Assembly: GCF_947039605.1 (NCBI RefSeq)
Contig: NZ_CAMQZG010000023.1
Location: forward strand, 1 to 54,868
DNA length: 54,868 nt
Reading direction: 5' to 3'
Origin: an uncultured Clostridium sp.
GTDB lineage: Bacteria > Bacillota > Clostridia > Clostridiales > Clostridiaceae
Position numbers and translations under genes: made by a program. Under the pieces are notes generated by a model, which was not told the DNA's origin, ran no database searches, and saw nothing but the letters and a program-made list of their open reading frames with translations. Positions 1 to 54,868 of the stretch are shown here, one piece after another; position 1 is the first letter of the stretch; each line of letters begins with the position of its first letter.

Positions 1-5
1 AAAAA

Positions 6-34
6 GGTACATTTCTATATTTTAGAAATGTACC
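6..34 (-). terminator. Intrinsic terminator of the RND efflux operon
   Basis: A perfect 12-bp stem (GGTACATTTCTA and its complement) with a 5-nt loop. On the minus strand it is followed by five T residues at the window edge. It lies about 50 bp beyond the stop codon of the RND permease and is the likelier end of that transcript. T residues on the plus side too make it potentially bidirectional. Confidence 0.7.
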
Positions 35-50
35 TTTTGTCTACAATCTG

Positions 51-76
51 AAAGCTCCATCGTTTGATGGAGCTTT
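51..76 (+). terminator. Intrinsic terminator, stronger on the plus strand
   Basis: An 11-bp perfect stem (AAAGCTCCATC and its complement) with a 4-nt loop and a run of six T residues on the plus strand. On the minus strand the T tail is only three bases. It probably ends a plus-strand transcript entering from outside the window, so the window starts between convergent genes. Confidence 0.6.
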
Positions 77-85
77 TTTATTACC

Positions 86-3000
86 TTAAACCTCTTTAAC
101 TTTTTTCAATTTTCTTCTTTTAATTCTTAAACTTAAAGAATCAAATATTGCATAAACAACAGGAATTACTATTAATGTAAGTAATGTTGAGAATGTCAGC
201 CCACCTATTACTGTTAGTGCAAGAGGTAATTGAAGTTCTGAACCCTCGCCTAAACCTATTGCCATAGGTATAAGCCCCATAATCGTTGTTAGAGCTGTCA
301 TAAGTATTGGTTGAAGCCTAACAGGTCCTGTTTCTAGAATAGCCTCTCTAGTAGACTTACCTTCTTCTTTAAGCCTATTTATATAGTCTATAAGCACTAT
401 TCCATTATTAACTATAATTCCACTTAGCATTATAAACCCGATCAGAGCTGTAATACCTATATTAACTCCTGTTATATACAGAAGGAATATAGCTCCAACA
501 AAAGCTAACGGAATTGTAAACATTATTATAAATGGATTTAGCAATGATTCAAATTGTGCTGCCATTATCATATAAACTAAAAGTATCGCTACAATTAATG
601 CTAATGCCATTTGTGAGAATGCATCTACCATTTGTTCTACTTCTCCACCATATTGAATTTTATAACCTGACTCAAGATTGTATGAAGCAAGATTTGCTTT
701 TACTTCTTTAACAGCATCCCCAAGTGATATTCCATCAACACCTGCATTAACTGTTACAACTCTCATATCATCTTCTCTAGCTATTTCACTATACCCCTTA
801 CCTCTTTCTATTTTTGCTATATCTGATAAAGGAATTTTCCCACCACTCATAGTATTAATAGTTATATTTTCTAAATCACTGTAACTAGCTCCATCACTTA
901 TATTTGATGAAACAACGATATCATAATTTTTATCATCCATTCCTATTTGGTCTATATTTATCCCTCTAAATGAACCTTGAACTGCTTGTGCTATTGTTAA
1001 GTTATTTAAACCATAACTCGCTGCTTTTTCTTTATCTACAATAATTCTAATTTCCTCTGAACTTTTCTCATTAGAAGATTTTATATCTATAACACCTTCT
1101 ACTTTAGTTAATTCACGCTTAATTTTATCTGTTATTTCACTTAACTTATCAAAATCTTGACCTGAAACTTTTATAACAAGTGGTGAAGAACCTGTGCTAA
1201 TACCACCTGACATTGCTACTACTTCTATTTTTGCTCCTGCGGTATTAGAAACTTTATTTCTTATTTCTCTAGCAACATCTTTATCAGAAACTTTTCTTTT
1301 ATCCTTTAGCATAACTGAAATATTAGCACCATTTTCTTCAACCATTACAGCTTCACTTTCTATGCCTTCTATTCCTTGCATTTTTTCAACTACCTCTAAG
1401 GCAATTTCATTTACACTATTTATATTTAAGCCTTTTGGAGTTACTATCTTAACAGAAACAACACCTTGGTCTGCTGCTGGGAAAAGTTCTAATCCTACTT
1501 TTGTAAAAATAAATCCTCCAAATAAAATAATTCCTACTAAAACCCCCATAACTGTTTTTTTATGATTCATGCTCCAAGTTAATATAACTAAGTAGAATCT
1601 TTTTATTTTTTCAAAAGTTTTATTTTCTTTAATTTCTGTATCCTCTTTAAATAATCTTGATGCTAAAAGAGGTACTAAAGTAAATGATACTGCTAATGAT
1701 GATACTAATGAGAAGGCTACTGAAAATGCCATTTCTCTAAATAGCTCTGATGCCATCCCCTCAACAAATACTATCGGTAAAAATACACATATAGATGTAA
1801 GTGTTGAAGCTGAAATTGCCATTGCAACTTCTTTAGTCCCCTCTATTGCTGCTGTTATACTATCTTTACCTTCTTTTCTTAGCCTATATATATTTTCTAT
1901 AACAACTATCGAGTTATCAACAAGCATTCCAACTCCAAGTGCTATTCCTCCAAGAGAAATCATATTAAGAGTAAACCCTGCAAAATATACCATTATAAAT
2001 GTTGATACTACCGATATTGGAATTGATACTGCCATTATTATTGTACTTCTAACATCTTTTAGGAACATAAATATTACTAAAACTGCAAGTATCGCACCAA
2101 GAATTGCATTCATTTTTACAGAATCAATTGCAAACTCAATAAACTGTGCCTGATCTAAAACTATTGTACTTCCAAGACCTTCTATTTTAGATTTCATACT
2201 TTCAATTTCATCTTTTACATTATTAGAAACTTTTACAGTATTAGCTGTACTTTCTTTTTGCACACTAAATATAAGTGCATCTTCACCATTTAGTCTTGCA
2301 TAATTATCTTTAGCTTCTCTTCCTTTAACAATTGTAGCTAAGTCTTTTAACTTAAAAACTTCACCCTCTCTATTTGTTATAAGGATATCCTCCACATCAG
2401 CAATAGAATCTATTTTTGATGTAGTCCTAACTAATAAATCATAACTGCCTTCAACTATTGTCCCTATTGGCATATTCATATTATCTGACTTTAAGGCTGA
2501 TGTTATATTATTCATAGTTAAACCATTCGCTGCTAGCTTGTCCTGATTTACAACTATTTTAATTTCATTATCTGAATCACCCATAATATCAACCGATGCA
2601 ACACCATCTATTCTTTCTATCATTGGCTTTAGAGTTTTTTCTGTAAAGTCAGAAAGTTCTTCTATGCCTTTCCCTTCTATATTTAATGCAAAACTCATGA
2701 TTGGCATCATATTAGGGTCCATTTTCATTATCATAGGCTTACCTACTCCACTTGGAAGCATCCCTGAAACCATATCAATCTTCTCTCTCATCTCAAGAGA
2801 TGCAAAATCCATATCTGTTCCATCTGCAAATTCTATCATAAGCATAGATGTTCCATCACCACTTATAGAATTTATCCCTTCAACATTTCCAACTGTTGCA
2901 AGCACACCCTCTAGTGGCTTTGTAACAAGATCTTCTATTTCCTCAGGACCTGCCCCACTGTACTGTGTCATCATCATAAGCATTGGAAGATTAAATGATG

Positions 3001-3112
3001 GTAGCATATCAATATTTAACTTTAAATATGAAACTGCACCAAACATTAAAACGATAAGAATACCCATAAATACAGTTATAGGGCGTTTTATACTAAAACT
3101 AGTTATCTTCAT
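86..3112 (-). CDS. RND-family efflux permease (AcrB/SwrC-like)
   Basis: Inner-membrane proton-driven multidrug or lipid efflux pump. The 1008-residue protein has the duplicated RND architecture: an N-terminal membrane helix (SFSIKRPITVFMGILIVLMF), two large extracytoplasmic loops, and two bundles of helices. The first bundle carries the proton-relay helix with GVGMLVDNSIVVIENIYR. The matching helix of the second half reads SGIIVNNGIVLIDYINRLKE. Length is slightly below Gram-negative AcrB (about 1049), as usual for Firmicute homologues such as Bacillus SwrC. The start ATG has an AGAGGTG ribosome site inside the end of the upstream adaptor gene, and the two genes overlap by 14 bp, so translation is probably coupled. 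Substrate cannot be told from sequence. Confidence 0.93.
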   Translation of the reverse strand: MKITSFSIKRPITVFMGILIVLMFGAVSYLKLNIDMLPSFNLPMLMMMTQYSGAGPEEIEDLVTKPLEGVLATVGNVEGINSISGDGTSMLMIEFADGTDMDFASLEMREKIDMVSGMLPSGVGKPMIMKMDPNMMPIMSFALNIEGKGIEELSDFTEKTLKPMIERIDGVASVDIMGDSDNEIKIVVNQDKLAANGLTMNNITSALKSDNMNMPIGTIVEGSYDLLVRTTSKIDSIADVEDILITNREGEVFKLKDLATIVKGREAKDNYARLNGEDALIFSVQKESTANTVKVSNNVKDEIESMKSKIEGLGSTIVLDQAQFIEFAIDSVKMNAILGAILAVLVIFMFLKDVRSTIIMAVSIPISVVSTFIMVYFAGFTLNMISLGGIALGVGMLVDNSIVVIENIYRLRKEGKDSITAAIEGTKEVAMAISASTLTSICVFLPIVFVEGMASELFREMAFSVAFSLVSSLAVSFTLVPLLASRLFKEDTEIKENKTFEKIKRFYLVILTWSMNHKKTVMGVLVGIILFGGFIFTKVGLELFPAADQGVVSVKIVTPKGLNINSVNEIALEVVEKMQGIEGIESEAVMVEENGANISVMLKDKRKVSDKDVAREIRNKVSNTAGAKIEVVAMSGGISTGSSPLVIKVSGQDFDKLSEITDKIKRELTKVEGVIDIKSSNEKSSEEIRIIVDKEKAASYGLNNLTIAQAVQGSFRGINIDQIGMDDKNYDIVVSSNISDGASYSDLENITINTMSGGKIPLSDIAKIERGKGYSEIAREDDMRVVTVNAGVDGISLGDAVKEVKANLASYNLESGYKIQYGGEVEQMVDAFSQMALALIVAILLVYMIMAAQFESLLNPFIIMFTIPLAFVGAIFLLYITGVNIGITALIGFIMLSGIIVNNGIVLIDYINRLKEEGKSTREAILETGPVRLQPILMTALTTIMGLIPMAIGLGEGSELQLPLALTVIGGLTFSTLLTLIVIPVVYAIFDSLSLRIKRRKLKKVKEV

Positions 3113-4445
3113 TTAAATTCACCTCTTTAACTATATTTATTTTCTCACCTTGTTTTATAAACTCTTTTCCTTTAACTACTACTCTATCACCTATTTTTAA
3201 ACCATTTTTTATTTCTATCTCATTATGATTTTCTGTTCCTGTTTTAACCTCAACTTTTTTTGCTACTCCATTAACATCTATATAAACATAATTTTTATCT
3301 AGCTCTCGGATTATAGAATCTTTTGGAATTGTGATTATATCTTTCTTAACTTCTGTCCCAAGCATAAGTTTAATAAAACTACCTACCTTTACCTCTTCAT
3401 TATTATTATTAACAAATGTTGCTATAATTTTATATTGTTTTGTTCTTTCATCAAGTTTACTAGATATACTTTCTATTTTTGCTATCTTCTCCGTTTCTTT
3501 TCCATTTATATCTACATACGTTTTAACTTCCATATCAACTTTAAACTTATCTAAATCTTCTTTTGATACTTGAAACTCAAAATCTACAGTACTATTATTT
3601 TCTATCAAAAGACCAGGTTTAGTAAAACTTATAGGCATTTCTCCCACCTTAAGATTTAACTCTTTAACTATGCCTGATATACCTGAAATTACTGTATAAT
3701 TGCCTTTTTTATCATATAACCCATTTAACATATCTGAAATTTCAGTATTATTAGAAGAACTATTTAATATACCCTCAAATTCAGTAATACTTTTATCTAA
3801 AGTAGCTTTTGTTAACTCTAATGTTTTAATCTCTGCTTTATCTTTTAAAATTTTAGTATTGTTTATAGCTTTTAATCCTTCTACTTCCAACTTTTTTTTA
3901 TCATACTCTTCTTGTATAATTTCTCCACTCTCTAACTTACTTTCTAATAAAATTATAGCCTCATCATGTACAAGGTTACTATTTTCTAGTTCTTCAATTT
4001 CTTTTTCTAAACTACCTTTAGTAAGTAAAATCCCATTACTCTTTTCTTTTAATTCATCTATCTTTGTTTGAGTTTGCGCAACTGTACCTTGAAGTTTATC
4101 ATTCGCCTCACCTAGTTGTGAAATCTGTTCATCAAGTTTACTTGAATCAAGTATCATTAAAACTTGTCCCTTTTTCACATAATCTCCAACTTTAACCTTT
4201 ATACTTAATATGTTTGATAATGCTTTAGGCGTAACCACCTCTTTTTCACCCGCACCTACAATTCCTGAAAACTTTTTATATTTTTCTATATGTGAGTTTT
4301 CTACTTTATATATTTCAACTGCAACAGTATCCTCAATCTTCTTTTCTTGTACTACCCTAGAATTTTTATTATTATATATAATTCCTGCTATACTAGCACA
4401 AGCTATTAAACTTATTAAAACAATAATTAATTTTTTCCGCATCAC
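3099..4445 (-). CDS. RND efflux periplasmic adaptor (HlyD/MFP family)
   Basis: Membrane-fusion subunit that partners the RND permease encoded immediately downstream. The 448-residue protein has an N-terminal membrane anchor (KLIIVLISLIACASIAGIIY), then a split biotinyl-lipoyl-like domain (VKVGDYVKKGQVLMILD) around a long helical hairpin at about residues 115-240, and a C-terminal beta-barrel/MP domain ending in KEFIKQGEKINIV. The likely start is a GTG at 4445 with AAAGGGG seven bases upstream. The ATG one codon later is equally possible. In a Gram-positive cell with no outer membrane channel, it would stabilise or gate the permease on the outer face. Confidence 0.9.
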   Translation of the reverse strand: MMRKKLIIVLISLIACASIAGIIYNNKNSRVVQEKKIEDTVAVEIYKVENSHIEKYKKFSGIVGAGEKEVVTPKALSNILSIKVKVGDYVKKGQVLMILDSSKLDEQISQLGEANDKLQGTVAQTQTKIDELKEKSNGILLTKGSLEKEIEELENSNLVHDEAIILLESKLESGEIIQEEYDKKKLEVEGLKAINNTKILKDKAEIKTLELTKATLDKSITEFEGILNSSSNNTEISDMLNGLYDKKGNYTVISGISGIVKELNLKVGEMPISFTKPGLLIENNSTVDFEFQVSKEDLDKFKVDMEVKTYVDINGKETEKIAKIESISSKLDERTKQYKIIATFVNNNNEEVKVGSFIKLMLGTEVKKDIITIPKDSIIRELDKNYVYIDVNGVAKKVEVKTGTENHNEIEIKNGLKIGDRVVVKGKEFIKQGEKINIVKEVNLNEDN

Positions 4446-4648
4446 TCTAACACCCCTTTAGTATTTCTAATAAATATTGATTTATTTTCATTATATAATA
4501 TATAAATGCTAAGTATATTAAGAATAAATTAACAATACGCTCTATTTAGAGTATATATCATATTATTTTAATATTTTTCTTTCTAACTTAGTTTTATAAA
4601 CTTATTTAATATATAATAAACTTAATACATACAAAAAGGAGACTTAAA

Positions 4649-6091
4649 ATGGAACTTCAGCACTGGTTTGCAATGGGTAGCCTTGGTATTGTCGTTAATA
4701 TTATTCTTATAATATTTTTAATATTTTTTGAGAGAAAGAGTCCTTCAACTACTTGGGCTTGGCTTTTAATTTTAATATTTATTCCAATTATAGGATTTAT
4801 CTTATATTTATTATTTGGTCTAAACTTGAATAGACAAAAATTATCTAATAAGAAATTAATAGATGATACAACTAAGAATAATTACTTTAAAAATCTCAAA
4901 GAAAAACATATATGTAACCCTAGTTCAATAAAAAATCAAGATGTTATATTTATGAATTATAATAATTGTAATGCTGTTTATACTGAAGAGAACAAAGTAA
5001 CCCTTCTAGCCGATGGTATAGAATTATTTAATGACATAAAAGAAAACTTAAGCAATGCTAAAGAATATATTCATATAGAATTTTATATTTTTAGAAGTGA
5101 TAAAATTGGAACAGAACTACTTGATATCCTTTGTAAAAAATCTAAAGAAGGTATTGGTGTTAAACTTTTAATTGATGATATGGGTAATGGTATAAAAAGA
5201 AAGGATGTTAAAAGACTAAAAAATTCTGGTGTTAAATATTCTGTATTTTTCCCAAGTGTTCTTCACTTTTTAAACTTAAGACTTAACTATAGAAATCATA
5301 GAAAAATAATTGTGATTGATGGTTCTATATCTTATGTTGGTGGTTTTAATGTTGGTGATGAATATCTTGGAGATAGTAAAATTGGTAATTGGAGAGATAC
5401 TCACCTTAAAATTGAAGGTCCTGCTATAAATGATCTAGAAGAAAGATTCCTTCTTGATTGGACATATTCAGTTGGAGAAGAACTTACAGATGAACATAAG
5501 AAATATATGTTTAAACATACTAATTATATTGATAATGAAGAAATAACACCACTTCAAATTATATCTTCTGGTCCTGACCATAGACAAGCTCATATCAAAA
5601 ATGTTTATATGAAAATTATTAATAATGCAAAAAAAAACATTTATATCCAAAGTCCTTATTTTGTACCTGATGACTCAATCTTAGACTCACTAAAACTCTC
5701 AGCACTCTCTGGAGTTAATGTTAATATAATGCTCCCTGGTAAGCCGGACCACTTCTTTATGCCTTGGGTTTCAAATCAGTATATAGATGAATTATTAGAA
5801 TCAAATGTTAATGTTTACTTCTATAACAATGGTTTTATACATGCTAAAACCATTGTTTCAGATTCTAGTATTTCTAGTGTTGGTACTGCTAACATGGATA
5901 TTAGAAGCTTTACTCTTAATTTTGAAACAAATGCTATTCTTTATGGTGAAAAAATTGCACTTGAACTTGAAAGACAATTTAAAGATGATTTAAACCACTG
6001 CGAAAAACTTGATTTAAAATCATTCAAAAAACGTAGTATAATTACTAAATTCTTTGAAGCTATCTTTAGATTAATTTCACCTATAATGTAA
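4649..6091 (+). CDS. cls: Cardiolipin synthase (phospholipase D superfamily)
   Basis: Condenses two phosphatidylglycerol molecules to cardiolipin in the cytoplasmic membrane. The 480-residue length and layout match bacterial ClsA. Two N-terminal membrane helices (about residues 8-27 and 36-58) come first. Two PLD catalytic motifs follow: HRKIIVIDG (HxKxxxxD, about residue 218) and HAKTIVSDS (about residue 399). Both His, Lys and Asp sets are intact. The start follows AAAGGAG seven bases upstream, and a TATAAT -10 hexamer sits at 4612-4617. The gene is monocistronic: it is divergent from the efflux operon and closed by a hairpin directly after its stop. Confidence 0.93.
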   Translation: MELQHWFAMGSLGIVVNIILIIFLIFFERKSPSTTWAWLLILIFIPIIGFILYLLFGLNLNRQKLSNKKLIDDTTKNNYFKNLKEKHICNPSSIKNQDVIFMNYNNCNAVYTEENKVTLLADGIELFNDIKENLSNAKEYIHIEFYIFRSDKIGTELLDILCKKSKEGIGVKLLIDDMGNGIKRKDVKRLKNSGVKYSVFFPSVLHFLNLRLNYRNHRKIIVIDGSISYVGGFNVGDEYLGDSKIGNWRDTHLKIEGPAINDLEERFLLDWTYSVGEELTDEHKKYMFKHTNYIDNEEITPLQIISSGPDHRQAHIKNVYMKIINNAKKNIYIQSPYFVPDDSILDSLKLSALSGVNVNIMLPGKPDHFFMPWVSNQYIDELLESNVNVYFYNNGFIHAKTIVSDSSISSVGTANMDIRSFTLNFETNAILYGEKIALELERQFKDDLNHCEKLDLKSFKKRSIITKFFEAIFRLISPIM

Positions 6092-6127
6092 AAATAGCCT
6101 ATCCATTTTTGATGGCTAGGCTATTTT
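6091..6127. terminator. Bidirectional terminator between cls and the TVP38-like gene
   Basis: A stem of 11 bp (AAAATAGCCTA and its complement) flanked by A and T runs on both sides. It sits between two convergent genes and touches the stop codon of each, so it can serve both transcripts. Confidence 0.8.
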
Positions 6128-6675
6128 TATTTTCTTTTTTTCATTGTAAACCAAATTAATATTATTGAAGCGATTGTTATAAACAATCTTATAAAATTAT
6201 CATTTATATTTATAAGGTCATAGCTAACAATTGCTTCAAGCCCTATAGATGGTATCTTTCCAAGTATTGTTGCTACTGTATACGGAACTATTGATACCTC
6301 ACTTATAGCTGCGGCAAGTGTTACAAATCCTGATGGAACAAAGGGTAGTAATCTTGCCTCAAAAATTAGCATAGCTGCTTTTTTTCCTTTACTTTGTATT
6401 ATATTACCTATCATTTTATATCTTGATAAATTTTCTGCCTTCTTTTTAAATCCCAATCTATATAAATAAAAGGTAATAACCCCACCGATAACCTCACCTA
6501 AAAGCGAAATTAAAAAGCCTTTTACCGGTCCAAAAAATATGATATTAGCACCTGTCACAAAAAATGAAGGTACAATACCAAGTAGTGCTACAATTATACT
6601 TACTAATAAACTTATTGGAATTGCTAAATATGCATAATTATTCAAAATCTCTACAAACCCATCTACACTAAACAA
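6127..6675 (-). CDS. TVP38/TMEM64 family (VTT/SNARE-associated domain) membrane protein
   Basis: Integral membrane protein of 182 residues in the DedA/TVP38 superfamily, whose members are linked to lipid or undecaprenyl-phosphate flipping. Re-entrant loop features are visible in FVTGANIIFFGPVKGFLISLLGEVIGG and again in EARLLPFVPSGFVTLAAA. About five to six hydrophobic segments are present. Translation begins at TTG (6675), eight bases after a strong GGAGGAGG site. No better-placed ATG exists. Specific substrate is not deducible. Confidence 0.82.
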   Translation of the reverse strand: MFSVDGFVEILNNYAYLAIPISLLVSIIVALLGIVPSFFVTGANIIFFGPVKGFLISLLGEVIGGVITFYLYRLGFKKKAENLSRYKMIGNIIQSKGKKAAMLIFEARLLPFVPSGFVTLAAAISEVSIVPYTVATILGKIPSIGLEAIVSYDLININDNFIRLFITIASIILIWFTMKKRK

Positions 6676-6713
6676 TAAATTATCCTCCTCCTTTTTTCTA
6701 AAAAATCAGATTT

Positions 6714-7160
6714 TTATTTTCTTAAACTTTTAACCATAACTTTTTCACCATCATAGTCTAGTTCACCATTAAATTCAAAACCTTCTCTTTTATACATTTC
6801 AAGTGCTTTTGTATTTTTTTCAAATATACTTATATAAACTTCATCACAATTATATATATTTTCTAATTCATTTATAATATATTTTAAAGCTTTTACTCCA
6901 TAGCCTTTTCCTTGAAACCTTTTGTCTAACATAAATCTATCAAGCCATACCCGACCGTTCTCATTATCTATCTTTCCATACATTGTAAATCCAATCATTT
7001 CATTATTATAATATATACACATAGGCTTCCAGTAATTATAATATTTTGACTCTGCTATTGATTGTGCATTACTCTCTATAAAATCATTTTGATTTTCTTC
7101 TACTACTAACTTTGTAACTAACCAAAAACTCTCTTTACTTACTTCAATTAATTTAATCAC
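6714..7160 (-). CDS. GNAT-family N-acetyltransferase, diamine/spermidine acetyltransferase-like
   Basis: A 148-residue single-domain GNAT enzyme that would transfer acetyl from acetyl-CoA to an amine. The acetyl-CoA pyrophosphate-binding motif is visible as LDKRFQGKGYGVKALKYI (about residues 77-94), followed by the conserved IFEKNTKALEMYKREGFE segment typical of spermine/spermidine acetyltransferases such as Bacillus BltD. That substrate assignment is inference from overall resemblance. The start is GTG, six bases after GGGAGA. It stands alone between an upstream terminator and the TVP38-like gene. Confidence 0.8.
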   Translation of the reverse strand: MIKLIEVSKESFWLVTKLVVEENQNDFIESNAQSIAESKYYNYWKPMCIYYNNEMIGFTMYGKIDNENGRVWLDRFMLDKRFQGKGYGVKALKYIINELENIYNCDEVYISIFEKNTKALEMYKREGFEFNGELDYDGEKVMVKSLRK

Positions 7161-7206
7161 ATCTATTCTCCCTAACTATTTCTTATAAATCATTATACAA
7201 TAAAAA

Positions 7207-7238
7207 AAGATATAGAGAATAATTATTCTCTATATCTT
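7207..7238 (-). terminator. Intrinsic terminator of the lysine permease gene
   Basis: A perfect 32-bp palindrome (16-bp arms, AAGATATAGAGAATAA and its complement) followed on the minus strand by seven T residues, just four bases past the permease stop codon. Confidence 0.85.
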
Positions 7239-7242
7239 AACA

Positions 7243-8673
7243 TTATTTTTCAAGTCTTCTTAAATCAACTTTATCTAATGGAATTAACTTTGTTTTATGT
7301 TTTATCTTATATGTAAAGAATATTATTAAGAATAATGGAATTCCTACATATGCTGAAATTAAATTCCCCCACTCAATACCATCACTACCTATACTTGCAT
7401 ACCCTTGCCCTATTACAGAAACAAAACATAATACAAATGCGATTATAGGTCCAAGAGGGAAAAGTTTTGCTTTATAAGGTAAATCTTTTATCTTTTTACC
7501 TTGTGCAACATATGCTCTTCTAAATCTATAATGACACATAGCAATTCCAAGCCAAGCAATAAATCCTGATAACCCTGAAGCTGCTACAAGCCATGTATAA
7601 ACCGTACCATCTCCAAAGCTTCCTGTTAGGAAACTAATTGATGCAACCACAGTTGTAAGAAGTATTGCATTTACAGGTACACCTCTTTTATTTACTTTTC
7701 CAAATGCTTTTGGTGCCATCCCATCTTTTGACATTGCATATAGCATTCTGCTTGATGCATACATTCCTGAGTTACCTGCTGATAAAACAGAAGTTAAAAT
7801 AACAGCATTCATAATACTAGCTGCCCCTGCAATTCCAAGTCTTTCAAAAACTAAAGTAAATGCACTTGTTGTAACTGTAAGTTCTGATGGTGCTATTATT
7901 GCTCCTATAATTATTATAGTTCCTAAGTAGAATAATACTATTCTCCAGAAAATTGTATTTACAGCTCTTGGAACATCTCTTTCTGGATTTTCACTTTCTC
8001 CTGCTGCAAGTCCAATAAGTTCTGTACCTTGGAATGAGAATCCTGCTACTAAGAAAATTGCAAATACTGCTTTACTTCCACCAATAAAGGGTCCTCCACC
8101 TTGGAAATATTTTGTAAACCCTTCAGCTTTACCTCCAAGAATACCAATAATCATTAAAACTCCGACTACTAAAAATATAATAACAGTAATAACTTTTATA
8201 GTTGCAAACCAAAATTCTGATTCACCATATGCTCTTGCTGATAATAAATTAAGTCCAACAATAATTAATAAAAATAAGGCACTCCATGCTACTGCTGGAA
8301 CCTGTGGATACCAAAATTTCATAACAATAGAACCTGCAACCATTTCTGCTGCAATAGTTATAGCCCAGTTATACCAATAATTCCATCCCATAGCAAAACC
8401 TAGTGCTGGGTCAATAAATTTTGTTGAATAACTACCAAATGAACCCGTTTCTGGTAAATATGTTGCCATTTCTCCAAGACCTGTGCAAAGGAAATATACC
8501 ATTACTCCAACTATTGCATAAGCAAGAAACGCTCCACCAACACCAGCCTGATGAATTGTTCCTCCCATAGCTAGGAAGATTCCTGTCCCAATAGCTCCAC
8601 CAAGGGCAATCATAGATAAATGTCTAGCTTTTAAGCCTCGTTGTAAACCTTCACCTTCATTATTTGTACTCAT
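7243..8673 (-). CDS. lysP: Lysine permease, APC amino-acid transporter family
   Basis: Proton-coupled amino-acid importer in the cytoplasmic membrane, 476 residues with about 12 membrane helices, as usual for the amino-acid permease subfamily. The APC signature region is clear at the N-terminus (LSMIALGGAIGTGIF, about residues 18-32) and at helix 3 (GEMATYLPETGSFG). The general family alone would not fix the substrate, but the leader of this gene is a lysine riboswitch with its own terminator, which makes lysine the expected cargo. The start ATG has GAGGAGG upstream. It forms a single-gene unit. Confidence 0.88.
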   Translation of the reverse strand: MSTNNEGEGLQRGLKARHLSMIALGGAIGTGIFLAMGGTIHQAGVGGAFLAYAIVGVMVYFLCTGLGEMATYLPETGSFGSYSTKFIDPALGFAMGWNYWYNWAITIAAEMVAGSIVMKFWYPQVPAVAWSALFLLIIVGLNLLSARAYGESEFWFATIKVITVIIFLVVGVLMIIGILGGKAEGFTKYFQGGGPFIGGSKAVFAIFLVAGFSFQGTELIGLAAGESENPERDVPRAVNTIFWRIVLFYLGTIIIIGAIIAPSELTVTTSAFTLVFERLGIAGAASIMNAVILTSVLSAGNSGMYASSRMLYAMSKDGMAPKAFGKVNKRGVPVNAILLTTVVASISFLTGSFGDGTVYTWLVAASGLSGFIAWLGIAMCHYRFRRAYVAQGKKIKDLPYKAKLFPLGPIIAFVLCFVSVIGQGYASIGSDGIEWGNLISAYVGIPLFLIIFFTYKIKHKTKLIPLDKVDLRRLEK

Positions 8674-8739
8674 CTTTAGTTCCTCCTCTTATGGTTTTCC
8701 ATAAGTTATAACAGGTAGCTAATTAATCGAAATTTAAAA

Positions 8740-8768
8740 AACCCCAAACTTAATATAAGTTTGGGGTT
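8740..8768 (-). terminator. Riboswitch-controlled terminator upstream of lysP
   Basis: A 13-bp GC-rich stem (AACCCCAAACTTA and its complement) with a 3-nt loop and a T run on the minus strand, 70 bp upstream of the lysP start. It is the expression platform of the lysine riboswitch: when lysine is bound it should form and stop transcription. Confidence 0.8.
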
Positions 8769-8811
8769 AAAAATCAAATTTTAAAATTCAAAAATTCAAA
8801 AATTCACATTA

Positions 8812-8980
8812 ATGATAGCACCCCACAACTATATTGTGACAGTATTATATATATTCTATACAATCCCAGCTATATAAAATTCAAGCAATCTTATATACTT
8901 CGGCAAAATCCCCTTTTTTAATATTTCAAAGATGCTTACTCTCCATATTAATAGTAATGGTTTTTGCTCCTCTACCTCGT
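8812..8980 (-). ncRNA. Lysine riboswitch (L-box) aptamer
   Basis: Read on the minus strand this leader has the conserved L-box landmarks in order: ACGAGGTAGAGGAGC (8966-8980), GGAGAGTAAGC, then AAAAAGGGGATTTTGCCGAAG in the middle, then AGCTGGGAT, and finally ACTGTCAC with GGGGTGCTATC (8816-8826). These are the core residues of the five-helix junction known to bind L-lysine. The aptamer is followed 44 bp later by a strong terminator and then by the permease gene, so lysine should switch the gene off. It fills most of the gene-free stretch 8674-9126. Confidence 0.88.
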
Positions 8981-9000
8981 TATTAACTTTTCTTTCCTTA

Positions 9001-9029
9001 ATTATCATCTATAACTTACCTTGCGTCAA
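9001..9029 (-). promoter_or_regulatory. Sigma-A type promoter of the lysine riboswitch/lysP
   Basis: On the minus strand TTGACG (9024-9029) and GATAAT (9001-9006) are separated by exactly 17 bp. Transcription would start about 8994, just before the riboswitch. Confidence 0.7.
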
Positions 9030-9126
9030 CAACTTATTAATTTTTTATTAAATTTCTAAGTATAATCCGCAATTAGCTATTAATATGCTAATTATTTCCT
9101 TTATAAAAAGTAATTCTAACACCTAA

Positions 9127-10041
9127 TTAATTTATATTAGAATTTCGTCTTTTAAACTTATTTAAAAATCTTACGAATTTAAATATCTTTGGGTATTTTT
9201 TTTCAAGATCGATTAAATATGAAGTTTTTGCCATATAAAAAATTGGCTCTAATAATGCTATAGTATCATCATATCCATGTTTAATCCTTTTTCTTTTTGC
9301 ATCCGCATCAAGATTTAAAGTTCCATTTATCATGCCTTCACTATCTACTTTAGGTCCTATTTCTATAATCTTTGTATTTGGATACAAACTTCTATCTACA
9401 CTTTCATCACTAGATAAAAGTACCACTATTATAATATCACACCCCTCACCATAAACTGGCTGTATTGGTGTGTTATCTGCAATCCCTCCATCAAAATACT
9501 TCTTTTCTTCAACTCTTGTACTTTTATAAATTATTGGTAATGTAGCTGATGCCATAATTATATCTTTAGCATCCTTTGTGCTATAATCATTTAATTTAAA
9601 ATATTTAGGAGTGAAATTTGGAAGTTCTGTACATGCTGCATAGCATATCCGCCCTGACTCTTTCATTTTATCTATATCTAAATATTTATCAATCATATGC
9701 ATAACTCCATCTTTTGGAGCACTCTTAACAGAATCCCATCTATTTTTCATATGTTTTTTTGTAAAATTGATAGCTTTTGATCCAACTGCTAATGCTACTC
9801 CTTTTCTCATTAGCTGAAATTTTGTAAGTGGAATAAGCTTGTCCATCGTTACCTCTTCCCAAAGACCTATTGCCTTACTTTCATCTTCCTGTGCAAATAA
9901 CACAGCATTAAAGGCTCCTATAGATGTTCCTGAAATTACCTTTATATATTTATGTAATCCTAACTCTCCTAAAGCATTCCAAACACCTAATTCATAGGCT
10001 CCTTTTCCCCCTCCACCTGATAATACTAATCCTACTTTCAT
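9127..10041 (-). CDS. Patatin-like phospholipase
   Basis: Serine lipid acyl hydrolase, 304 residues from the chosen start. The patatin landmarks are all present: the oxyanion-hole motif GGGGKGAYE near the N-terminus, the nucleophile elbow GTSIGAFNA with the catalytic Ser, and the catalytic-dyad Asp in DGGIADNTPI. There is no signal peptide, so it is probably cytosolic, as for the YchK/RssA type. An in-frame start seven codons upstream exists, but ATG at 10041 is preferred because GGGAGG lies five bases before it. It is flanked by the lysP leader and an unrelated gene, so context gives no clue to the lipid substrate. Confidence 0.87.
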   Translation of the reverse strand: MKVGLVLSGGGGKGAYELGVWNALGELGLHKYIKVISGTSIGAFNAVLFAQEDESKAIGLWEEVTMDKLIPLTKFQLMRKGVALAVGSKAINFTKKHMKNRWDSVKSAPKDGVMHMIDKYLDIDKMKESGRICYAACTELPNFTPKYFKLNDYSTKDAKDIIMASATLPIIYKSTRVEEKKYFDGGIADNTPIQPVYGEGCDIIIVVLLSSDESVDRSLYPNTKIIEIGPKVDSEGMINGTLNLDADAKRKRIKHGYDDTIALLEPIFYMAKTSYLIDLEKKYPKIFKFVRFLNKFKRRNSNIN

Positions 10042-10177
10042 AATAACCTCCCTAATTTTCAAACCACTTTATAACCAAACTCATTTCTTATACAAATTGT
10101 ATACAAATTATTCATATATCATTATATAACATTCACTACCCCCTGTGAATATTTTTTAATTTCCAAAATCACAGAAA

Positions 10178-10201
10178 AAAGCGTACATACTTGTACGCTT
10201 T
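10178..10201 (-). terminator. Intrinsic terminator of the acidic hypothetical gene
   Basis: A 10-bp stem (AAAGCGTACA and its complement), a 4-nt loop and a T run on the minus strand, four bases after the stop codon of the acidic protein gene. Confidence 0.75.
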
Positions 10202-10204
10202 AAT

Positions 10205-11134
10205 TTACTTTAATATTGCTATTAAACTATCACTTACTGAATATAATTTATTGATATACTCACATATTTGTTTTATGCTATCATCCTGATACTTTCTTAT
10301 ATCTCGTAAAACTTCCATTCTAAAAGTATAAACTTGACCAGTTGTAAGACCAATTTGCTTAAATCTTATTTCATATTCTTCTGTTCTTTTGTCAACGCCC
10401 TCGCAGAAATTAAATAATCTTGATTGCTCTGATGTATCATTACAATCTTTTATTTTTTTCTTTAAAAGTCCACTAGCATACCCAAGCTTCATATAATTTA
10501 CTAAATGCTCTTTATAAGCAAGCGTATTTACCTTATCACCCTCAAGTTCTAATAAGCCTTCAACTTTTTGTTGTTCTTTAAGAGATTCCATCATTCTGTC
10601 ACCAGGTGTATTAGGAACTCTTGGAGCCTCTTCCCCTTTCACCGGCTCATCAATTTCCACTTCTACTTCCTCTATTACAACTTTTGGCTCTTGTATTTCA
10701 ACTATTGGTTCTTCTAGTGAAATTTCCACTTCATATGTATCTTCTTCATCTTCTTCAGAGAAGTTTATAGGTTCTTCTATTTCTTCTTCGTATACTATAA
10801 GGTCTTCCGATTCATCTAATAATGATACTTCTTCAAATTCCCCTTCTTGTACATCCTCTATCTCTACAGCTTCACTTATTGATAATTCAATAGTTTCTAT
10901 TTTTGTATCTTCCTCTTTAGAATAAGTACTTAAACCTACTATACTATCAAGTATTCTTACAAATCTTACTATATTATAGACTATCTCCACATTAGGTTTA
11001 TCAAAAACTAAATCTAAATCTAATTCTAATTCCTTATATTCTTCTTTTGCCGACGCATATACTGTAGCAAGAATTGCTTCAGTAGCCTCTAAACATAATA
11101 ATATACCCGTACCTTTTTTAACTATTAAAAACAT
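10205..11134 (-). CDS. Hypothetical acidic three-part protein
   Basis: I do not recognise this family. The 309-residue protein has three visible parts. An N-terminal folded region of about 70 residues (FLIVKKGTGILLCLEATEAI) looks helical with hydrophobic patches. A central stretch of about 120 residues is extremely rich in Glu and Asp and poor in predicted structure, with repeating valine-glutamate segments. A C-terminal helical domain (from about residue 175 to the end) includes LLKKKIKDCNDTSEQSRLFNFCEG. There is no signal peptide or clear membrane segment. ATG at 11134 is chosen because AAAGGTG stands at proper distance, rather than the GTG eight codons upstream. It is monocistronic. Confidence 0.7.
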   Translation of the reverse strand: MFLIVKKGTGILLCLEATEAILATVYASAKEEYKELELDLDLVFDKPNVEIVYNIVRFVRILDSIVGLSTYSKEEDTKIETIELSISEAVEIEDVQEGEFEEVSLLDESEDLIVYEEEIEEPINFSEEDEEDTYEVEISLEEPIVEIQEPKVVIEEVEVEIDEPVKGEEAPRVPNTPGDRMMESLKEQQKVEGLLELEGDKVNTLAYKEHLVNYMKLGYASGLLKKKIKDCNDTSEQSRLFNFCEGVDKRTEEYEIRFKQIGLTTGQVYTFRMEVLRDIRKYQDDSIKQICEYINKLYSVSDSLIAILK

Positions 11135-11252
11135 AAAATTCACCTTTCTAATCTTCACATAAATTTGTTATAGTTTCATAGTTAAATATTACGTTATATC
11201 TTAAATTTATTCAAGTTTCAATTTTAAAGTATATTAATCTTTTTAATCTTTT

Positions 11253-12581
11253 TTAATATCCATATTTACCTTTATATTTTTTTATATAAAAATAACTTAC
11301 AGCAATTGTACAAAACTCTGCAAATGGAACTATCATCCAAAGACCATTTAACTCAAATAAAGTTGGAAAAATAGCTGTTCCTATCAATACAAAAATAAAA
11401 GCTCTACTAAGTGATATTATTGCTGATACTTTTCCATTATAAAAAGCCGTAAAAGCTCCTGATGCAAATATATTCATGCCTATAAATAAAAATCCAAATG
11501 AAAATAGCTTTAATCCGATGAAAGCTATGTCAAAAGTTGGATTACTTTGCTCTACAAATATAGAAACAATATATCTTGCCCCTGTAAAACATGTCACAAA
11601 TACAATCACAGAGGACACTACAATAAATTTCTTTGAATATTTAATAGTTTCTTTGATTTTCGCTTTGTTTTTAGCACCAAAATTGTAACTTAAAAGTGGT
11701 GATACTCCTGCTGTAAATCCTAAATATGTTGATATCATAAGAAAATGAGCATAAAGAATAATTGATAGTGCTGCAACTCCATTTGGCCCAGCATATTTTA
11801 AAGCTATCATATTAAAAATAAATGTTGTAATCCCACCTGATAATTCAGTAACCATCTCTGATGAACCATTTATCATAGTCTCCTTTATAAGTTTAAAATC
11901 AAACTCAAACTTTTTCATTAATCTAATATTAGATTTTCCTCTAACAAAATACCAAAGACCAAATAATAATGATATCAACGCACCTAGTAGTGTTGCATAT
12001 GCTGCCCCTGCTATTCCAAGACCTAAAATAGCTATAAATACATAATCAAATACCATATTTATAATCCCACCAAGAACTGAAACAAATAAACTAAAACCTG
12101 CACTACCATCTGTTCGAATATAATACTCTATTGCAAATTTTAATATAAATACTGGTGCACCTATAATTAGAGTCCTCCCATAAATAATTGAAAAGTCTTT
12201 TAAAACTCCTACACCACCTAAAAATTTAACAATGTCATTTATATATATAAGTCCTATAAACATTATTACAAGTCCTAAAATAAATGAAACTAACATTATA
12301 AATGAAAATTGCTTACTAGCCTTTTCTTTATCTCCCTCACCAAGTGAAATTGCTACAATAGCATTACCACCTGTTGCCATCATAATTCCAACCCCTATAA
12401 TAACGTTAAATATAGGCATTACTATATTTATACTAGCAAGTGCATCCGACCCTACTAAAACCGATACAAATACTCCATCTACAATCGTATATAATGATAC
12501 AAATATCATAGATACTACTGCTGGCCATACAAACTTTAAAAATTGTTTCATATTAAATTCTTGCGAAAATAAATTTTCCAT
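11253..12581 (-). CDS. MATE-family multidrug/Na+ antiporter
   Basis: Cytoplasmic-membrane exporter of 442 residues with about 12 helices in two homologous halves, the usual MATE size. The N-terminal half opens with FVWPAVVSMIFVSLYTIVDG and the pseudo-symmetric second half restarts near GGITTFIFNMIALKYAGPNGVAALS. AAGGGGG precedes the ATG. The gene is divergent from a MerR-type regulator with a 19-bp spaced promoter between them, so drug-induced activation by that regulator is likely. Substrates cannot be predicted. Confidence 0.88.
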   Translation of the reverse strand: MENLFSQEFNMKQFLKFVWPAVVSMIFVSLYTIVDGVFVSVLVGSDALASINIVMPIFNVIIGVGIMMATGGNAIVAISLGEGDKEKASKQFSFIMLVSFILGLVIMFIGLIYINDIVKFLGGVGVLKDFSIIYGRTLIIGAPVFILKFAIEYYIRTDGSAGFSLFVSVLGGIINMVFDYVFIAILGLGIAGAAYATLLGALISLLFGLWYFVRGKSNIRLMKKFEFDFKLIKETMINGSSEMVTELSGGITTFIFNMIALKYAGPNGVAALSIILYAHFLMISTYLGFTAGVSPLLSYNFGAKNKAKIKETIKYSKKFIVVSSVIVFVTCFTGARYIVSIFVEQSNPTFDIAFIGLKLFSFGFLFIGMNIFASGAFTAFYNGKVSAIISLSRAFIFVLIGTAIFPTLFELNGLWMIVPFAEFCTIAVSYFYIKKYKGKYGY

Positions 12582-12615
12582 ACTAAAGACCCCCTTAATT
12601 AATCTAACATAGAGT

Positions 12616-12646
12616 ATAATAATCTATATAGTTACTATACAGTCAA
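12616..12646 (-). promoter_or_regulatory. MerR-type promoter and operator for the MATE gene
   Basis: On the minus strand TTGACT (12641-12646) and TATTAT (12616-12621) are 19 bp apart, and the spacer holds the dyad TATAGTAACTATA (12627-12639). A 19-bp spacer occupied by a dyad is the classical arrangement of promoters that MerR regulators activate by DNA distortion. It lies between the MATE gene and the merR-like gene. Confidence 0.7.
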
Positions 12647-12669
12647 TATATTTTTAAAAGGAGACCTCT

Positions 12670-13494
12670 ATGATTGCAACAAAACAAAAATACTTATCTA
12701 TAAGTGAATTTGCAAAACTTTGTGGTGTTTCAAGACAAACACTTATATTTTATGATAAAACTGGAATATTCTCTCCTAAATGCAAAGATGAAAATAATTA
12801 TAGGTATTATACTCTTGACCAATATAATAATTTTGATTTACTCTACTCACTTAAAGAAATTGGGGTACCTCTTGAAACAATAAAAACTTATATGGATTCT
12901 AGAACTCCAAATGTTTTTCTTAACTTATTAAGTGATGAACATAAAAAAGTTCAACAAAAAATAGATCACCTAAAAGATATTTCTAAAAAAATTGAAAATG
13001 CTATAGAAAGAACATATACTGGGCTTAAATACTATGAATCAAATAAACCATTTGTTAAACATTGTGAACCTGAATACTTATTTGTATCTAATAAATTAGA
13101 CCTTGAACACTTTATGTCTGAGTTAGTAGATTTTATAAATTTATGTTCTGATAGTAAAATTAAATTAACTAATCCTATTGGTGCAATTGTGAAATTTTAT
13201 AATCTTGAAGATAATCTTTTTGGTGTTAATTTTCTTTTTACGCAAGTTGATTTAACAAATATCACGAATAAATCTATTCTTACAGAAAAAAAGGCAGGAA
13301 TTTATGCTTGTATAAATCATAAAGGAACCTACTCAGAAACTAAAAATTCATACAAAAAGCTATTAGATTTTATAAATAGTAATAACTATAAAATTATTGG
13401 TGATTCTTATGAAACTTCACTTTTAGACTTCTTATCATTCAAAGAAGAAAATGATTATTTAACTGAAATATCAATTCCTATCTCAACAATTTAA
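12670..13494 (+). CDS. MerR-family regulator with effector-binding C-terminal domain (BmrR-like)
   Basis: Transcriptional regulator of 274 residues. The N-terminal winged-helix MerR domain is at residues 9-77 (SISEFAKLCGVSRQTLIFYD, then YRYYTLDQYNNFDLL), followed by a coiled-coil dimerisation helix (about 80-125). A C-terminal region of about 150 residues ends in YETSLLDFLSFKEENDYLTE, which fits a GyrI/BmrR-like drug-binding domain. It is divergent from the MATE exporter across an 88-bp intergenic region bearing a MerR-type dyad, so it most likely senses a drug and activates the pump. AAAGGAG precedes its ATG. Confidence 0.85.
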   Translation: MIATKQKYLSISEFAKLCGVSRQTLIFYDKTGIFSPKCKDENNYRYYTLDQYNNFDLLYSLKEIGVPLETIKTYMDSRTPNVFLNLLSDEHKKVQQKIDHLKDISKKIENAIERTYTGLKYYESNKPFVKHCEPEYLFVSNKLDLEHFMSELVDFINLCSDSKIKLTNPIGAIVKFYNLEDNLFGVNFLFTQVDLTNITNKSILTEKKAGIYACINHKGTYSETKNSYKKLLDFINSNNYKIIGDSYETSLLDFLSFKEENDYLTEISIPISTI

Positions 13495-13512
13495 ATATTA
13501 CGTAATATTTAA
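13491..13512. repeat. 22-bp perfect palindrome at the merR 3' end
   Basis: TTAAATATTAC and its exact complement abut with no loop. The element includes the merR stop codon and has no T tract, so it is a weak terminator at best and may instead be a protein-binding site ahead of the SDR gene. Confidence 0.4.
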
Positions 13513-13622
13513 GGAAAGCTTTAAATATACTATATTAACCATTTATCTACTTTTATGAGAATAATTAAACAGATAAAGGAAATACTACAAATATATTTAA
13601 ATATTTAGAGGAGTTGATTTGA

Positions 13623-14342
13623 ATGAAAAAATTAGCGGTTATAACTGGTGCAAGCTCTGGAATAGGAAAAGCTACTGCAATAAAACTTTCTAAAGAAGGA
13701 CATCCACTTTTATTACTATCAAGAAGAAAACATCTTTTAGAAGAGTTGAATCTTCCAAATACAATATGCAAACATCTTGATGTGACTGATTTAGAAAATT
13801 TTCAATTAGCTATAACTGATGCTGAAAATAAATATGGTAAAACTGACTTACTTATAAATAATGCTGGGATAATGCTTCTTGGAGATTCTTTTAAGCAAAA
13901 TATTTCTGAGTGGAATGATATGATAGACACAAACATCAAAGGTGTTCTAAATGGCATAAGCTGTGTTTTAAATGACATGAAAACTAGAAAAACAGGAACT
14001 ATAATCAATATCAGTTCTATTGCTGGAAGAAAAACTTTTGATAACCATTCAGTATACTGTGCTACTAAGTATGCTGTTCATGCTATATCTGAAAGTATCA
14101 GAGAGGAAGTTTCAAATTTTAATGTTAGAGTTTCAGTTATTGCACCTGGCATAGTTGAAACATCTCTACTTAAACATACAACTAATAAGTCAATAAAAAA
14201 TGATTATGTTGATATGAAAAAAGCTATGGGTGGTGGTATAGAAGCTGATAATATAGCTGATACCATTTTCTTTATATATAGCCAACCACAAAATCTTTGT
14301 ATTAGAGAAATTGTAGTTGCGCCAACTAAACAAAAATCATAA
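13623..14342 (+). CDS. Short-chain dehydrogenase/reductase (SDR), classical type
   Basis: NAD(P)-dependent oxidoreductase of 239 residues, the typical classical SDR length. The nucleotide-binding TGASSGIGKA (residues 8-17), the structural NNAG motif (about residues 79-82), the catalytic Ser in INISSIAG and the YCATK active-site motif are all intact. It resembles the YdfG/serine-3-dehydrogenase-like group, but the substrate is unknown. The gene follows a GAGGAG site, stands downstream of merR with a 128-bp gap, and is ended by a hairpin. Confidence 0.87.
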   Translation: MKKLAVITGASSGIGKATAIKLSKEGHPLLLLSRRKHLLEELNLPNTICKHLDVTDLENFQLAITDAENKYGKTDLLINNAGIMLLGDSFKQNISEWNDMIDTNIKGVLNGISCVLNDMKTRKTGTIINISSIAGRKTFDNHSVYCATKYAVHAISESIREEVSNFNVRVSVIAPGIVETSLLKHTTNKSIKNDYVDMKKAMGGGIEADNIADTIFFIYSQPQNLCIREIVVAPTKQKS

Positions 14343-14347
14343 ATAAA

Positions 14348-14375
14348 AGTAGCTATACCATCTGATATAGCTACT
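14348..14375. terminator. Terminator between the SDR and MarR genes
   Basis: A 10-bp stem AGTAGCTATA with its complement and an 8-nt loop lies between convergent genes. T-rich sequence follows on both strands, so it can serve either transcript. Confidence 0.65.
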
Positions 14376-14379
14376 CTTA

Positions 14380-14856
14380 TTATTTTTCTGCTCTAAGCTT
14401 GCAACTCTGCGTATACATATTTTGAGCCATTTTAATCATAACTCTTAATGCAACTTCTTTATCCTCAGTACTAATACCTTCAGTAAGAAGTCCCGCTGAA
14501 TCAACTAAAATATCTGTAAACTCTTCCCTTATCTCATTTGCCTTATCTGTTGGAAAAAGTCTACATCTTCTTTTATCAATCTCATCTTTTTGCTTTAATA
14601 TATACCCTTTTTCAATTAAAGACTTAATTCCCTTAGAAGCATCAAATTTATCTATCCCAAGATTATTTACTATATCATCTTGGCAACATCCTTCTTCTAT
14701 ATAAACCTGAATTAATAATCTATATTCGGCTCTTTTTAAATCAAACTTTTCTAATTTTTTACCAACATAATAATGTCTGTGTCTTCCTATGCTTTCAAGA
14801 ACCTTTCCAAAACTAAGTTCCTTAGTTAATCTTCTATCTAAATCTGAATTTAACAT
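14380..14856 (-). CDS. MarR-family transcriptional regulator
   Basis: Winged-helix repressor of 158 residues from the chosen start. The HTH and wing are recognisable at CCQDDIVNNLGIDKFDASKGIKSLIEKGYI followed by DEIDKRRCRLFPTDK, the usual MarR D-x-R-x-x-x-x-x-x-T-x-x-G wing equivalent. ATG at 14856 is chosen because TTGGAGG lies five bases upstream. An open frame continues 20 codons further but without a ribosome site. A long perfect dyad starts 36 bp upstream of the start codon, which suggests autorepression. It is not next to an obvious target operon. Confidence 0.83.
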   Translation of the reverse strand: MLNSDLDRRLTKELSFGKVLESIGRHRHYYVGKKLEKFDLKRAEYRLLIQVYIEEGCCQDDIVNNLGIDKFDASKGIKSLIEKGYILKQKDEIDKRRCRLFPTDKANEIREEFTDILVDSAGLLTEGISTEDKEVALRVMIKMAQNMYTQSCKLRAEK

Positions 14857-14891
14857 ATACGCCTCCAACATTGTAATCTTAGTATTAATTT

Positions 14892-14928
14892 TAATACAAA
14901 TAGTTGCTATTATCAACTATTTGTATTA
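14892..14928. promoter_or_regulatory. Putative MarR operator (15-bp inverted repeat)
   Basis: Perfect 15-bp arms (TAATACAAATAGTTG and its complement) flank a 7-bp centre, immediately upstream of the marR-like gene. Length and symmetry suit binding of MarR dimers over the promoter. Function is inferred. Confidence 0.65.
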
Positions 14929-14961
14929 GATGTTTACAACTCAATCTTTTATAAAATACTA

Positions 14962-15002
14962 GCTTTTACTATATTTAAACCGAGCTTATATATAGTAAAA
15001 GC
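14962..15002. terminator. Second hairpin between gltX and the MarR gene
   Basis: A 13-bp stem (GCTTTTACTATAT and its complement) with a 15-nt loop next to the gltX terminator. It may back up termination or separate the marR promoter from read-through. Confidence 0.4.
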
Positions 15003-15023
15003 CAGTATGTAAGCTACATACTG
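15003..15023 (-). terminator. Intrinsic terminator of gltX
   Basis: A 9-bp stem CAGTATGTA with its complement and a 3-nt loop, followed by TTTT on the minus strand, 15 bp past the gltX stop. Confidence 0.65.
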
Positions 15024-15037
15024 ACTTTTGAACTATC

Positions 15038-16699
15038 CTAAAGTGCTAAAAAAGCTGTAAATCTTTCTTCTACTTTATCTTTACCAAGTATATTCATTAT
15101 TGTATGAAGCTCTGGTGTATTAGTTCTGTGTGTTATAGCTGCTCTTACAACTCCTGCAACATCTGAAACCATTCCTTTAAATTCTTCTGGGTTTGCTTTG
15201 AATGCTTTTCTATCAGCTGTATATCCTAAAGTTGTTGCAATTGCTTTTAAATCTTCAAACCATTGCATTTTATCTGCATCAAAGTTATAAGCTACTTTAT
15301 AAGCTTCAACTATTCTTTTAGCTTCTTCTATAGTCATATTCTTTGGAAGCTCTACATTTTCAGCAGTTTCTTTACTGAATAATTCATCATACATATAGAA
15401 TATGTGTGCTTTAACTTCATTCCATTTAGCAAAATCTTTTCTAGGTTTTGCACTTTCTCTTTCTATATTAAACATAGCTATTGTAGTATCTTTATGTGCT
15501 ACTGCTAAGTCATGCATTTCTTTATCATAATCATTTGACCAATTTACATAATAGTTATAAACTTCTTCTGCTGTCATTTTTGAAATAACATCTTTGCTTA
15601 CATCATGTAATTTAACAAGGTCAAATAAAGCTCCACTCTTACTCATTTTGTTAAGTTCTACTTTATAATCCACACCTGGAAGATCTTTATTAGCTTTTCT
15701 CCAATCTTCAAATGATGAGTTGATAATATTTAATAAGTACTCAACAACTGATACTGATGGATATCCTTCTTCATTATAATAACTAACAGCACTTTCTGGG
15801 TCTTTTCTCTTAGAAAGTTTTCTCTTAGAATTTCCATCCATTTTCATTACTGTAGGTACATGTGCATATTTAGGTGTTTTAAGTTCTAAAACTCTAAACA
15901 TTTGAAGGTGAATTGGAAGTGATGATAACCATTCTTCTCCTCTTATAACATGTGTTGTACCCATTAAAGCATCATCAATTGCATGTGCAAAGTGATATGT
16001 TGGAAGTTTATCTCCTTTAATGATAACAGTATCTTGAAGATTCTCTGGGAATGATACTTTTCCTTTTATCATATCCTTAAATTCCACTCTTTTTTCTGCA
16101 TCTCCTGGAGATTTCATTCTAATAATAAATTCTTCACCAGCTTCTATTTTTTTCATAGCTTCTGCTGGATCTAAATCTCTATACTTCGCATATATACCAT
16201 AACATCCTGGTGTTATTTTTTCTGCTGTTTGTTTTTCTCTAAGTTCATTAAGCTCATCTGATGTCATGAAACATGGGTAAGCTTTACCTTTTTTGATTAA
16301 ATCTTTAACAAAGGCATTATATATATGTCCTCTTTGACTTTGCTTATAAGGAGAATATGGTCCTTTTTCTGTTGCTTCCCCTGTTATACCTTCATCAAAA
16401 TCCATTCCAAAATAATGCATTGTTTTAATAGTATCATCTATTGCACCTGCAACTTCTCTTTTTAAATCAGTATCTTCTATTCTAAGATAAAAAACTCCAT
16501 CTTCACATTGGTGAGCTAGTCTTTCATTGATTAGCGCTGCATAAACTCCTCCTATGTGTTGGAATCCAGTTGGACTTGGTGCATATCTTAAAACTTTAGC
16601 GCCTTCTTTTAAATCTCTTCTTGCATATTGATTAAAATAATCCTCTGGTGTTTCTATAACATTTGGGAATATTAAATCTGCTAATTTATCAAAACTCAT
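15038..16699 (-). CDS. gltX: Glutamate--tRNA ligase
   Basis: Class I aminoacyl-tRNA synthetase that charges tRNA-Glu (and possibly tRNA-Gln for the amidotransferase route). Length is 553 residues, as in clostridial GluRS. The HIGH signature appears as [13 protein letters not shown] near residue 40, the KMSKS loop as [12 protein letters not shown], and the class-specific RIEDTD motif follows the first. The upstream leader is a complete T-box whose candidate specifier triplet is GAA (Glu), so expression should rise when tRNA-Glu is uncharged. AAAGGAAG precedes the ATG. Confidence 0.93.
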
Positions 16700-16781
16700 T
16701 TTTAAAACTTCCTTTCAAACTTTATTATTTATTATATAAAAAAGCTCTCGCTCTTTTTAATGCTTAACAATTTTTTACAAA

Positions 16782-17061
16782 TAAAAAAAAGACCCATCAT
16801 CCTACATAAAATTAGGACGAAAGGTCGTTATATACAACTTTATTCGCGGTACCACCTAAATTGATTAAATAAATTTAACCCACTTAATTAAATCTTTAAG
16901 GGAATCACCCCATAGTTTTACTCCACAATGTGATTTTCAAACTATAACTCAAGAGCTTCTTTCTATAGGCTAAATTATCAGCTTCCCACCAGCGCTAACT
17001 CTCTCTAAATTTACAACTCATATACTCTTCTCTTTCAACGTTTTACAATATTCTCTTTACA
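16782..17061 (-). ncRNA. T-box leader of gltX
   Basis: On the minus strand the conserved T-box core AGGTGGTACCGCG (16845-16857) is followed by a terminator stem. GACC..GTCCTA pairs with TAGGAT..GGGTC and then eight T residues (16782-16826). Upstream lie a long stem I and a GAAGCTCTTGAGT segment in which GAA (16957-16959) is a plausible Glu specifier. Uncharged tRNA-Glu should stabilise the antiterminator and allow gltX transcription. It accounts for most of the gene-free stretch 16700-17158. Confidence 0.88.
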
Positions 17062-17067
17062 AGCTTT

Positions 17068-17096
17068 ATTATAAAACTATAACTTAATAATGTAAA
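17068..17096 (-). promoter_or_regulatory. Sigma-A promoter of the T-box/gltX unit
   Basis: On the minus strand TTTACA (17091-17096) and a perfect TATAAT (17068-17073) are separated by 17 bp, which places the start of the T-box RNA near 17061. Confidence 0.75.
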
Positions 17097-17136
17097 TAAT
17101 AAATTTCTATTTTATAACTTTATTTTTAAAATATAT

Positions 17137-17164
17137 AAATAATAAGGATTTACTCTTATTATTT
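17137..17164 (-). terminator. Possible terminator of the 43-residue gene
   Basis: A 10-bp stem AAATAATAAG with its complement and an 8-nt loop overlaps the small gene's stop codon. The following T run on the minus strand is broken by A residues, so it is weak. Confidence 0.4.
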
Positions 17165-17290
17165 ATGAACACCATTGGAATCGTTTAACTCCCCTTGTGA
17201 TGAGTTTCTACTGATAAGCTCTTTTGCTACCAGTTTCTTTACTCTCATCATAAGTATTCTCTTTTTTTTAGTTTTTTTATGAGTAACCAT
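17159..17290 (-). CDS. Small basic protein of 43 residues, unknown function
   Basis: A short open frame with an unusually good start: GAGGAGG, then a seven-base gap, then ATG at 17290. The peptide begins MVTHKKTKKKRILMMRVKKL, is very lysine- and arginine-rich in its first half, and ends polar (ELNDSNGVHK). No membrane segment is visible. A hairpin overlaps its stop. It sits between trmB (upstream, separated by its terminator) and the gltX T-box promoter, so it probably has its own transcript. I do not recognise the family. A nucleic-acid or ribosome-associated role would suit the charge but is a guess. Confidence 0.6.
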   Translation of the reverse strand: MVTHKKTKKKRILMMRVKKLVAKELISRNSSQGELNDSNGVHK

Positions 17291-17386
17291 ATTATGCCTC
17301 CTCTAAACTTTATTAAAATCTCTGTATCTTACATCATATTCAAAACACTAAATTCTGTTCTTCATATTACATAAAATTCTATAAAA

Positions 17387-17430
17387 AAAATATCTTAGCT
17401 CGACTTTTCAATCTACTACTAAGATATTTT
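17387..17430 (-). terminator. Intrinsic terminator of trmB
   Basis: A 12-bp stem AAAATATCTTAG with its complement, a 20-nt loop and a T run on the minus strand, 10 bp past the trmB stop. Confidence 0.65.
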
Positions 17431-17439
17431 TCTAAAAAA

Positions 17440-18102
17440 TTATTTATATTCTGCTATTAAAAATTTAATTTTAATTCCTTTAGCTGAGAACATATCTTCA
17501 TGCTCTGTTGTTATATTTCCAACAAAATCACTATTATGTAAATCACGTGTAATGTACTTAATTTCTAATCCTGCTTCATTAAAGTATTCAAGTGATTCCT
17601 CAAATAATTCGTCATCATCAGTCTTGAATCTAATCTCTTTTCCTTTCTCAAGGAATTTCTTATATGCCTCAAGTTGTCTTGTATGAGTAAGTCTTCTTTT
17701 TTTATGTCTATCTTTAGGCCATGGATTACAGAAGTTTATATATATTCTTTCTATAACATCTCCATCTGAGATAGCATTATCTATTAATGCTATCTCTTGT
17801 GACATAACCTTAACATTATCTATACTTTCTATTTCATACTCTTTATAAGACTTTTCTATATTTCTTTTCATTTCTACAATTACTTCATCTTTTATATCAA
17901 TGGCCATATAGTTTATATCTTGATTTTTTGCTGCAAGAACTGCTATAAATGTTCCTTTACCAGCACCAAGTTCTAAATGTATTGGCTTACTTGGATCTTT
18001 AAAAGCATTTTTCCAGTTTCCTTTATTCTCACTTGGATTTATAACAAATAAATCACTCGCTTCAAGTTCTGGTCTAGCCCAAGCTTTTCTTCTCATTCTC
18101 AT
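17440..18102 (-). CDS. trmB: tRNA (guanine-N7-)-methyltransferase
   Basis: Uses S-adenosylmethionine to make m7G at position 46 of tRNA variable loops. The 220-residue protein shows the family hallmarks: the N-terminal [13 protein letters not shown], the SAM-binding loop [12 protein letters not shown] (about residues 42-53), and the diagnostic [16 protein letters not shown] (about 123-138). The C-terminus [16 protein letters not shown] is also typical. Length is normal. It is monocistronic with its own terminator and divergent from the FUSC gene. Confidence 0.94.
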
Positions 18103-18295
18103 CTTTTCACATCACTCCATTATTATTATTTGCTCTTAATTATACATATTTATAGACCTTCTATCAACTTTGAACTTATATTCTTTACATAATAATATAT
18201 ATTTCTCACAAGCTAACTATAATAAAATTTAATATTTGAGATAATCTCTATTTTAGGATAGACTTAGATATAAAAAACTAACTAAGGATGATTTA

Positions 18296-20253
18296 ATGAT
18301 TAAAATAAACAAAAACAAATTTTTACGAAATAACTTATTATTTATAATATCAATTTTAACCTATATACTTTTCCAATTTTTATTTGGACATGAAAATGTC
18401 TTTGTAGGAATAACTGTAATTCAAGCATCATTTTTACTGCTTAATTACGATTTAACAGGTTCTATAAAATCTATGACTATAAAATTTATATCTATTAATT
18501 TATACATAGGAATTTTTTCTTATCTTGCATCACTTAATCTTTTTGCAAGTCCCTTAATAAATTTCATAGCTATTTTTATACTAGCCTATACACTTACCTA
18601 TGACTTAAAAACATCAATTTCATATCCATTTATATTTGGCTATATATTTATGCTTTTACACCCCGTAGGATTAAAAGAAATGCCCATAAGACTTTTAAGT
18701 TTATTAGTTGGTGCATTAATTATAATTGCAATGCAACTAATATTTAATGGTAAAAAATCAAAAAAAACTATAAGAAAAAATCTGATAATACTTTCAACTG
18801 ATACTAATATAAAAATAAATTTAATAATTAATAATAAATTTAAGGTCAAAAAAAAATCAATACTTAATAAAAATATAGATGTTATCATAAAAACTATTTA
18901 TGAAAAAAGAAATAATTATTTCCACCTTAATTCAAAAGATAGAATTATTTTAAATATAGCTCTATATTTTGAAAGACTTAAATTTGACTTAGATGAATTA
19001 ATTCACCCTAGCTCAGATGAAGTTTATAAAAGCTTTCTTTTAGATTTAACAAAAATAATAGAAAGCATACCAGACTCACTAAAAGATGATTCTACAATTT
19101 TAGAACTCAATAAAAAACTACATACTATATTAGAAATGTATGTACCTCTTGCTAAAAATAATTATTCTATGTATGAAATGATTCAAAATTTAAAAACACT
19201 AAAATTTTCAGTTTGTGAAAAAAATCAATTTATTAATAATAAACAGATTAATATTCCAAATAAATTTCAATTTGATAATATTTTTAACCTTGAGTTTTTA
19301 AGTTTCAATTCATTAAGATTTAGTTATGCATTAAGAGTTAGTTTACTTATCTCGGTTAGTTTCTTTATTGTTCAGTATCTAGGCTTTGAAGAAGGTAAGT
19401 GGTTACCCTTGACTATCTTCCCATTAATCCAGCCATACTCAGAATTATCTAGTAAAAAAATCCCTGTAAAATTCAAAGGGACTTTACTTGGAATTGGTAT
19501 ATTTTTAGCACTAACAATATTTATACCATTAAACAAATATCAACTTATAATTTTCCTTGTTTTTTATTATTTTTATATAATACTTAGTGAATCAACATTA
19601 AAAACAGGTCTTCTTACTGCAACTGTCCTTGGTCTTGTCTCTATTTCAGAAATAGACCCTCAAATTGCAGCTTTTGATAGACTTTTATTCATTAGTTTAG
19701 GTATTTTAATTGGATACCTTGCAACAAAACATATACTACCATTTACTTTAAAAGATTCACTAAAAAAATTCACTAAAAACCATTATCTTTTAACTAAAGA
19801 TATTGTTCATGATGGATTTAAGTTTCACCATAACAAATTACTGTTAACAGATTTAAATGATAAAGTCTTTATATCTAAACTTATAGAAAATAAAATACTA
19901 TCTAACAACTCACATTTAAATAGTACTGTTGTTAAAAAATTTATTTATAACCAACGTATTCTTAATAATGAACTTTATTTTCTATTCTTTGCACTTTGTA
20001 AAAAACCGCAAAGCAAAGAAATTATTCAAAATCTTAATGAAAATATTAAACTCTCATTTACTCGACACTCTTGCGATTACTACATAGAAGAAGATTTAAT
20101 CAATGATATTAAAAATGTAGAAAAAGCTAGCTTGTTAAAATTAAAGGAAAATGAAGAACGATTATTATTCATTAGCACATACAAAATTATAAGACGATTT
20201 GAAATATCTAATAATTTATTATTATCCATTGATAAATTATTAAATGAAATTGA

Positions 20254-20263
<10 letters not shown>
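18296..20263 (+). CDS. FUSC-family membrane protein (putative aromatic acid or small-molecule exporter)
   Basis: A 655-residue membrane protein with the duplicated FUSC layout. It has an N-terminal block of about six helices (residues 10-152), a cytosolic helical region of about 170 residues, a second helix block (about 345-480) with the conserved EEGKWLPLTIFPLIQPYSE, and a C-terminal cytosolic domain. Family members (YccS, AaeB, ArAE type) export aromatic acids or similar compounds. The exact substrate is unknown. AAGGATG precedes the ATG. The gene is convergent with glpK, and both end inside one hairpin. Confidence 0.8.
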
Positions 20264-21905
<1,642 letters not shown>

Positions 21906-21961
21906 TTATCTCTTATTTAAGGTTACACTATTAGTATAATTTACTATATAGGAGTGATTTT

Positions 21962-23038
21962 ATGAGTATTAAACATGGTGCAAATATTTTTGACCTTTGT
22001 GAAATGTATGGAGTAAATAAAAATGAACTTATGGACTTTAGTTCTAATATAAACCCATTTGGTTCATCAAAAAAAGCTAAAGATTACATAATAGAAAATA
22101 TAGATATGGTTTCTTTATATCCAGACCCAGAATATAAAAAACTTAAAAATAGTATAAGTGCTTATTGTAATGCAAGTAAAGAGAATATTCTTCTTGGAAG
22201 TGGTGCAACAGAGCTTATTTCATCATTTATAGAAACTATAAATCCCAAAAATGCACTACTGCTTTCTCCATCATATTCAGAATATGAAAAAGAATTAAAT
22301 AAAATTAATTGTAGTACTGATATGTATTTTGCAAAAGAAGAACTAGACTTCAAGATAGATACTACTGATTTTATAAATAAAATTAATAGTAAAAATTATG
22401 ATTTAATCATTATCTGTAACCCTAATAATCCAACAGGTTTTGCTTTTGATAGAAAGGATTTAGATGAACTTCTATCAAAAACTGATACTTATATAATGGT
22501 TGATGAAACTTATATAGAATTTACAGATATGGCTAAATTCTCAAGTACAGACCTTATAGATAAATTCAGTAAATTATTTGTAATAAGAGGAACTTCTAAA
22601 TTCTTTGGAACTCCTGGTATTAGACTTGGTTATGGACTTATTTCTGATAAAAATATCTTTTCTGCTATGGAAAAATCTTTAGACCTTTGGAATGTAAACA
22701 TCTTTGCTACTTTAATGGGTGAGATTATGTTTACTGATAAAGACTATATAGAAGAAACTTCAAAAAAACTAAAAAAAGAGAGAGAGTATCTTCTAAAAGA
22801 ACTTAACTCTATCTCTTCTTTAAAAGTATTTAATACTTTTGGTAATTTTATTTTATGTGATTTGAAAAACAAATCTCTAACTGCTAGAGAACTTTATGAA
22901 AAACTAGTAAAAGATAAAATAATCATAAGAGATTGTGCATCTTTTGATGGTCTTTCAGAATTCTACTTTAGGGTTTGTATTTTAAAACCAAATGAAAATA
23001 AGCTTCTTATTGAATCATTAAAGAAAATACTTAATTAA
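21962..23038 (+). CDS. PLP-dependent aminotransferase, threonine-phosphate decarboxylase (CobD)/HisC-like
   Basis: Fold-type I PLP enzyme of 358 residues. The N-terminus SIKHGANIFDLCEMYG followed by DFSSNINPFG is characteristic of CobD, the L-threonine-O-3-phosphate decarboxylase that makes the aminopropanol arm of cobalamin. The PLP-binding Lys sits in GTSKFFGTPGIRLGYG, the Asn/Asp pair in CNPNNPTG and VDETYIEF. Histidinol-phosphate aminotransferase (HisC) is the alternative. No other cobalamin or histidine genes are nearby, so the assignment rests on sequence alone. Its stop overlaps the convergent SNF2 gene by four bases. Confidence 0.78.
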   Translation: MSIKHGANIFDLCEMYGVNKNELMDFSSNINPFGSSKKAKDYIIENIDMVSLYPDPEYKKLKNSISAYCNASKENILLGSGATELISSFIETINPKNALLLSPSYSEYEKELNKINCSTDMYFAKEELDFKIDTTDFINKINSKNYDLIIICNPNNPTGFAFDRKDLDELLSKTDTYIMVDETYIEFTDMAKFSSTDLIDKFSKLFVIRGTSKFFGTPGIRLGYGLISDKNIFSAMEKSLDLWNVNIFATLMGEIMFTDKDYIEETSKKLKKEREYLLKELNSISSLKVFNTFGNFILCDLKNKSLTARELYEKLVKDKIIIRDCASFDGLSEFYFRVCILKPNENKLLIESLKKILN

Positions 23039-26000
23039 AAGTCACTTTCAAATAAATCAATAAGTTCATTTTCACTAAGTGATGATAGTAACCCTGCATT
23101 AGCAAGCTTACCTGTCATCACTTTTTCTATTATATTTTTCTTAGATTCCTGTAACTTTAATATTTTCTCCTCTATAGTCCCTTTAGATATAAGCTTTATA
23201 ACTTCTACATTATTTTCCTGCCCTATTCTGTGTGCTCTGTCTGTCGCTTGGTCTTCTACTGCTGGGTTCCACCAAGGGTCATAATGTATTACAACATCTG
23301 CTGATGTTAAATTAAGACCAGTTCCTCCTGCTTTTAATGAAATTAAGAATACTCTCTTTGTATCACTCTCATTAAACTGATCAACTAATTCAAGTCTTTT
23401 TCTAGCCTCTACACTTCCATCTATATAAGAATACTCTATTCCTTTTGCTTCAATTTCATTTTTTATACTATCTAAAACTCCTGTAAACTGTGAGAATAAA
23501 AGTATTTTATGGCCATCACTAGCATACCCGTCTACAAGATTCATAGCCATATTAAGTTTACTATTCTCACCACTATAGTCATTATATACAATCTTTGGTT
23601 CAAGACATAACTGTCTAAGCTTCATAAGATATGAGAAAACTTCAATTTTATTATTACTATCTTTATTTTCCATATCTTTTCTAATTGATTTTACGTACGT
23701 ACTATAAAGTTTTTTCTGCTCTTTTGAAAGTTCTACAAAGAATTTTTTTTCTATTTTATCAGGAAGTTCTTTTGCAACTTCTGATTTTTCTCTTCTTAGA
23801 ATAAAAGGCTCAATAGCTCTTTTAAGCTCCTCATATTCATTACTTCCTTTTACAAACTTATTTGTAAACTTACTTTTATTAAATAAATATCCTGGCATAA
23901 CATAGTCAAAAATTGACCAAAGTTCTAACAGATTATTTTCTATTGGAGTACCTGTTAATGCAAATTTTTGCCTAGCATTTATAGCTTTAACTGCAAGTGA
24001 TGACTTTGCATTAGAATTTTTAATATTTTGAGCTTCATCTATCACCATAATATCAAATTCTAAATCTTTATATGACTCAACATCATTTTTCACAGTACCA
24101 TATGTACTTAATATAACATCATAATCACCCAGATTATTTAAAACTTTCTCCCTCTCTTTTTTGCTTCCATGAATTATTCCTATATTTAAACATGGTGCGA
24201 ACTTTTCAAACTCATTTTTCCAGTTATATATAAGTGCTGTTGGAGTTACAACTAAACTTTTCTTCCCCCTATTTGCAAGTATATATGTTATAGTTTGAAT
24301 TGTTTTTCCAAGCCCCATCTCATCAGCAAGTATCCCTGAAAATCCGTAGTAGCTAAGTGTCTGAAGCCATTTATAACCTTCTACTTGATAATCTCTAAGT
24401 TCTGCACAAAGCTCTTTTGGAACATCAAACTCCATACTTTTTATATTTTTAAATTTAGTTGAAATTTCATCTAAAAACTCTTTTCCCTTAATAAAGCTAA
24501 GATTTTTTTCACTAATATAATCATTTAAATAAAATGCTCTATTTTTATTTACCCTAATAGAATCCTTACCACTAGAAAGTTTTACATTCTCTATATTATC
24601 TATAAGAGCTATAAAATTAAATAACTCTCTATCTGATAAATCAAGAAAACTATCCTCATCAAGTTTAAAGAACTTTTTCTTCTCTTTAAATGCTTCTAAT
24701 ATCTTTGGAATTTTCTTTTTATCTACCTTTTCAATTTTAAATGTAAAATCAAGATAATCTTTCTTCTCTTTCACCCCTGCACTCATAGCTGGTTTTGAAA
24801 TAACTTGATATTTTTTGAAACTTTCTGAATAGAATACCTCACCAAGTTTTTTTAATTTTTCTACTCCTTTATTTATAAAGTAAAATAACTCATCATCACT
24901 TTGAGTAAATCTATATACCGCATTTGACTGTATAAACCCAAGCTCATTTAAAACCCTAGATATTTCATTTTCTTTCTCTAAATCTCTAATTATATATTTC
25001 CCATTATCAATACCAAGTGTACTCTCACCATACATTATTTTATTATCTATCTTAATTACTTTTCTCTCTCTATCAACATAGAACTCGGTTTTTAATACTC
25101 CATCTTCTACTTTTTCTTTGATTTTTTCATCAAGTATTACTTCTTTACTAATTAAATTTAAAACAGGTAATACATTTTCAAAAATAGTAGTTAGCTTCTC
25201 CTTTGGAAGTTTTATAGAATCGCCTCTAAGTAATATCTTATTTATTTTAGAAAAATAACTTCTTTGTTCATAGCTTGGAATATATAGTTTTTCAGCATAA
25301 TAAAAAACATCATTATCCTCATTAAGTGAATCAAAAGGTTTTGATATAATTTCAACATCCTCATCACACTTAATAGTAAACTCTAATGGCAAGTCTGCTA
25401 ATACTACCTCTGTATTTTCATACATCTGACCATCTATAGTTATATTAACCTTCATAAAAGCTATTTCTTGTAAAAAACTCCTTAAAGCTTCTAATGGTAG
25501 CTTTATGAGCTTCCCCTTTACACCAACAGTTCTAATTCCTCTAACACCATAAGACATTCTAAGTTTTTCAAGACTACTCACCTTATTTTCTAATATATTT
25601 AAAAATCTCTCGTTAGTTTCTGTAAAATATTTATTTTTAATATTATAAGTAAATTGCTTGCCTAAAGGGTATTCTAACCCTTTTTTTCTACTTTCAAAAA
25701 ACTCAATAATATCTTTTACAACATATAATTTTTCATGCCCTATCTTTAAACTGACTTCAAAATTTGAAACTATATTTCTTCTATCGATACCTATAAATAC
25801 TTCTAAATTTGCACTATCTTTTTTTACTAAACTATCTTTAAATATATCTAAGAATATATCCTGCGTTGCTTCATCTTCTTTAAAACAATTTTCTTCCTTT
25901 AAGCTATCAAACAAACAAAATATAGCCCCGATAATATGCTTACACATATAAGTTTTATTTCTATATGAATTATTTTTATAATCTATACAAGTGCAACTAC

Positions 26001-26256
26001 ATCTAAATAAATCTCTTTCTTTCCTTCTAACAGCAAAGCTTACATCATATCTTCCAAACCCTTGCTCTGATAATATTTTTGTATCGCACTCTATAACTGT
26101 ATTTTTTTTTACTATATCAAGCTTTGTTCCGCTATTAGCACTATGTACTCTTTTTCCCTTAGCAATATTTCTATTTAAAACGCGAGCAAATAAATTTTCA
26201 CTCAATAATCTTATTTCTTCTAATTTATCAAAATCTATATCTTTGTATAAACTCAA
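23035..26256 (-). CDS. SNF2-family DEAD/DEAH-box helicase with SWIM zinc finger
   Basis: Large ATP-dependent DNA translocase of about 1073 residues. The N-terminal part carries a SWIM finger (FRCSCTCIDYKNNS then YMCKHIIGAIFCLF), a long SNF2-associated middle region follows, and the C-terminal half is a complete helicase. Its motifs are LADEMGLGKTIQTI, VIDEAQNIKN, ALTGTPIENN, and motif VI DQATDRAHRIGQ. The longest frame starts at an ATG at 26298, but that lies on a TATAAT sequence with no ribosome site. TTG at 26256 follows AAAAAGGAG and is preferred. This type is widespread in clostridial chromosomes. Its cellular role is unclear, probably transcription or repair related. Confidence 0.86.
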   Translation of the reverse strand: MSLYKDIDFDKLEEIRLLSENLFARVLNRNIAKGKRVHSANSGTKLDIVKKNTVIECDTKILSEQGFGRYDVSFAVRRKERDLFRCSCTCIDYKNNSYRNKTYMCKHIIGAIFCLFDSLKEENCFKEDEATQDIFLDIFKDSLVKKDSANLEVFIGIDRRNIVSNFEVSLKIGHEKLYVVKDIIEFFESRKKGLEYPLGKQFTYNIKNKYFTETNERFLNILENKVSSLEKLRMSYGVRGIRTVGVKGKLIKLPLEALRSFLQEIAFMKVNITIDGQMYENTEVVLADLPLEFTIKCDEDVEIISKPFDSLNEDNDVFYYAEKLYIPSYEQRSYFSKINKILLRGDSIKLPKEKLTTIFENVLPVLNLISKEVILDEKIKEKVEDGVLKTEFYVDRERKVIKIDNKIMYGESTLGIDNGKYIIRDLEKENEISRVLNELGFIQSNAVYRFTQSDDELFYFINKGVEKLKKLGEVFYSESFKKYQVISKPAMSAGVKEKKDYLDFTFKIEKVDKKKIPKILEAFKEKKKFFKLDEDSFLDLSDRELFNFIALIDNIENVKLSSGKDSIRVNKNRAFYLNDYISEKNLSFIKGKEFLDEISTKFKNIKSMEFDVPKELCAELRDYQVEGYKWLQTLSYYGFSGILADEMGLGKTIQTITYILANRGKKSLVVTPTALIYNWKNEFEKFAPCLNIGIIHGSKKEREKVLNNLGDYDVILSTYGTVKNDVESYKDLEFDIMVIDEAQNIKNSNAKSSLAVKAINARQKFALTGTPIENNLLELWSIFDYVMPGYLFNKSKFTNKFVKGSNEYEELKRAIEPFILRREKSEVAKELPDKIEKKFFVELSKEQKKLYSTYVKSIRKDMENKDSNNKIEVFSYLMKLRQLCLEPKIVYNDYSGENSKLNMAMNLVDGYASDGHKILLFSQFTGVLDSIKNEIEAKGIEYSYIDGSVEARKRLELVDQFNESDTKRVFLISLKAGGTGLNLTSADVVIHYDPWWNPAVEDQATDRAHRIGQENNVEVIKLISKGTIEEKILKLQESKKNIIEKVMTGKLANAGLLSSLSENELIDLFESDF

Positions 26257-26369
26257 AATTTTGTCTCCTTTTTCATCTCTTAGTAATATACTAACCATTA
26301 TAATACATATAATTCTATTTAGTATAAATGTTCAAAATAAAATTTATGGATTTATTTTACAAATATTTA

Positions 26370-26398
26370 TTGACTTCGTCGCTTTAACATAGTAAAGT
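26370..26398 (+). promoter_or_regulatory. Promoter of the amino-acid ABC transporter operon
   Basis: TTGACT (26370-26375) and TAAAGT (26393-26398) are separated by 17 bp, about 55 bp before the substrate-binding protein start. Confidence 0.55.
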
Positions 26399-26452
26399 GT
26401 TAAATAGATAGAGTTTTAATTGCGAAATTATTAATTTAAGGGGGATATATAA

Positions 26453-27250
26453 ATGAAATTTAAATTTAAACCAACAATACTTTTAGGACTTAGTATGATA
26501 CTTACTACTTCATTATTTACAGCTTGTGGAGGTTCTTCTACTGAAACAACAGATGGTAAATCTGATAAAAGAAAAATAGTTATAGGACTTGATGACACTT
26601 TTGTACCTATGGGATTTAGAGATGAGACTGGGAAGCTTACTGGATTTGATGTAGACCTTGCAACCGCTGTTTTTGCAAACCTTGGATATGAATTTGAGTT
26701 CCAACCTATAAACTGGGACATGAAAGAAACTGAACTTAACAGCAGCAAAATAGATGCAATTTGGAATGGTTATACTAACACACCAGAGAGAGCTAAAAAG
26801 GTTGCTTTAACTGATTCTTATATGAATAATACACAAGCTATCATCACTCTAAGTGATTCACTAATAAACTCAAAAGCAGATTTAAAAGATAAAACTATTG
26901 CAACACAAATAGCATCTAGTTCACTTGATGCTATCAATAAAGATAATACTATTGTTACTGCAATAAAAGATGGGCAGCCAATACTTTTTGATACTTACAA
27001 CGAAGCCTTTATGGATTTAGAAGCTGGTAGAGTTGATGCCGTTGTAGCTGATGAAATACTTGCTAGATATTATATATCAAAAAAAGATTCTTCAAAATAT
27101 AAAGTGTTAGAAGATAATCTTGCAAATGAAGAATACTGTGTTGGTGTTAGAAAAGATGATACTGAACTTTTAGATGCTCTTAACTCTGAATTTGCAAAAA
27201 TGAAAGAATCTGGGCAGTTTGCTGAAATAAAAGATAAATGGTTTAAATAA
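26453..27250 (+). CDS. Amino-acid ABC transporter substrate-binding lipoprotein
   Basis: Extracellular lipid-anchored solute receptor of 265 residues in the polar amino-acid (family 3) class. A signal peptide ends in the lipobox LFTAC with Cys at residue 24. The mature part shows the typical GLDDTFVPMGFRDETGKLTG and GFDVDLATAVFANLGYE motifs and the end FAEIKDKWF. It is the first gene of a three-gene importer operon with a permease 21 bp downstream and an ATPase after that. The most likely cargo is a polar amino acid or cystine. The exact ligand is not readable. Confidence 0.92.
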   Translation: MKFKFKPTILLGLSMILTTSLFTACGGSSTETTDGKSDKRKIVIGLDDTFVPMGFRDETGKLTGFDVDLATAVFANLGYEFEFQPINWDMKETELNSSKIDAIWNGYTNTPERAKKVALTDSYMNNTQAIITLSDSLINSKADLKDKTIATQIASSSLDAINKDNTIVTAIKDGQPILFDTYNEAFMDLEAGRVDAVVADEILARYYISKKDSSKYKVLEDNLANEEYCVGVRKDDTELLDALNSEFAKMKESGQFAEIKDKWFK

Positions 27251-27271
27251 TAATTTAAGGGAGTTTTAGTT

Positions 27272-27913
27272 ATGGATTATGTAGGTTCACTATTACCACA
27301 AATGTTAGAAGGTCTTGTAGTTACATTAAAAGTGTTCATTGTTACATTGCTATTTTCTGTACCTCTTGGTATGGGTGTTGCACTTTGTAGAATATCACAC
27401 ATTAAAATAATAAAATCAATCAGTGGAATCTATGTATGGGTAATGAGGGGAACTCCTTTACTGCTTCAACTTGTAGTCATATTCTTTGGCTTGCCTTTAG
27501 TTGATATTAATTTAGATAGATTTCCTGCTGCTATACTTGCCTTTATCCTAAACTATGCCGCTTACTTTGGGGAAATATTTAGAGCTGGTATACTTGATGT
27601 TGATAATGGTCAGATAGAAGCAAGTGAAATCCTTGGATTTTCTAAAGCACACACACTTTTAAGAATTGTAATGCCACAAATGATTAAGAAAGTATTTCCT
27701 GCAATTGCAAATGAAGTTATAACTCTTGTAAAAGACACTTCACTTGTATATGTAGTGGGACTTGGGGAACTTCTTCGTGCTGGTAAGATAGCTAGTAATA
27801 GAGATGCATCACTTGTACCTTTATTACTAGTTGGGGCTATTTATCTTATCGTCATTGCAATCCTTACATTAATTTTCAATAAACTTGAAAAAAAATATTC
27901 TTATTATAATTAG
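27272..27913 (+). CDS. Amino-acid ABC transporter permease (HisM/GlnP type)
   Basis: Integral membrane subunit of 213 residues with about five helices. The N-terminal MLEGLVVTLKVFIVTLLFS and the sequence GILDVDNGQIEASEILGFSK, the EAA loop that docks with the ATPase, are diagnostic for polar amino-acid permeases. The single permease gene implies a homodimer. It lies 21 bp after the receptor gene and 12 bp before the ATPase gene. Confidence 0.92.
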   Translation: MDYVGSLLPQMLEGLVVTLKVFIVTLLFSVPLGMGVALCRISHIKIIKSISGIYVWVMRGTPLLLQLVVIFFGLPLVDINLDRFPAAILAFILNYAAYFGEIFRAGILDVDNGQIEASEILGFSKAHTLLRIVMPQMIKKVFPAIANEVITLVKDTSLVYVVGLGELLRAGKIASNRDASLVPLLLVGAIYLIVIAILTLIFNKLEKKYSYYN

Positions 27914-27925
27914 GGGGCTATTATT

Positions 27926-28627
27926 ATGTTAGAAATAAGAAATTTAAATAAAAATTTTAAAAATGTTCCTGCTTTAAAAAATATAAATATTAATATAGCT
28001 AAGGGCGATATTTTAAGTATCCTTGGTGAATCTGGAGCTGGTAAAACAACTCTACTTCGCTCATTAACTGGACTTGAAAAATGCAATTCTGGAACTATAA
28101 AAATTGAGGATACTTACCTTTTAAAAGATAATAAATACTGTTCTTCAAAAGAACTTTTAAATATTAGAAAAAAAATTGGACTCGTCTTTCAGGGCTTTAA
28201 CTTATTCCCACATATGACAGTCCTTGAAAATATAATAGAATCACCAGTATATGTTCACAAAGCAAAAAAAGAAGATGCCATTATAAATGCTAAAAAACTT
28301 CTTTTAAAACTTGGTATTTCAGAAAAAGAAAATTCTTATCCATATGAACTCTCTGGTGGGCAAAAGCAAAGAGTTGCTATTGCAAGAGCTTTGATTTTAA
28401 ATCCATGCTATATATGTTTTGATGAACCAACCTCTGCACTTGATCCTAAAACTACACTCGAGGTTGCAAATATTATAAAAAACTTATCAAAAGATATTGG
28501 AGTAATTATAATAACTCATGATATGGATTTTGCAAAACTTATTTCAAGTAGAATTGTAGAACTTGCAAGTGGTAAAATAATTTTTGATGCTTCATCAAGT
28601 AACTATTGGTGTCAAAAAGCTAACTAA
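27926..28627 (+). CDS. Amino-acid ABC transporter ATP-binding protein (GlnQ type)
   Basis: Cytosolic ATPase of 233 residues that powers the importer. Walker A is GESGAGKTTLLR (about residues 35-46), the Q-loop is LVFQGFNLFPHMTVLENI, the ABC signature is LSGGQKQRVAIARAL, Walker B is CFDEPTSALDP, and the switch His is in IITHDMDFA. All catalytic residues are intact. It is the last gene of the operon and is followed at once by a strong terminator. Confidence 0.94.
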   Translation: MLEIRNLNKNFKNVPALKNININIAKGDILSILGESGAGKTTLLRSLTGLEKCNSGTIKIEDTYLLKDNKYCSSKELLNIRKKIGLVFQGFNLFPHMTVLENIIESPVYVHKAKKEDAIINAKKLLLKLGISEKENSYPYELSGGQKQRVAIARALILNPCYICFDEPTSALDPKTTLEVANIIKNLSKDIGVIIITHDMDFAKLISSRIVELASGKIIFDASSSNYWCQKAN

Positions 28628-28632
28628 AAAAT

Positions 28633-28669
28633 AAAACGCGAAAGAATTTACTAAATTCTTTCGCGTTTT
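28633..28669. terminator. Strong terminator after the ABC transporter operon
   Basis: An 18-bp perfect stem (AAAACGCGAAAGAATTTA and its complement) around a single base, with T runs following on either strand. It separates the plus-strand transporter operon from a convergent minus-strand gene and probably serves both. Confidence 0.88.
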
Positions 28670-28678
28670 ATCTTTTTC

Positions 28679-29062
28679 TTAAACCTCTTTAATATCTATA
28701 AAGGCTTCTATTTCATACTTCTTTACAAAAATAACACCTAGAATCATTTTATAAGTAATATTTCCGGTTGCAATTGCTTTGTTTTCTTCATTAATTCTTC
28801 TATAAGCATCTTTTGCAGCATCTAAAGTTGCAAAACAATTATATAATTCCTCATCATCCGTACTAGGATTTATAAGAACTATATATTTATTTTCCACTAT
28901 ATTTTCATGTATATTTTCATGATTTTCCTTTGCCAATCCGTTATGATGATCATTATGATTAAAGAAATTTAAAAACTCTTTTTCTCTATTATTCACCAAT
29001 CTTTTAACTTCCCTAATTTTTTCTTCATCTTTTACAATTGAATTATGTTGTAATTGCTTCAT
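28679..29062 (-). CDS. Hypothetical 127-residue protein with His/Asn-rich linker
   Basis: I do not recognise this family. An N-terminal helix rich in Lys and Glu (about residues 8-33) is followed by a His/Asn-rich stretch (FNHNDHHNGLAKENHENIHE) and then a compact alpha/beta-looking C-terminal domain (about 59-127) with YIVLINPSTDDEELYNCFAT and VIFVKKYEIEAFIDI. No signal peptide is seen. It has an ideal AGGAGGT site before ATG and shares the bidirectional terminator at its 3' end. The histidines could bind a metal, but nothing shows this directly. Confidence 0.7.
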   Translation of the reverse strand: MKQLQHNSIVKDEEKIREVKRLVNNREKEFLNFFNHNDHHNGLAKENHENIHENIVENKYIVLINPSTDDEELYNCFATLDAAKDAYRRINEENKAIATGNITYKMILGVIFVKKYEIEAFIDIKEV

Positions 29063-29124
29063 TTGTACCTCCTATTAAGTCTTATGTTTTGCCTTGCCTT
29101 AAACCCCTAATATTTCCCAAGAAA

Positions 29125-29919
29125 TTATTTTCTATATATAGGTAGAGTTGTGCATGTAAAAGCCCCTCCACCTTTTATAATTTCAGAATAATTAATATAA
29201 AATGTAGTCACTCCTTTATCCTCTAATAGTTTACAGACTTGTTTATTTCCAGAAATTACTTTATTTTTACCCAAGCAGATAATGTTAGTTCCAAGTTCCA
29301 AAGAAGTTCTGTTATCTATATAATAATAATTTTTGAAGATATTTTCAATCTTATCTTTGTCATAAATAAAATTAGATGCAATACAACTATCTTTATTTAT
29401 AATATTAAGCACACAATCTAAGTGAAGCATAACATCACAATCAAACTTTATTTGTATTACCTTATATTCCTTCCCACTTTTATTTAAATACTCCTGAAGC
29501 TCTTCTACAGCTTTTAAAGAGGTTCTTTTACTCATACCAACTAAAACATATTGGTTATATACAATAACATCTCCACCCTCTATATTATTTTTCATTTTAT
29601 AACTATGTAAATCTTTATCTTTTATATATTCTTCTATTGATTTATGCTCTTCTTGTCTTGCTTCATTTGTCATTTTAGAAATAAAGAGTATATCATCAAT
29701 TACAAATGCTATATCCCTTGTATATACCTGATTCACACCATATATAGGATCTAAAAAATATAAATCCACACCTTCTTTAGTTAAAAGATTTATAAAATTA
29801 TTATATTGTTGAAACATTAAATTAAAATTTACTGTTTTTTTAGTCACATCATAATTTACTGGATAACACATAAGTAATGTTTGTAATTTATCATATTTAT
29901 TTTTATGTGATATTTTCAT
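29125..29919 (-). CDS. Arginine deiminase superfamily hydrolase (DDAH-like)
   Basis: Guanidino-group-modifying enzyme of 264 residues in the pentein fold, closest in layout to N,N-dimethylarginine dimethylaminohydrolase. Visible active-site parts are the substrate-binding NNIEGGDVIVY, the catalytic His in VMLHLDCVLNI and the C-terminal nucleophile Cys in GGGAFTCTTLPI. The N-terminal YTRDIAFVIDD is also family-typical. ATG at 29919 is chosen over an upstream in-frame ATG because AGAGGTG precedes it. There is no arginine deiminase pathway operon (arcB, arcC) around it. Confidence 0.83.
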   Translation of the reverse strand: MKISHKNKYDKLQTLLMCYPVNYDVTKKTVNFNLMFQQYNNFINLLTKEGVDLYFLDPIYGVNQVYTRDIAFVIDDILFISKMTNEARQEEHKSIEEYIKDKDLHSYKMKNNIEGGDVIVYNQYVLVGMSKRTSLKAVEELQEYLNKSGKEYKVIQIKFDCDVMLHLDCVLNIINKDSCIASNFIYDKDKIENIFKNYYYIDNRTSLELGTNIICLGKNKVISGNKQVCKLLEDKGVTTFYINYSEIIKGGGAFTCTTLPIYRK

Positions 29920-30059
29920 ATAAATCACCTCTATTTTATTCTTTCCCATTTTTTTAAAATTAGTAAGAATGTCCTTAATGATAATTTAAATAAAATCAAT
30001 CTTCCTTTTATAGTTAAGGTTTAGCATTTGTTAAAGTTTACTATTTATAAGTATAAAAA

Positions 30060-30084
30060 AGACATACCAATATTGGGTATGTCT
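30060..30084 (-). terminator. Intrinsic terminator of the Ca2+/H+ antiporter gene
   Basis: A 9-bp stem AGACATACC with its complement and a 7-nt loop, followed by six T residues on the minus strand, eight bases past the stop. Confidence 0.8.
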
Positions 30085-30091
30085 AAAATAA

Positions 30092-31162
30092 TTATTTTAA
30101 TATAAAGAATCCAAGGGCAAGTATTATGTAAATTCCAATGAGTAATGTTCCTTCGAGCCAATTAGATTCACCATCACTAGCAACCTTATTAGCAATAACA
30201 ACTGAAGCTAACAGTGCTACAAGTTCAAATGGATTAAAGATTATACTCATAGGAGTAAAGAATAAACTAAAGAATAAAGCAAGTGGTAATACAAGTAATA
30301 TTATTTGTAAACTTGAACCAAGAGCTATTTCTACAGCAACATCCATTTTATTTTTAAGAGCCATAACAACTGCTGTTGAATGCTCTGCTGCATTCCCAAC
30401 TATCGGAACTATTATAATACCAACAAAGAACTCACTAAGCCCTATAGTCTTAGTCATAGGTTCTACAGCACTTACTAAAATTTCACTCATTAGAGCAACA
30501 AATATTGTAACTCCCACAAGAGTTATTAAACATCTTGCAAGTGACCATTTAGCAGTTTCAGGTTCTGCATCTTCGTCTGCATCTTCAACATCTTCATGAA
30601 TAACAGCAAAAACTTCTTTATGAGTAAAGAATGAGAAAATTAAACTTAATATATAAATAATAAACATTACAACCGCAACTATAATACTTAAATATTCATA
30701 TCCTGCACTTTCTGCTGGCTTTACTGTATGCATAAATATAGCTGGTATACAAAGTCCTATAACTGCAAATAAAAGCATACTAGCTGTCGTATCAGTAGTT
30801 CTTCTATTAAACTTTTGTATCTTGAACTTTAGTCCACCCGCAAGCATACTAGCTCCTAATACAAAAAGAGAATTCCCTATTATAGAACCCGCTATTGAAG
30901 CTTTTACAAGCTCAAAAAGACCTTCTTTAATAGCTAAAAATGTAATAATAAGTTCAGTTGCATTTCCAAAAGTGGCATTTAAAAACCCACCAAGTTTTGC
31001 ACCTGTATAAAAAGTAAGCTCCTCAGTTGCTTCTCCAATCATTCCAGCTAGTGGTATAATTGCTAAAGCTGAAACCACAAATAAAAGGGTCGGTGACCAC
31101 TTTAAAAACATTCCTATAATACTTATAGGAACAAATATAAGTAAGACTTTAAGGTATTTCAT
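30092..31162 (-). CDS. cax: Calcium/proton exchanger (CaCA/CAX family)
   Basis: Membrane antiporter of 356 residues with about 11 helices that expels Ca2+ against H+. The two inverted alpha-repeats that form the ion site are clear: GGFLNATFGNATELIITFLA (about residues 58-77) and IVPIVGNAAEHSTAVVMALK (about 250-269), each with its essential Glu. An acidic cytosolic loop (VIHEDVEDADEDAEPE) lies between the halves. GGAGGAA precedes its ATG. It stands alone, so regulation is not evident. Confidence 0.92.
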   Translation of the reverse strand: MKYLKVLLIFVPISIIGMFLKWSPTLLFVVSALAIIPLAGMIGEATEELTFYTGAKLGGFLNATFGNATELIITFLAIKEGLFELVKASIAGSIIGNSLFVLGASMLAGGLKFKIQKFNRRTTDTTASMLLFAVIGLCIPAIFMHTVKPAESAGYEYLSIIVAVVMFIIYILSLIFSFFTHKEVFAVIHEDVEDADEDAEPETAKWSLARCLITLVGVTIFVALMSEILVSAVEPMTKTIGLSEFFVGIIIVPIVGNAAEHSTAVVMALKNKMDVAVEIALGSSLQIILLVLPLALFFSLFFTPMSIIFNPFELVALLASVVIANKVASDGESNWLEGTLLIGIYIILALGFFILK

Positions 31163-31384
31163 TATATTCCTCCAAAATTTATTATTTTGTAAGAGAAACT
31201 TCCCCCTTAGTTAATCTATACTTAGTCTTTGAAATTTGAATCTATTTAATACATTAATACCCCTATTATGTAAATTTAGTAGCTATACAATCCAAAATCA
31301 TCAAAAATTAACTTAATCCACTATACTATTATATAACTTTTATTACTTTTGTAAACTTTTCTTAACATTTAATAAAATTAACCA

Positions 31385-31840
31385 CTATTTTTCAAGTTCC
31401 TTTAAATTATCAATCATATCCTCTAACACACTTGCAAATATATCTAATTTTTCTACTTCTATATTATTTGCAAGTGCTGCTAAAAACTTAGTTCGTGATT
31501 TTTTCAAATCACTTGTAAGTCCTGTACAATCTGGGTTTATATTTAACCTACAAATTCTTTTATCAATTTTATCTTTTTCTATTTGTAAAATTTCCTTAGA
31601 AATTAATTGATCTATAGTTCTAGAAATCATGCCTTTAGATAGCCCTAAATATTCAACTAAATCTTTAGCTGTATTTTGATTTGCAGTTCTATTTATATAC
31701 ATTATTATTTCTATCTCATTTTGAGTTAAATTATATTTTTTCAAATCCTTCTCAACACAATTTTTATAAAGTTTTTTTGCTTTTCTAAAATAAATTATAT
31801 ACTTATAACCCTCTTCTTTATTGAGCTTTGAATTTTTCAT
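31385..31840 (-). CDS. MarR-family transcriptional regulator adjacent to IS607
   Basis: Winged-helix regulator of about 151 residues. HTH features are visible at NQNTAKDLVEYLGLSKGMISRTIDQLISKEI followed by the wing DKIDKRICRLNINPDC. Neither possible start (ATG at 31840 or TTG at 31855) has a convincing ribosome site. The frame stays open for only about ten codons further upstream. The IS607 element begins just beyond, so the native start region or promoter may have been altered by the insertion. Target genes are unknown; cax lies downstream on the same strand but 222 bp away. Confidence 0.75.
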   Translation of the reverse strand: MKNSKLNKEEGYKYIIYFRKAKKLYKNCVEKDLKKYNLTQNEIEIIMYINRTANQNTAKDLVEYLGLSKGMISRTIDQLISKEILQIEKDKIDKRICRLNINPDCTGLTSDLKKSRTKFLAALANNIEVEKLDIFASVLEDMIDNLKELEK

Positions 31841-31889
31841 TATTACCGTTGCCAAAAATCTATAAATATCTACAAATCTTGTTTAATTC

Positions 31890-32100
31890 CTTATTCATCC
31901 TGTCTGATTTTACAATGAATAAATTCAAAGCTACTTTCATTTTATATGACAGTCCAAAGGCTTAAATTCCGATACAACGAATCGTACATATTAGCATTTA
32001 TCTTTTAGGTGATATTATGCTAATTTATATTTTGAAAGATTTAAACTTGCGTTAAAGTCCCTATTAATAGTAAGATTACACTTATCATTGATACACTTAT
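31890..32100 (-). ncRNA. Possible TnpB guide RNA (omega/reRNA) region
   Basis: In TnpB elements the guide RNA overlaps the 3' end of tnpB and runs into the right end of the element. Here that interval contains a non-coding stretch with GTACGATTCGTTGTATCGG, able to form a small stem (ACGAT pairing with ATCGT-like and CGAT-like segments). The assignment is from position within the family, not from a verified structure. Confidence 0.35.
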
Positions 32101-33157
32101 AGATTCTGTCTTTAAGTTTTAAATCTTTCTTAATAGCTCCACAAGCACTACAAGTTTTTGATGATGGAAACCACTTATCTGTTTCTACAAATTCTATTCC
32201 ATATAACTCACATTTATATTTTATTTTAGTTTTAAAATCATATAAACATTACTCTGCAATAGCTTTTGATAAATGACGATTTTTCATCATTCCTTTAATA
32301 TTAAGCGTTTCAACAACTATTCTTGATGGTTTGATTTTCACTATCTTATTCGTTGCTTGGTGAATATGATTATTTCTTATATTAGTTAATCTTCTATGAA
32401 GTAATCTAATCTGCTTTTCAAGTTTTATAATATTGCTAGTCTTTTTGAATTGACAACGGTTTTCACCACCTTTCTCTATTTTATTATTTTCGTATTTACG
32501 ACTAACTTTTCTTTGCTTTCTTTTTAAGACCTTTTTAAGTCTTTTAACTTTTTTAGTTTTATTGATGTTTTTAAAGGCCATACCATTACTACAAATGGCT
32601 AAATCCTTTATTCCAACATCAATTCCTACGCTTTCATCTGTAAGTTCTACTTTTGGTAATTCCCTTTCAAGTCCTACTGAAATATACCAATACTTCCCAT
32701 CAAAACTAATGCGAGGATTACTATATTTCACATCTAAAGGAATTGAGTAAGGTTTAATATTTACCCAACCTACTTTTTCAAAGTTGACTGCATTATCTTT
32801 AATTTTTAACTTGCAATTGTCATTATAAAATGATGCTTTAGATTTTCTTCTGCTCTTAAACCTTGGTTTATCAGATTGTTTTTTAAAGAATCTTTTATAA
32901 CTATCACAAGCATCTTTAACTGCCTGTTTTGCTACATTGTTTGAAACTTCCGTAAGCCAAGTAAGTTCAGTTTTTTTAATAATTGTTATTTCTTTTCTAA
33001 GGTCGTTATCAGAAATAAATTTATCACCATTTTTATAATTTTCTTCTTGTCTTGCAATAGTCCAGTTATAGATAAATCTTGCAGTACCAACGGATTGCCA
33101 TAGCTTTTGCTCTTGAACTTCTGTTGGGTATAATCTAACCTTTTTCGCAAGTATCAT
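32015..33157 (-). pseudogene. tnpB: tnpB, RNA-guided nuclease gene with one premature stop
   Basis: Reading through one TAA (32249-32251) gives a 380-codon TnpB of normal length. The intact upstream part holds RuvC-I (SVGIDVGIKDLAI) and RuvC-II (RIVVETLNIKGM). After the stop the same frame continues with CLYDFKTKIKYKCELYG, the zinc finger (TCSACG and KCINDKC) and RuvC-III (NRDFNASLNLSKY). All three catalytic acids are therefore encoded, and a single C-to-T change (CAA to TAA) would explain the break. As it stands the protein lacks its zinc finger and third acid and should be inactive. Confidence 0.85.
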
Positions 33158-33761
33158 CTTCTAACAACTCCTTAATCATCTTCTTAACCTTATGACTTCT
33201 TTTACCTTGAAGTCGGGCACTAAATACAGTAACTATTTGTATCATATCCTCAACTAATTCCTGTTCACCAGTTCTTTCAGTATTATCAATAATTTCAATA
33301 GTTTTTCCATATTTTTTGCATAGATTTTCTATAAGTTCATAACCAAACCTAATTAATCTATCTTTATAAAGAACTACTATTTTATCAACCTCTGAATTAG
33401 TAATCATATCTATTAGTTGATTTAATCCTTTTTTATTGTAGTTAATCCTACTCCCAATATCTGTGACAATCTCAAAAGAATAACCTTTAGCAAACATATA
33501 CGTTTTAACGTTTTCTATTTGCCTTTCTAAATCATCTTTTTGTTTATGAGAACTAACTCTACAATAACCAACAGTCTTTTTATTTAGTTGCACCTCTTAT
33601 TTTAAACCTAAGAAGTGATTAAGTTGCTCTTGTGAATAATACCTTGTTCCAGCATCAGTTATATGTGATGGTTTTAATGTTCCATTTTTATCCCAATTCC
33701 TAAGAGTTTGAACTGTTTTTCCTATTTTAGTTGCAAATTCTCCTATTGAGTAATATTTCAT
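33135..33761 (-). pseudogene. tnpA: tnpA, IS607 serine recombinase gene with in-frame stop after the HTH
   Basis: The first 54 codons encode a MerR-like HTH (MKYYSIGEFATKIGKTVQTL, then TRYYSQEQLNHFLGLK) with a good GAGGTG site before ATG at 33761. A TAA at 33597-33599 follows, and the same frame goes on two codons later with QLNKKTVGYCRVSSHKQ, the serine-recombinase domain with its catalytic Ser, through KIVVLYKDRLIRFG. Together this is 208 residues, the usual full length. A GTG at 33593 with GAG just before it might restart translation of the catalytic part alone, but the DNA-binding domain would be separate. Confidence 0.83.
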
Positions 33762-34017
33762 AAATAATCACCTCAATTTAACTATACAACCATATCTATA
33801 ACAATATATTTTTATAGATATTTATATATTTCATTTAACAGTTTCAACCCTCCAATTAGTTTACTAATAAACTAATTATAAATTAAAACACTTAGAAAAT
33901 ACAATTCTTTATATTTTCTTAATTGTCACTTTATTCTTACTTCTAAGTAAATAAAAATAATCCATAGTATTTCAACTTATAGTTTATCCTTATCTTTCAT
34001 ATTTTATTTTATCAATA
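33762..34017. other. Gene-free stretch between IS607 and the lipoprotein gene
   Basis: A 256-bp AT-rich interval without a credible gene. It contains a 9-bp inverted repeat, AATTAGTTT with its complement around ACTAAT (33854-33877), and on the minus strand a GGAGGG ribosome-site-like sequence directly after it. This resembles the operator and start region of a small regulator gene and may be the displaced promoter of the MarR gene on the other side of the IS element. Confidence 0.4.
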
Positions 34018-34773
34018 TTATTCTGATATATCACTTTCGATAGTTAATATTAATCCTTTTTTATACATACCCATGTTAGGAATTACACTAATTCTAAATC
34101 CATTTACTTCAATTTTAAACTCTTCTAAATCCTCATGAACAAGTTTTGGATAATTATCTTCTATCTGTGCATTAACCTTTTTATTAAATTCAGCAAAATC
34201 TACATTTTCTCCTACTATACCATCTATAAACTTTTTAGTAAGTCCACTATTTAAATCCATAACTGGCTTTTTAGATTTTATAATCTCTTCATCATAACCT
34301 ATGAAATCTGTAAACTTAAATACTCCTGTATTATAATTTATACTTACAGAAAGACCATGATTTATATCACCATCTTTTAAAACTTGGTCTTGTGCTATTA
34401 TTCTTTCAAGCCCCTTACTTTCTTCATTTCTATATTTTATAGAATTTTCTTCTAATAATTTTGTAATCTTATCTTTAGTTTTTGCACTATTTTCTTCTAA
34501 TACCTCTGAAATTTCCGGTCTTACCTCTTTATCTACCTTAGTACTATCTGCTTCCTCTTTTTCATCCTCTACCTTACTATCTTTTTCTGACTTTTCCTCT
34601 TCTACTTTTCCATCACTATCTGCTTCTTTTGTTCCCTCTGATGCACTTTTCTCTTCTTGCTTTCTTTCTACTACACTTCCTTTTCCCTCTGTCTTTTTCT
34701 CATTAGCTCCACACCCTATAAAACTCCCTGTTAACGCTATCCCCATAACTGCAACTAAAAATATCTTTTTCAT
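34018..34773 (-). CDS. Lipoprotein of the kinase/FHA operon
   Basis: Exported lipid-anchored protein of 251 residues. The signal peptide ends in the lipobox SFIGC with Cys at residue 21. A highly charged, probably unstructured Glu/Lys/Ser linker follows (about residues 25-110). The C-terminal domain (about 112-251) contains YNTGVFKFTDFIGYDEEI and FRISVIPNMGMYKKGLILTI, which I cannot assign to a family. It is the last gene of the signalling operon, 32 bp after the TadZ-like gene, and could be the extracellular partner or sensor of the kinase ectodomain. That is inference from location only. Confidence 0.75.
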   Translation of the reverse strand: MKKIFLVAVMGIALTGSFIGCGANEKKTEGKGSVVERKQEEKSASEGTKEADSDGKVEEEKSEKDSKVEDEKEEADSTKVDKEVRPEISEVLEENSAKTKDKITKLLEENSIKYRNEESKGLERIIAQDQVLKDGDINHGLSVSINYNTGVFKFTDFIGYDEEIIKSKKPVMDLNSGLTKKFIDGIVGENVDFAEFNKKVNAQIEDNYPKLVHEDLEEFKIEVNGFRISVIPNMGMYKKGLILTIESDISE

Positions 34774-34805
34774 AAATCCTCCTAAAACTTTTATTTAAAA
34801 CCCTT

Positions 34806-35852
34806 TTAAAGAACCTCATCTACAATCTCACTTATAGAACTCATAAACTTTACTGATTCATATATATTTTTATACACTCCATCTGCTAGCCCCTTTGCAA
34901 ACATAACCTTACTAATTTGCACTTCACCTAAAGCTTCATAAATTTCTTCATTTATTTTTTCTTTTTTATATTGATTTAAAATAAACTTCAAATCTCCATC
35001 AATTCCGTAATGTTCTATATAATACTTAAGTTTTAAACATGCAACTCTATCATTCAAAATTGGAATTAAAACCTTATCATAAGATTTTAATATCCCTCTT
35101 TTTAAAACGCTAATATTAGAATCTACATCTATAATAATTTCTGAAAACATTTTAGTATCTGCTATATAATCTAATACCTTCTTTAAATCTGTAAGTTCTT
35201 TTATTTTATCCTCAAAATAATCAAAACAATACACACCTGTTTTTTCATCTTTCCTTAAGCCACTTTGCATTGTTGCTAAAAATGGTATTTCATCATTTTC
35301 CTCAAATGCTATATCACTATACTCTCTATTTTCAAAAAAGCACTCTGTACTCTTTATACGTTCTAAATTTATATATAAAACCTGTTTTCCAAGCTTTGCT
35401 AAAAATATCGCTATTGAACTTGCTATACTGCTTGTCCCAGCTCCTCCTATTGGTGAAAAGACACTTAAAACCTTAGTCTTTATATCTTTTATACTTTCCT
35501 CTTCACTAAATTCATTTACTTTATTACTATAAATACTAATTATATTTTCACAAAGTAAATTAGCTGCTATATATTTGTTTAAAATTTTATTTCCATCTTT
35601 ATGACCTAGTTCTTCCTTTTCACTTAGTATAATTATCTGATCAAATTTAAAACTATTTAAACTTTCAGTATACAAGCTCTCACTAACTAACACTATGCCA
35701 CTCTTAATCTTTTCTAACTCAATTTTTAATATATTTTCATTACTCATACAAAATATATTAAACTTTTCACTATAATTTTTAAATATATAACTTCTCAAAT
35801 TATTTAAATAAAATATATCCTCACTTAGTAGCACTAAATTAATTTTCCCCAT
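34806..35852 (-). CDS. TadZ/CpaE-like ParA/MinD-superfamily protein with deviant P-loop
   Basis: A 348-residue protein in two parts. The N-terminal about 120 residues (KINLVLLSEDIFYLNNLRSY) resemble the atypical receiver domain of TadZ/CpaE. The C-terminal about 220 residues are a MinD/ParA-like fold with VLSVFSPIGGAGTSSIASSI in place of the usual KGGxGKT loop, then QVLYINLERI and IIIDVDSNISVLKRGIL. The Lys expected after Gly in the deviant Walker A is replaced by Thr-Ser, and the leading Lys is missing, so ATP hydrolysis is doubtful. TadZ proteins localise Tad pilus machinery, but no pilus genes are seen here. It lies 15 bp after the PP2C gene. Confidence 0.72.
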   Translation of the reverse strand: MGKINLVLLSEDIFYLNNLRSYIFKNYSEKFNIFCMSNENILKIELEKIKSGIVLVSESLYTESLNSFKFDQIIILSEKEELGHKDGNKILNKYIAANLLCENIISIYSNKVNEFSEEESIKDIKTKVLSVFSPIGGAGTSSIASSIAIFLAKLGKQVLYINLERIKSTECFFENREYSDIAFEENDEIPFLATMQSGLRKDEKTGVYCFDYFEDKIKELTDLKKVLDYIADTKMFSEIIIDVDSNISVLKRGILKSYDKVLIPILNDRVACLKLKYYIEHYGIDGDLKFILNQYKKEKINEEIYEALGEVQISKVMFAKGLADGVYKNIYESVKFMSSISEIVDEVL

Positions 35853-35867
35853 ATTAATCCTCCTTTA

Positions 35868-36683
35868 CTATAATCTTGACGTATCCTTTTCCATATTCTT
35901 TTGTTTAAGAGCTGAAGTTGTAAGAATTATAGATATATTATCCCTTTCTTTATTTCTTTTAACTTCATCTACCATGCTATTCATCACTTCATTTATATCT
36001 TTTCGATGTAATGAATACTTCCATCTATTTATTATTTGTTGAATATATCGATTACTTAGTGTCCCATAAAAACCATCACTACAGACTAAAAATATATCTC
36101 GTTCTCTTCTTTCCCCACATTTTGAAAATATATTTATATCCTCTTTTACTCCAACACACTGTAACAACAAGTTACTCTGATTGCTTACTCTAGCTTCTTC
36201 TATAGTCATTCTCTTACATTTAACTTCATTTGCTACATACGAATGGTCTTCTGTTAATTGTTCTATACCTCCACTAATTTTGTATATCCTTGAATCCCCT
36301 ACATGAACAATATAATATCTCTCTTTTAATACTAATAAAGCCGATACTGTTGTTCCTATTCTTTTTTTAATTCTATTACTATAATTTATAATGTCTTGAT
36401 TAGCCTCATACACTACTTGCTTTAATGACTCTATAACAGAACTATCATGCTTTGCTAATACTATCCTAACAACCTTTTCATTCCACCATTTTCTAAATTT
36501 ATTTATAACCATTGCCGAGGCTATCTCTCCATAAGCAAGCCCTCCAAGCCCATCACATACAACAAATAGTCCAAAATCATTGTTTTTATATTCCCCAACT
36601 TGCACTAATATATTATCCTCATTATTAGGCTTAACAAGTCCTGCCTCACTTAAAGCTCCTACCTCAAATCTGTTCCCCTCCAT
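35868..36683 (-). CDS. PP2C-family Ser/Thr phosphatase
   Basis: Metal-dependent protein phosphatase of 271 residues that would reverse the kinase encoded in the same operon. PP2C motifs are present: GLVKPNNEDNILV (metal Asp), FVVCDGLGGLAYGEIAS (DG metal motif), STVSALL-like TTVSALLVL, HVGDSRIYKISGG, and FLVCSDGFYGTLS near the C-terminus, then ERDNISIILT. All metal ligands appear intact. It starts 10 bp after the FHA gene stop. There is no membrane segment, so it acts in the cytosol. Confidence 0.9.
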   Translation of the reverse strand: MEGNRFEVGALSEAGLVKPNNEDNILVQVGEYKNNDFGLFVVCDGLGGLAYGEIASAMVINKFRKWWNEKVVRIVLAKHDSSVIESLKQVVYEANQDIINYSNRIKKRIGTTVSALLVLKERYYIVHVGDSRIYKISGGIEQLTEDHSYVANEVKCKRMTIEEARVSNQSNLLLQCVGVKEDINIFSKCGERRERDIFLVCSDGFYGTLSNRYIQQIINRWKYSLHRKDINEVMNSMVDEVKRNKERDNISIILTTSALKQKNMEKDTSRL

Positions 36684-36693
36684 AAAAGCTCCT

Positions 36694-38055
36694 TTATATC
36701 TCTTTGTATGTTAATAATATATTTGATATTTTAATTTTAAAGTTTTCCTCTAATTTATAAAGTCTTCCAACATCTAACTTTTTCCCATTTATATAAGTTC
36801 CATTTTTAGAACTTAAATCCTCTAAATACATTGATTTATTTACTTTTGTTATTTTTATATGCCTTTTTCCAATTGTATTATTATTTATCACATAGTCACA
36901 CTCTCCTCCAAGCCTTCCTATGATAAAATTATTTTTATTTAAATAAACTCTTTCTGTTATTCCTTCATTTATAAGTAAAAAATATGGTTCTGATTTTTCT
37001 AGCATTTCAGTTCTATAAACATTCTGACTTACTATTTCTTTTTTCCCTATATTTATAAAACCTTTTTCATCATTTTTTTGCTTATCCAAAAATTCTGACT
37101 CCTCTTTCGCGATACTTATCTCATCATGATTCATTTTGTGTTGCATCAAAAATCTTACTATGATTAAATCAACTAAAATTAAGATACATGAACTTAACAT
37201 TAGCATTTTTGTTTCAATTTCCATTACTATTAACATACTCACTATTCCGATTGCAAATACCTGCACTAGAATAATTCCATACCTAACCCAATTTAGTGCT
37301 ATATGTCTTTTCTCTTTTCCACCCTTATTTACACCGCTAATACTAGACTCATCTAAACTATCACTATATTTATAATATTCACTAGCCCTATTAGTTTCTG
37401 TAACACCTATCTCCTTAACTATTTCTATTTTTTCTGAATCTAAATATATTGCTGAACTTATACTTTTTTTAGTTTTAGCTAGATGCATATTTAAAAGTTC
37501 TTCTATTCTCTGTTTGAAATTTTCTATACTTAAATTTTTCTCTTTAGTTAAATTTAATAAAATACCTATAAACCCATCTGTTTCATAAATTTCTGAAAAA
37601 GTAATTAAATCTACCATTACATCTTTAACAAACTTTCTAAACTCTAAGTTTATATCTCTATTAACTTCCTCATTAATTGGGATGTAAATTAAATTAATAT
37701 CTGTACTCTCTGATTCATAATATATATATCTTGAATCTATAATAAAATTATTTTCACTTAATAAATAATTCACTGACTCTAAAACTATATCTATTATCTT
37801 AATTAAAAGTTCTAATGCCTCCTCCTTAGTAAACTCTTTGCTTAATAGATATTTTTTTAATGAAATTCTACCCGTTAAATCAAATAATATTATATTTTGA
37901 CTATTCATTTTTATGTTATCTATTTTCATTATTTTTATTGCATCATTTCTATTAACCATACCTATTTGATAAGCTAAAACTTCTTTTTTATTCACATTAA
38001 TCTCAAGTGTATTGTTTTTTATATCTTCCTTTATATTCAAGTTTCTTCTCCCCAC
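36694..38055 (-). CDS. Membrane-anchored FHA-domain protein (DUF6382-like N-terminus)
   Basis: Phosphothreonine reader of 453 residues. The N-terminal about 200 residues (NVNKKEVLAYQIGMVNRND, ENNFIIDSRYIYYESES) match the pseudokinase-like DUF6382 type often found with FHA domains in Clostridia. Two membrane helices follow (about 258-300). A C-terminal FHA domain (about residues 360-450) shows FIIGRLGGECDYVI, GKRHIKITK and DLSSKNGTYINGKKL, the conserved Arg, Ser/His and Asn residues that bind phosphothreonine. It is encoded between the phosphatase and a small peptide whose tail repeats T-D-Y-L, a plausible FHA ligand. Confidence 0.85.
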   Translation of the reverse strand: MGRRNLNIKEDIKNNTLEINVNKKEVLAYQIGMVNRNDAIKIMKIDNIKMNSQNIILFDLTGRISLKKYLLSKEFTKEEALELLIKIIDIVLESVNYLLSENNFIIDSRYIYYESESTDINLIYIPINEEVNRDINLEFRKFVKDVMVDLITFSEIYETDGFIGILLNLTKEKNLSIENFKQRIEELLNMHLAKTKKSISSAIYLDSEKIEIVKEIGVTETNRASEYYKYSDSLDESSISGVNKGGKEKRHIALNWVRYGIILVQVFAIGIVSMLIVMEIETKMLMLSSCILILVDLIIVRFLMQHKMNHDEISIAKEESEFLDKQKNDEKGFINIGKKEIVSQNVYRTEMLEKSEPYFLLINEGITERVYLNKNNFIIGRLGGECDYVINNNTIGKRHIKITKVNKSMYLEDLSSKNGTYINGKKLDVGRLYKLEENFKIKISNILLTYKEI

Positions 38056-38071
38056 CTTTTTCTTAAAAATA

Positions 38072-38359
38072 CTATCTTAAAAAGTCATCTAAAAAATCCG
38101 TATCATCTTCTAAATAATCTGTATCATTTTTACTTCCTGCTACAATTTCTTCTAAATAATCTGTATCATAATTAAAATTTTTCATTTCCTGTTTAGATAT
38201 ATTTATTTCATTTTTCATATACATATTTTTTCTTACTTTTCTCATATCCATTTTATTTTTTTTAACTTTAACCCCTTGTTTTACATACATATAACAAAGA
38301 ATTCCTGAAATAATAAGCCCTAGAGTACCTATTATCATTTTCAAAATCCCTATACTCAT
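38072..38359 (-). CDS. One-pass membrane peptide with DTDYLE repeats mimicking the kinase activation loop
   Basis: A 95-residue protein. One N-terminal membrane helix (about residues 5-26) is followed by a very basic stretch (about 31-49), and then an acidic tail holding DTDYLE at 65-70, DTDYLE at 79-84 and DTDFLD at 86-91. The kinase encoded 11 bp upstream has DTDYLG at residues 166-171 in its activation loop, the region such kinases autophosphorylate. The repeats put Thr three residues before Leu, matching a common FHA preference. I infer a scaffold that is phosphorylated by the kinase and bound by the FHA protein encoded 16 bp downstream. I do not know a named family. Confidence 0.75.
   Translation of the reverse strand: MSIGILKMIIGTLGLIISGILCYMYVKQGVKVKKNKMDMRKVRKNMYMKNEINISKQEMKNFNYDTDYLEEIVAGSKNDTDYLEDDTDFLDDFLR
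38087..38167 (-). repeat. Triple DTDYLE-type coding repeat
   Basis: Three copies of a six-residue unit (DTDYLE, DTDYLE, DTDFLD) at the 3' end of the small membrane peptide gene. The matching unit in the kinase gene lies at 39817-39834. Confidence 0.8.
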
Positions 38360-38370
38360 TTAAACATCAC

Positions 38371-40329
38371 CTATCTTAAACTCTTTTTTAATCTTTTATA
38401 TTCAGTATTATTTTTATCAAATCCTACACACTGTTCAGCTTTTTCTAAATTTTCTTTTGCTTTATCAATTCTTCCCTGCCTATAATATATATTTACTATT
38501 CTTAAATTAGCTAAATAACTTTCACCCTCTAAACTTATTACCTTCTCATAACTCTCAATTGCCTCTTTATAACTTTCACTTACACCTTTGTTATTCTTAA
38601 TTTCACCATTATAAATTCCAAGTTCTAAGTAAATATCACCTATATTCATGTATATATCTACTTTGGGGTGTATCTCTATACATTTTTTATATTTTTCTAA
38701 AGACTTTTCTAAAGATTTTTCATATTTACTTTTACTTTCATTTCCGAGTATATCAATTACACCATGTTTGCCCTCTTTTTTTATCTTTTCAGCTTGTTCT
38801 TTATAAGCTATTGCCAATTTTTCTGCAATTATATAATCGCCATTTAACAGATCATCAGCCTTTTCTAATATAACTATTTTTTTACTTATACTATCTTCTA
38901 CAATTTTAGAAACTTCAGAACTTGAATATATATTAGCTATTGCAGAGTATAAATTTATTGCTAATAATTTATCTACCTCATTCTCTTTTATAAATCTTTC
39001 AAATTCAGTTATTGCATCTACAATAATTTTGCTACTATTAGGTTTAAGTGGTTGATTAAGTTCATTACTCAGCCTATTTAATGCACTAAAGTCATCATCT
39101 ACTCGCTTTTTATTATCAACCTTATTAAAATACTCAACTGCTTTTTCATATTCCTCATTTAAAAAAGATAATTTTCCAAAAAGATAATTAAAATATTCAT
39201 CATCCTCAAACTTTTTATCAGTATCTATCAAATTATTTAAATAAATAATTCCTTTTTCAATTTCCCAGTTACATATATATGCCTTCACTATTTCATAAGA
39301 GCTCGCCTCATCACCTGGTTTATACTTTTGTGCTTCTTTAAATTCTTCTATTGATGCTATAAAATCCATTTTTATTTTTTCTTCGCTTCCAGCTTCCATA
39401 TAATCATCATATTTTTCATTTAATTCATTTCTATAATTTCCAAGTCCACTTGAAATTGTATTAATTGAAAGTATCATAACAGCAATAGTCATTAAAGTTT
39501 TAGCTCTTCTAATATTATTTTTTCTTTCAAATTCGATTCCAATATTTTTAACATTATCTAAATCGTAAAGCATCTCTCTAATATTTTTATATCTTAAACT
39601 AGGGTCAAGTGCTGTAGATTTTATCACTATATGTTCTATACCTTCACTAAGCTTTTTATTTATCTCTCTTACTGGCTTAATTTCATAGGGCGGCTCATCT
39701 GGAGTTTTATCTGTCAAAAGCCTGTACATAGTAACCCCAAGTCCATATATATCTGTTCTTGCATCTGTTTGACTGTTACTTATTCTGTACTGCTCTGGAG
39801 CTGCATATCCTCTAGTCCCAAGATAATCAGTATCTTCACTTGCATCAACTTTAAACTCTCTTGCAATACCAAAATCTATAACCTTTATGCTACCTTCTTT
39901 TGTAAGCATTACATTTTCCGGCTTCATATCTCTATATATTATTGGATTGGGCTTTAAATTATGTAGGTAATCAAGTGCATTACATATTTGTTTTGCCCAT
40001 TCAATTACAACTGCTTCTTTTATAGCCCCAGTTTCCTTTGCTATACTCTCTAAAGTTCTTCCATCTACAAAATCCATAACTATAAAAAAGTATTTATCAG
40101 ACTCGCTAATATCTGTAATTCTTGGAAGCATTGGATGTTGTAACATTTTTAACATATTAGGTTCTGCAAGTAAATTTCCACCATCTTTATTCTTTTTTAT
40201 TACCTTTATAGCCCAATACGTATTAAGTTTTAAATCTTTTGATAAATAAACTGCTCCCATCCCACCTTTTCCAACTGTTTCTATGAGTTGATATTTTTTT
40301 TCAATTATTATCCCTGCTAAATCTTCCAT
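38371..40329 (-). CDS. Hanks-type Ser/Thr protein kinase with TPR ectodomain
   Basis: Transmembrane receptor-like kinase of 652 residues. The kinase domain (about 12-258) has GKGGMGAVYLS, the ATP Lys in WAIKVIKK (K42), IYRDMKPENV (HRD reads YRD), DFG at 152-154 and the activation loop EDTDYLGTRGYAAPE. A membrane helix lies at about 277-295. Unlike PASTA-type kinases, the C-terminal part is helical with TPR-like repeats (KYKPGDEASSYEIVKAYICN, YKKCIEIHPKVDIYMNIGDI, YLANLRIVNIYYRQGRIDKA), presumably outside the cell. It is the second gene of the operon, after a 62-residue membrane peptide. Confidence 0.9.
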   Translation of the reverse strand: MEDLAGIIIEKKYQLIETVGKGGMGAVYLSKDLKLNTYWAIKVIKKNKDGGNLLAEPNMLKMLQHPMLPRITDISESDKYFFIVMDFVDGRTLESIAKETGAIKEAVVIEWAKQICNALDYLHNLKPNPIIYRDMKPENVMLTKEGSIKVIDFGIAREFKVDASEDTDYLGTRGYAAPEQYRISNSQTDARTDIYGLGVTMYRLLTDKTPDEPPYEIKPVREINKKLSEGIEHIVIKSTALDPSLRYKNIREMLYDLDNVKNIGIEFERKNNIRRAKTLMTIAVMILSINTISSGLGNYRNELNEKYDDYMEAGSEEKIKMDFIASIEEFKEAQKYKPGDEASSYEIVKAYICNWEIEKGIIYLNNLIDTDKKFEDDEYFNYLFGKLSFLNEEYEKAVEYFNKVDNKKRVDDDFSALNRLSNELNQPLKPNSSKIIVDAITEFERFIKENEVDKLLAINLYSAIANIYSSSEVSKIVEDSISKKIVILEKADDLLNGDYIIAEKLAIAYKEQAEKIKKEGKHGVIDILGNESKSKYEKSLEKSLEKYKKCIEIHPKVDIYMNIGDIYLELGIYNGEIKNNKGVSESYKEAIESYEKVISLEGESYLANLRIVNIYYRQGRIDKAKENLEKAEQCVGFDKNNTEYKRLKKSLR

Positions 40330-40337
40330 CTTATCAC

Positions 40338-40526
40338 CTAACTTACCCTATAAAAAAATTTATCTATTATAAATAATACAGTTATCACATCTACCGATAC
40401 TGTAAATAAAATTAATCCTAGAACTCCTATTGGATTAGTCCAAATACTAAAGTAAATACCAGCTCCAAATACAATCATAAGCAGCTGTAATATTAAAATT
40501 AATATACTTCCTATTACTATCTTCAC
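40338..40526 (-). CDS. Small membrane peptide heading the kinase operon
   Basis: A 62-residue hydrophobic peptide with two membrane helices (KIVIGSILILILQLLMIVFG and GLILFTVSVDVITVLFIID). It starts the operon, with its stop 8 bp before the kinase start. GTG at 40526 is chosen because AGGGG lies eight bases upstream. The GTG and ATG two to three codons earlier overlap that site. Function is unknown. It may help insert or regulate the kinase. Confidence 0.6.
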   Translation of the reverse strand: MKIVIGSILILILQLLMIVFGAGIYFSIWTNPIGVLGLILFTVSVDVITVLFIIDKFFYRVS

Positions 40527-40630
40527 TAACATCACCCCTAAAGCTAATATATTCTATATATATACTAAAAAAACCTTTTATATATACAAAATTTCCCTAA
40601 AAACTTATGTAAACCTAAAATAATACAAAA

Positions 40631-40658
40631 AAAATAGCCTAATTTCTAATTAAGCCAT
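40631..40658 (-). terminator. Terminator of the activase/dehydratase-like operon
   Basis: A 13-bp stem (AAATAGCCTAATT and AATTAAGCCATTT with two G-U pairs) and a T run on the minus strand, immediately past the stop codon of the 420-residue gene. Confidence 0.6.
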
Positions 40659-40660
40659 TT

Positions 40661-41923
40661 TTATACATCTAAAACTTTATTCATTTTTGCATTAGACAAC
40701 ATTAGTTTTATTCTATTTTCTTGATTAACTTTTGTTCCTGATGGATCATAATCTATTGCAACTATATTAGCATTTTTATACGTGCTCATAATTTTTCTAA
40801 CCATGCCTCTTCCAACTATATGATTAGGCAAACATCCAAAAGGCTGTGCACAAACTATATTATTAACTCCATCTTTTATAAGTTCTAACATTTCAGCTGT
40901 CATAAGCCACCCTTCACCCATTTTGACACCTTCATTTATATAACCTTTAGCATAACTTCTTACAGTTTCAAACTTTGTTGGCGCTTTAAAATCACTATAT
41001 TTTATAATAGCCTTTATCATTTTTTTTTGCTGTATAACCAAATAATTATAACCTATCCTTGTAATATTCTTTGATTTTTTATTCATTCCATAAAGCTTAT
41101 TGTCTACCTGTGAATTTGCAAGGCAATACATAAAAAAATCACAAACTCCAGACATCACAACCTCACACCCTTCATTTTGAAGAAACTCTTCAAGTTTATT
41201 ATTTCCAAGTGGAGAATACTTCATATAAATTTCCCCTACAATTCCAACTTTAATTTTTTCTTCTTTAATAAGTTCTATCCTAGAAAAATCACTTAACATA
41301 AGTTTATATATCTTATCACTCTTAAACACACTAATATCTTTAGATTTTTCTGCAATTATATCAATCCATTTATCTACTACTTTTATAGTACTACCTTTTA
41401 CTTTTTCATAACTTTTACACTGATTAGATATATACATAAGTGCATCACCATAAAACATTACATTAACAAGTTTTAAAAGAAGTATAGGTGATAACTTAAA
41501 TCCTGAATGTGACTCAAGTCCTGAACCATTTAAAGAAATTACAGGTACACTAGAAAATCCATTGTCTTTAAGTGCTTTCCTAAGTAAATGAATATAATTT
41601 GATGCCCTGCACCCTCCACCTGTCTGAGTAATTATAAACGCAGTTTTATTTTTATCATACTTACCACTTTTGATTGCATGTATAAGTTGCCCTATAACTA
41701 TCATAGCAGGATAACATATATCATTATGCACAGTTTTAAGCCCCTCTTTTAAAGCAGTTTGTGAATCTCCTTCAAAAAATTCAAGATTATAGCCATATTC
41801 ACCAAGTAGTTTAGATATTATTTTAAAATGTATAGGAAGCATTGTTGGAGCTACTATTGTATAATCTTCTTTCATCTTCTTTGTAAACTCTGGATACCTT
41901 CTACTTTTCAATACCCTCACCAT
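40661..41923 (-). CDS. 2-hydroxyacyl-CoA dehydratase-related protein (DUF2229/HgdB-like)
   Basis: A 420-residue protein of the type encoded next to large activase-like proteins in Clostridia. It shares motifs with the dehydratase subunit family: HNDICYPAMIVIGQLIHAIK, TQTGGGCRASNYIHLLRKAL, GEIYMKYSPLGNNKLEEFL and CAQPFGCLPNHIVGRGMVRK. The conserved Cys residues in these motifs suggest an iron-sulphur cluster. The start region overlaps the activase gene by 23 bp, and the true start could be the GTG or TTG a few codons in. The physiological reaction of this pair is unknown. It is not next to an amino-acid fermentation operon. Confidence 0.82.
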   Translation of the reverse strand: MVRVLKSRRYPEFTKKMKEDYTIVAPTMLPIHFKIISKLLGEYGYNLEFFEGDSQTALKEGLKTVHNDICYPAMIVIGQLIHAIKSGKYDKNKTAFIITQTGGGCRASNYIHLLRKALKDNGFSSVPVISLNGSGLESHSGFKLSPILLLKLVNVMFYGDALMYISNQCKSYEKVKGSTIKVVDKWIDIIAEKSKDISVFKSDKIYKLMLSDFSRIELIKEEKIKVGIVGEIYMKYSPLGNNKLEEFLQNEGCEVVMSGVCDFFMYCLANSQVDNKLYGMNKKSKNITRIGYNYLVIQQKKMIKAIIKYSDFKAPTKFETVRSYAKGYINEGVKMGEGWLMTAEMLELIKDGVNNIVCAQPFGCLPNHIVGRGMVRKIMSTYKNANIVAIDYDPSGTKVNQENRIKLMLSNAKMNKVLDV

Positions 41924-44843
41924 CCTTTTCCCTTATAGCCTCTAAAAGACTTCTTATCCTAATTTTTGCTGCACCAAGATTACTTGTTTCATCAATCTTT
42001 ATCTGCGTGTATATCTTTCCACTCTTCTCTAAAATTTCTTTCACCTCATCAGCTGTAACTGCATCTGTCCCACACCCAAATGATACAAGCTGTATAAACT
42101 CCATATCTGTCTCTCTTGCAACTCTTTTAGCCGCACTATAAAGCCTTGCTTGATAAGTCCATTGATTAAGAATATTAACCTGTGCTATATCATCTGTGCT
42201 ACTTAAACAATCCTCTGATATTATAACCACTCCAAGTTCTGCTATAGCCCTATCAATTCCATGACTAACCTCTGGGTCTATATGGTATGGTCTTCCTGCT
42301 AAAACTATAATCTTCTTGTTATTTTCTCTAGCAAAATCAATATATTCCCTAGCTACATCTCGAACATTATTTTTATATAAATTATATTCCTCAAATCCTA
42401 GCTCAACTGCTTTTTTAACATCTTTTAATTTAATATCAAAAATATGTTTAAGTGAACTGTATAATTCTTTTGCTAAAAGTTTTTTATCATTCAATGCTAA
42501 ATATGGCATTATAAAATTCTTATTCTCTAACACTTTCATATTTGCATTTAAAAGTTCTGGGTAATATGCAACCACAGGACAATTAAAACAATTATCAGCA
42601 AGCCCCTCATCTAAGTTATAACTCATACATGGATAAAATATATTCTTAATCCCCTTATCTAAAAGACTTTCTATATGTCCATGAGCAAGTTTTGCTGGAT
42701 AACATACCGTATCAGATGGAATTGTATGTTGTCCTTTTGTATACAGCTTTCTTGTAGAATCATCTGATAAAACTACCTGTATATTTAAACTTTCAAAAAA
42801 CTTACTCCAAAAAGGTAAAAACTCATACATATTCATAACTAAAGGAATACCTACCTTATCTTTTCTTTCTTCTTTTGAATTATATTCTCTTATTTTCTTA
42901 TACTTATAAGCATATATACTCTTTATATCACCTTGATTCTTTTTTCCCTCTGGTCTTTTGCATCTATTACCTGATATAAATCTTATTCCACCATTAAAAG
43001 TATTTATAGTAAGATTACATCTATTAGTACAAATTCCACACCTTGTTACAGATGATTTATGAGTAAAGTCTTTAAGCTCCTCTTCTCTAATAAATGATGT
43101 TTTAATATTTTGATTTTCTATAGCATAAAGTGCTGCACCATATGCCCCCATAAGTCCTGCAATACTTGATCTTATAACTTCTCTACCAAGCTCTAGTTCA
43201 AAACTTCTAAGAATTGCATCATTATGCATTGTTCCACCCTGAACAAGTATATTCTCCCCAAGCTCTTTAGCATCACTTATCCTTATAACCTTATACAAAG
43301 CATTCTTAACAACACTAATAGAAAGTCCAGCTGATATATCATCTATAGTAGCCCCCTCTTTTTGTGCCTGTTTAACTGATGAATTCATAAACACTGTACA
43401 TTTTGAACCAAGGTCCACAACATTCTTTGCAAAAAGCCCCATTTTAGCAAACTCTTTAGCACTATATCCAAGCTGTCCTGCAAAACTTTCTATAAAAGAC
43501 CCACAACCAGAAGAACATGCCTCATTAAGCATTATATTTGAAATAATCTTATTCTTTATCTTAAAACACTTTATATCCTGCCCACCTATATCTAAGATAA
43601 AGTCTACATCAGGATTAAAAAATGCCCCAGCCTTAAAATGTGCTATTGTTTCTACTATCCCAAAATCAACTCCAAAAGCTGACTTTATAAGTTCCTCTCC
43701 ATACCCTGTAACGCATGAAGAAATAATTCTTTTATCATCATCAAGCAAATTATATATATGAGTAAGCTCATCTCTTATAACCTCTATTGGGTTCCCCCTA
43801 TTTGATGAGTAATACGTATGTAAAATTTCTTTACCCTCACCAATAAGAATAAGCTTTGTAGTTGTACTCCCTGCATCTATACCAAGAAATATATTTCCTT
43901 TATATTCTTTTATATCTTTATAATTTACTGTTGCTTTATCATGTCTTTCTTTAAACTTTATATAATCCTCTTCTAAGTTAAAAAGTGATGGAACTATATC
44001 AGTTGTTTTTCTAAGCTTTGATTTATCATTCAAAAGCTCAGTAAGTTTTTTATAAGAATACATCTTCTCACTATCTTTTGCATATATAGCACTCCCAAGT
44101 GCCACAAATATCTGTGCATCTTTTTCAAGCACTCCTGTCTTTTCATCAAGATTTAAAGTTTCTCTAAATCTCTTTCTAAGACCTTTATAAAAATACAAAG
44201 GTCCCCCAAGAAATAGTATATTTCCTTTTATCTCTCTCCCTTGTGCAAGACCTCCCACAGTTTGGTCTACAACTGATTGAAATATACTAGCAGAGATATT
44301 TTCTTTTTTAGCACCTTGATTTAGAAGAGGCTGAATATCTGTCTTAGCAAAAACTCCACATCTTGAAGCAATAGGATAAATAGTTTCTGCCTTTAAACTT
44401 AAATCATCAAGCTCTTTGTTTGTAACATGCATAAGATGAGCCATCTGATCTATAAATGCACCAGTTCCCCCAGCACAGCTAGAATTCATTCTCTCCTCAA
44501 AACCATCAGTCAAAAAGATTATCTTTGCATCCTCACCACCAAGTTCAATAGCGACATCTATATTAGAAAGTCTTTTTTTAATCGCAAGAGTACTAGCAAA
44601 AACTTCTTGAACAAAATCAATATCAGTTTCCCTTGAAATTCCATACCCAGCAGAACCTGTTATAGCAAGTTTAAACTCTTGATTTTCTACTATACTTTTA
44701 ATATTATCTACCTCAGATAAAATTACATCTCGTATCTTAGAAAAATGTCTATTATAACTCTTATATATAATATTATCTTTATCATCTAAAACAACTAGCT
44801 TAACAGTTGTAGAACCAGCATCTATCCCCACTCTTAAACACAC
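41901..44843 (-). CDS. Large 2-hydroxyacyl-CoA dehydratase activase-like protein (two ASKHA ATPase domains)
   Basis: A 980-residue protein from GTG at 44843 (AGAGGGG six to seven bases upstream). Two BadF/HgdC-type ATPase domains occur in tandem: VGIDAGSTTVKLVVLDD with NSSCAGGTGAFIDQMA (first), and LGIDAGSTTTKLILIG with NEACSSGCGSFIESFA (second). Each carries the Cys of the [4Fe-4S] activase. The C-terminal third is a DUF2229-type region with TRCGICTNRCNLTI and DTVCYPAKLAHGHIESLL. Such proteins are presumed ATP-driven electron injectors for the downstream partner. Their substrate is not established. Confidence 0.85.
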   Translation of the reverse strand: MCLRVGIDAGSTTVKLVVLDDKDNIIYKSYNRHFSKIRDVILSEVDNIKSIVENQEFKLAITGSAGYGISRETDIDFVQEVFASTLAIKKRLSNIDVAIELGGEDAKIIFLTDGFEERMNSSCAGGTGAFIDQMAHLMHVTNKELDDLSLKAETIYPIASRCGVFAKTDIQPLLNQGAKKENISASIFQSVVDQTVGGLAQGREIKGNILFLGGPLYFYKGLRKRFRETLNLDEKTGVLEKDAQIFVALGSAIYAKDSEKMYSYKKLTELLNDKSKLRKTTDIVPSLFNLEEDYIKFKERHDKATVNYKDIKEYKGNIFLGIDAGSTTTKLILIGEGKEILHTYYSSNRGNPIEVIRDELTHIYNLLDDDKRIISSCVTGYGEELIKSAFGVDFGIVETIAHFKAGAFFNPDVDFILDIGGQDIKCFKIKNKIISNIMLNEACSSGCGSFIESFAGQLGYSAKEFAKMGLFAKNVVDLGSKCTVFMNSSVKQAQKEGATIDDISAGLSISVVKNALYKVIRISDAKELGENILVQGGTMHNDAILRSFELELGREVIRSSIAGLMGAYGAALYAIENQNIKTSFIREEELKDFTHKSSVTRCGICTNRCNLTINTFNGGIRFISGNRCKRPEGKKNQGDIKSIYAYKYKKIREYNSKEERKDKVGIPLVMNMYEFLPFWSKFFESLNIQVVLSDDSTRKLYTKGQHTIPSDTVCYPAKLAHGHIESLLDKGIKNIFYPCMSYNLDEGLADNCFNCPVVAYYPELLNANMKVLENKNFIMPYLALNDKKLLAKELYSSLKHIFDIKLKDVKKAVELGFEEYNLYKNNVRDVAREYIDFARENNKKIIVLAGRPYHIDPEVSHGIDRAIAELGVVIISEDCLSSTDDIAQVNILNQWTYQARLYSAAKRVARETDMEFIQLVSFGCGTDAVTADEVKEILEKSGKIYTQIKIDETSNLGAAKIRIRSLLEAIREKDGEGIEK

Positions 44844-44881
44844 AAAATTCACCCCTCTATAAATCACTTTAATCTATCTCA

Positions 44882-45652
44882 CTATTTTTTATTTTTACAT
44901 CTAAAATAACTTCTAATACTTTTAACTTCCTCACCATATTTTTTATGCTCTAGTCTTGGAAAAGCTTTTAATATCCTTTTTTCATACTTAAATGAAGCTT
45001 TGATTTTATTTATCTTCTCTTTTAAATCATGTTTTCTTTTATCAAACTCAAAATCATGCTTTCCACTTAACCTATCTCTTAAACTTATATTGTATTTTTT
45101 AAGCTCTATATTTAAATCTCTAATCTCATCTAACTTAGAATTAAATACCCTAAGTTTCTTAACACTACAAATAAAATCATAGATAAAAATCACAAGTAAA
45201 ATAATAGCTACTATAAATAAAGTATTATCACTTATCCCAGAAATAATACCCTCAATTTCTTTATGAACATACCTTATAAGAAAAACTACCATAATACCAA
45301 ACATACCAGAATTTAAAAGACAGATACGACCATTAATATTTAATGGATATGTACTGTAATTCCACCACCTAGCATTAAATAACTTTTCTAAAGCAAAAGA
45401 CGTAAAATACTCAATAATAGAAGTAATAAGAATCCCAAGAAAAAATACTAATAAAATATTCTCACTAAACCTGTAAATGGAAAAAATAAGAATACAAGAA
45501 CCAACTCCGTAAATAGGACAGACTGGCCCCTTTAGCATGCCCCTATTCACAAACTCCTTCTTCTCAAAATCAGAACAGTAAATAACCTCACAGCACCAAC
45601 CAAGAAAAGAATAAATGAAAAAATATAGAATGTACTCTAAAAATATAATCAA
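44882..45652 (-). CDS. CmpB-family membrane protein (PF06541 type, putative ABC transporter permease)
   Basis: Membrane protein of 256 residues. The N-terminal half has four to five helices and the family-typical SFLGWCCEVIYCS, NRGMLKGPVCPIYGVG and ARWWNYSTYPLNINGRICLL. A further helix ends near residue 165, and the last 90 residues are a charged coiled-coil-like cytosolic tail. The family name suggests a transporter but no function is established. It is transcribed toward the activase gene, 38 bp away, so it may head that operon. Confidence 0.8.
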   Translation of the reverse strand: MIIFLEYILYFFIYSFLGWCCEVIYCSDFEKKEFVNRGMLKGPVCPIYGVGSCILIFSIYRFSENILLVFFLGILITSIIEYFTSFALEKLFNARWWNYSTYPLNINGRICLLNSGMFGIMVVFLIRYVHKEIEGIISGISDNTLFIVAIILLVIFIYDFICSVKKLRVFNSKLDEIRDLNIELKKYNISLRDRLSGKHDFEFDKRKHDLKEKINKIKASFKYEKRILKAFPRLEHKKYGEEVKSIRSYFRCKNKK

Positions 45653-45759
45653 AATAACACCCTTTAAATATTGCTTATTAATAAGTATAGTAAAATTATT
45701 TTATAATTATTATTATTTTAACGATTAATCATTATTTTTTAATATTTTGCATTTAGATA

Positions 45760-45795
45760 AAAAAGAAGATGAACTTTTTAAATTCACCTTCTTCC
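45760..45795 (-). terminator. Intrinsic terminator of the CRISPR transcript
   Basis: On the minus strand AAGAAGGTGAATTT pairs with AAGTTCATCTTCTT (one mismatch), followed by a T run. It lies 38 bp beyond the last degenerate repeat, on the side expected if the array is transcribed leftwards, which supports that direction. Confidence 0.7.
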
Positions 45796-45832
45796 TATCA
45801 ATTACAAATCTCTATTTCCAAAAATCCATAAT

Positions 45833-46172
45833 AATTATATCTAATATAGTTTAATTTATACTCACTTTTATAATTTTATAATTTATATCTAGTATAGTTT
45901 AATTTATACGAAACTAGATGTTTGAATCGAACCTTATATCTATATGTTTATATCTAATATAGTTAAATTAATACTCGGAGGTTTAATTTGTTATCTAGCT
46001 GGATTTAAAAAGTTTATATCTAATATAGTTAAATTAATACCTGAGTTTTCTAATACATCTGTTTGCTCATCTAAACTGTTTATATCTAATATAGTTAAAT
46101 TAATACTTGATAAAAATACTTTAAATTCATCAATAATTACAAGGTTTATATCTAATATAGTTAAATTAATAC
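45833..46172 (-). CRISPR. Type I-B CRISPR array: four exact and two degenerate 29-bp repeats
   Basis: Four identical 29-bp repeats start at 45946, 46012, 46078 and 46144 and contain TATCTAATATAGTTAAATTA on the plus strand, with 37-bp spacers between them. Two degenerate repeats (45881-45909 and 45833-45861, each 25 of 29 matches) follow with 36-bp and 19-bp gaps. The minus-strand repeat begins GTATTAATTTAACTATAT and ends ATAAAC, resembling Clostridioides difficile I-B repeats. Minus-strand transcription is supported by this likeness, by decay at the left end and by a terminator there. Spacer sources are unknown. Confidence 0.93.
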
Positions 46173-46374
46173 CCAAAATTTTTAGCGCTTTTTTGACTAT
46201 TTCAAGCCATTTGTAGTACCTAAATTTGTATTTTCCAAGTTCCCTTTGCAGTAGACCGCCGGTCCTATTTTTGAATCTTCCTAAAAACACCCTCTAAAGC
46301 ATTGATATGACTAGTTTCAAATTGCTTTTATCCCCAAATAGGTCTACTGCAAATTGCTTTTATGCAAAATTATC
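46173..46374 (-). promoter_or_regulatory. CRISPR leader
   Basis: The 202-bp interval between cas3 and the first repeat holds no gene and lies on the upstream side of the array. It carries a 13-bp inverted repeat (TTTGCAGTAGACC at 46245-46257, complement at 46341-46353) and a 13-bp direct repeat CAAATTGCTTTTA (46318-46330 and 46350-46362). Such motifs are typical of I-B leaders used for spacer integration and transcription start, though no clear -35/-10 pair is visible. Confidence 0.65.
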
Positions 46375-48396
46375 TTATATATTTCCATCGAATTTAAGTC
46401 CAGTTTTACTATCATATTTATAATTGGCTATATAAATATAATTCTCTGTATCATAAGTGAATAAATCCTTATCTACAAACTTTTTAACTTTTCTTACATT
46501 AACTTTTAATGATTCAGCTTCAAGGAATTTCTTTTCTTTAATTAAATCTTTAAATTCTGTATATAAACACTTTGGTAATATACTTATAGTTTCTGATCCA
46601 CACATATCATCTGTAGCATCAGAATTATAAGAACCAATTTTTAAACCTTTTATTAGTAAATCAAAATATTCTATATATTTATTATACTCATCCCAGTTAA
46701 ACTCTTTATATACTTTATCAAGATAATAATTAACTTTTTCTTCTAAAATTATACTAGAATCTTTTTCTATAACTTCGCTTATTACTTTATCTGTATTTTC
46801 TATCAAAACTTCATCATAAATAGTCTTAATATTATCATAAACAAATATATCCGCTATGTCTTTTTCAGCTTTTCTATTTACTCTTCCAAACCTTTGTAGC
46901 AAAGCATCCCATGGAGCTATTTCAGTAAACATTACATCATAATCTATATTAAGTGAAACTTCTATTGCTTGTGTTCCTATAAGTAATTTATTAGTTTTTA
47001 ATCCTTGTTCTGCAACCTCTCTATCTCTTGTATTAAATCTACCATGTATTAATTTAGTTTGATATTTCACAGAAAACCTTTCATATAACTCTTGTGAAGT
47101 TTCAACATTATTTACACATAAAATCACTTGCTTTCCCTCTTCTAAACATTTTTCTATTTTATCTAAATCATCTAAAATAGTTTTTCTTACTCTATGAATT
47201 TTATGCCTTATTCTTAAATCTTTTTTATCAGCAGTTATAAATTTAGTTATTCCCAACCTTTCTTTAATAACTTCTTGTAGACAGGTCGGAATACTAGCAC
47301 TCATAATACATACACTTGCACCTAAATTTTCTTTAAGCCATTTTAACATTTCTAATATATAACTTAACTCTTTCATATCAAAACAATGAATTTCATCCAC
47401 TATAAATATTGAATTTTTCATTTGAGCCAGTAACATTTCAAATCTTTTACACCCAAACATAGCTTTAACTAATTGAAATATAGTACAAATATTAATTTGC
47501 TTCGTACTTTTCTTAAACGCCTTATAATCATCTTTTGTAAAATCATCTTTATACTTGCCTAAAAAATATTCAGCTTTACTATGTAGCATTGCTACACTTA
47601 ACCCCATTTCATTCATATCTTTATATTGTGAATTTATACTAGCTGTATATGGAAGTATGTAGTATATTCTTTTACTCTTATCTGTATTCTGAACTATATC
47701 ACTCCAAAACATTGAAGTTGCAGTTTTTCCCAATCCTGTCATAGCCATAATTAATATATCAATTTCTTCTTTTAATGCTATAACTTCTCTTTGAATGGAG
47801 TTAGGTTTACCTTGAATTTCAAATTTATTTATTGTATCTAATCCTTTGTCTATTGTAGTTATTCCAGCTGATGCCATATGGTCACAATAGTTCAATAACC
47901 CTTTTAAAATTATATTATCTAAATCAGTAACTAATTTTTTACCTTTTCTTGTTTTGCATAAATCTATAAAGTGAGTTATATCTTCAAATTCTAAATTAAA
48001 CTTTTCACTTAACTCATCCATTTCGGATTTATACTCATTTCTTACTATATTTTCCCTAAGTTTATCTAAATCTTTATGATGTGTTAAGATTGCAAGTTTA
48101 ATATTATCAGGCAAACCTTTAATGGATGCTCCATAAATTTCATGTCTTATTGTTCTCTTTTTAGTTTCTAAGTTATCCTGAAAATACTTAACACATTTTC
48201 CTATATCATGAAGCTGGCAAGCTAAATCTAATTTTCTCTCTATTACCTCATTTAATCCAAAAACTTCTTTTATTTCTTTTCTTATCACATCTAAATCTTG
48301 ATTATGTTCAAATACATTTTTATCTTCTTCTATTGATTTTGCATTATACTTCTTACATTCATTTTGAATATCTTTCAATTTTTTTTCATCTAACAT
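46375..48396 (-). CDS. cas3: CRISPR-associated nuclease-helicase Cas3
   Basis: Degrades target DNA after recruitment by Cascade. The 673-residue protein has an N-terminal HD nuclease (LHDIGKCVKYF at about 62-72, RHEIYGA, ILTHHKD at 103-109) and a superfamily 2 helicase: Walker A MTGLGKTATS (219-228), DEIH box (334-337), SASIPT-type motif III and QRFGRVNRKAE motif VI. All metal and ATP residues appear intact, so it should be active. AAGGAGC lies upstream of ATG. It is last in the cas operon, 141 bp after cas7, and that gap contains a degenerate CRISPR mini-array. Confidence 0.92.
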   Translation of the reverse strand: MLDEKKLKDIQNECKKYNAKSIEEDKNVFEHNQDLDVIRKEIKEVFGLNEVIERKLDLACQLHDIGKCVKYFQDNLETKKRTIRHEIYGASIKGLPDNIKLAILTHHKDLDKLRENIVRNEYKSEMDELSEKFNLEFEDITHFIDLCKTRKGKKLVTDLDNIILKGLLNYCDHMASAGITTIDKGLDTINKFEIQGKPNSIQREVIALKEEIDILIMAMTGLGKTATSMFWSDIVQNTDKSKRIYYILPYTASINSQYKDMNEMGLSVAMLHSKAEYFLGKYKDDFTKDDYKAFKKSTKQINICTIFQLVKAMFGCKRFEMLLAQMKNSIFIVDEIHCFDMKELSYILEMLKWLKENLGASVCIMSASIPTCLQEVIKERLGITKFITADKKDLRIRHKIHRVRKTILDDLDKIEKCLEEGKQVILCVNNVETSQELYERFSVKYQTKLIHGRFNTRDREVAEQGLKTNKLLIGTQAIEVSLNIDYDVMFTEIAPWDALLQRFGRVNRKAEKDIADIFVYDNIKTIYDEVLIENTDKVISEVIEKDSSIILEEKVNYYLDKVYKEFNWDEYNKYIEYFDLLIKGLKIGSYNSDATDDMCGSETISILPKCLYTEFKDLIKEKKFLEAESLKVNVRKVKKFVDKDLFTYDTENYIYIANYKYDSKTGLKFDGNI

Positions 48397-48416
48397 TTTT
48401 TATTGTAGCTCCTTTT

Positions 48417-48511
48417 TATAAAATCTAATATAGTTTAATTAATACTTCCAAGTTGCTGTATAAATATTATTGACGATTCGGTCTTTATATCTAACTTAGT
48501 TTAATTAGTAC
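48417..48511 (-). CRISPR. Degenerate two-repeat mini-array between cas7 and cas3
   Basis: Two repeat-like sequences (48483-48511 and 48417-48445), each matching the array repeat at 24 of 29 positions, flank a spacer of exactly 37 bp (48446-48482), the length used in the main array. The orientation matches the main array and the operon. On the minus strand the guide would begin ACCGAATCGTC after a repeat handle ending ATATAAAG. It lies upstream of the cas3 ribosome site. It may be an array remnant or a domesticated crRNA of the CreA or cas-regulating kind. Confidence 0.8.
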
Positions 48512-48537
48512 TCTCAAAAATAAATCTACTGTGAAAT

Positions 48538-49638
48538 TCAAATTTCTATTGTAACATCAAGTGAATTGGCTAAAAACTCTCTATAAGCCCCAAAACTTCT
48601 ATGAACATTATCTACTTTTACAAACTCAAACTCCTCTGTTATTACCTTTAAACTTTCTTCAATCTCATTATAAGATTCTGCATTAAATCTATCTACACCT
48701 ATAAATACATCACTTACTCTAAACTCTTCATTTTTTTCTAGTGTTTGTCTTAACATCTTTATATCTAACCCTTTACCATTCATTAATCCTTGGAATACAT
48801 TATTACCCCATGAATATTCACCTAAAATTACAAACTTTGGTTTAGTGTCAGTTAAATAGTTATTTTGATTCCCTTGTATTGCTAAGTATTCTAAAGCTCT
48901 AAGAGTTGAATTTATTCTTTTAAATATTTCATCATTCTCTAAATCCTTTACATTTAAATTTTCTGCTGCTATTTTTGAATAATCTCTAAACTCTAAATCT
49001 TCATCAGCCACAACAAACTTACCAACTTTATCTATGTTTAAATTAGCAATTCCATAACTTACACCTGCATATGTTTCTATATTTAAAGGTAAGTTTTTTC
49101 CTGTTTCATCTTTTGAAACGCACCATTCTGTATTAACTCTTTCATTTCCAACTGCTACAACTGGACTCATTTGCATTCTTGATTTTCTTTTCATAGTTCC
49201 TGAACCAATCTTTTCATATTTTAAAGTTTTTCCTTTTCCTTTTTCACTATACATTGCCTTTAAAGCTTCATCTAACGCATTATAATCTTCCTCTGTTATA
49301 GTATCCTTTTTTGTAGCCATCATATATCCAAATATATCATCATTAGCAAATTTAGCTGGATGTGGATCACAAATTATTCTACTTTTATTTCCATTTTCAC
49401 CAGGTTGCATAACTTTTTTAGACTGCTCTAACCCATCAACTTCTCCCATGAATTGTTTTAGCCCATGCTTAGCAGATACTGTTGAAAGCATCCCTTTCCC
49501 GTTTATCTTCTTAACAAATGTCGTATTAGTTGAATTGCTTTTTTCCACATCTAATGCACTTCCTGAAAGCCTACCATTTATAATTTCTATACCATAACCT
49601 ATATTTAAAAATCTTTTTGTACCATTGCTTATCATCAT
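48538..49638 (-). CDS. cas7: Cascade backbone protein Cas7 (Cst2/DevR type)
   Basis: RNA-binding subunit that polymerises along the crRNA spacer in Cascade. The 366-residue protein sits between the cas8-like gene and cas3, as expected for type I-B operons, and has the Cas7-like start FLNIGYGIEIINGRLSGSAL and a Gly-rich, basic region near KGKGKTLKYEKIGSGTMKRK. Identification relies on this resemblance plus the operon position; the family is very divergent. It starts 14 bp after the cas8 stop with AGGAG upstream. Confidence 0.78.
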   Translation of the reverse strand: MMISNGTKRFLNIGYGIEIINGRLSGSALDVEKSNSTNTTFVKKINGKGMLSTVSAKHGLKQFMGEVDGLEQSKKVMQPGENGNKSRIICDPHPAKFANDDIFGYMMATKKDTITEEDYNALDEALKAMYSEKGKGKTLKYEKIGSGTMKRKSRMQMSPVVAVGNERVNTEWCVSKDETGKNLPLNIETYAGVSYGIANLNIDKVGKFVVADEDLEFRDYSKIAAENLNVKDLENDEIFKRINSTLRALEYLAIQGNQNNYLTDTKPKFVILGEYSWGNNVFQGLMNGKGLDIKMLRQTLEKNEEFRVSDVFIGVDRFNAESYNEIEESLKVITEEFEFVKVDNVHRSFGAYREFLANSLDVTIEI

Positions 49639-49652
49639 AATTTAACCCGCTC

Positions 49653-50828
49653 CTACATTCTTTCTATTAATTTTACTATCATTAAATTTTTTACACTTCT
49701 ATATTTCATTCTATTAGTTAATACTAATAATTCATCAGAATTAAATAGTTTTTCACCTGTAAGCTCTAAGTAACATCCTAAAGTATCTATAAGGAAATCC
49801 TCAAATGGACTTATACCTTCTTTCAGATACTTTAAAGTCTTATAACTTTCTTGTATTTTCTTTAGTTCTACAACTCCATCACAAATTTTGTCTATTAATT
49901 CAATTGTTTTAGTATTCAATCTATTTACCTCCTTATTTAAAAATTCTAATAATTCTTTACTGCATTTTATCTCAAATCTATTATTAGACTTATCAAACTT
50001 TATAATATTTTTTATGTAACTATCTGTGAGCCTTCCTTCTAGCATATTTACAAGCAAGTAATATTCCGGTGTAGTAAATTCATCCCACAAACCATTGATT
50101 TTAAGTTTATTAAACATTTCTATATCTTTATAATCTAAACCTTTTATTTCAAATGTTGGCATGCCTAAACCTATGTTGTTAAATCTAACTTGCTCAAGTG
50201 AGCCATTATAATATTTATTAACTTTAATTCCCCACATTTCTTTTATTAAGTCTACTTTTGTTGCTTCATTTTTCTTATCCTTGGCTATTTTCATGGATAT
50301 ATCTCTATTGTTTTGCACTTGAATTTTTTCAGTATAATCATACATAAAATCATTATCTGTGTGATTATATAAAATAACATCCTGCACAACTCTGCAATTA
50401 AGCATAGAAAATACTGTTAAAGTTAAGCAATGAGAACATATGTTAACACCTTGTAGGTTATTAGAGTAGTTATACATTGTAAGTGAAACTATCCCTGGCA
50501 CATATGTTTTATTGATTAAATTAAATATATTAACTTTTTTTTCACCACACCTACAACAAGTTTCTGTGCCTTTTAATTCAAATGAAGTTTTAATACTTTC
50601 TGAGAGTTCTTTGTAACCCTTCCCTTTTTGTGTTAGTGCCGAATTAGGAAAAACCATACTTTTTAAATTTGCATACTTTTCACATCCAGTAAAATCAAAT
50701 ATTCTCTCACTCATTTTTTCTATATTATCTTCTATATCTTGTTCTGTAATATCTTCTATTTCTTTATCTAAATAGTAAGCCAATATAAAAAGTCCATTAT
50801 CAACAAATACATTGTATGTTCTTTTCAC
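49653..50828 (-). CDS. cas8: Cascade large subunit Cas8 (Cst1-like, zinc-binding)
   Basis: Probable PAM-recognising large subunit, 391 residues, shorter than typical Cas8b but in the range of Cst1. Two CxxC pairs (CRCG around residues 92-95 and CSHC at 131-134) are a zinc site typical of Cst1/Cas8 proteins. The rest is divergent and mostly helical. The assignment is mainly from the order cas5-cas6-cas8-cas7-cas3 and the zinc motif. It starts two bases after the cas6 stop, so translation is coupled. Confidence 0.72.
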   Translation of the reverse strand: MKRTYNVFVDNGLFILAYYLDKEIEDITEQDIEDNIEKMSERIFDFTGCEKYANLKSMVFPNSALTQKGKGYKELSESIKTSFELKGTETCCRCGEKKVNIFNLINKTYVPGIVSLTMYNYSNNLQGVNICSHCLTLTVFSMLNCRVVQDVILYNHTDNDFMYDYTEKIQVQNNRDISMKIAKDKKNEATKVDLIKEMWGIKVNKYYNGSLEQVRFNNIGLGMPTFEIKGLDYKDIEMFNKLKINGLWDEFTTPEYYLLVNMLEGRLTDSYIKNIIKFDKSNNRFEIKCSKELLEFLNKEVNRLNTKTIELIDKICDGVVELKKIQESYKTLKYLKEGISPFEDFLIDTLGCYLELTGEKLFNSDELLVLTNRMKYRSVKNLMIVKLIERM

Positions 50829-50830
50829 AA

Positions 50831-51595
50831 CTACTCATTCCTTCCACATATATATGAAAGATGCCCCATACCTAGTGAATTATTTTGGCCTAAACCACAG
50901 TTATAAGCTATTTTTTGCATATCTACATCAGCTTGAATATATATTTCAAAATTTGAAAATCCTATGACAAATCCATCTTTATGTATATCTTTTATAAACT
51001 TTTGTTTTATCTTGCAGAAATCCTCTATTTCAAAGAATAATTCCCCTTCATATTTTTTACTATACACTGCTTCGTATTTTCTAAGTAGATTTCTCCCTAA
51101 TGCTTCATAATATCTCATATCACAAGGATTTAAGAATTCTGCTTTTTTCATATCAGGATTATATATAGATTCAACAACTGGATTTCTAACTTTGTATAGC
51201 ATTATTTTATTGAATCTAAATTTCTTATCATCTTCAACTGATTTAAGTGTTAAATTACAATTATCTATTTGTATTACTCCAGCTTTTAAAATACCTTTGA
51301 ATAATAAATTTAAAACTTTATTTGCTCCACTAATAGTAAACTTCACCGCACTACCTTTTTTAATTTCAATTCCTTCTCTTGTATAATTTGCACCTTCAAA
51401 ATACACATGAAAATTGAATAGTTTATATCTTTTGTTTTCAACTTTAAATCCTTCATTATGAATTATTTTAGTTTTTTCAGCATCTATCATAGTCATTAAT
51501 TTATACGCATCTTGCATTGATTTATATTGATAGTTATAATTTATTACACTATCTTCATTTGCTATGAAGTGAATTACTTTTCTATCTAACTGCAT
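50831..51595 (-). CDS. cas6: CRISPR RNA endoribonuclease Cas6
   Basis: Cuts the precursor CRISPR RNA in each repeat. The 254-residue protein ends with the Gly-rich loop GLGQNNSLGMGHLSYI (residues 234-249), the signature of Cas6 RAMP proteins. A His near the N-terminus (HFIANEDSVINYNY) is a candidate general base. It overlaps the cas5 gene by 14 bp and is followed at 2 bp by cas8. Confidence 0.88.
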   Translation of the reverse strand: MQLDRKVIHFIANEDSVINYNYQYKSMQDAYKLMTMIDAEKTKIIHNEGFKVENKRYKLFNFHVYFEGANYTREGIEIKKGSAVKFTISGANKVLNLLFKGILKAGVIQIDNCNLTLKSVEDDKKFRFNKIMLYKVRNPVVESIYNPDMKKAEFLNPCDMRYYEALGRNLLRKYEAVYSKKYEGELFFEIEDFCKIKQKFIKDIHKDGFVIGFSNFEIYIQADVDMQKIAYNCGLGQNNSLGMGHLSYICGRNE

Positions 51596-52223
51596 TTATT
51601 TCACCATCCTTCCAATTCCATAAGAATATGTTTTGTTCTTCTTCTTCATCATAAAATTTGTCATATTCAAATTCTTTATTGTTTTTAACAAGTTCCGTTT
51701 CATAATCATATGCACATTTATCAGAATTAAATTTAGTCAAAGTATTAATTCTTACCGGCATTCCACCTTCAATACTCATATCTGTCCACTGATTAAAACC
51801 TTGAGCTTTTTGATTTATAAGATTTACTTCTTCATCACTTACTAATGTTGCTAAATAATTTGCTTTACCCATAACTAAAGTTTCATCTAAAATAATTTTC
51901 TTATCTATATCTGTGTAAATTATCAACTCTGTATCAACTAGATGTTCTGTTATAAAGTTATCACCTGTAAATCTTCTTCCAGCTGTATATTTGTTTTTTC
52001 TTCCATCAACTTCTTTATATATTTTATTAAACTCTTTACTTATATTTTTATATTCAAAAGTAAATCCCAAAATAAAATCATTTATATTTTCTCCAAATAA
52101 ATTTTGGAGAATTCCAACTATTGATGAAATTGGTGGTTTGTCATATGTTTTTTGTAACTTTCCTTGAAGTGGAACTTTAAAATGACCTAACGGAGCTATA
52201 ATCTTAGTTTTTCTTAATTTCAT
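51582..52223 (-). CDS. cas5: Cascade subunit Cas5
   Basis: Binds the 5' handle of the crRNA. The 213-residue protein shows the Cas5 N-terminal pattern: a first strand (KLRKTKIIAPLGHFKVP), then TYDKPPISSIVGILQNLFGE, the Pro-rich segment leading to a helix seen in Cas5 families, and a later Gly-containing strand MPVRINTLTKF. It is the first gene of the operon. GAGGTG precedes the ATG. The 265-bp gap upstream contains a hairpin that ends the restriction operon and should hold the cas promoter. Confidence 0.82.
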   Translation of the reverse strand: MKLRKTKIIAPLGHFKVPLQGKLQKTYDKPPISSIVGILQNLFGENINDFILGFTFEYKNISKEFNKIYKEVDGRKNKYTAGRRFTGDNFITEHLVDTELIIYTDIDKKIILDETLVMGKANYLATLVSDEEVNLINQKAQGFNQWTDMSIEGGMPVRINTLTKFNSDKCAYDYETELVKNNKEFEYDKFYDEEEEQNIFLWNWKDGEINAVR

Positions 52224-52342
52224 TTTTTCACCTCATTTTCTTTTATAATATTATATGGATTTATTTTTAATATTTATCTATACTATTGTTCCAAAGTTTT
52301 CTAAATATATTCATAAATATTATTTTTATTTTATAGTAAAAT

Positions 52343-52376
52343 AAGCTGTGCTAAAATTTAAATTCTAGCATAGCTT
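52343..52376 (-). terminator. Hairpin after the McrBC-like operon
   Basis: A 16-bp stem with two mismatches (AAGCTGTGCTAAAATT and AATTCTAGCATAGCTT) in the 265-bp gap between the nuclease gene and cas5. The T tract is interrupted (ATTTTA) on the minus strand. It probably ends the restriction transcript before the cas promoter. Confidence 0.55.
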
Positions 52377-52488
52377 TCTTATTCTTATATTTTATTCTAA
52401 CTATTCAGGTGTTGTAATTAGTTAATTATTTCGATAACTTAAATACCTCTATAATTTTTTTTCATTTACAACGCCCTATTCTTTACAC

Positions 52489-53829
52489 TTATCTAACATC
52501 TTTCAATAGCTTTATTATTTTTATAAAGTTAAAAACTTTATTAGAAGAAAATATTTCAATAAACTCCGTATCATTTATATTCATTAAAACTATCTGATTT
52601 GCTTTTATTTTCACACTCTTCATAAATTCTAATTCAACTTGACCTACTTTCCTAGTTTCTAATTCACTTGGAAATAAAAATATATTATATATATAGTCAA
52701 TATCATTTTCTTTTATATATTTTTCACATATTGTTTCATACAAATATTGTTTTGTTACATCAGAAATACCTGGGTTAGCACTTATTTTATCATCTTCATA
52801 TTTCATACAATAATACTTAGCATCAAAGATCAATAAATATTTTTTCCCCTCATATACACACATCGTCATAATATCCGGCTTTAATATATTTCTTTTATTA
52901 TACATTTCTTTATTATCAATTACCCATTTTGGTGTTTCAAATTTATACTTGTCTTCAATGCTTTTTATTTCATTATTTAAAACTCTTGAGCATAAAGTTT
53001 CCCAAATATACTTAAAATTTCGAGTTCCATAAAAATACATTTCATTATCAACTTCACTCACACTCTTCATTTCCAGATAATTAATCATGTATGTTATTGT
53101 ATTTATTTTGCTATCTTTAAATTGTACTTCTAACTCTTTTTTCAATATTTCAGCACAAAATATAAAATCTTCTATTTGTATAATATTCCTTAAGTTTATA
53201 TCTATCTCATACCCTAATATATCTATAATTTCTTTTTTTCTTAGGAATTCAATTGCATCATTTAATATAAAATAATGCAATTTTGTAATAAAATTATCTT
53301 CTTCATCCATGTTTTCCTCTGTATAATACTCTGTATAAATATATTGTCCATTAAATACTAATGGATCTAAACTATCTATCGTATCTCCCCAATCAATAGC
53401 CCCATTTCCATTTATAATTTTTAATTTATATTCCTCAAAATATATCCCGTTACTTATATAATCTTCTAAAATTAAAATTGAATTATATATTTTACTGTTC
53501 ATCTTCTTACTTTCTGCCCATTCACTACCAACAAATATATTTCTTTCAACACTTTTTTCTAAATACATCTTTTTTAGTATTTTAAATATAGTCTTAAAAG
53601 AACTGTACTTATTATCACCTAAACTCGTATATTTAGGATTTATGCTAATAATAATCTCTCTCCAAGCTATTATTCCAACATAGTCAAAACAAAATTGCTC
53701 TTTGTTGTTATATTTAATAATGTTTTTTTTAATTAAACACGCCCATAATTCATCTATATTTTTAGTAGGCAATTTTTTCTCAAACTCTAAACTAGTCATA
53801 TATTCCAACTCTTTAAAAAATATCATCAT
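52489..53829 (-). CDS. McrC/LlaJI-like restriction nuclease subunit
   Basis: DNA-cleaving partner of the McrB-like motor encoded upstream, 446 residues. The C-terminal third has the PD-(D/E)xK nuclease core: LKPDIMTMC, then KYLLIFDAKYYCMKYEDD, followed by GISDVTKQYLYETICEKY, a pattern shared with LlaJI-type and McrC-type nucleases. The N-terminal two-thirds are probably the motor-contacting domain. It starts 7 bp after the upstream stop. If it is LlaJI-like, methyltransferase genes would lie outside the window; if McrC-like, it would cut methylated DNA. Confidence 0.75.
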   Translation of the reverse strand: MMIFFKELEYMTSLEFEKKLPTKNIDELWACLIKKNIIKYNNKEQFCFDYVGIIAWREIIISINPKYTSLGDNKYSSFKTIFKILKKMYLEKSVERNIFVGSEWAESKKMNSKIYNSILILEDYISNGIYFEEYKLKIINGNGAIDWGDTIDSLDPLVFNGQYIYTEYYTEENMDEEDNFITKLHYFILNDAIEFLRKKEIIDILGYEIDINLRNIIQIEDFIFCAEILKKELEVQFKDSKINTITYMINYLEMKSVSEVDNEMYFYGTRNFKYIWETLCSRVLNNEIKSIEDKYKFETPKWVIDNKEMYNKRNILKPDIMTMCVYEGKKYLLIFDAKYYCMKYEDDKISANPGISDVTKQYLYETICEKYIKENDIDYIYNIFLFPSELETRKVGQVELEFMKSVKIKANQIVLMNINDTEFIEIFSSNKVFNFIKIIKLLKDVR

Positions 53830-53836
53830 ATTATCA

Positions 53837-54868
53837 CTACTCTTCGCACAAACTTTCTACTACTTCTTTATTGCTTAATATAGTGTCAGCCAAAAGATCA
53901 AAAGTAAATAGTTTTTCTTCTTCATAATATTTTTTTATATCAGATATTCCCATCACATTTTCATTGAAAAAGTCTATTTTTCTATTTTTCAATATATCCT
54001 CGTATATATAAACTAATAACTTATCGATAAATATCTTTTCAAACTCTTTCACATCTTTCTTTAACTCTTCTAAGCTAAAAAAGTATGCTCCAATCAGCTT
54101 GTCTTCATTTATTTTATTCTCCAATAATTCTTCATTTATTTTCTTTCTTACATCATTCCAAAAACATTCTTTTCCATTTAATATAATTTTAATACTCTCT
54201 ATTCCCTCACTATTTTCATTTATTCCTATATATTCTGGTGTCCACCTTCTTTTAAATGCCGAATCCATATGGTAAACCCCTTGATCAGCACTATTCATTG
54301 TAGCCCAAATATACATATTCCCTGGAATTTTCAATGTATCAATTTTTAAATTTTCTTCAAATAAATAATCTTTTATATCTTCTGATATACTTATTCTATA
54401 TCTACTTTCACCATTATTTTCTCTGTCTAAAAGTTGAAAAACATCACCAAACACAGCTGCTGGATTAGCTCTATTTAGTTCTTCTATAACTAATAAATAA
54501 TTATTTTCCTTATCCTTCATAGCCTTTACTAAAGTTCGCAAAAAAGGTCCTGGTATATATTCATAAAACACCTTTTTTTCACCTTCTATAACTCTACTAA
54601 CTGGTTTATATGACCCAACGAATTGATTAAACGTATAATTAGGATGAAACGTTACTCTTTCGTATCTTTTCTCAAGCTTATATTTTTTTATATCACAACT
54701 AATTCTATAGCTTTTCCCAGTCCCTGGCGCTCCAAAAATTAATCTATTTAACGCTATATCTATCTTTTCACTATTACTACTATAGTTTAATTCTCTATTT
54801 CCTTTTACAAGTTCAACTAATTCACTATATTTTATTTGCATACTTTGACTTACCTTATTAGGGTGAAC
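53837..54868 (-). CDS. McrB-like AAA+ GTPase, truncated by the window edge
   Basis: GTP-driven translocation motor of a McrBC-type restriction system. Visible motifs are Walker A IFGAPGTGKSYRI, the Walker B segment YLLVIEELNRANP, GDVFQLLDRE and the sensor region WATMNSADQGVYHMDSAFKRRW with its arginine finger. The first ATG in the window (54841) lacks a well-spaced ribosome site, and the frame stays open to the window edge with no stop, so the N-terminal DNA-recognition part probably lies beyond. Reading from that ATG would give only 334 residues, short for McrB. Confidence 0.85.
   Translation of the reverse strand, partial: VHPNKVSQSMQIKYSELVELVKGNRELNYSSNSEKIDIALNRLIFGAPGTGKSYRISCDIKKYKLEKRYERVTFHPNYTFNQFVGSYKPVSRVIEGEKKVFYEYIPGPFLRTLVKAMKDKENNYLLVIEELNRANPAAVFGDVFQLLDRENNGESRYRISISEDIKDYLFEENLKIDTLKIPGNMYIWATMNSADQGVYHMDSAFKRRWTPEYIGINENSEGIESIKIILNGKECFWNDVRKKINEELLENKINEDKLIGAYFFSLEELKKDVKEFEKIFIDKLLVYIYEDILKNRKIDFFNENVMGISDIKKYYEEEKLFTFDLLADTILSNKEVVESLCEE

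Follow-up and report, generated by a model that had tools for sequence, protein, structure and literature searches.

A repeat-spacer-repeat unit in the cas7-cas3 gap

The window, by which we mean the whole stretch of 54,868 nucleotides of DNA analysed here, from an uncultured Clostridium sp., carries a type I-B cas operon in the order cas5-cas6-cas8-cas7-[unit]-cas3, followed by the main array (Table 1), with cas8 assigned from a weak match and its position. The three spacers between the consensus repeats of this array measure 37, 37, and 37 nt, and its two decayed repeats (25/29) are the outermost ones. Genes for a LlaJI-type restriction endonuclease and a McrB-like AAA protein lie immediately upstream of the cas operon, where the contig ends (52489-54841). 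The genome harbors two I-B operons with arrays, yet a Cas1 profile found no match in the whole assembly, which is rated 97.6% complete.

Table 1. Positions of the features discussed; L-numbers denote loci outside the window.
Feature	Position	Strand	Evidence or remark
cas3 (helicase/HD nuclease), directly downstream of unit	46375..48396	-	TIGR01587 2.9e-60, TIGR01596 1.8e-19, both over cut-off
cas7, directly upstream of unit	48538..49638	-	TIGR02585 1.2e-18, just under cut-off; PADLOC Cas7b 1e-21
cas8b-like gene	49653..50828	-	no NCBIfam match; weak PADLOC Cas8b, E 0.003; operon position
cas6 (expected processor of unit)	50831..51595	-	TIGR01877 3.8e-16, over cut-off
cas5b	51582..52223	-	TIGR01895 1.9e-9, under cut-off; TIGR02593 over cut-off
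Main window array	45833..46172	-	four consensus repeats and two at 25/29
Repeat 1 (upstream; source of 5' handle ATATAAAG)	48483..48511	-	24/29 to window array repeat, 27/29 to C38 array repeat
Spacer, 37 nt	48446..48482	-	frame 1 = TESSIIFIQQLG, SF2 helicase motif VI
Repeat 2	48417..48445	-	24/29 to window array repeat, 24/29 to C38 array repeat
Unit on contig C38, cas7-cas3 gap	L009 7838-7931		same build: repeat-spacer-repeat, 36-nt spacer (spacer B)
Helicase ORF on contig C19	L087 3541-6414		957 aa; ResIII 2e-39, DUF3427 5e-57, PLDc_2 1e-9; also Helicase_C
DUF4177 gene on contig C38	L009 11693-11914		seed-like guide match at start
DUF4177 gene on contig C75	L031 75-329		seed-like guide match at start
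Leader inverted repeat, window	46245-46353
Leader inverted repeat, C38 locus	L009 10008-10116
39-aa ORF of C. difficile CD160	L019 6870-6989		phrog_38429, E 2.9e-14; upstream of cas5

Two 29-nt repeats and a 37-nt spacer occupy 48417-48511 of the minus strand, within a cas7-cas3 gap of 141 bp (cas7 end 48538, cas3 start 48396). The coordinates, the 24/29 matches of each repeat, the orientation shared with the main array, the spacer of main-array length, and the size of the gap had all been reported in a first-pass annotation of this DNA, and the re-count confirmed each of them. The last 8 nt of repeat 1 agree with the C38 array repeat at 8/8 positions; repeat 2 agrees with both array repeats over its first 21 nt (20/21), its last 8 nt reaching only 4/8. 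When 40 first-order Markov copies of the window were scanned for the best 29-mer against the repeat, the best attained 22/29, with 9 sites of at least 22 in total, compared with 27 and 24 in the real unit; outside the unit and the array, the real window has no site of at least 22/29. The unit is far beyond chance, and the observation is real. With array repeats (24-27/29) around a spacer of array length (37 nt), it has the composition of a minimal CRISPR array.

No ORF of at least 20 aa was found wholly inside the gap, which bears out the earlier remark that the gap has no toxin-like small ORF, and a 31-aa ORF on the plus strand (48333-48428) extends into it from inside cas3. Between 48300 and 48700 there are two promoter-like sites, compared with a shuffle mean of 2.8, i.e., no excess, and no terminator-like site. 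A ribosome-site-like AAAGGAG follows repeat 2 on its 3' side, in this unit and in that of contig C38 alike.

The paralogous operon and the relatives

Contig C38 of the same genome carries a paralogous type I-B operon with the same gene order, 78-82% protein identity, and an array of its own, with 21 spacers of 34-39 nt. Its cas7-cas3 gap harbors the second unit, and the spacers of the two units, 37 nt in the window and 36 nt on C38, are both within the array range. They are unrelated in sequence, with at most 9/36 identities at the ungapped offsets tried, while the repeats agree at 25/29 positions for repeat 1 and at 21/21 for the first 21 nt of repeat 2. By comparison, four-fold synonymous sites of five cas genes are identical between the two operons at 211 of 364 positions (58%). 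The last 8 nt of repeat 2, which lie past the expected Cas6 site, have decayed in both units (4/8 in the window and 5/8 on C38 against the C38 array repeat), and the handle in repeat 1 matches that array repeat at 8/8 and 7/8 positions, respectively. In this one pair of units, the parts used for crRNA maturation have been kept and the dispensable ones lost. Because the core of repeat 2 is 21/21 in spite of a four-fold identity of 58%, the unit looks maintained and not like scattered debris, although a single pair was compared, in which the repeats could also have stayed alike through exchange with the arrays. The first-pass annotation had taken the spacer length kept between decayed repeats as a sign of selection as opposed to scatter; the repeat cores kept in a diverged paralogous operon speak for this proposal, which the single pair and the possible exchange with arrays temper.

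The C38 unit also contains a 23-aa ORF, MLDIKFVEVVGSGYSYNVLIKLY (L009 7852-7923), which extends from repeat 1 across the spacer and into repeat 2. Its KFVEV is reminiscent of the YKFVEV with which the DUF4177 protein encoded on C38 starts.

At E 1e-3, Cas7 matches were found in 5 of 98 relatives, at 1e-20 in 2/206 family genomes and 1/391 class genomes, and at 1e-30 in 2/225 order genomes and 1/398 phylum genomes, each of these counts including the genome itself; the Cas7 search returned three loci of genome contigs, no viral contigs, and no plasmids. Comparison of the gap in related genomes had been proposed as a check on the first-pass annotation. No unit was seen in the relatives examined, the weak Cas7 loci L011-L014 and L016 being outside the comparison, but the paralogous C38 operon of the same genome keeps one. 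In two C. difficile loci (L017 and L019) cas7 and cas3 are 10 bp apart, and two further loci (L018 and L020) have degenerate repeats directly 3' of cas7. The former of these, from C. carboxidivorans P7 (L018 11054-11450), belongs to a related operon whose cas7 is followed by a few degenerate repeats in place of a cas3-sized ORF.

Ancestry of the spacers

Frame 1 of the window spacer encodes TESSIIFIQQLG, and the helicase encoded on contig C19 of the same genome has TQSSIVFIQQLG, in a region that we take to be motif VI of ResIII/DUF3427 helicases, followed by RGLR. The whole spacer matches this helicase ORF at 30/37 positions without a gap, whereas 25 shuffled spacers reached 21-23 in the same 11 kb of the C19 locus and the best score across 179,549 bases of background from own-genome loci was 23. 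When the genome was searched with the whole gap, positions 7-37 of the spacer and one additional base matched C19 with an E value of 2.4e-4. Five of the seven mismatches between C19 and the spacer fall at third codon positions (hypergeometric P 0.025). The same 12 amino acids, TESSIIFIQQLG, are found in an unannotated stretch of an S. aureus plasmid record (L099), and of seven viral-contig loci fetched by a pattern for the motif RPTES..QQLGRG, five have their best spacer site at that motif. Judged from the sequence, helicase codons (ACC GAA TCG TCA, i.e., TESS) account for the seed of the window guide, ACCGAATC.

The triplet 5' of the homologous site is CCA in the C19 locus, CCA in the plasmid record, and CCT in a third locus (L100), these being the three loci that had not been picked for CCN. 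The homologous sites sit behind CCN because the preceding codon in these proteins is that of proline. The PAM of the C. difficile I-B system is YCN according to the accessible part of PMC8406132; it is borrowed here and may not be that of the window system. Spacers of the C38 array, compared with phages and plasmids for a PAM, gave no convincing protospacer. As for a foreign origin of the window spacer, the coding match to the helicase family comes with CCN, but an exact protospacer was not found in viral contigs, phages, or plasmids: its first 20 nt and a degenerate pattern for TESSIIFIQQLG both had 0 matches in the viral contigs, and the matches returned by phage and plasmid BLAST covered less than 80% of the spacer, with E values of 5-6.

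For spacer B, the phage, viral-contig, and other sequence searches made revealed no origin. A 19-nt phage match (H28, E 0.4) was read as chance; its site is unannotated and lies opposite a 244-aa ORF that resembles a wall protein, not DUF4177. A similarity of the spacer B peptide to viral contig L101 (22/36 identity, in a 78-aa frame opposite a 216-aa ORF) was likewise read as chance.

Function of the unit

Since its guide traces to a helicase and not to a cas control region, the window unit looks like an immune guide rather than a regulatory RNA. We favor, as reasonably probable, the reading that it is an operon-embedded minimal array, which makes one immunity-type crRNA from the cas mRNA. 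Against this reading, the searches described above met no exact protospacer, and the Cas1 profile matched nowhere in the assembly. We infer a course that runs from capture to interference. The guide would have been captured, from a mobile element, out of a PLD/ResIII/DUF3427-family helicase gene and beside a CCN PAM. As no promoter of its own is evident, the unit probably forms part of the cas transcript, from which Cas6, by cleaving both repeats, would free a single normal crRNA, composed of the 8-nt handle ATATAAAG, the 37-nt guide, and about 21 nt of repeat 2. The predicted processed RNA is thus about 66 nt long and starts with ATATAAAGACCGAATC. Loaded into Cascade, it would mediate interference with incoming DNA that carries a matching helicase gene behind CCN. 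As a side effect, Cas6 cutting would detach the cas3 message from that of Cascade, leaving it, once the second cut is made, with about a dozen bases ahead of its own ribosome site. A guide inside the cas mRNA would tie guide dose to Cascade dose, and the unit would place Cas6 cuts between Cascade and cas3. Should selection be keeping the unit in both diverged operons, the arrangement is compact and can be put to a direct test.

That separation of messages might itself be what the unit is for, the repeats serving as Cas6 sites in the cas mRNA that separate cas3 from the genes of Cascade and adjust the ratio between them, with the spacer incidental. Repeat cores conserved between operons whose spacers are unrelated are what such a role would leave, and the AAAGGAG after repeat 2 in both units, the lack of a terminator-like site, and the lack of a promoter-like excess around the window gap are in keeping with it. 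However, a single repeat would suffice for this purpose, and neither a full-length spacer in both units nor an intact helicase coding match is predicted by it; we consider it unlikely. A neutral relic is about as unlikely; the unit would then be an old mini-array caught between cas7 and cas3 and no longer used, to which the decayed tails of repeat 2 would point, as would the lack of a visible promoter and the decay of the outermost repeats in the window array itself. Set against this, the agreement of the repeat-2 core and of repeat 1 (21/21 and 25/29) stands far above the 58% at four-fold sites, at which rate a 21-nt identity has a probability of 0.58^21, or about 1e-5, an argument limited to one pair of units between which gene conversion from the arrays may have acted.

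The regulatory readings start from the seed. In the cas promoter region (52200-52500) the best site for the window guide agrees at 6 of 10 counted seed positions, and in three other stretches of the window, self excluded, at 5-6 of 10; guide B reaches 7/10 at best in a cas promoter region. A CreR-type guide directed at the cas promoter, for which the presence of a crRNA-like unit in the cas locus might speak, was rejected, as neither guide matches these regions. Silencing of the genome's own C19 helicase gene would draw on the CCA and on 27/31 matches with each sixth position omitted (mismatches 3, 4, 9, and 16), but the site lies mid-gene and two mismatches fall within the first five bases. 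A cas-regulating RNA of the CreR type or such a silencer is, of all the readings considered, the one to which we give least credence.

With the CreA pairing criterion (guide nt 1-5 and 7-11 plus PAM), no target was found inside the gap, and the best site, at 9/10 with CCA, belongs to a different contig, where it lies at a DUF4177 gene. Just two DUF4177 matches at E ≤ 0.01 occur in the genome, and the start of each is touched by the seed of one guide: the window guide agrees with the C75 gene at 10/12 positions from its 5' end, beside CCA, and guide B with the C38 gene over 13 nt from its first base. The small DUF4177 genes might then be repressed by partial pairing with CreA-like guides, in the manner of CreTA or CrePA, with one unit per operon and one gene per guide. 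Guide B had already suggested DUF4177 by the time the C75 site came to be examined. Composition-matched shuffles of the first 12 bases reached the DUF4177 scores in only 3/1000 cases for the window guide and 0/1000 for guide B, the C75 site is the best extended of 10 non-self seed sites (score 32 vs. ≤20), and antibacterial activity has been reported for a DUF4177 protein in the accessible part of PMC11322243.

Several observations tell against such a role. The helicase codons fully explain the window guide. The gapped score of 32 is equalled once within the window (near 53300), and a scan of 172,206 positions over the first 17 guide bases gave 105 with a score no lower than that of the C75 site. 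Among random 37-mers of the window compared with the same DUF4177 regions, 387/3000 reach 9/10 and 18/3000 reach 10/10, and one of the 21 C38 array spacers reaches 9. The guide B site is flanked by AAA, not YCN, and is one of three exact 13-mers and of 48 non-self one-mismatch sites (BLAST E 0.16). The C75 gene and the window unit are on different contigs, and homologues of both DUF4177 proteins are present in a congener (G002) in which the window Cas7 has no match. DUF4177 targeting was demoted, as the spacer matches the C19 helicase better (E 2.4e-4), and we regard it as quite improbable. No greater credence attaches to the fuller model, in which the cas-mRNA guide of each I-B operon would hold down one DUF4177 gene and loss or block of Cascade would release the DUF4177 protein. 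If true, it would represent a CRISPR-repressed effector family built from re-used captured spacers, of which the literature search met no description. The scoring of partial guide matches genome-wide that the first-pass annotation had called for yielded the C75 start with its CCA, but an equal score is found elsewhere and helicase codons explain the seed of the guide. While the observation reported in that annotation was confirmed and the case for selection partly supported, the regulatory guide toward which it leaned was not: there is neither a cas-promoter match nor a toxin-like ORF in the gap, and the spacer has a coding origin in helicase motif VI together with CCA.

Among known systems, the window unit resembles an ordinary type I-B array or mini-CRISPR in its repeat, spacer length, orientation, and 5' handle, in the YCN-type triplet beside the homologous site, and in its coding-derived spacer. 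It differs in having one spacer and no visible leader, in its position between cas7 and cas3, and in partly degenerate repeats that both paralogous operons have kept. A one-spacer array embedded in an operon departs only modestly from known mini-CRISPRs; a literature search, most subscription papers being outside it, met no description of one between cas7 and cas3, which says little. CreA of CreTA is found in haloarchaeal I-B and Acinetobacter I-F systems and, in the accessible parts of the sources, likewise consists of two degenerate repeats around a spacer in the cas locus (PMC8501985; PMC10097628; PMC9458426). As in the description in PMC8501985, as far as its text was available, the window unit has two degenerate repeats with handle and Cas6 core, but no creT is adjacent and no toxin ORF of at least 20 aa lies beside it. 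It also differs from CreA in its full-length spacer with a gene-derived coding match, its repeats of still 24-27/29, and the lack of a convincing promoter target. CreR, as presented in the available portions of PMC12737573 and PMC13131331, is similarly a crRNA-like unit near cas genes, but the window guide has no match to a cas promoter. With scaRNA and other self-targeting regulatory guides, as treated in the accessible part of PMC9458426, it shares a partial match to an own gene, that of the C19 helicase; this match differs in being mid-gene, with seed mismatches and no evidence of regulation. Two degenerate repeats in a cas operon do not, on their own, count as evidence for a regulator of the CreA or CreR type; an ordinary coding ancestry of the spacer between them should be tested before one is claimed.

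A yardstick is provided by the related I-B operon of C. difficile CD160 (L019), with a Cas7 that is 44-48% identical. Behind its cas3, decayed repeats of 24/29 and 21/29 flank a 19-nt spacer (L019 13128-13204). The guide matches 14/15 counted positions beside CCG at L019 7045-7061, the next best site in 21 kb reaching 11, and this site overlaps by eye a TATAAT-like box upstream of a 39-aa ORF before cas5. In strain CD10-165 (L017), no repeat pair of at least 20/29 was found behind cas3, nor such an ORF in the inspected stretch. By these features of its sequence, the CD160 module appears to be a strong CreTA-like candidate, far better than the window unit, which has a full-length, coding-derived spacer and no near target. 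Both array leaders of the Clostridium genome contain a long inverted repeat, TTTGCAGTAGACC(TCC)...GGTCTACTGCAAA, around 77-83 nt, and by eye a similar inverted repeat precedes the CD160 array.
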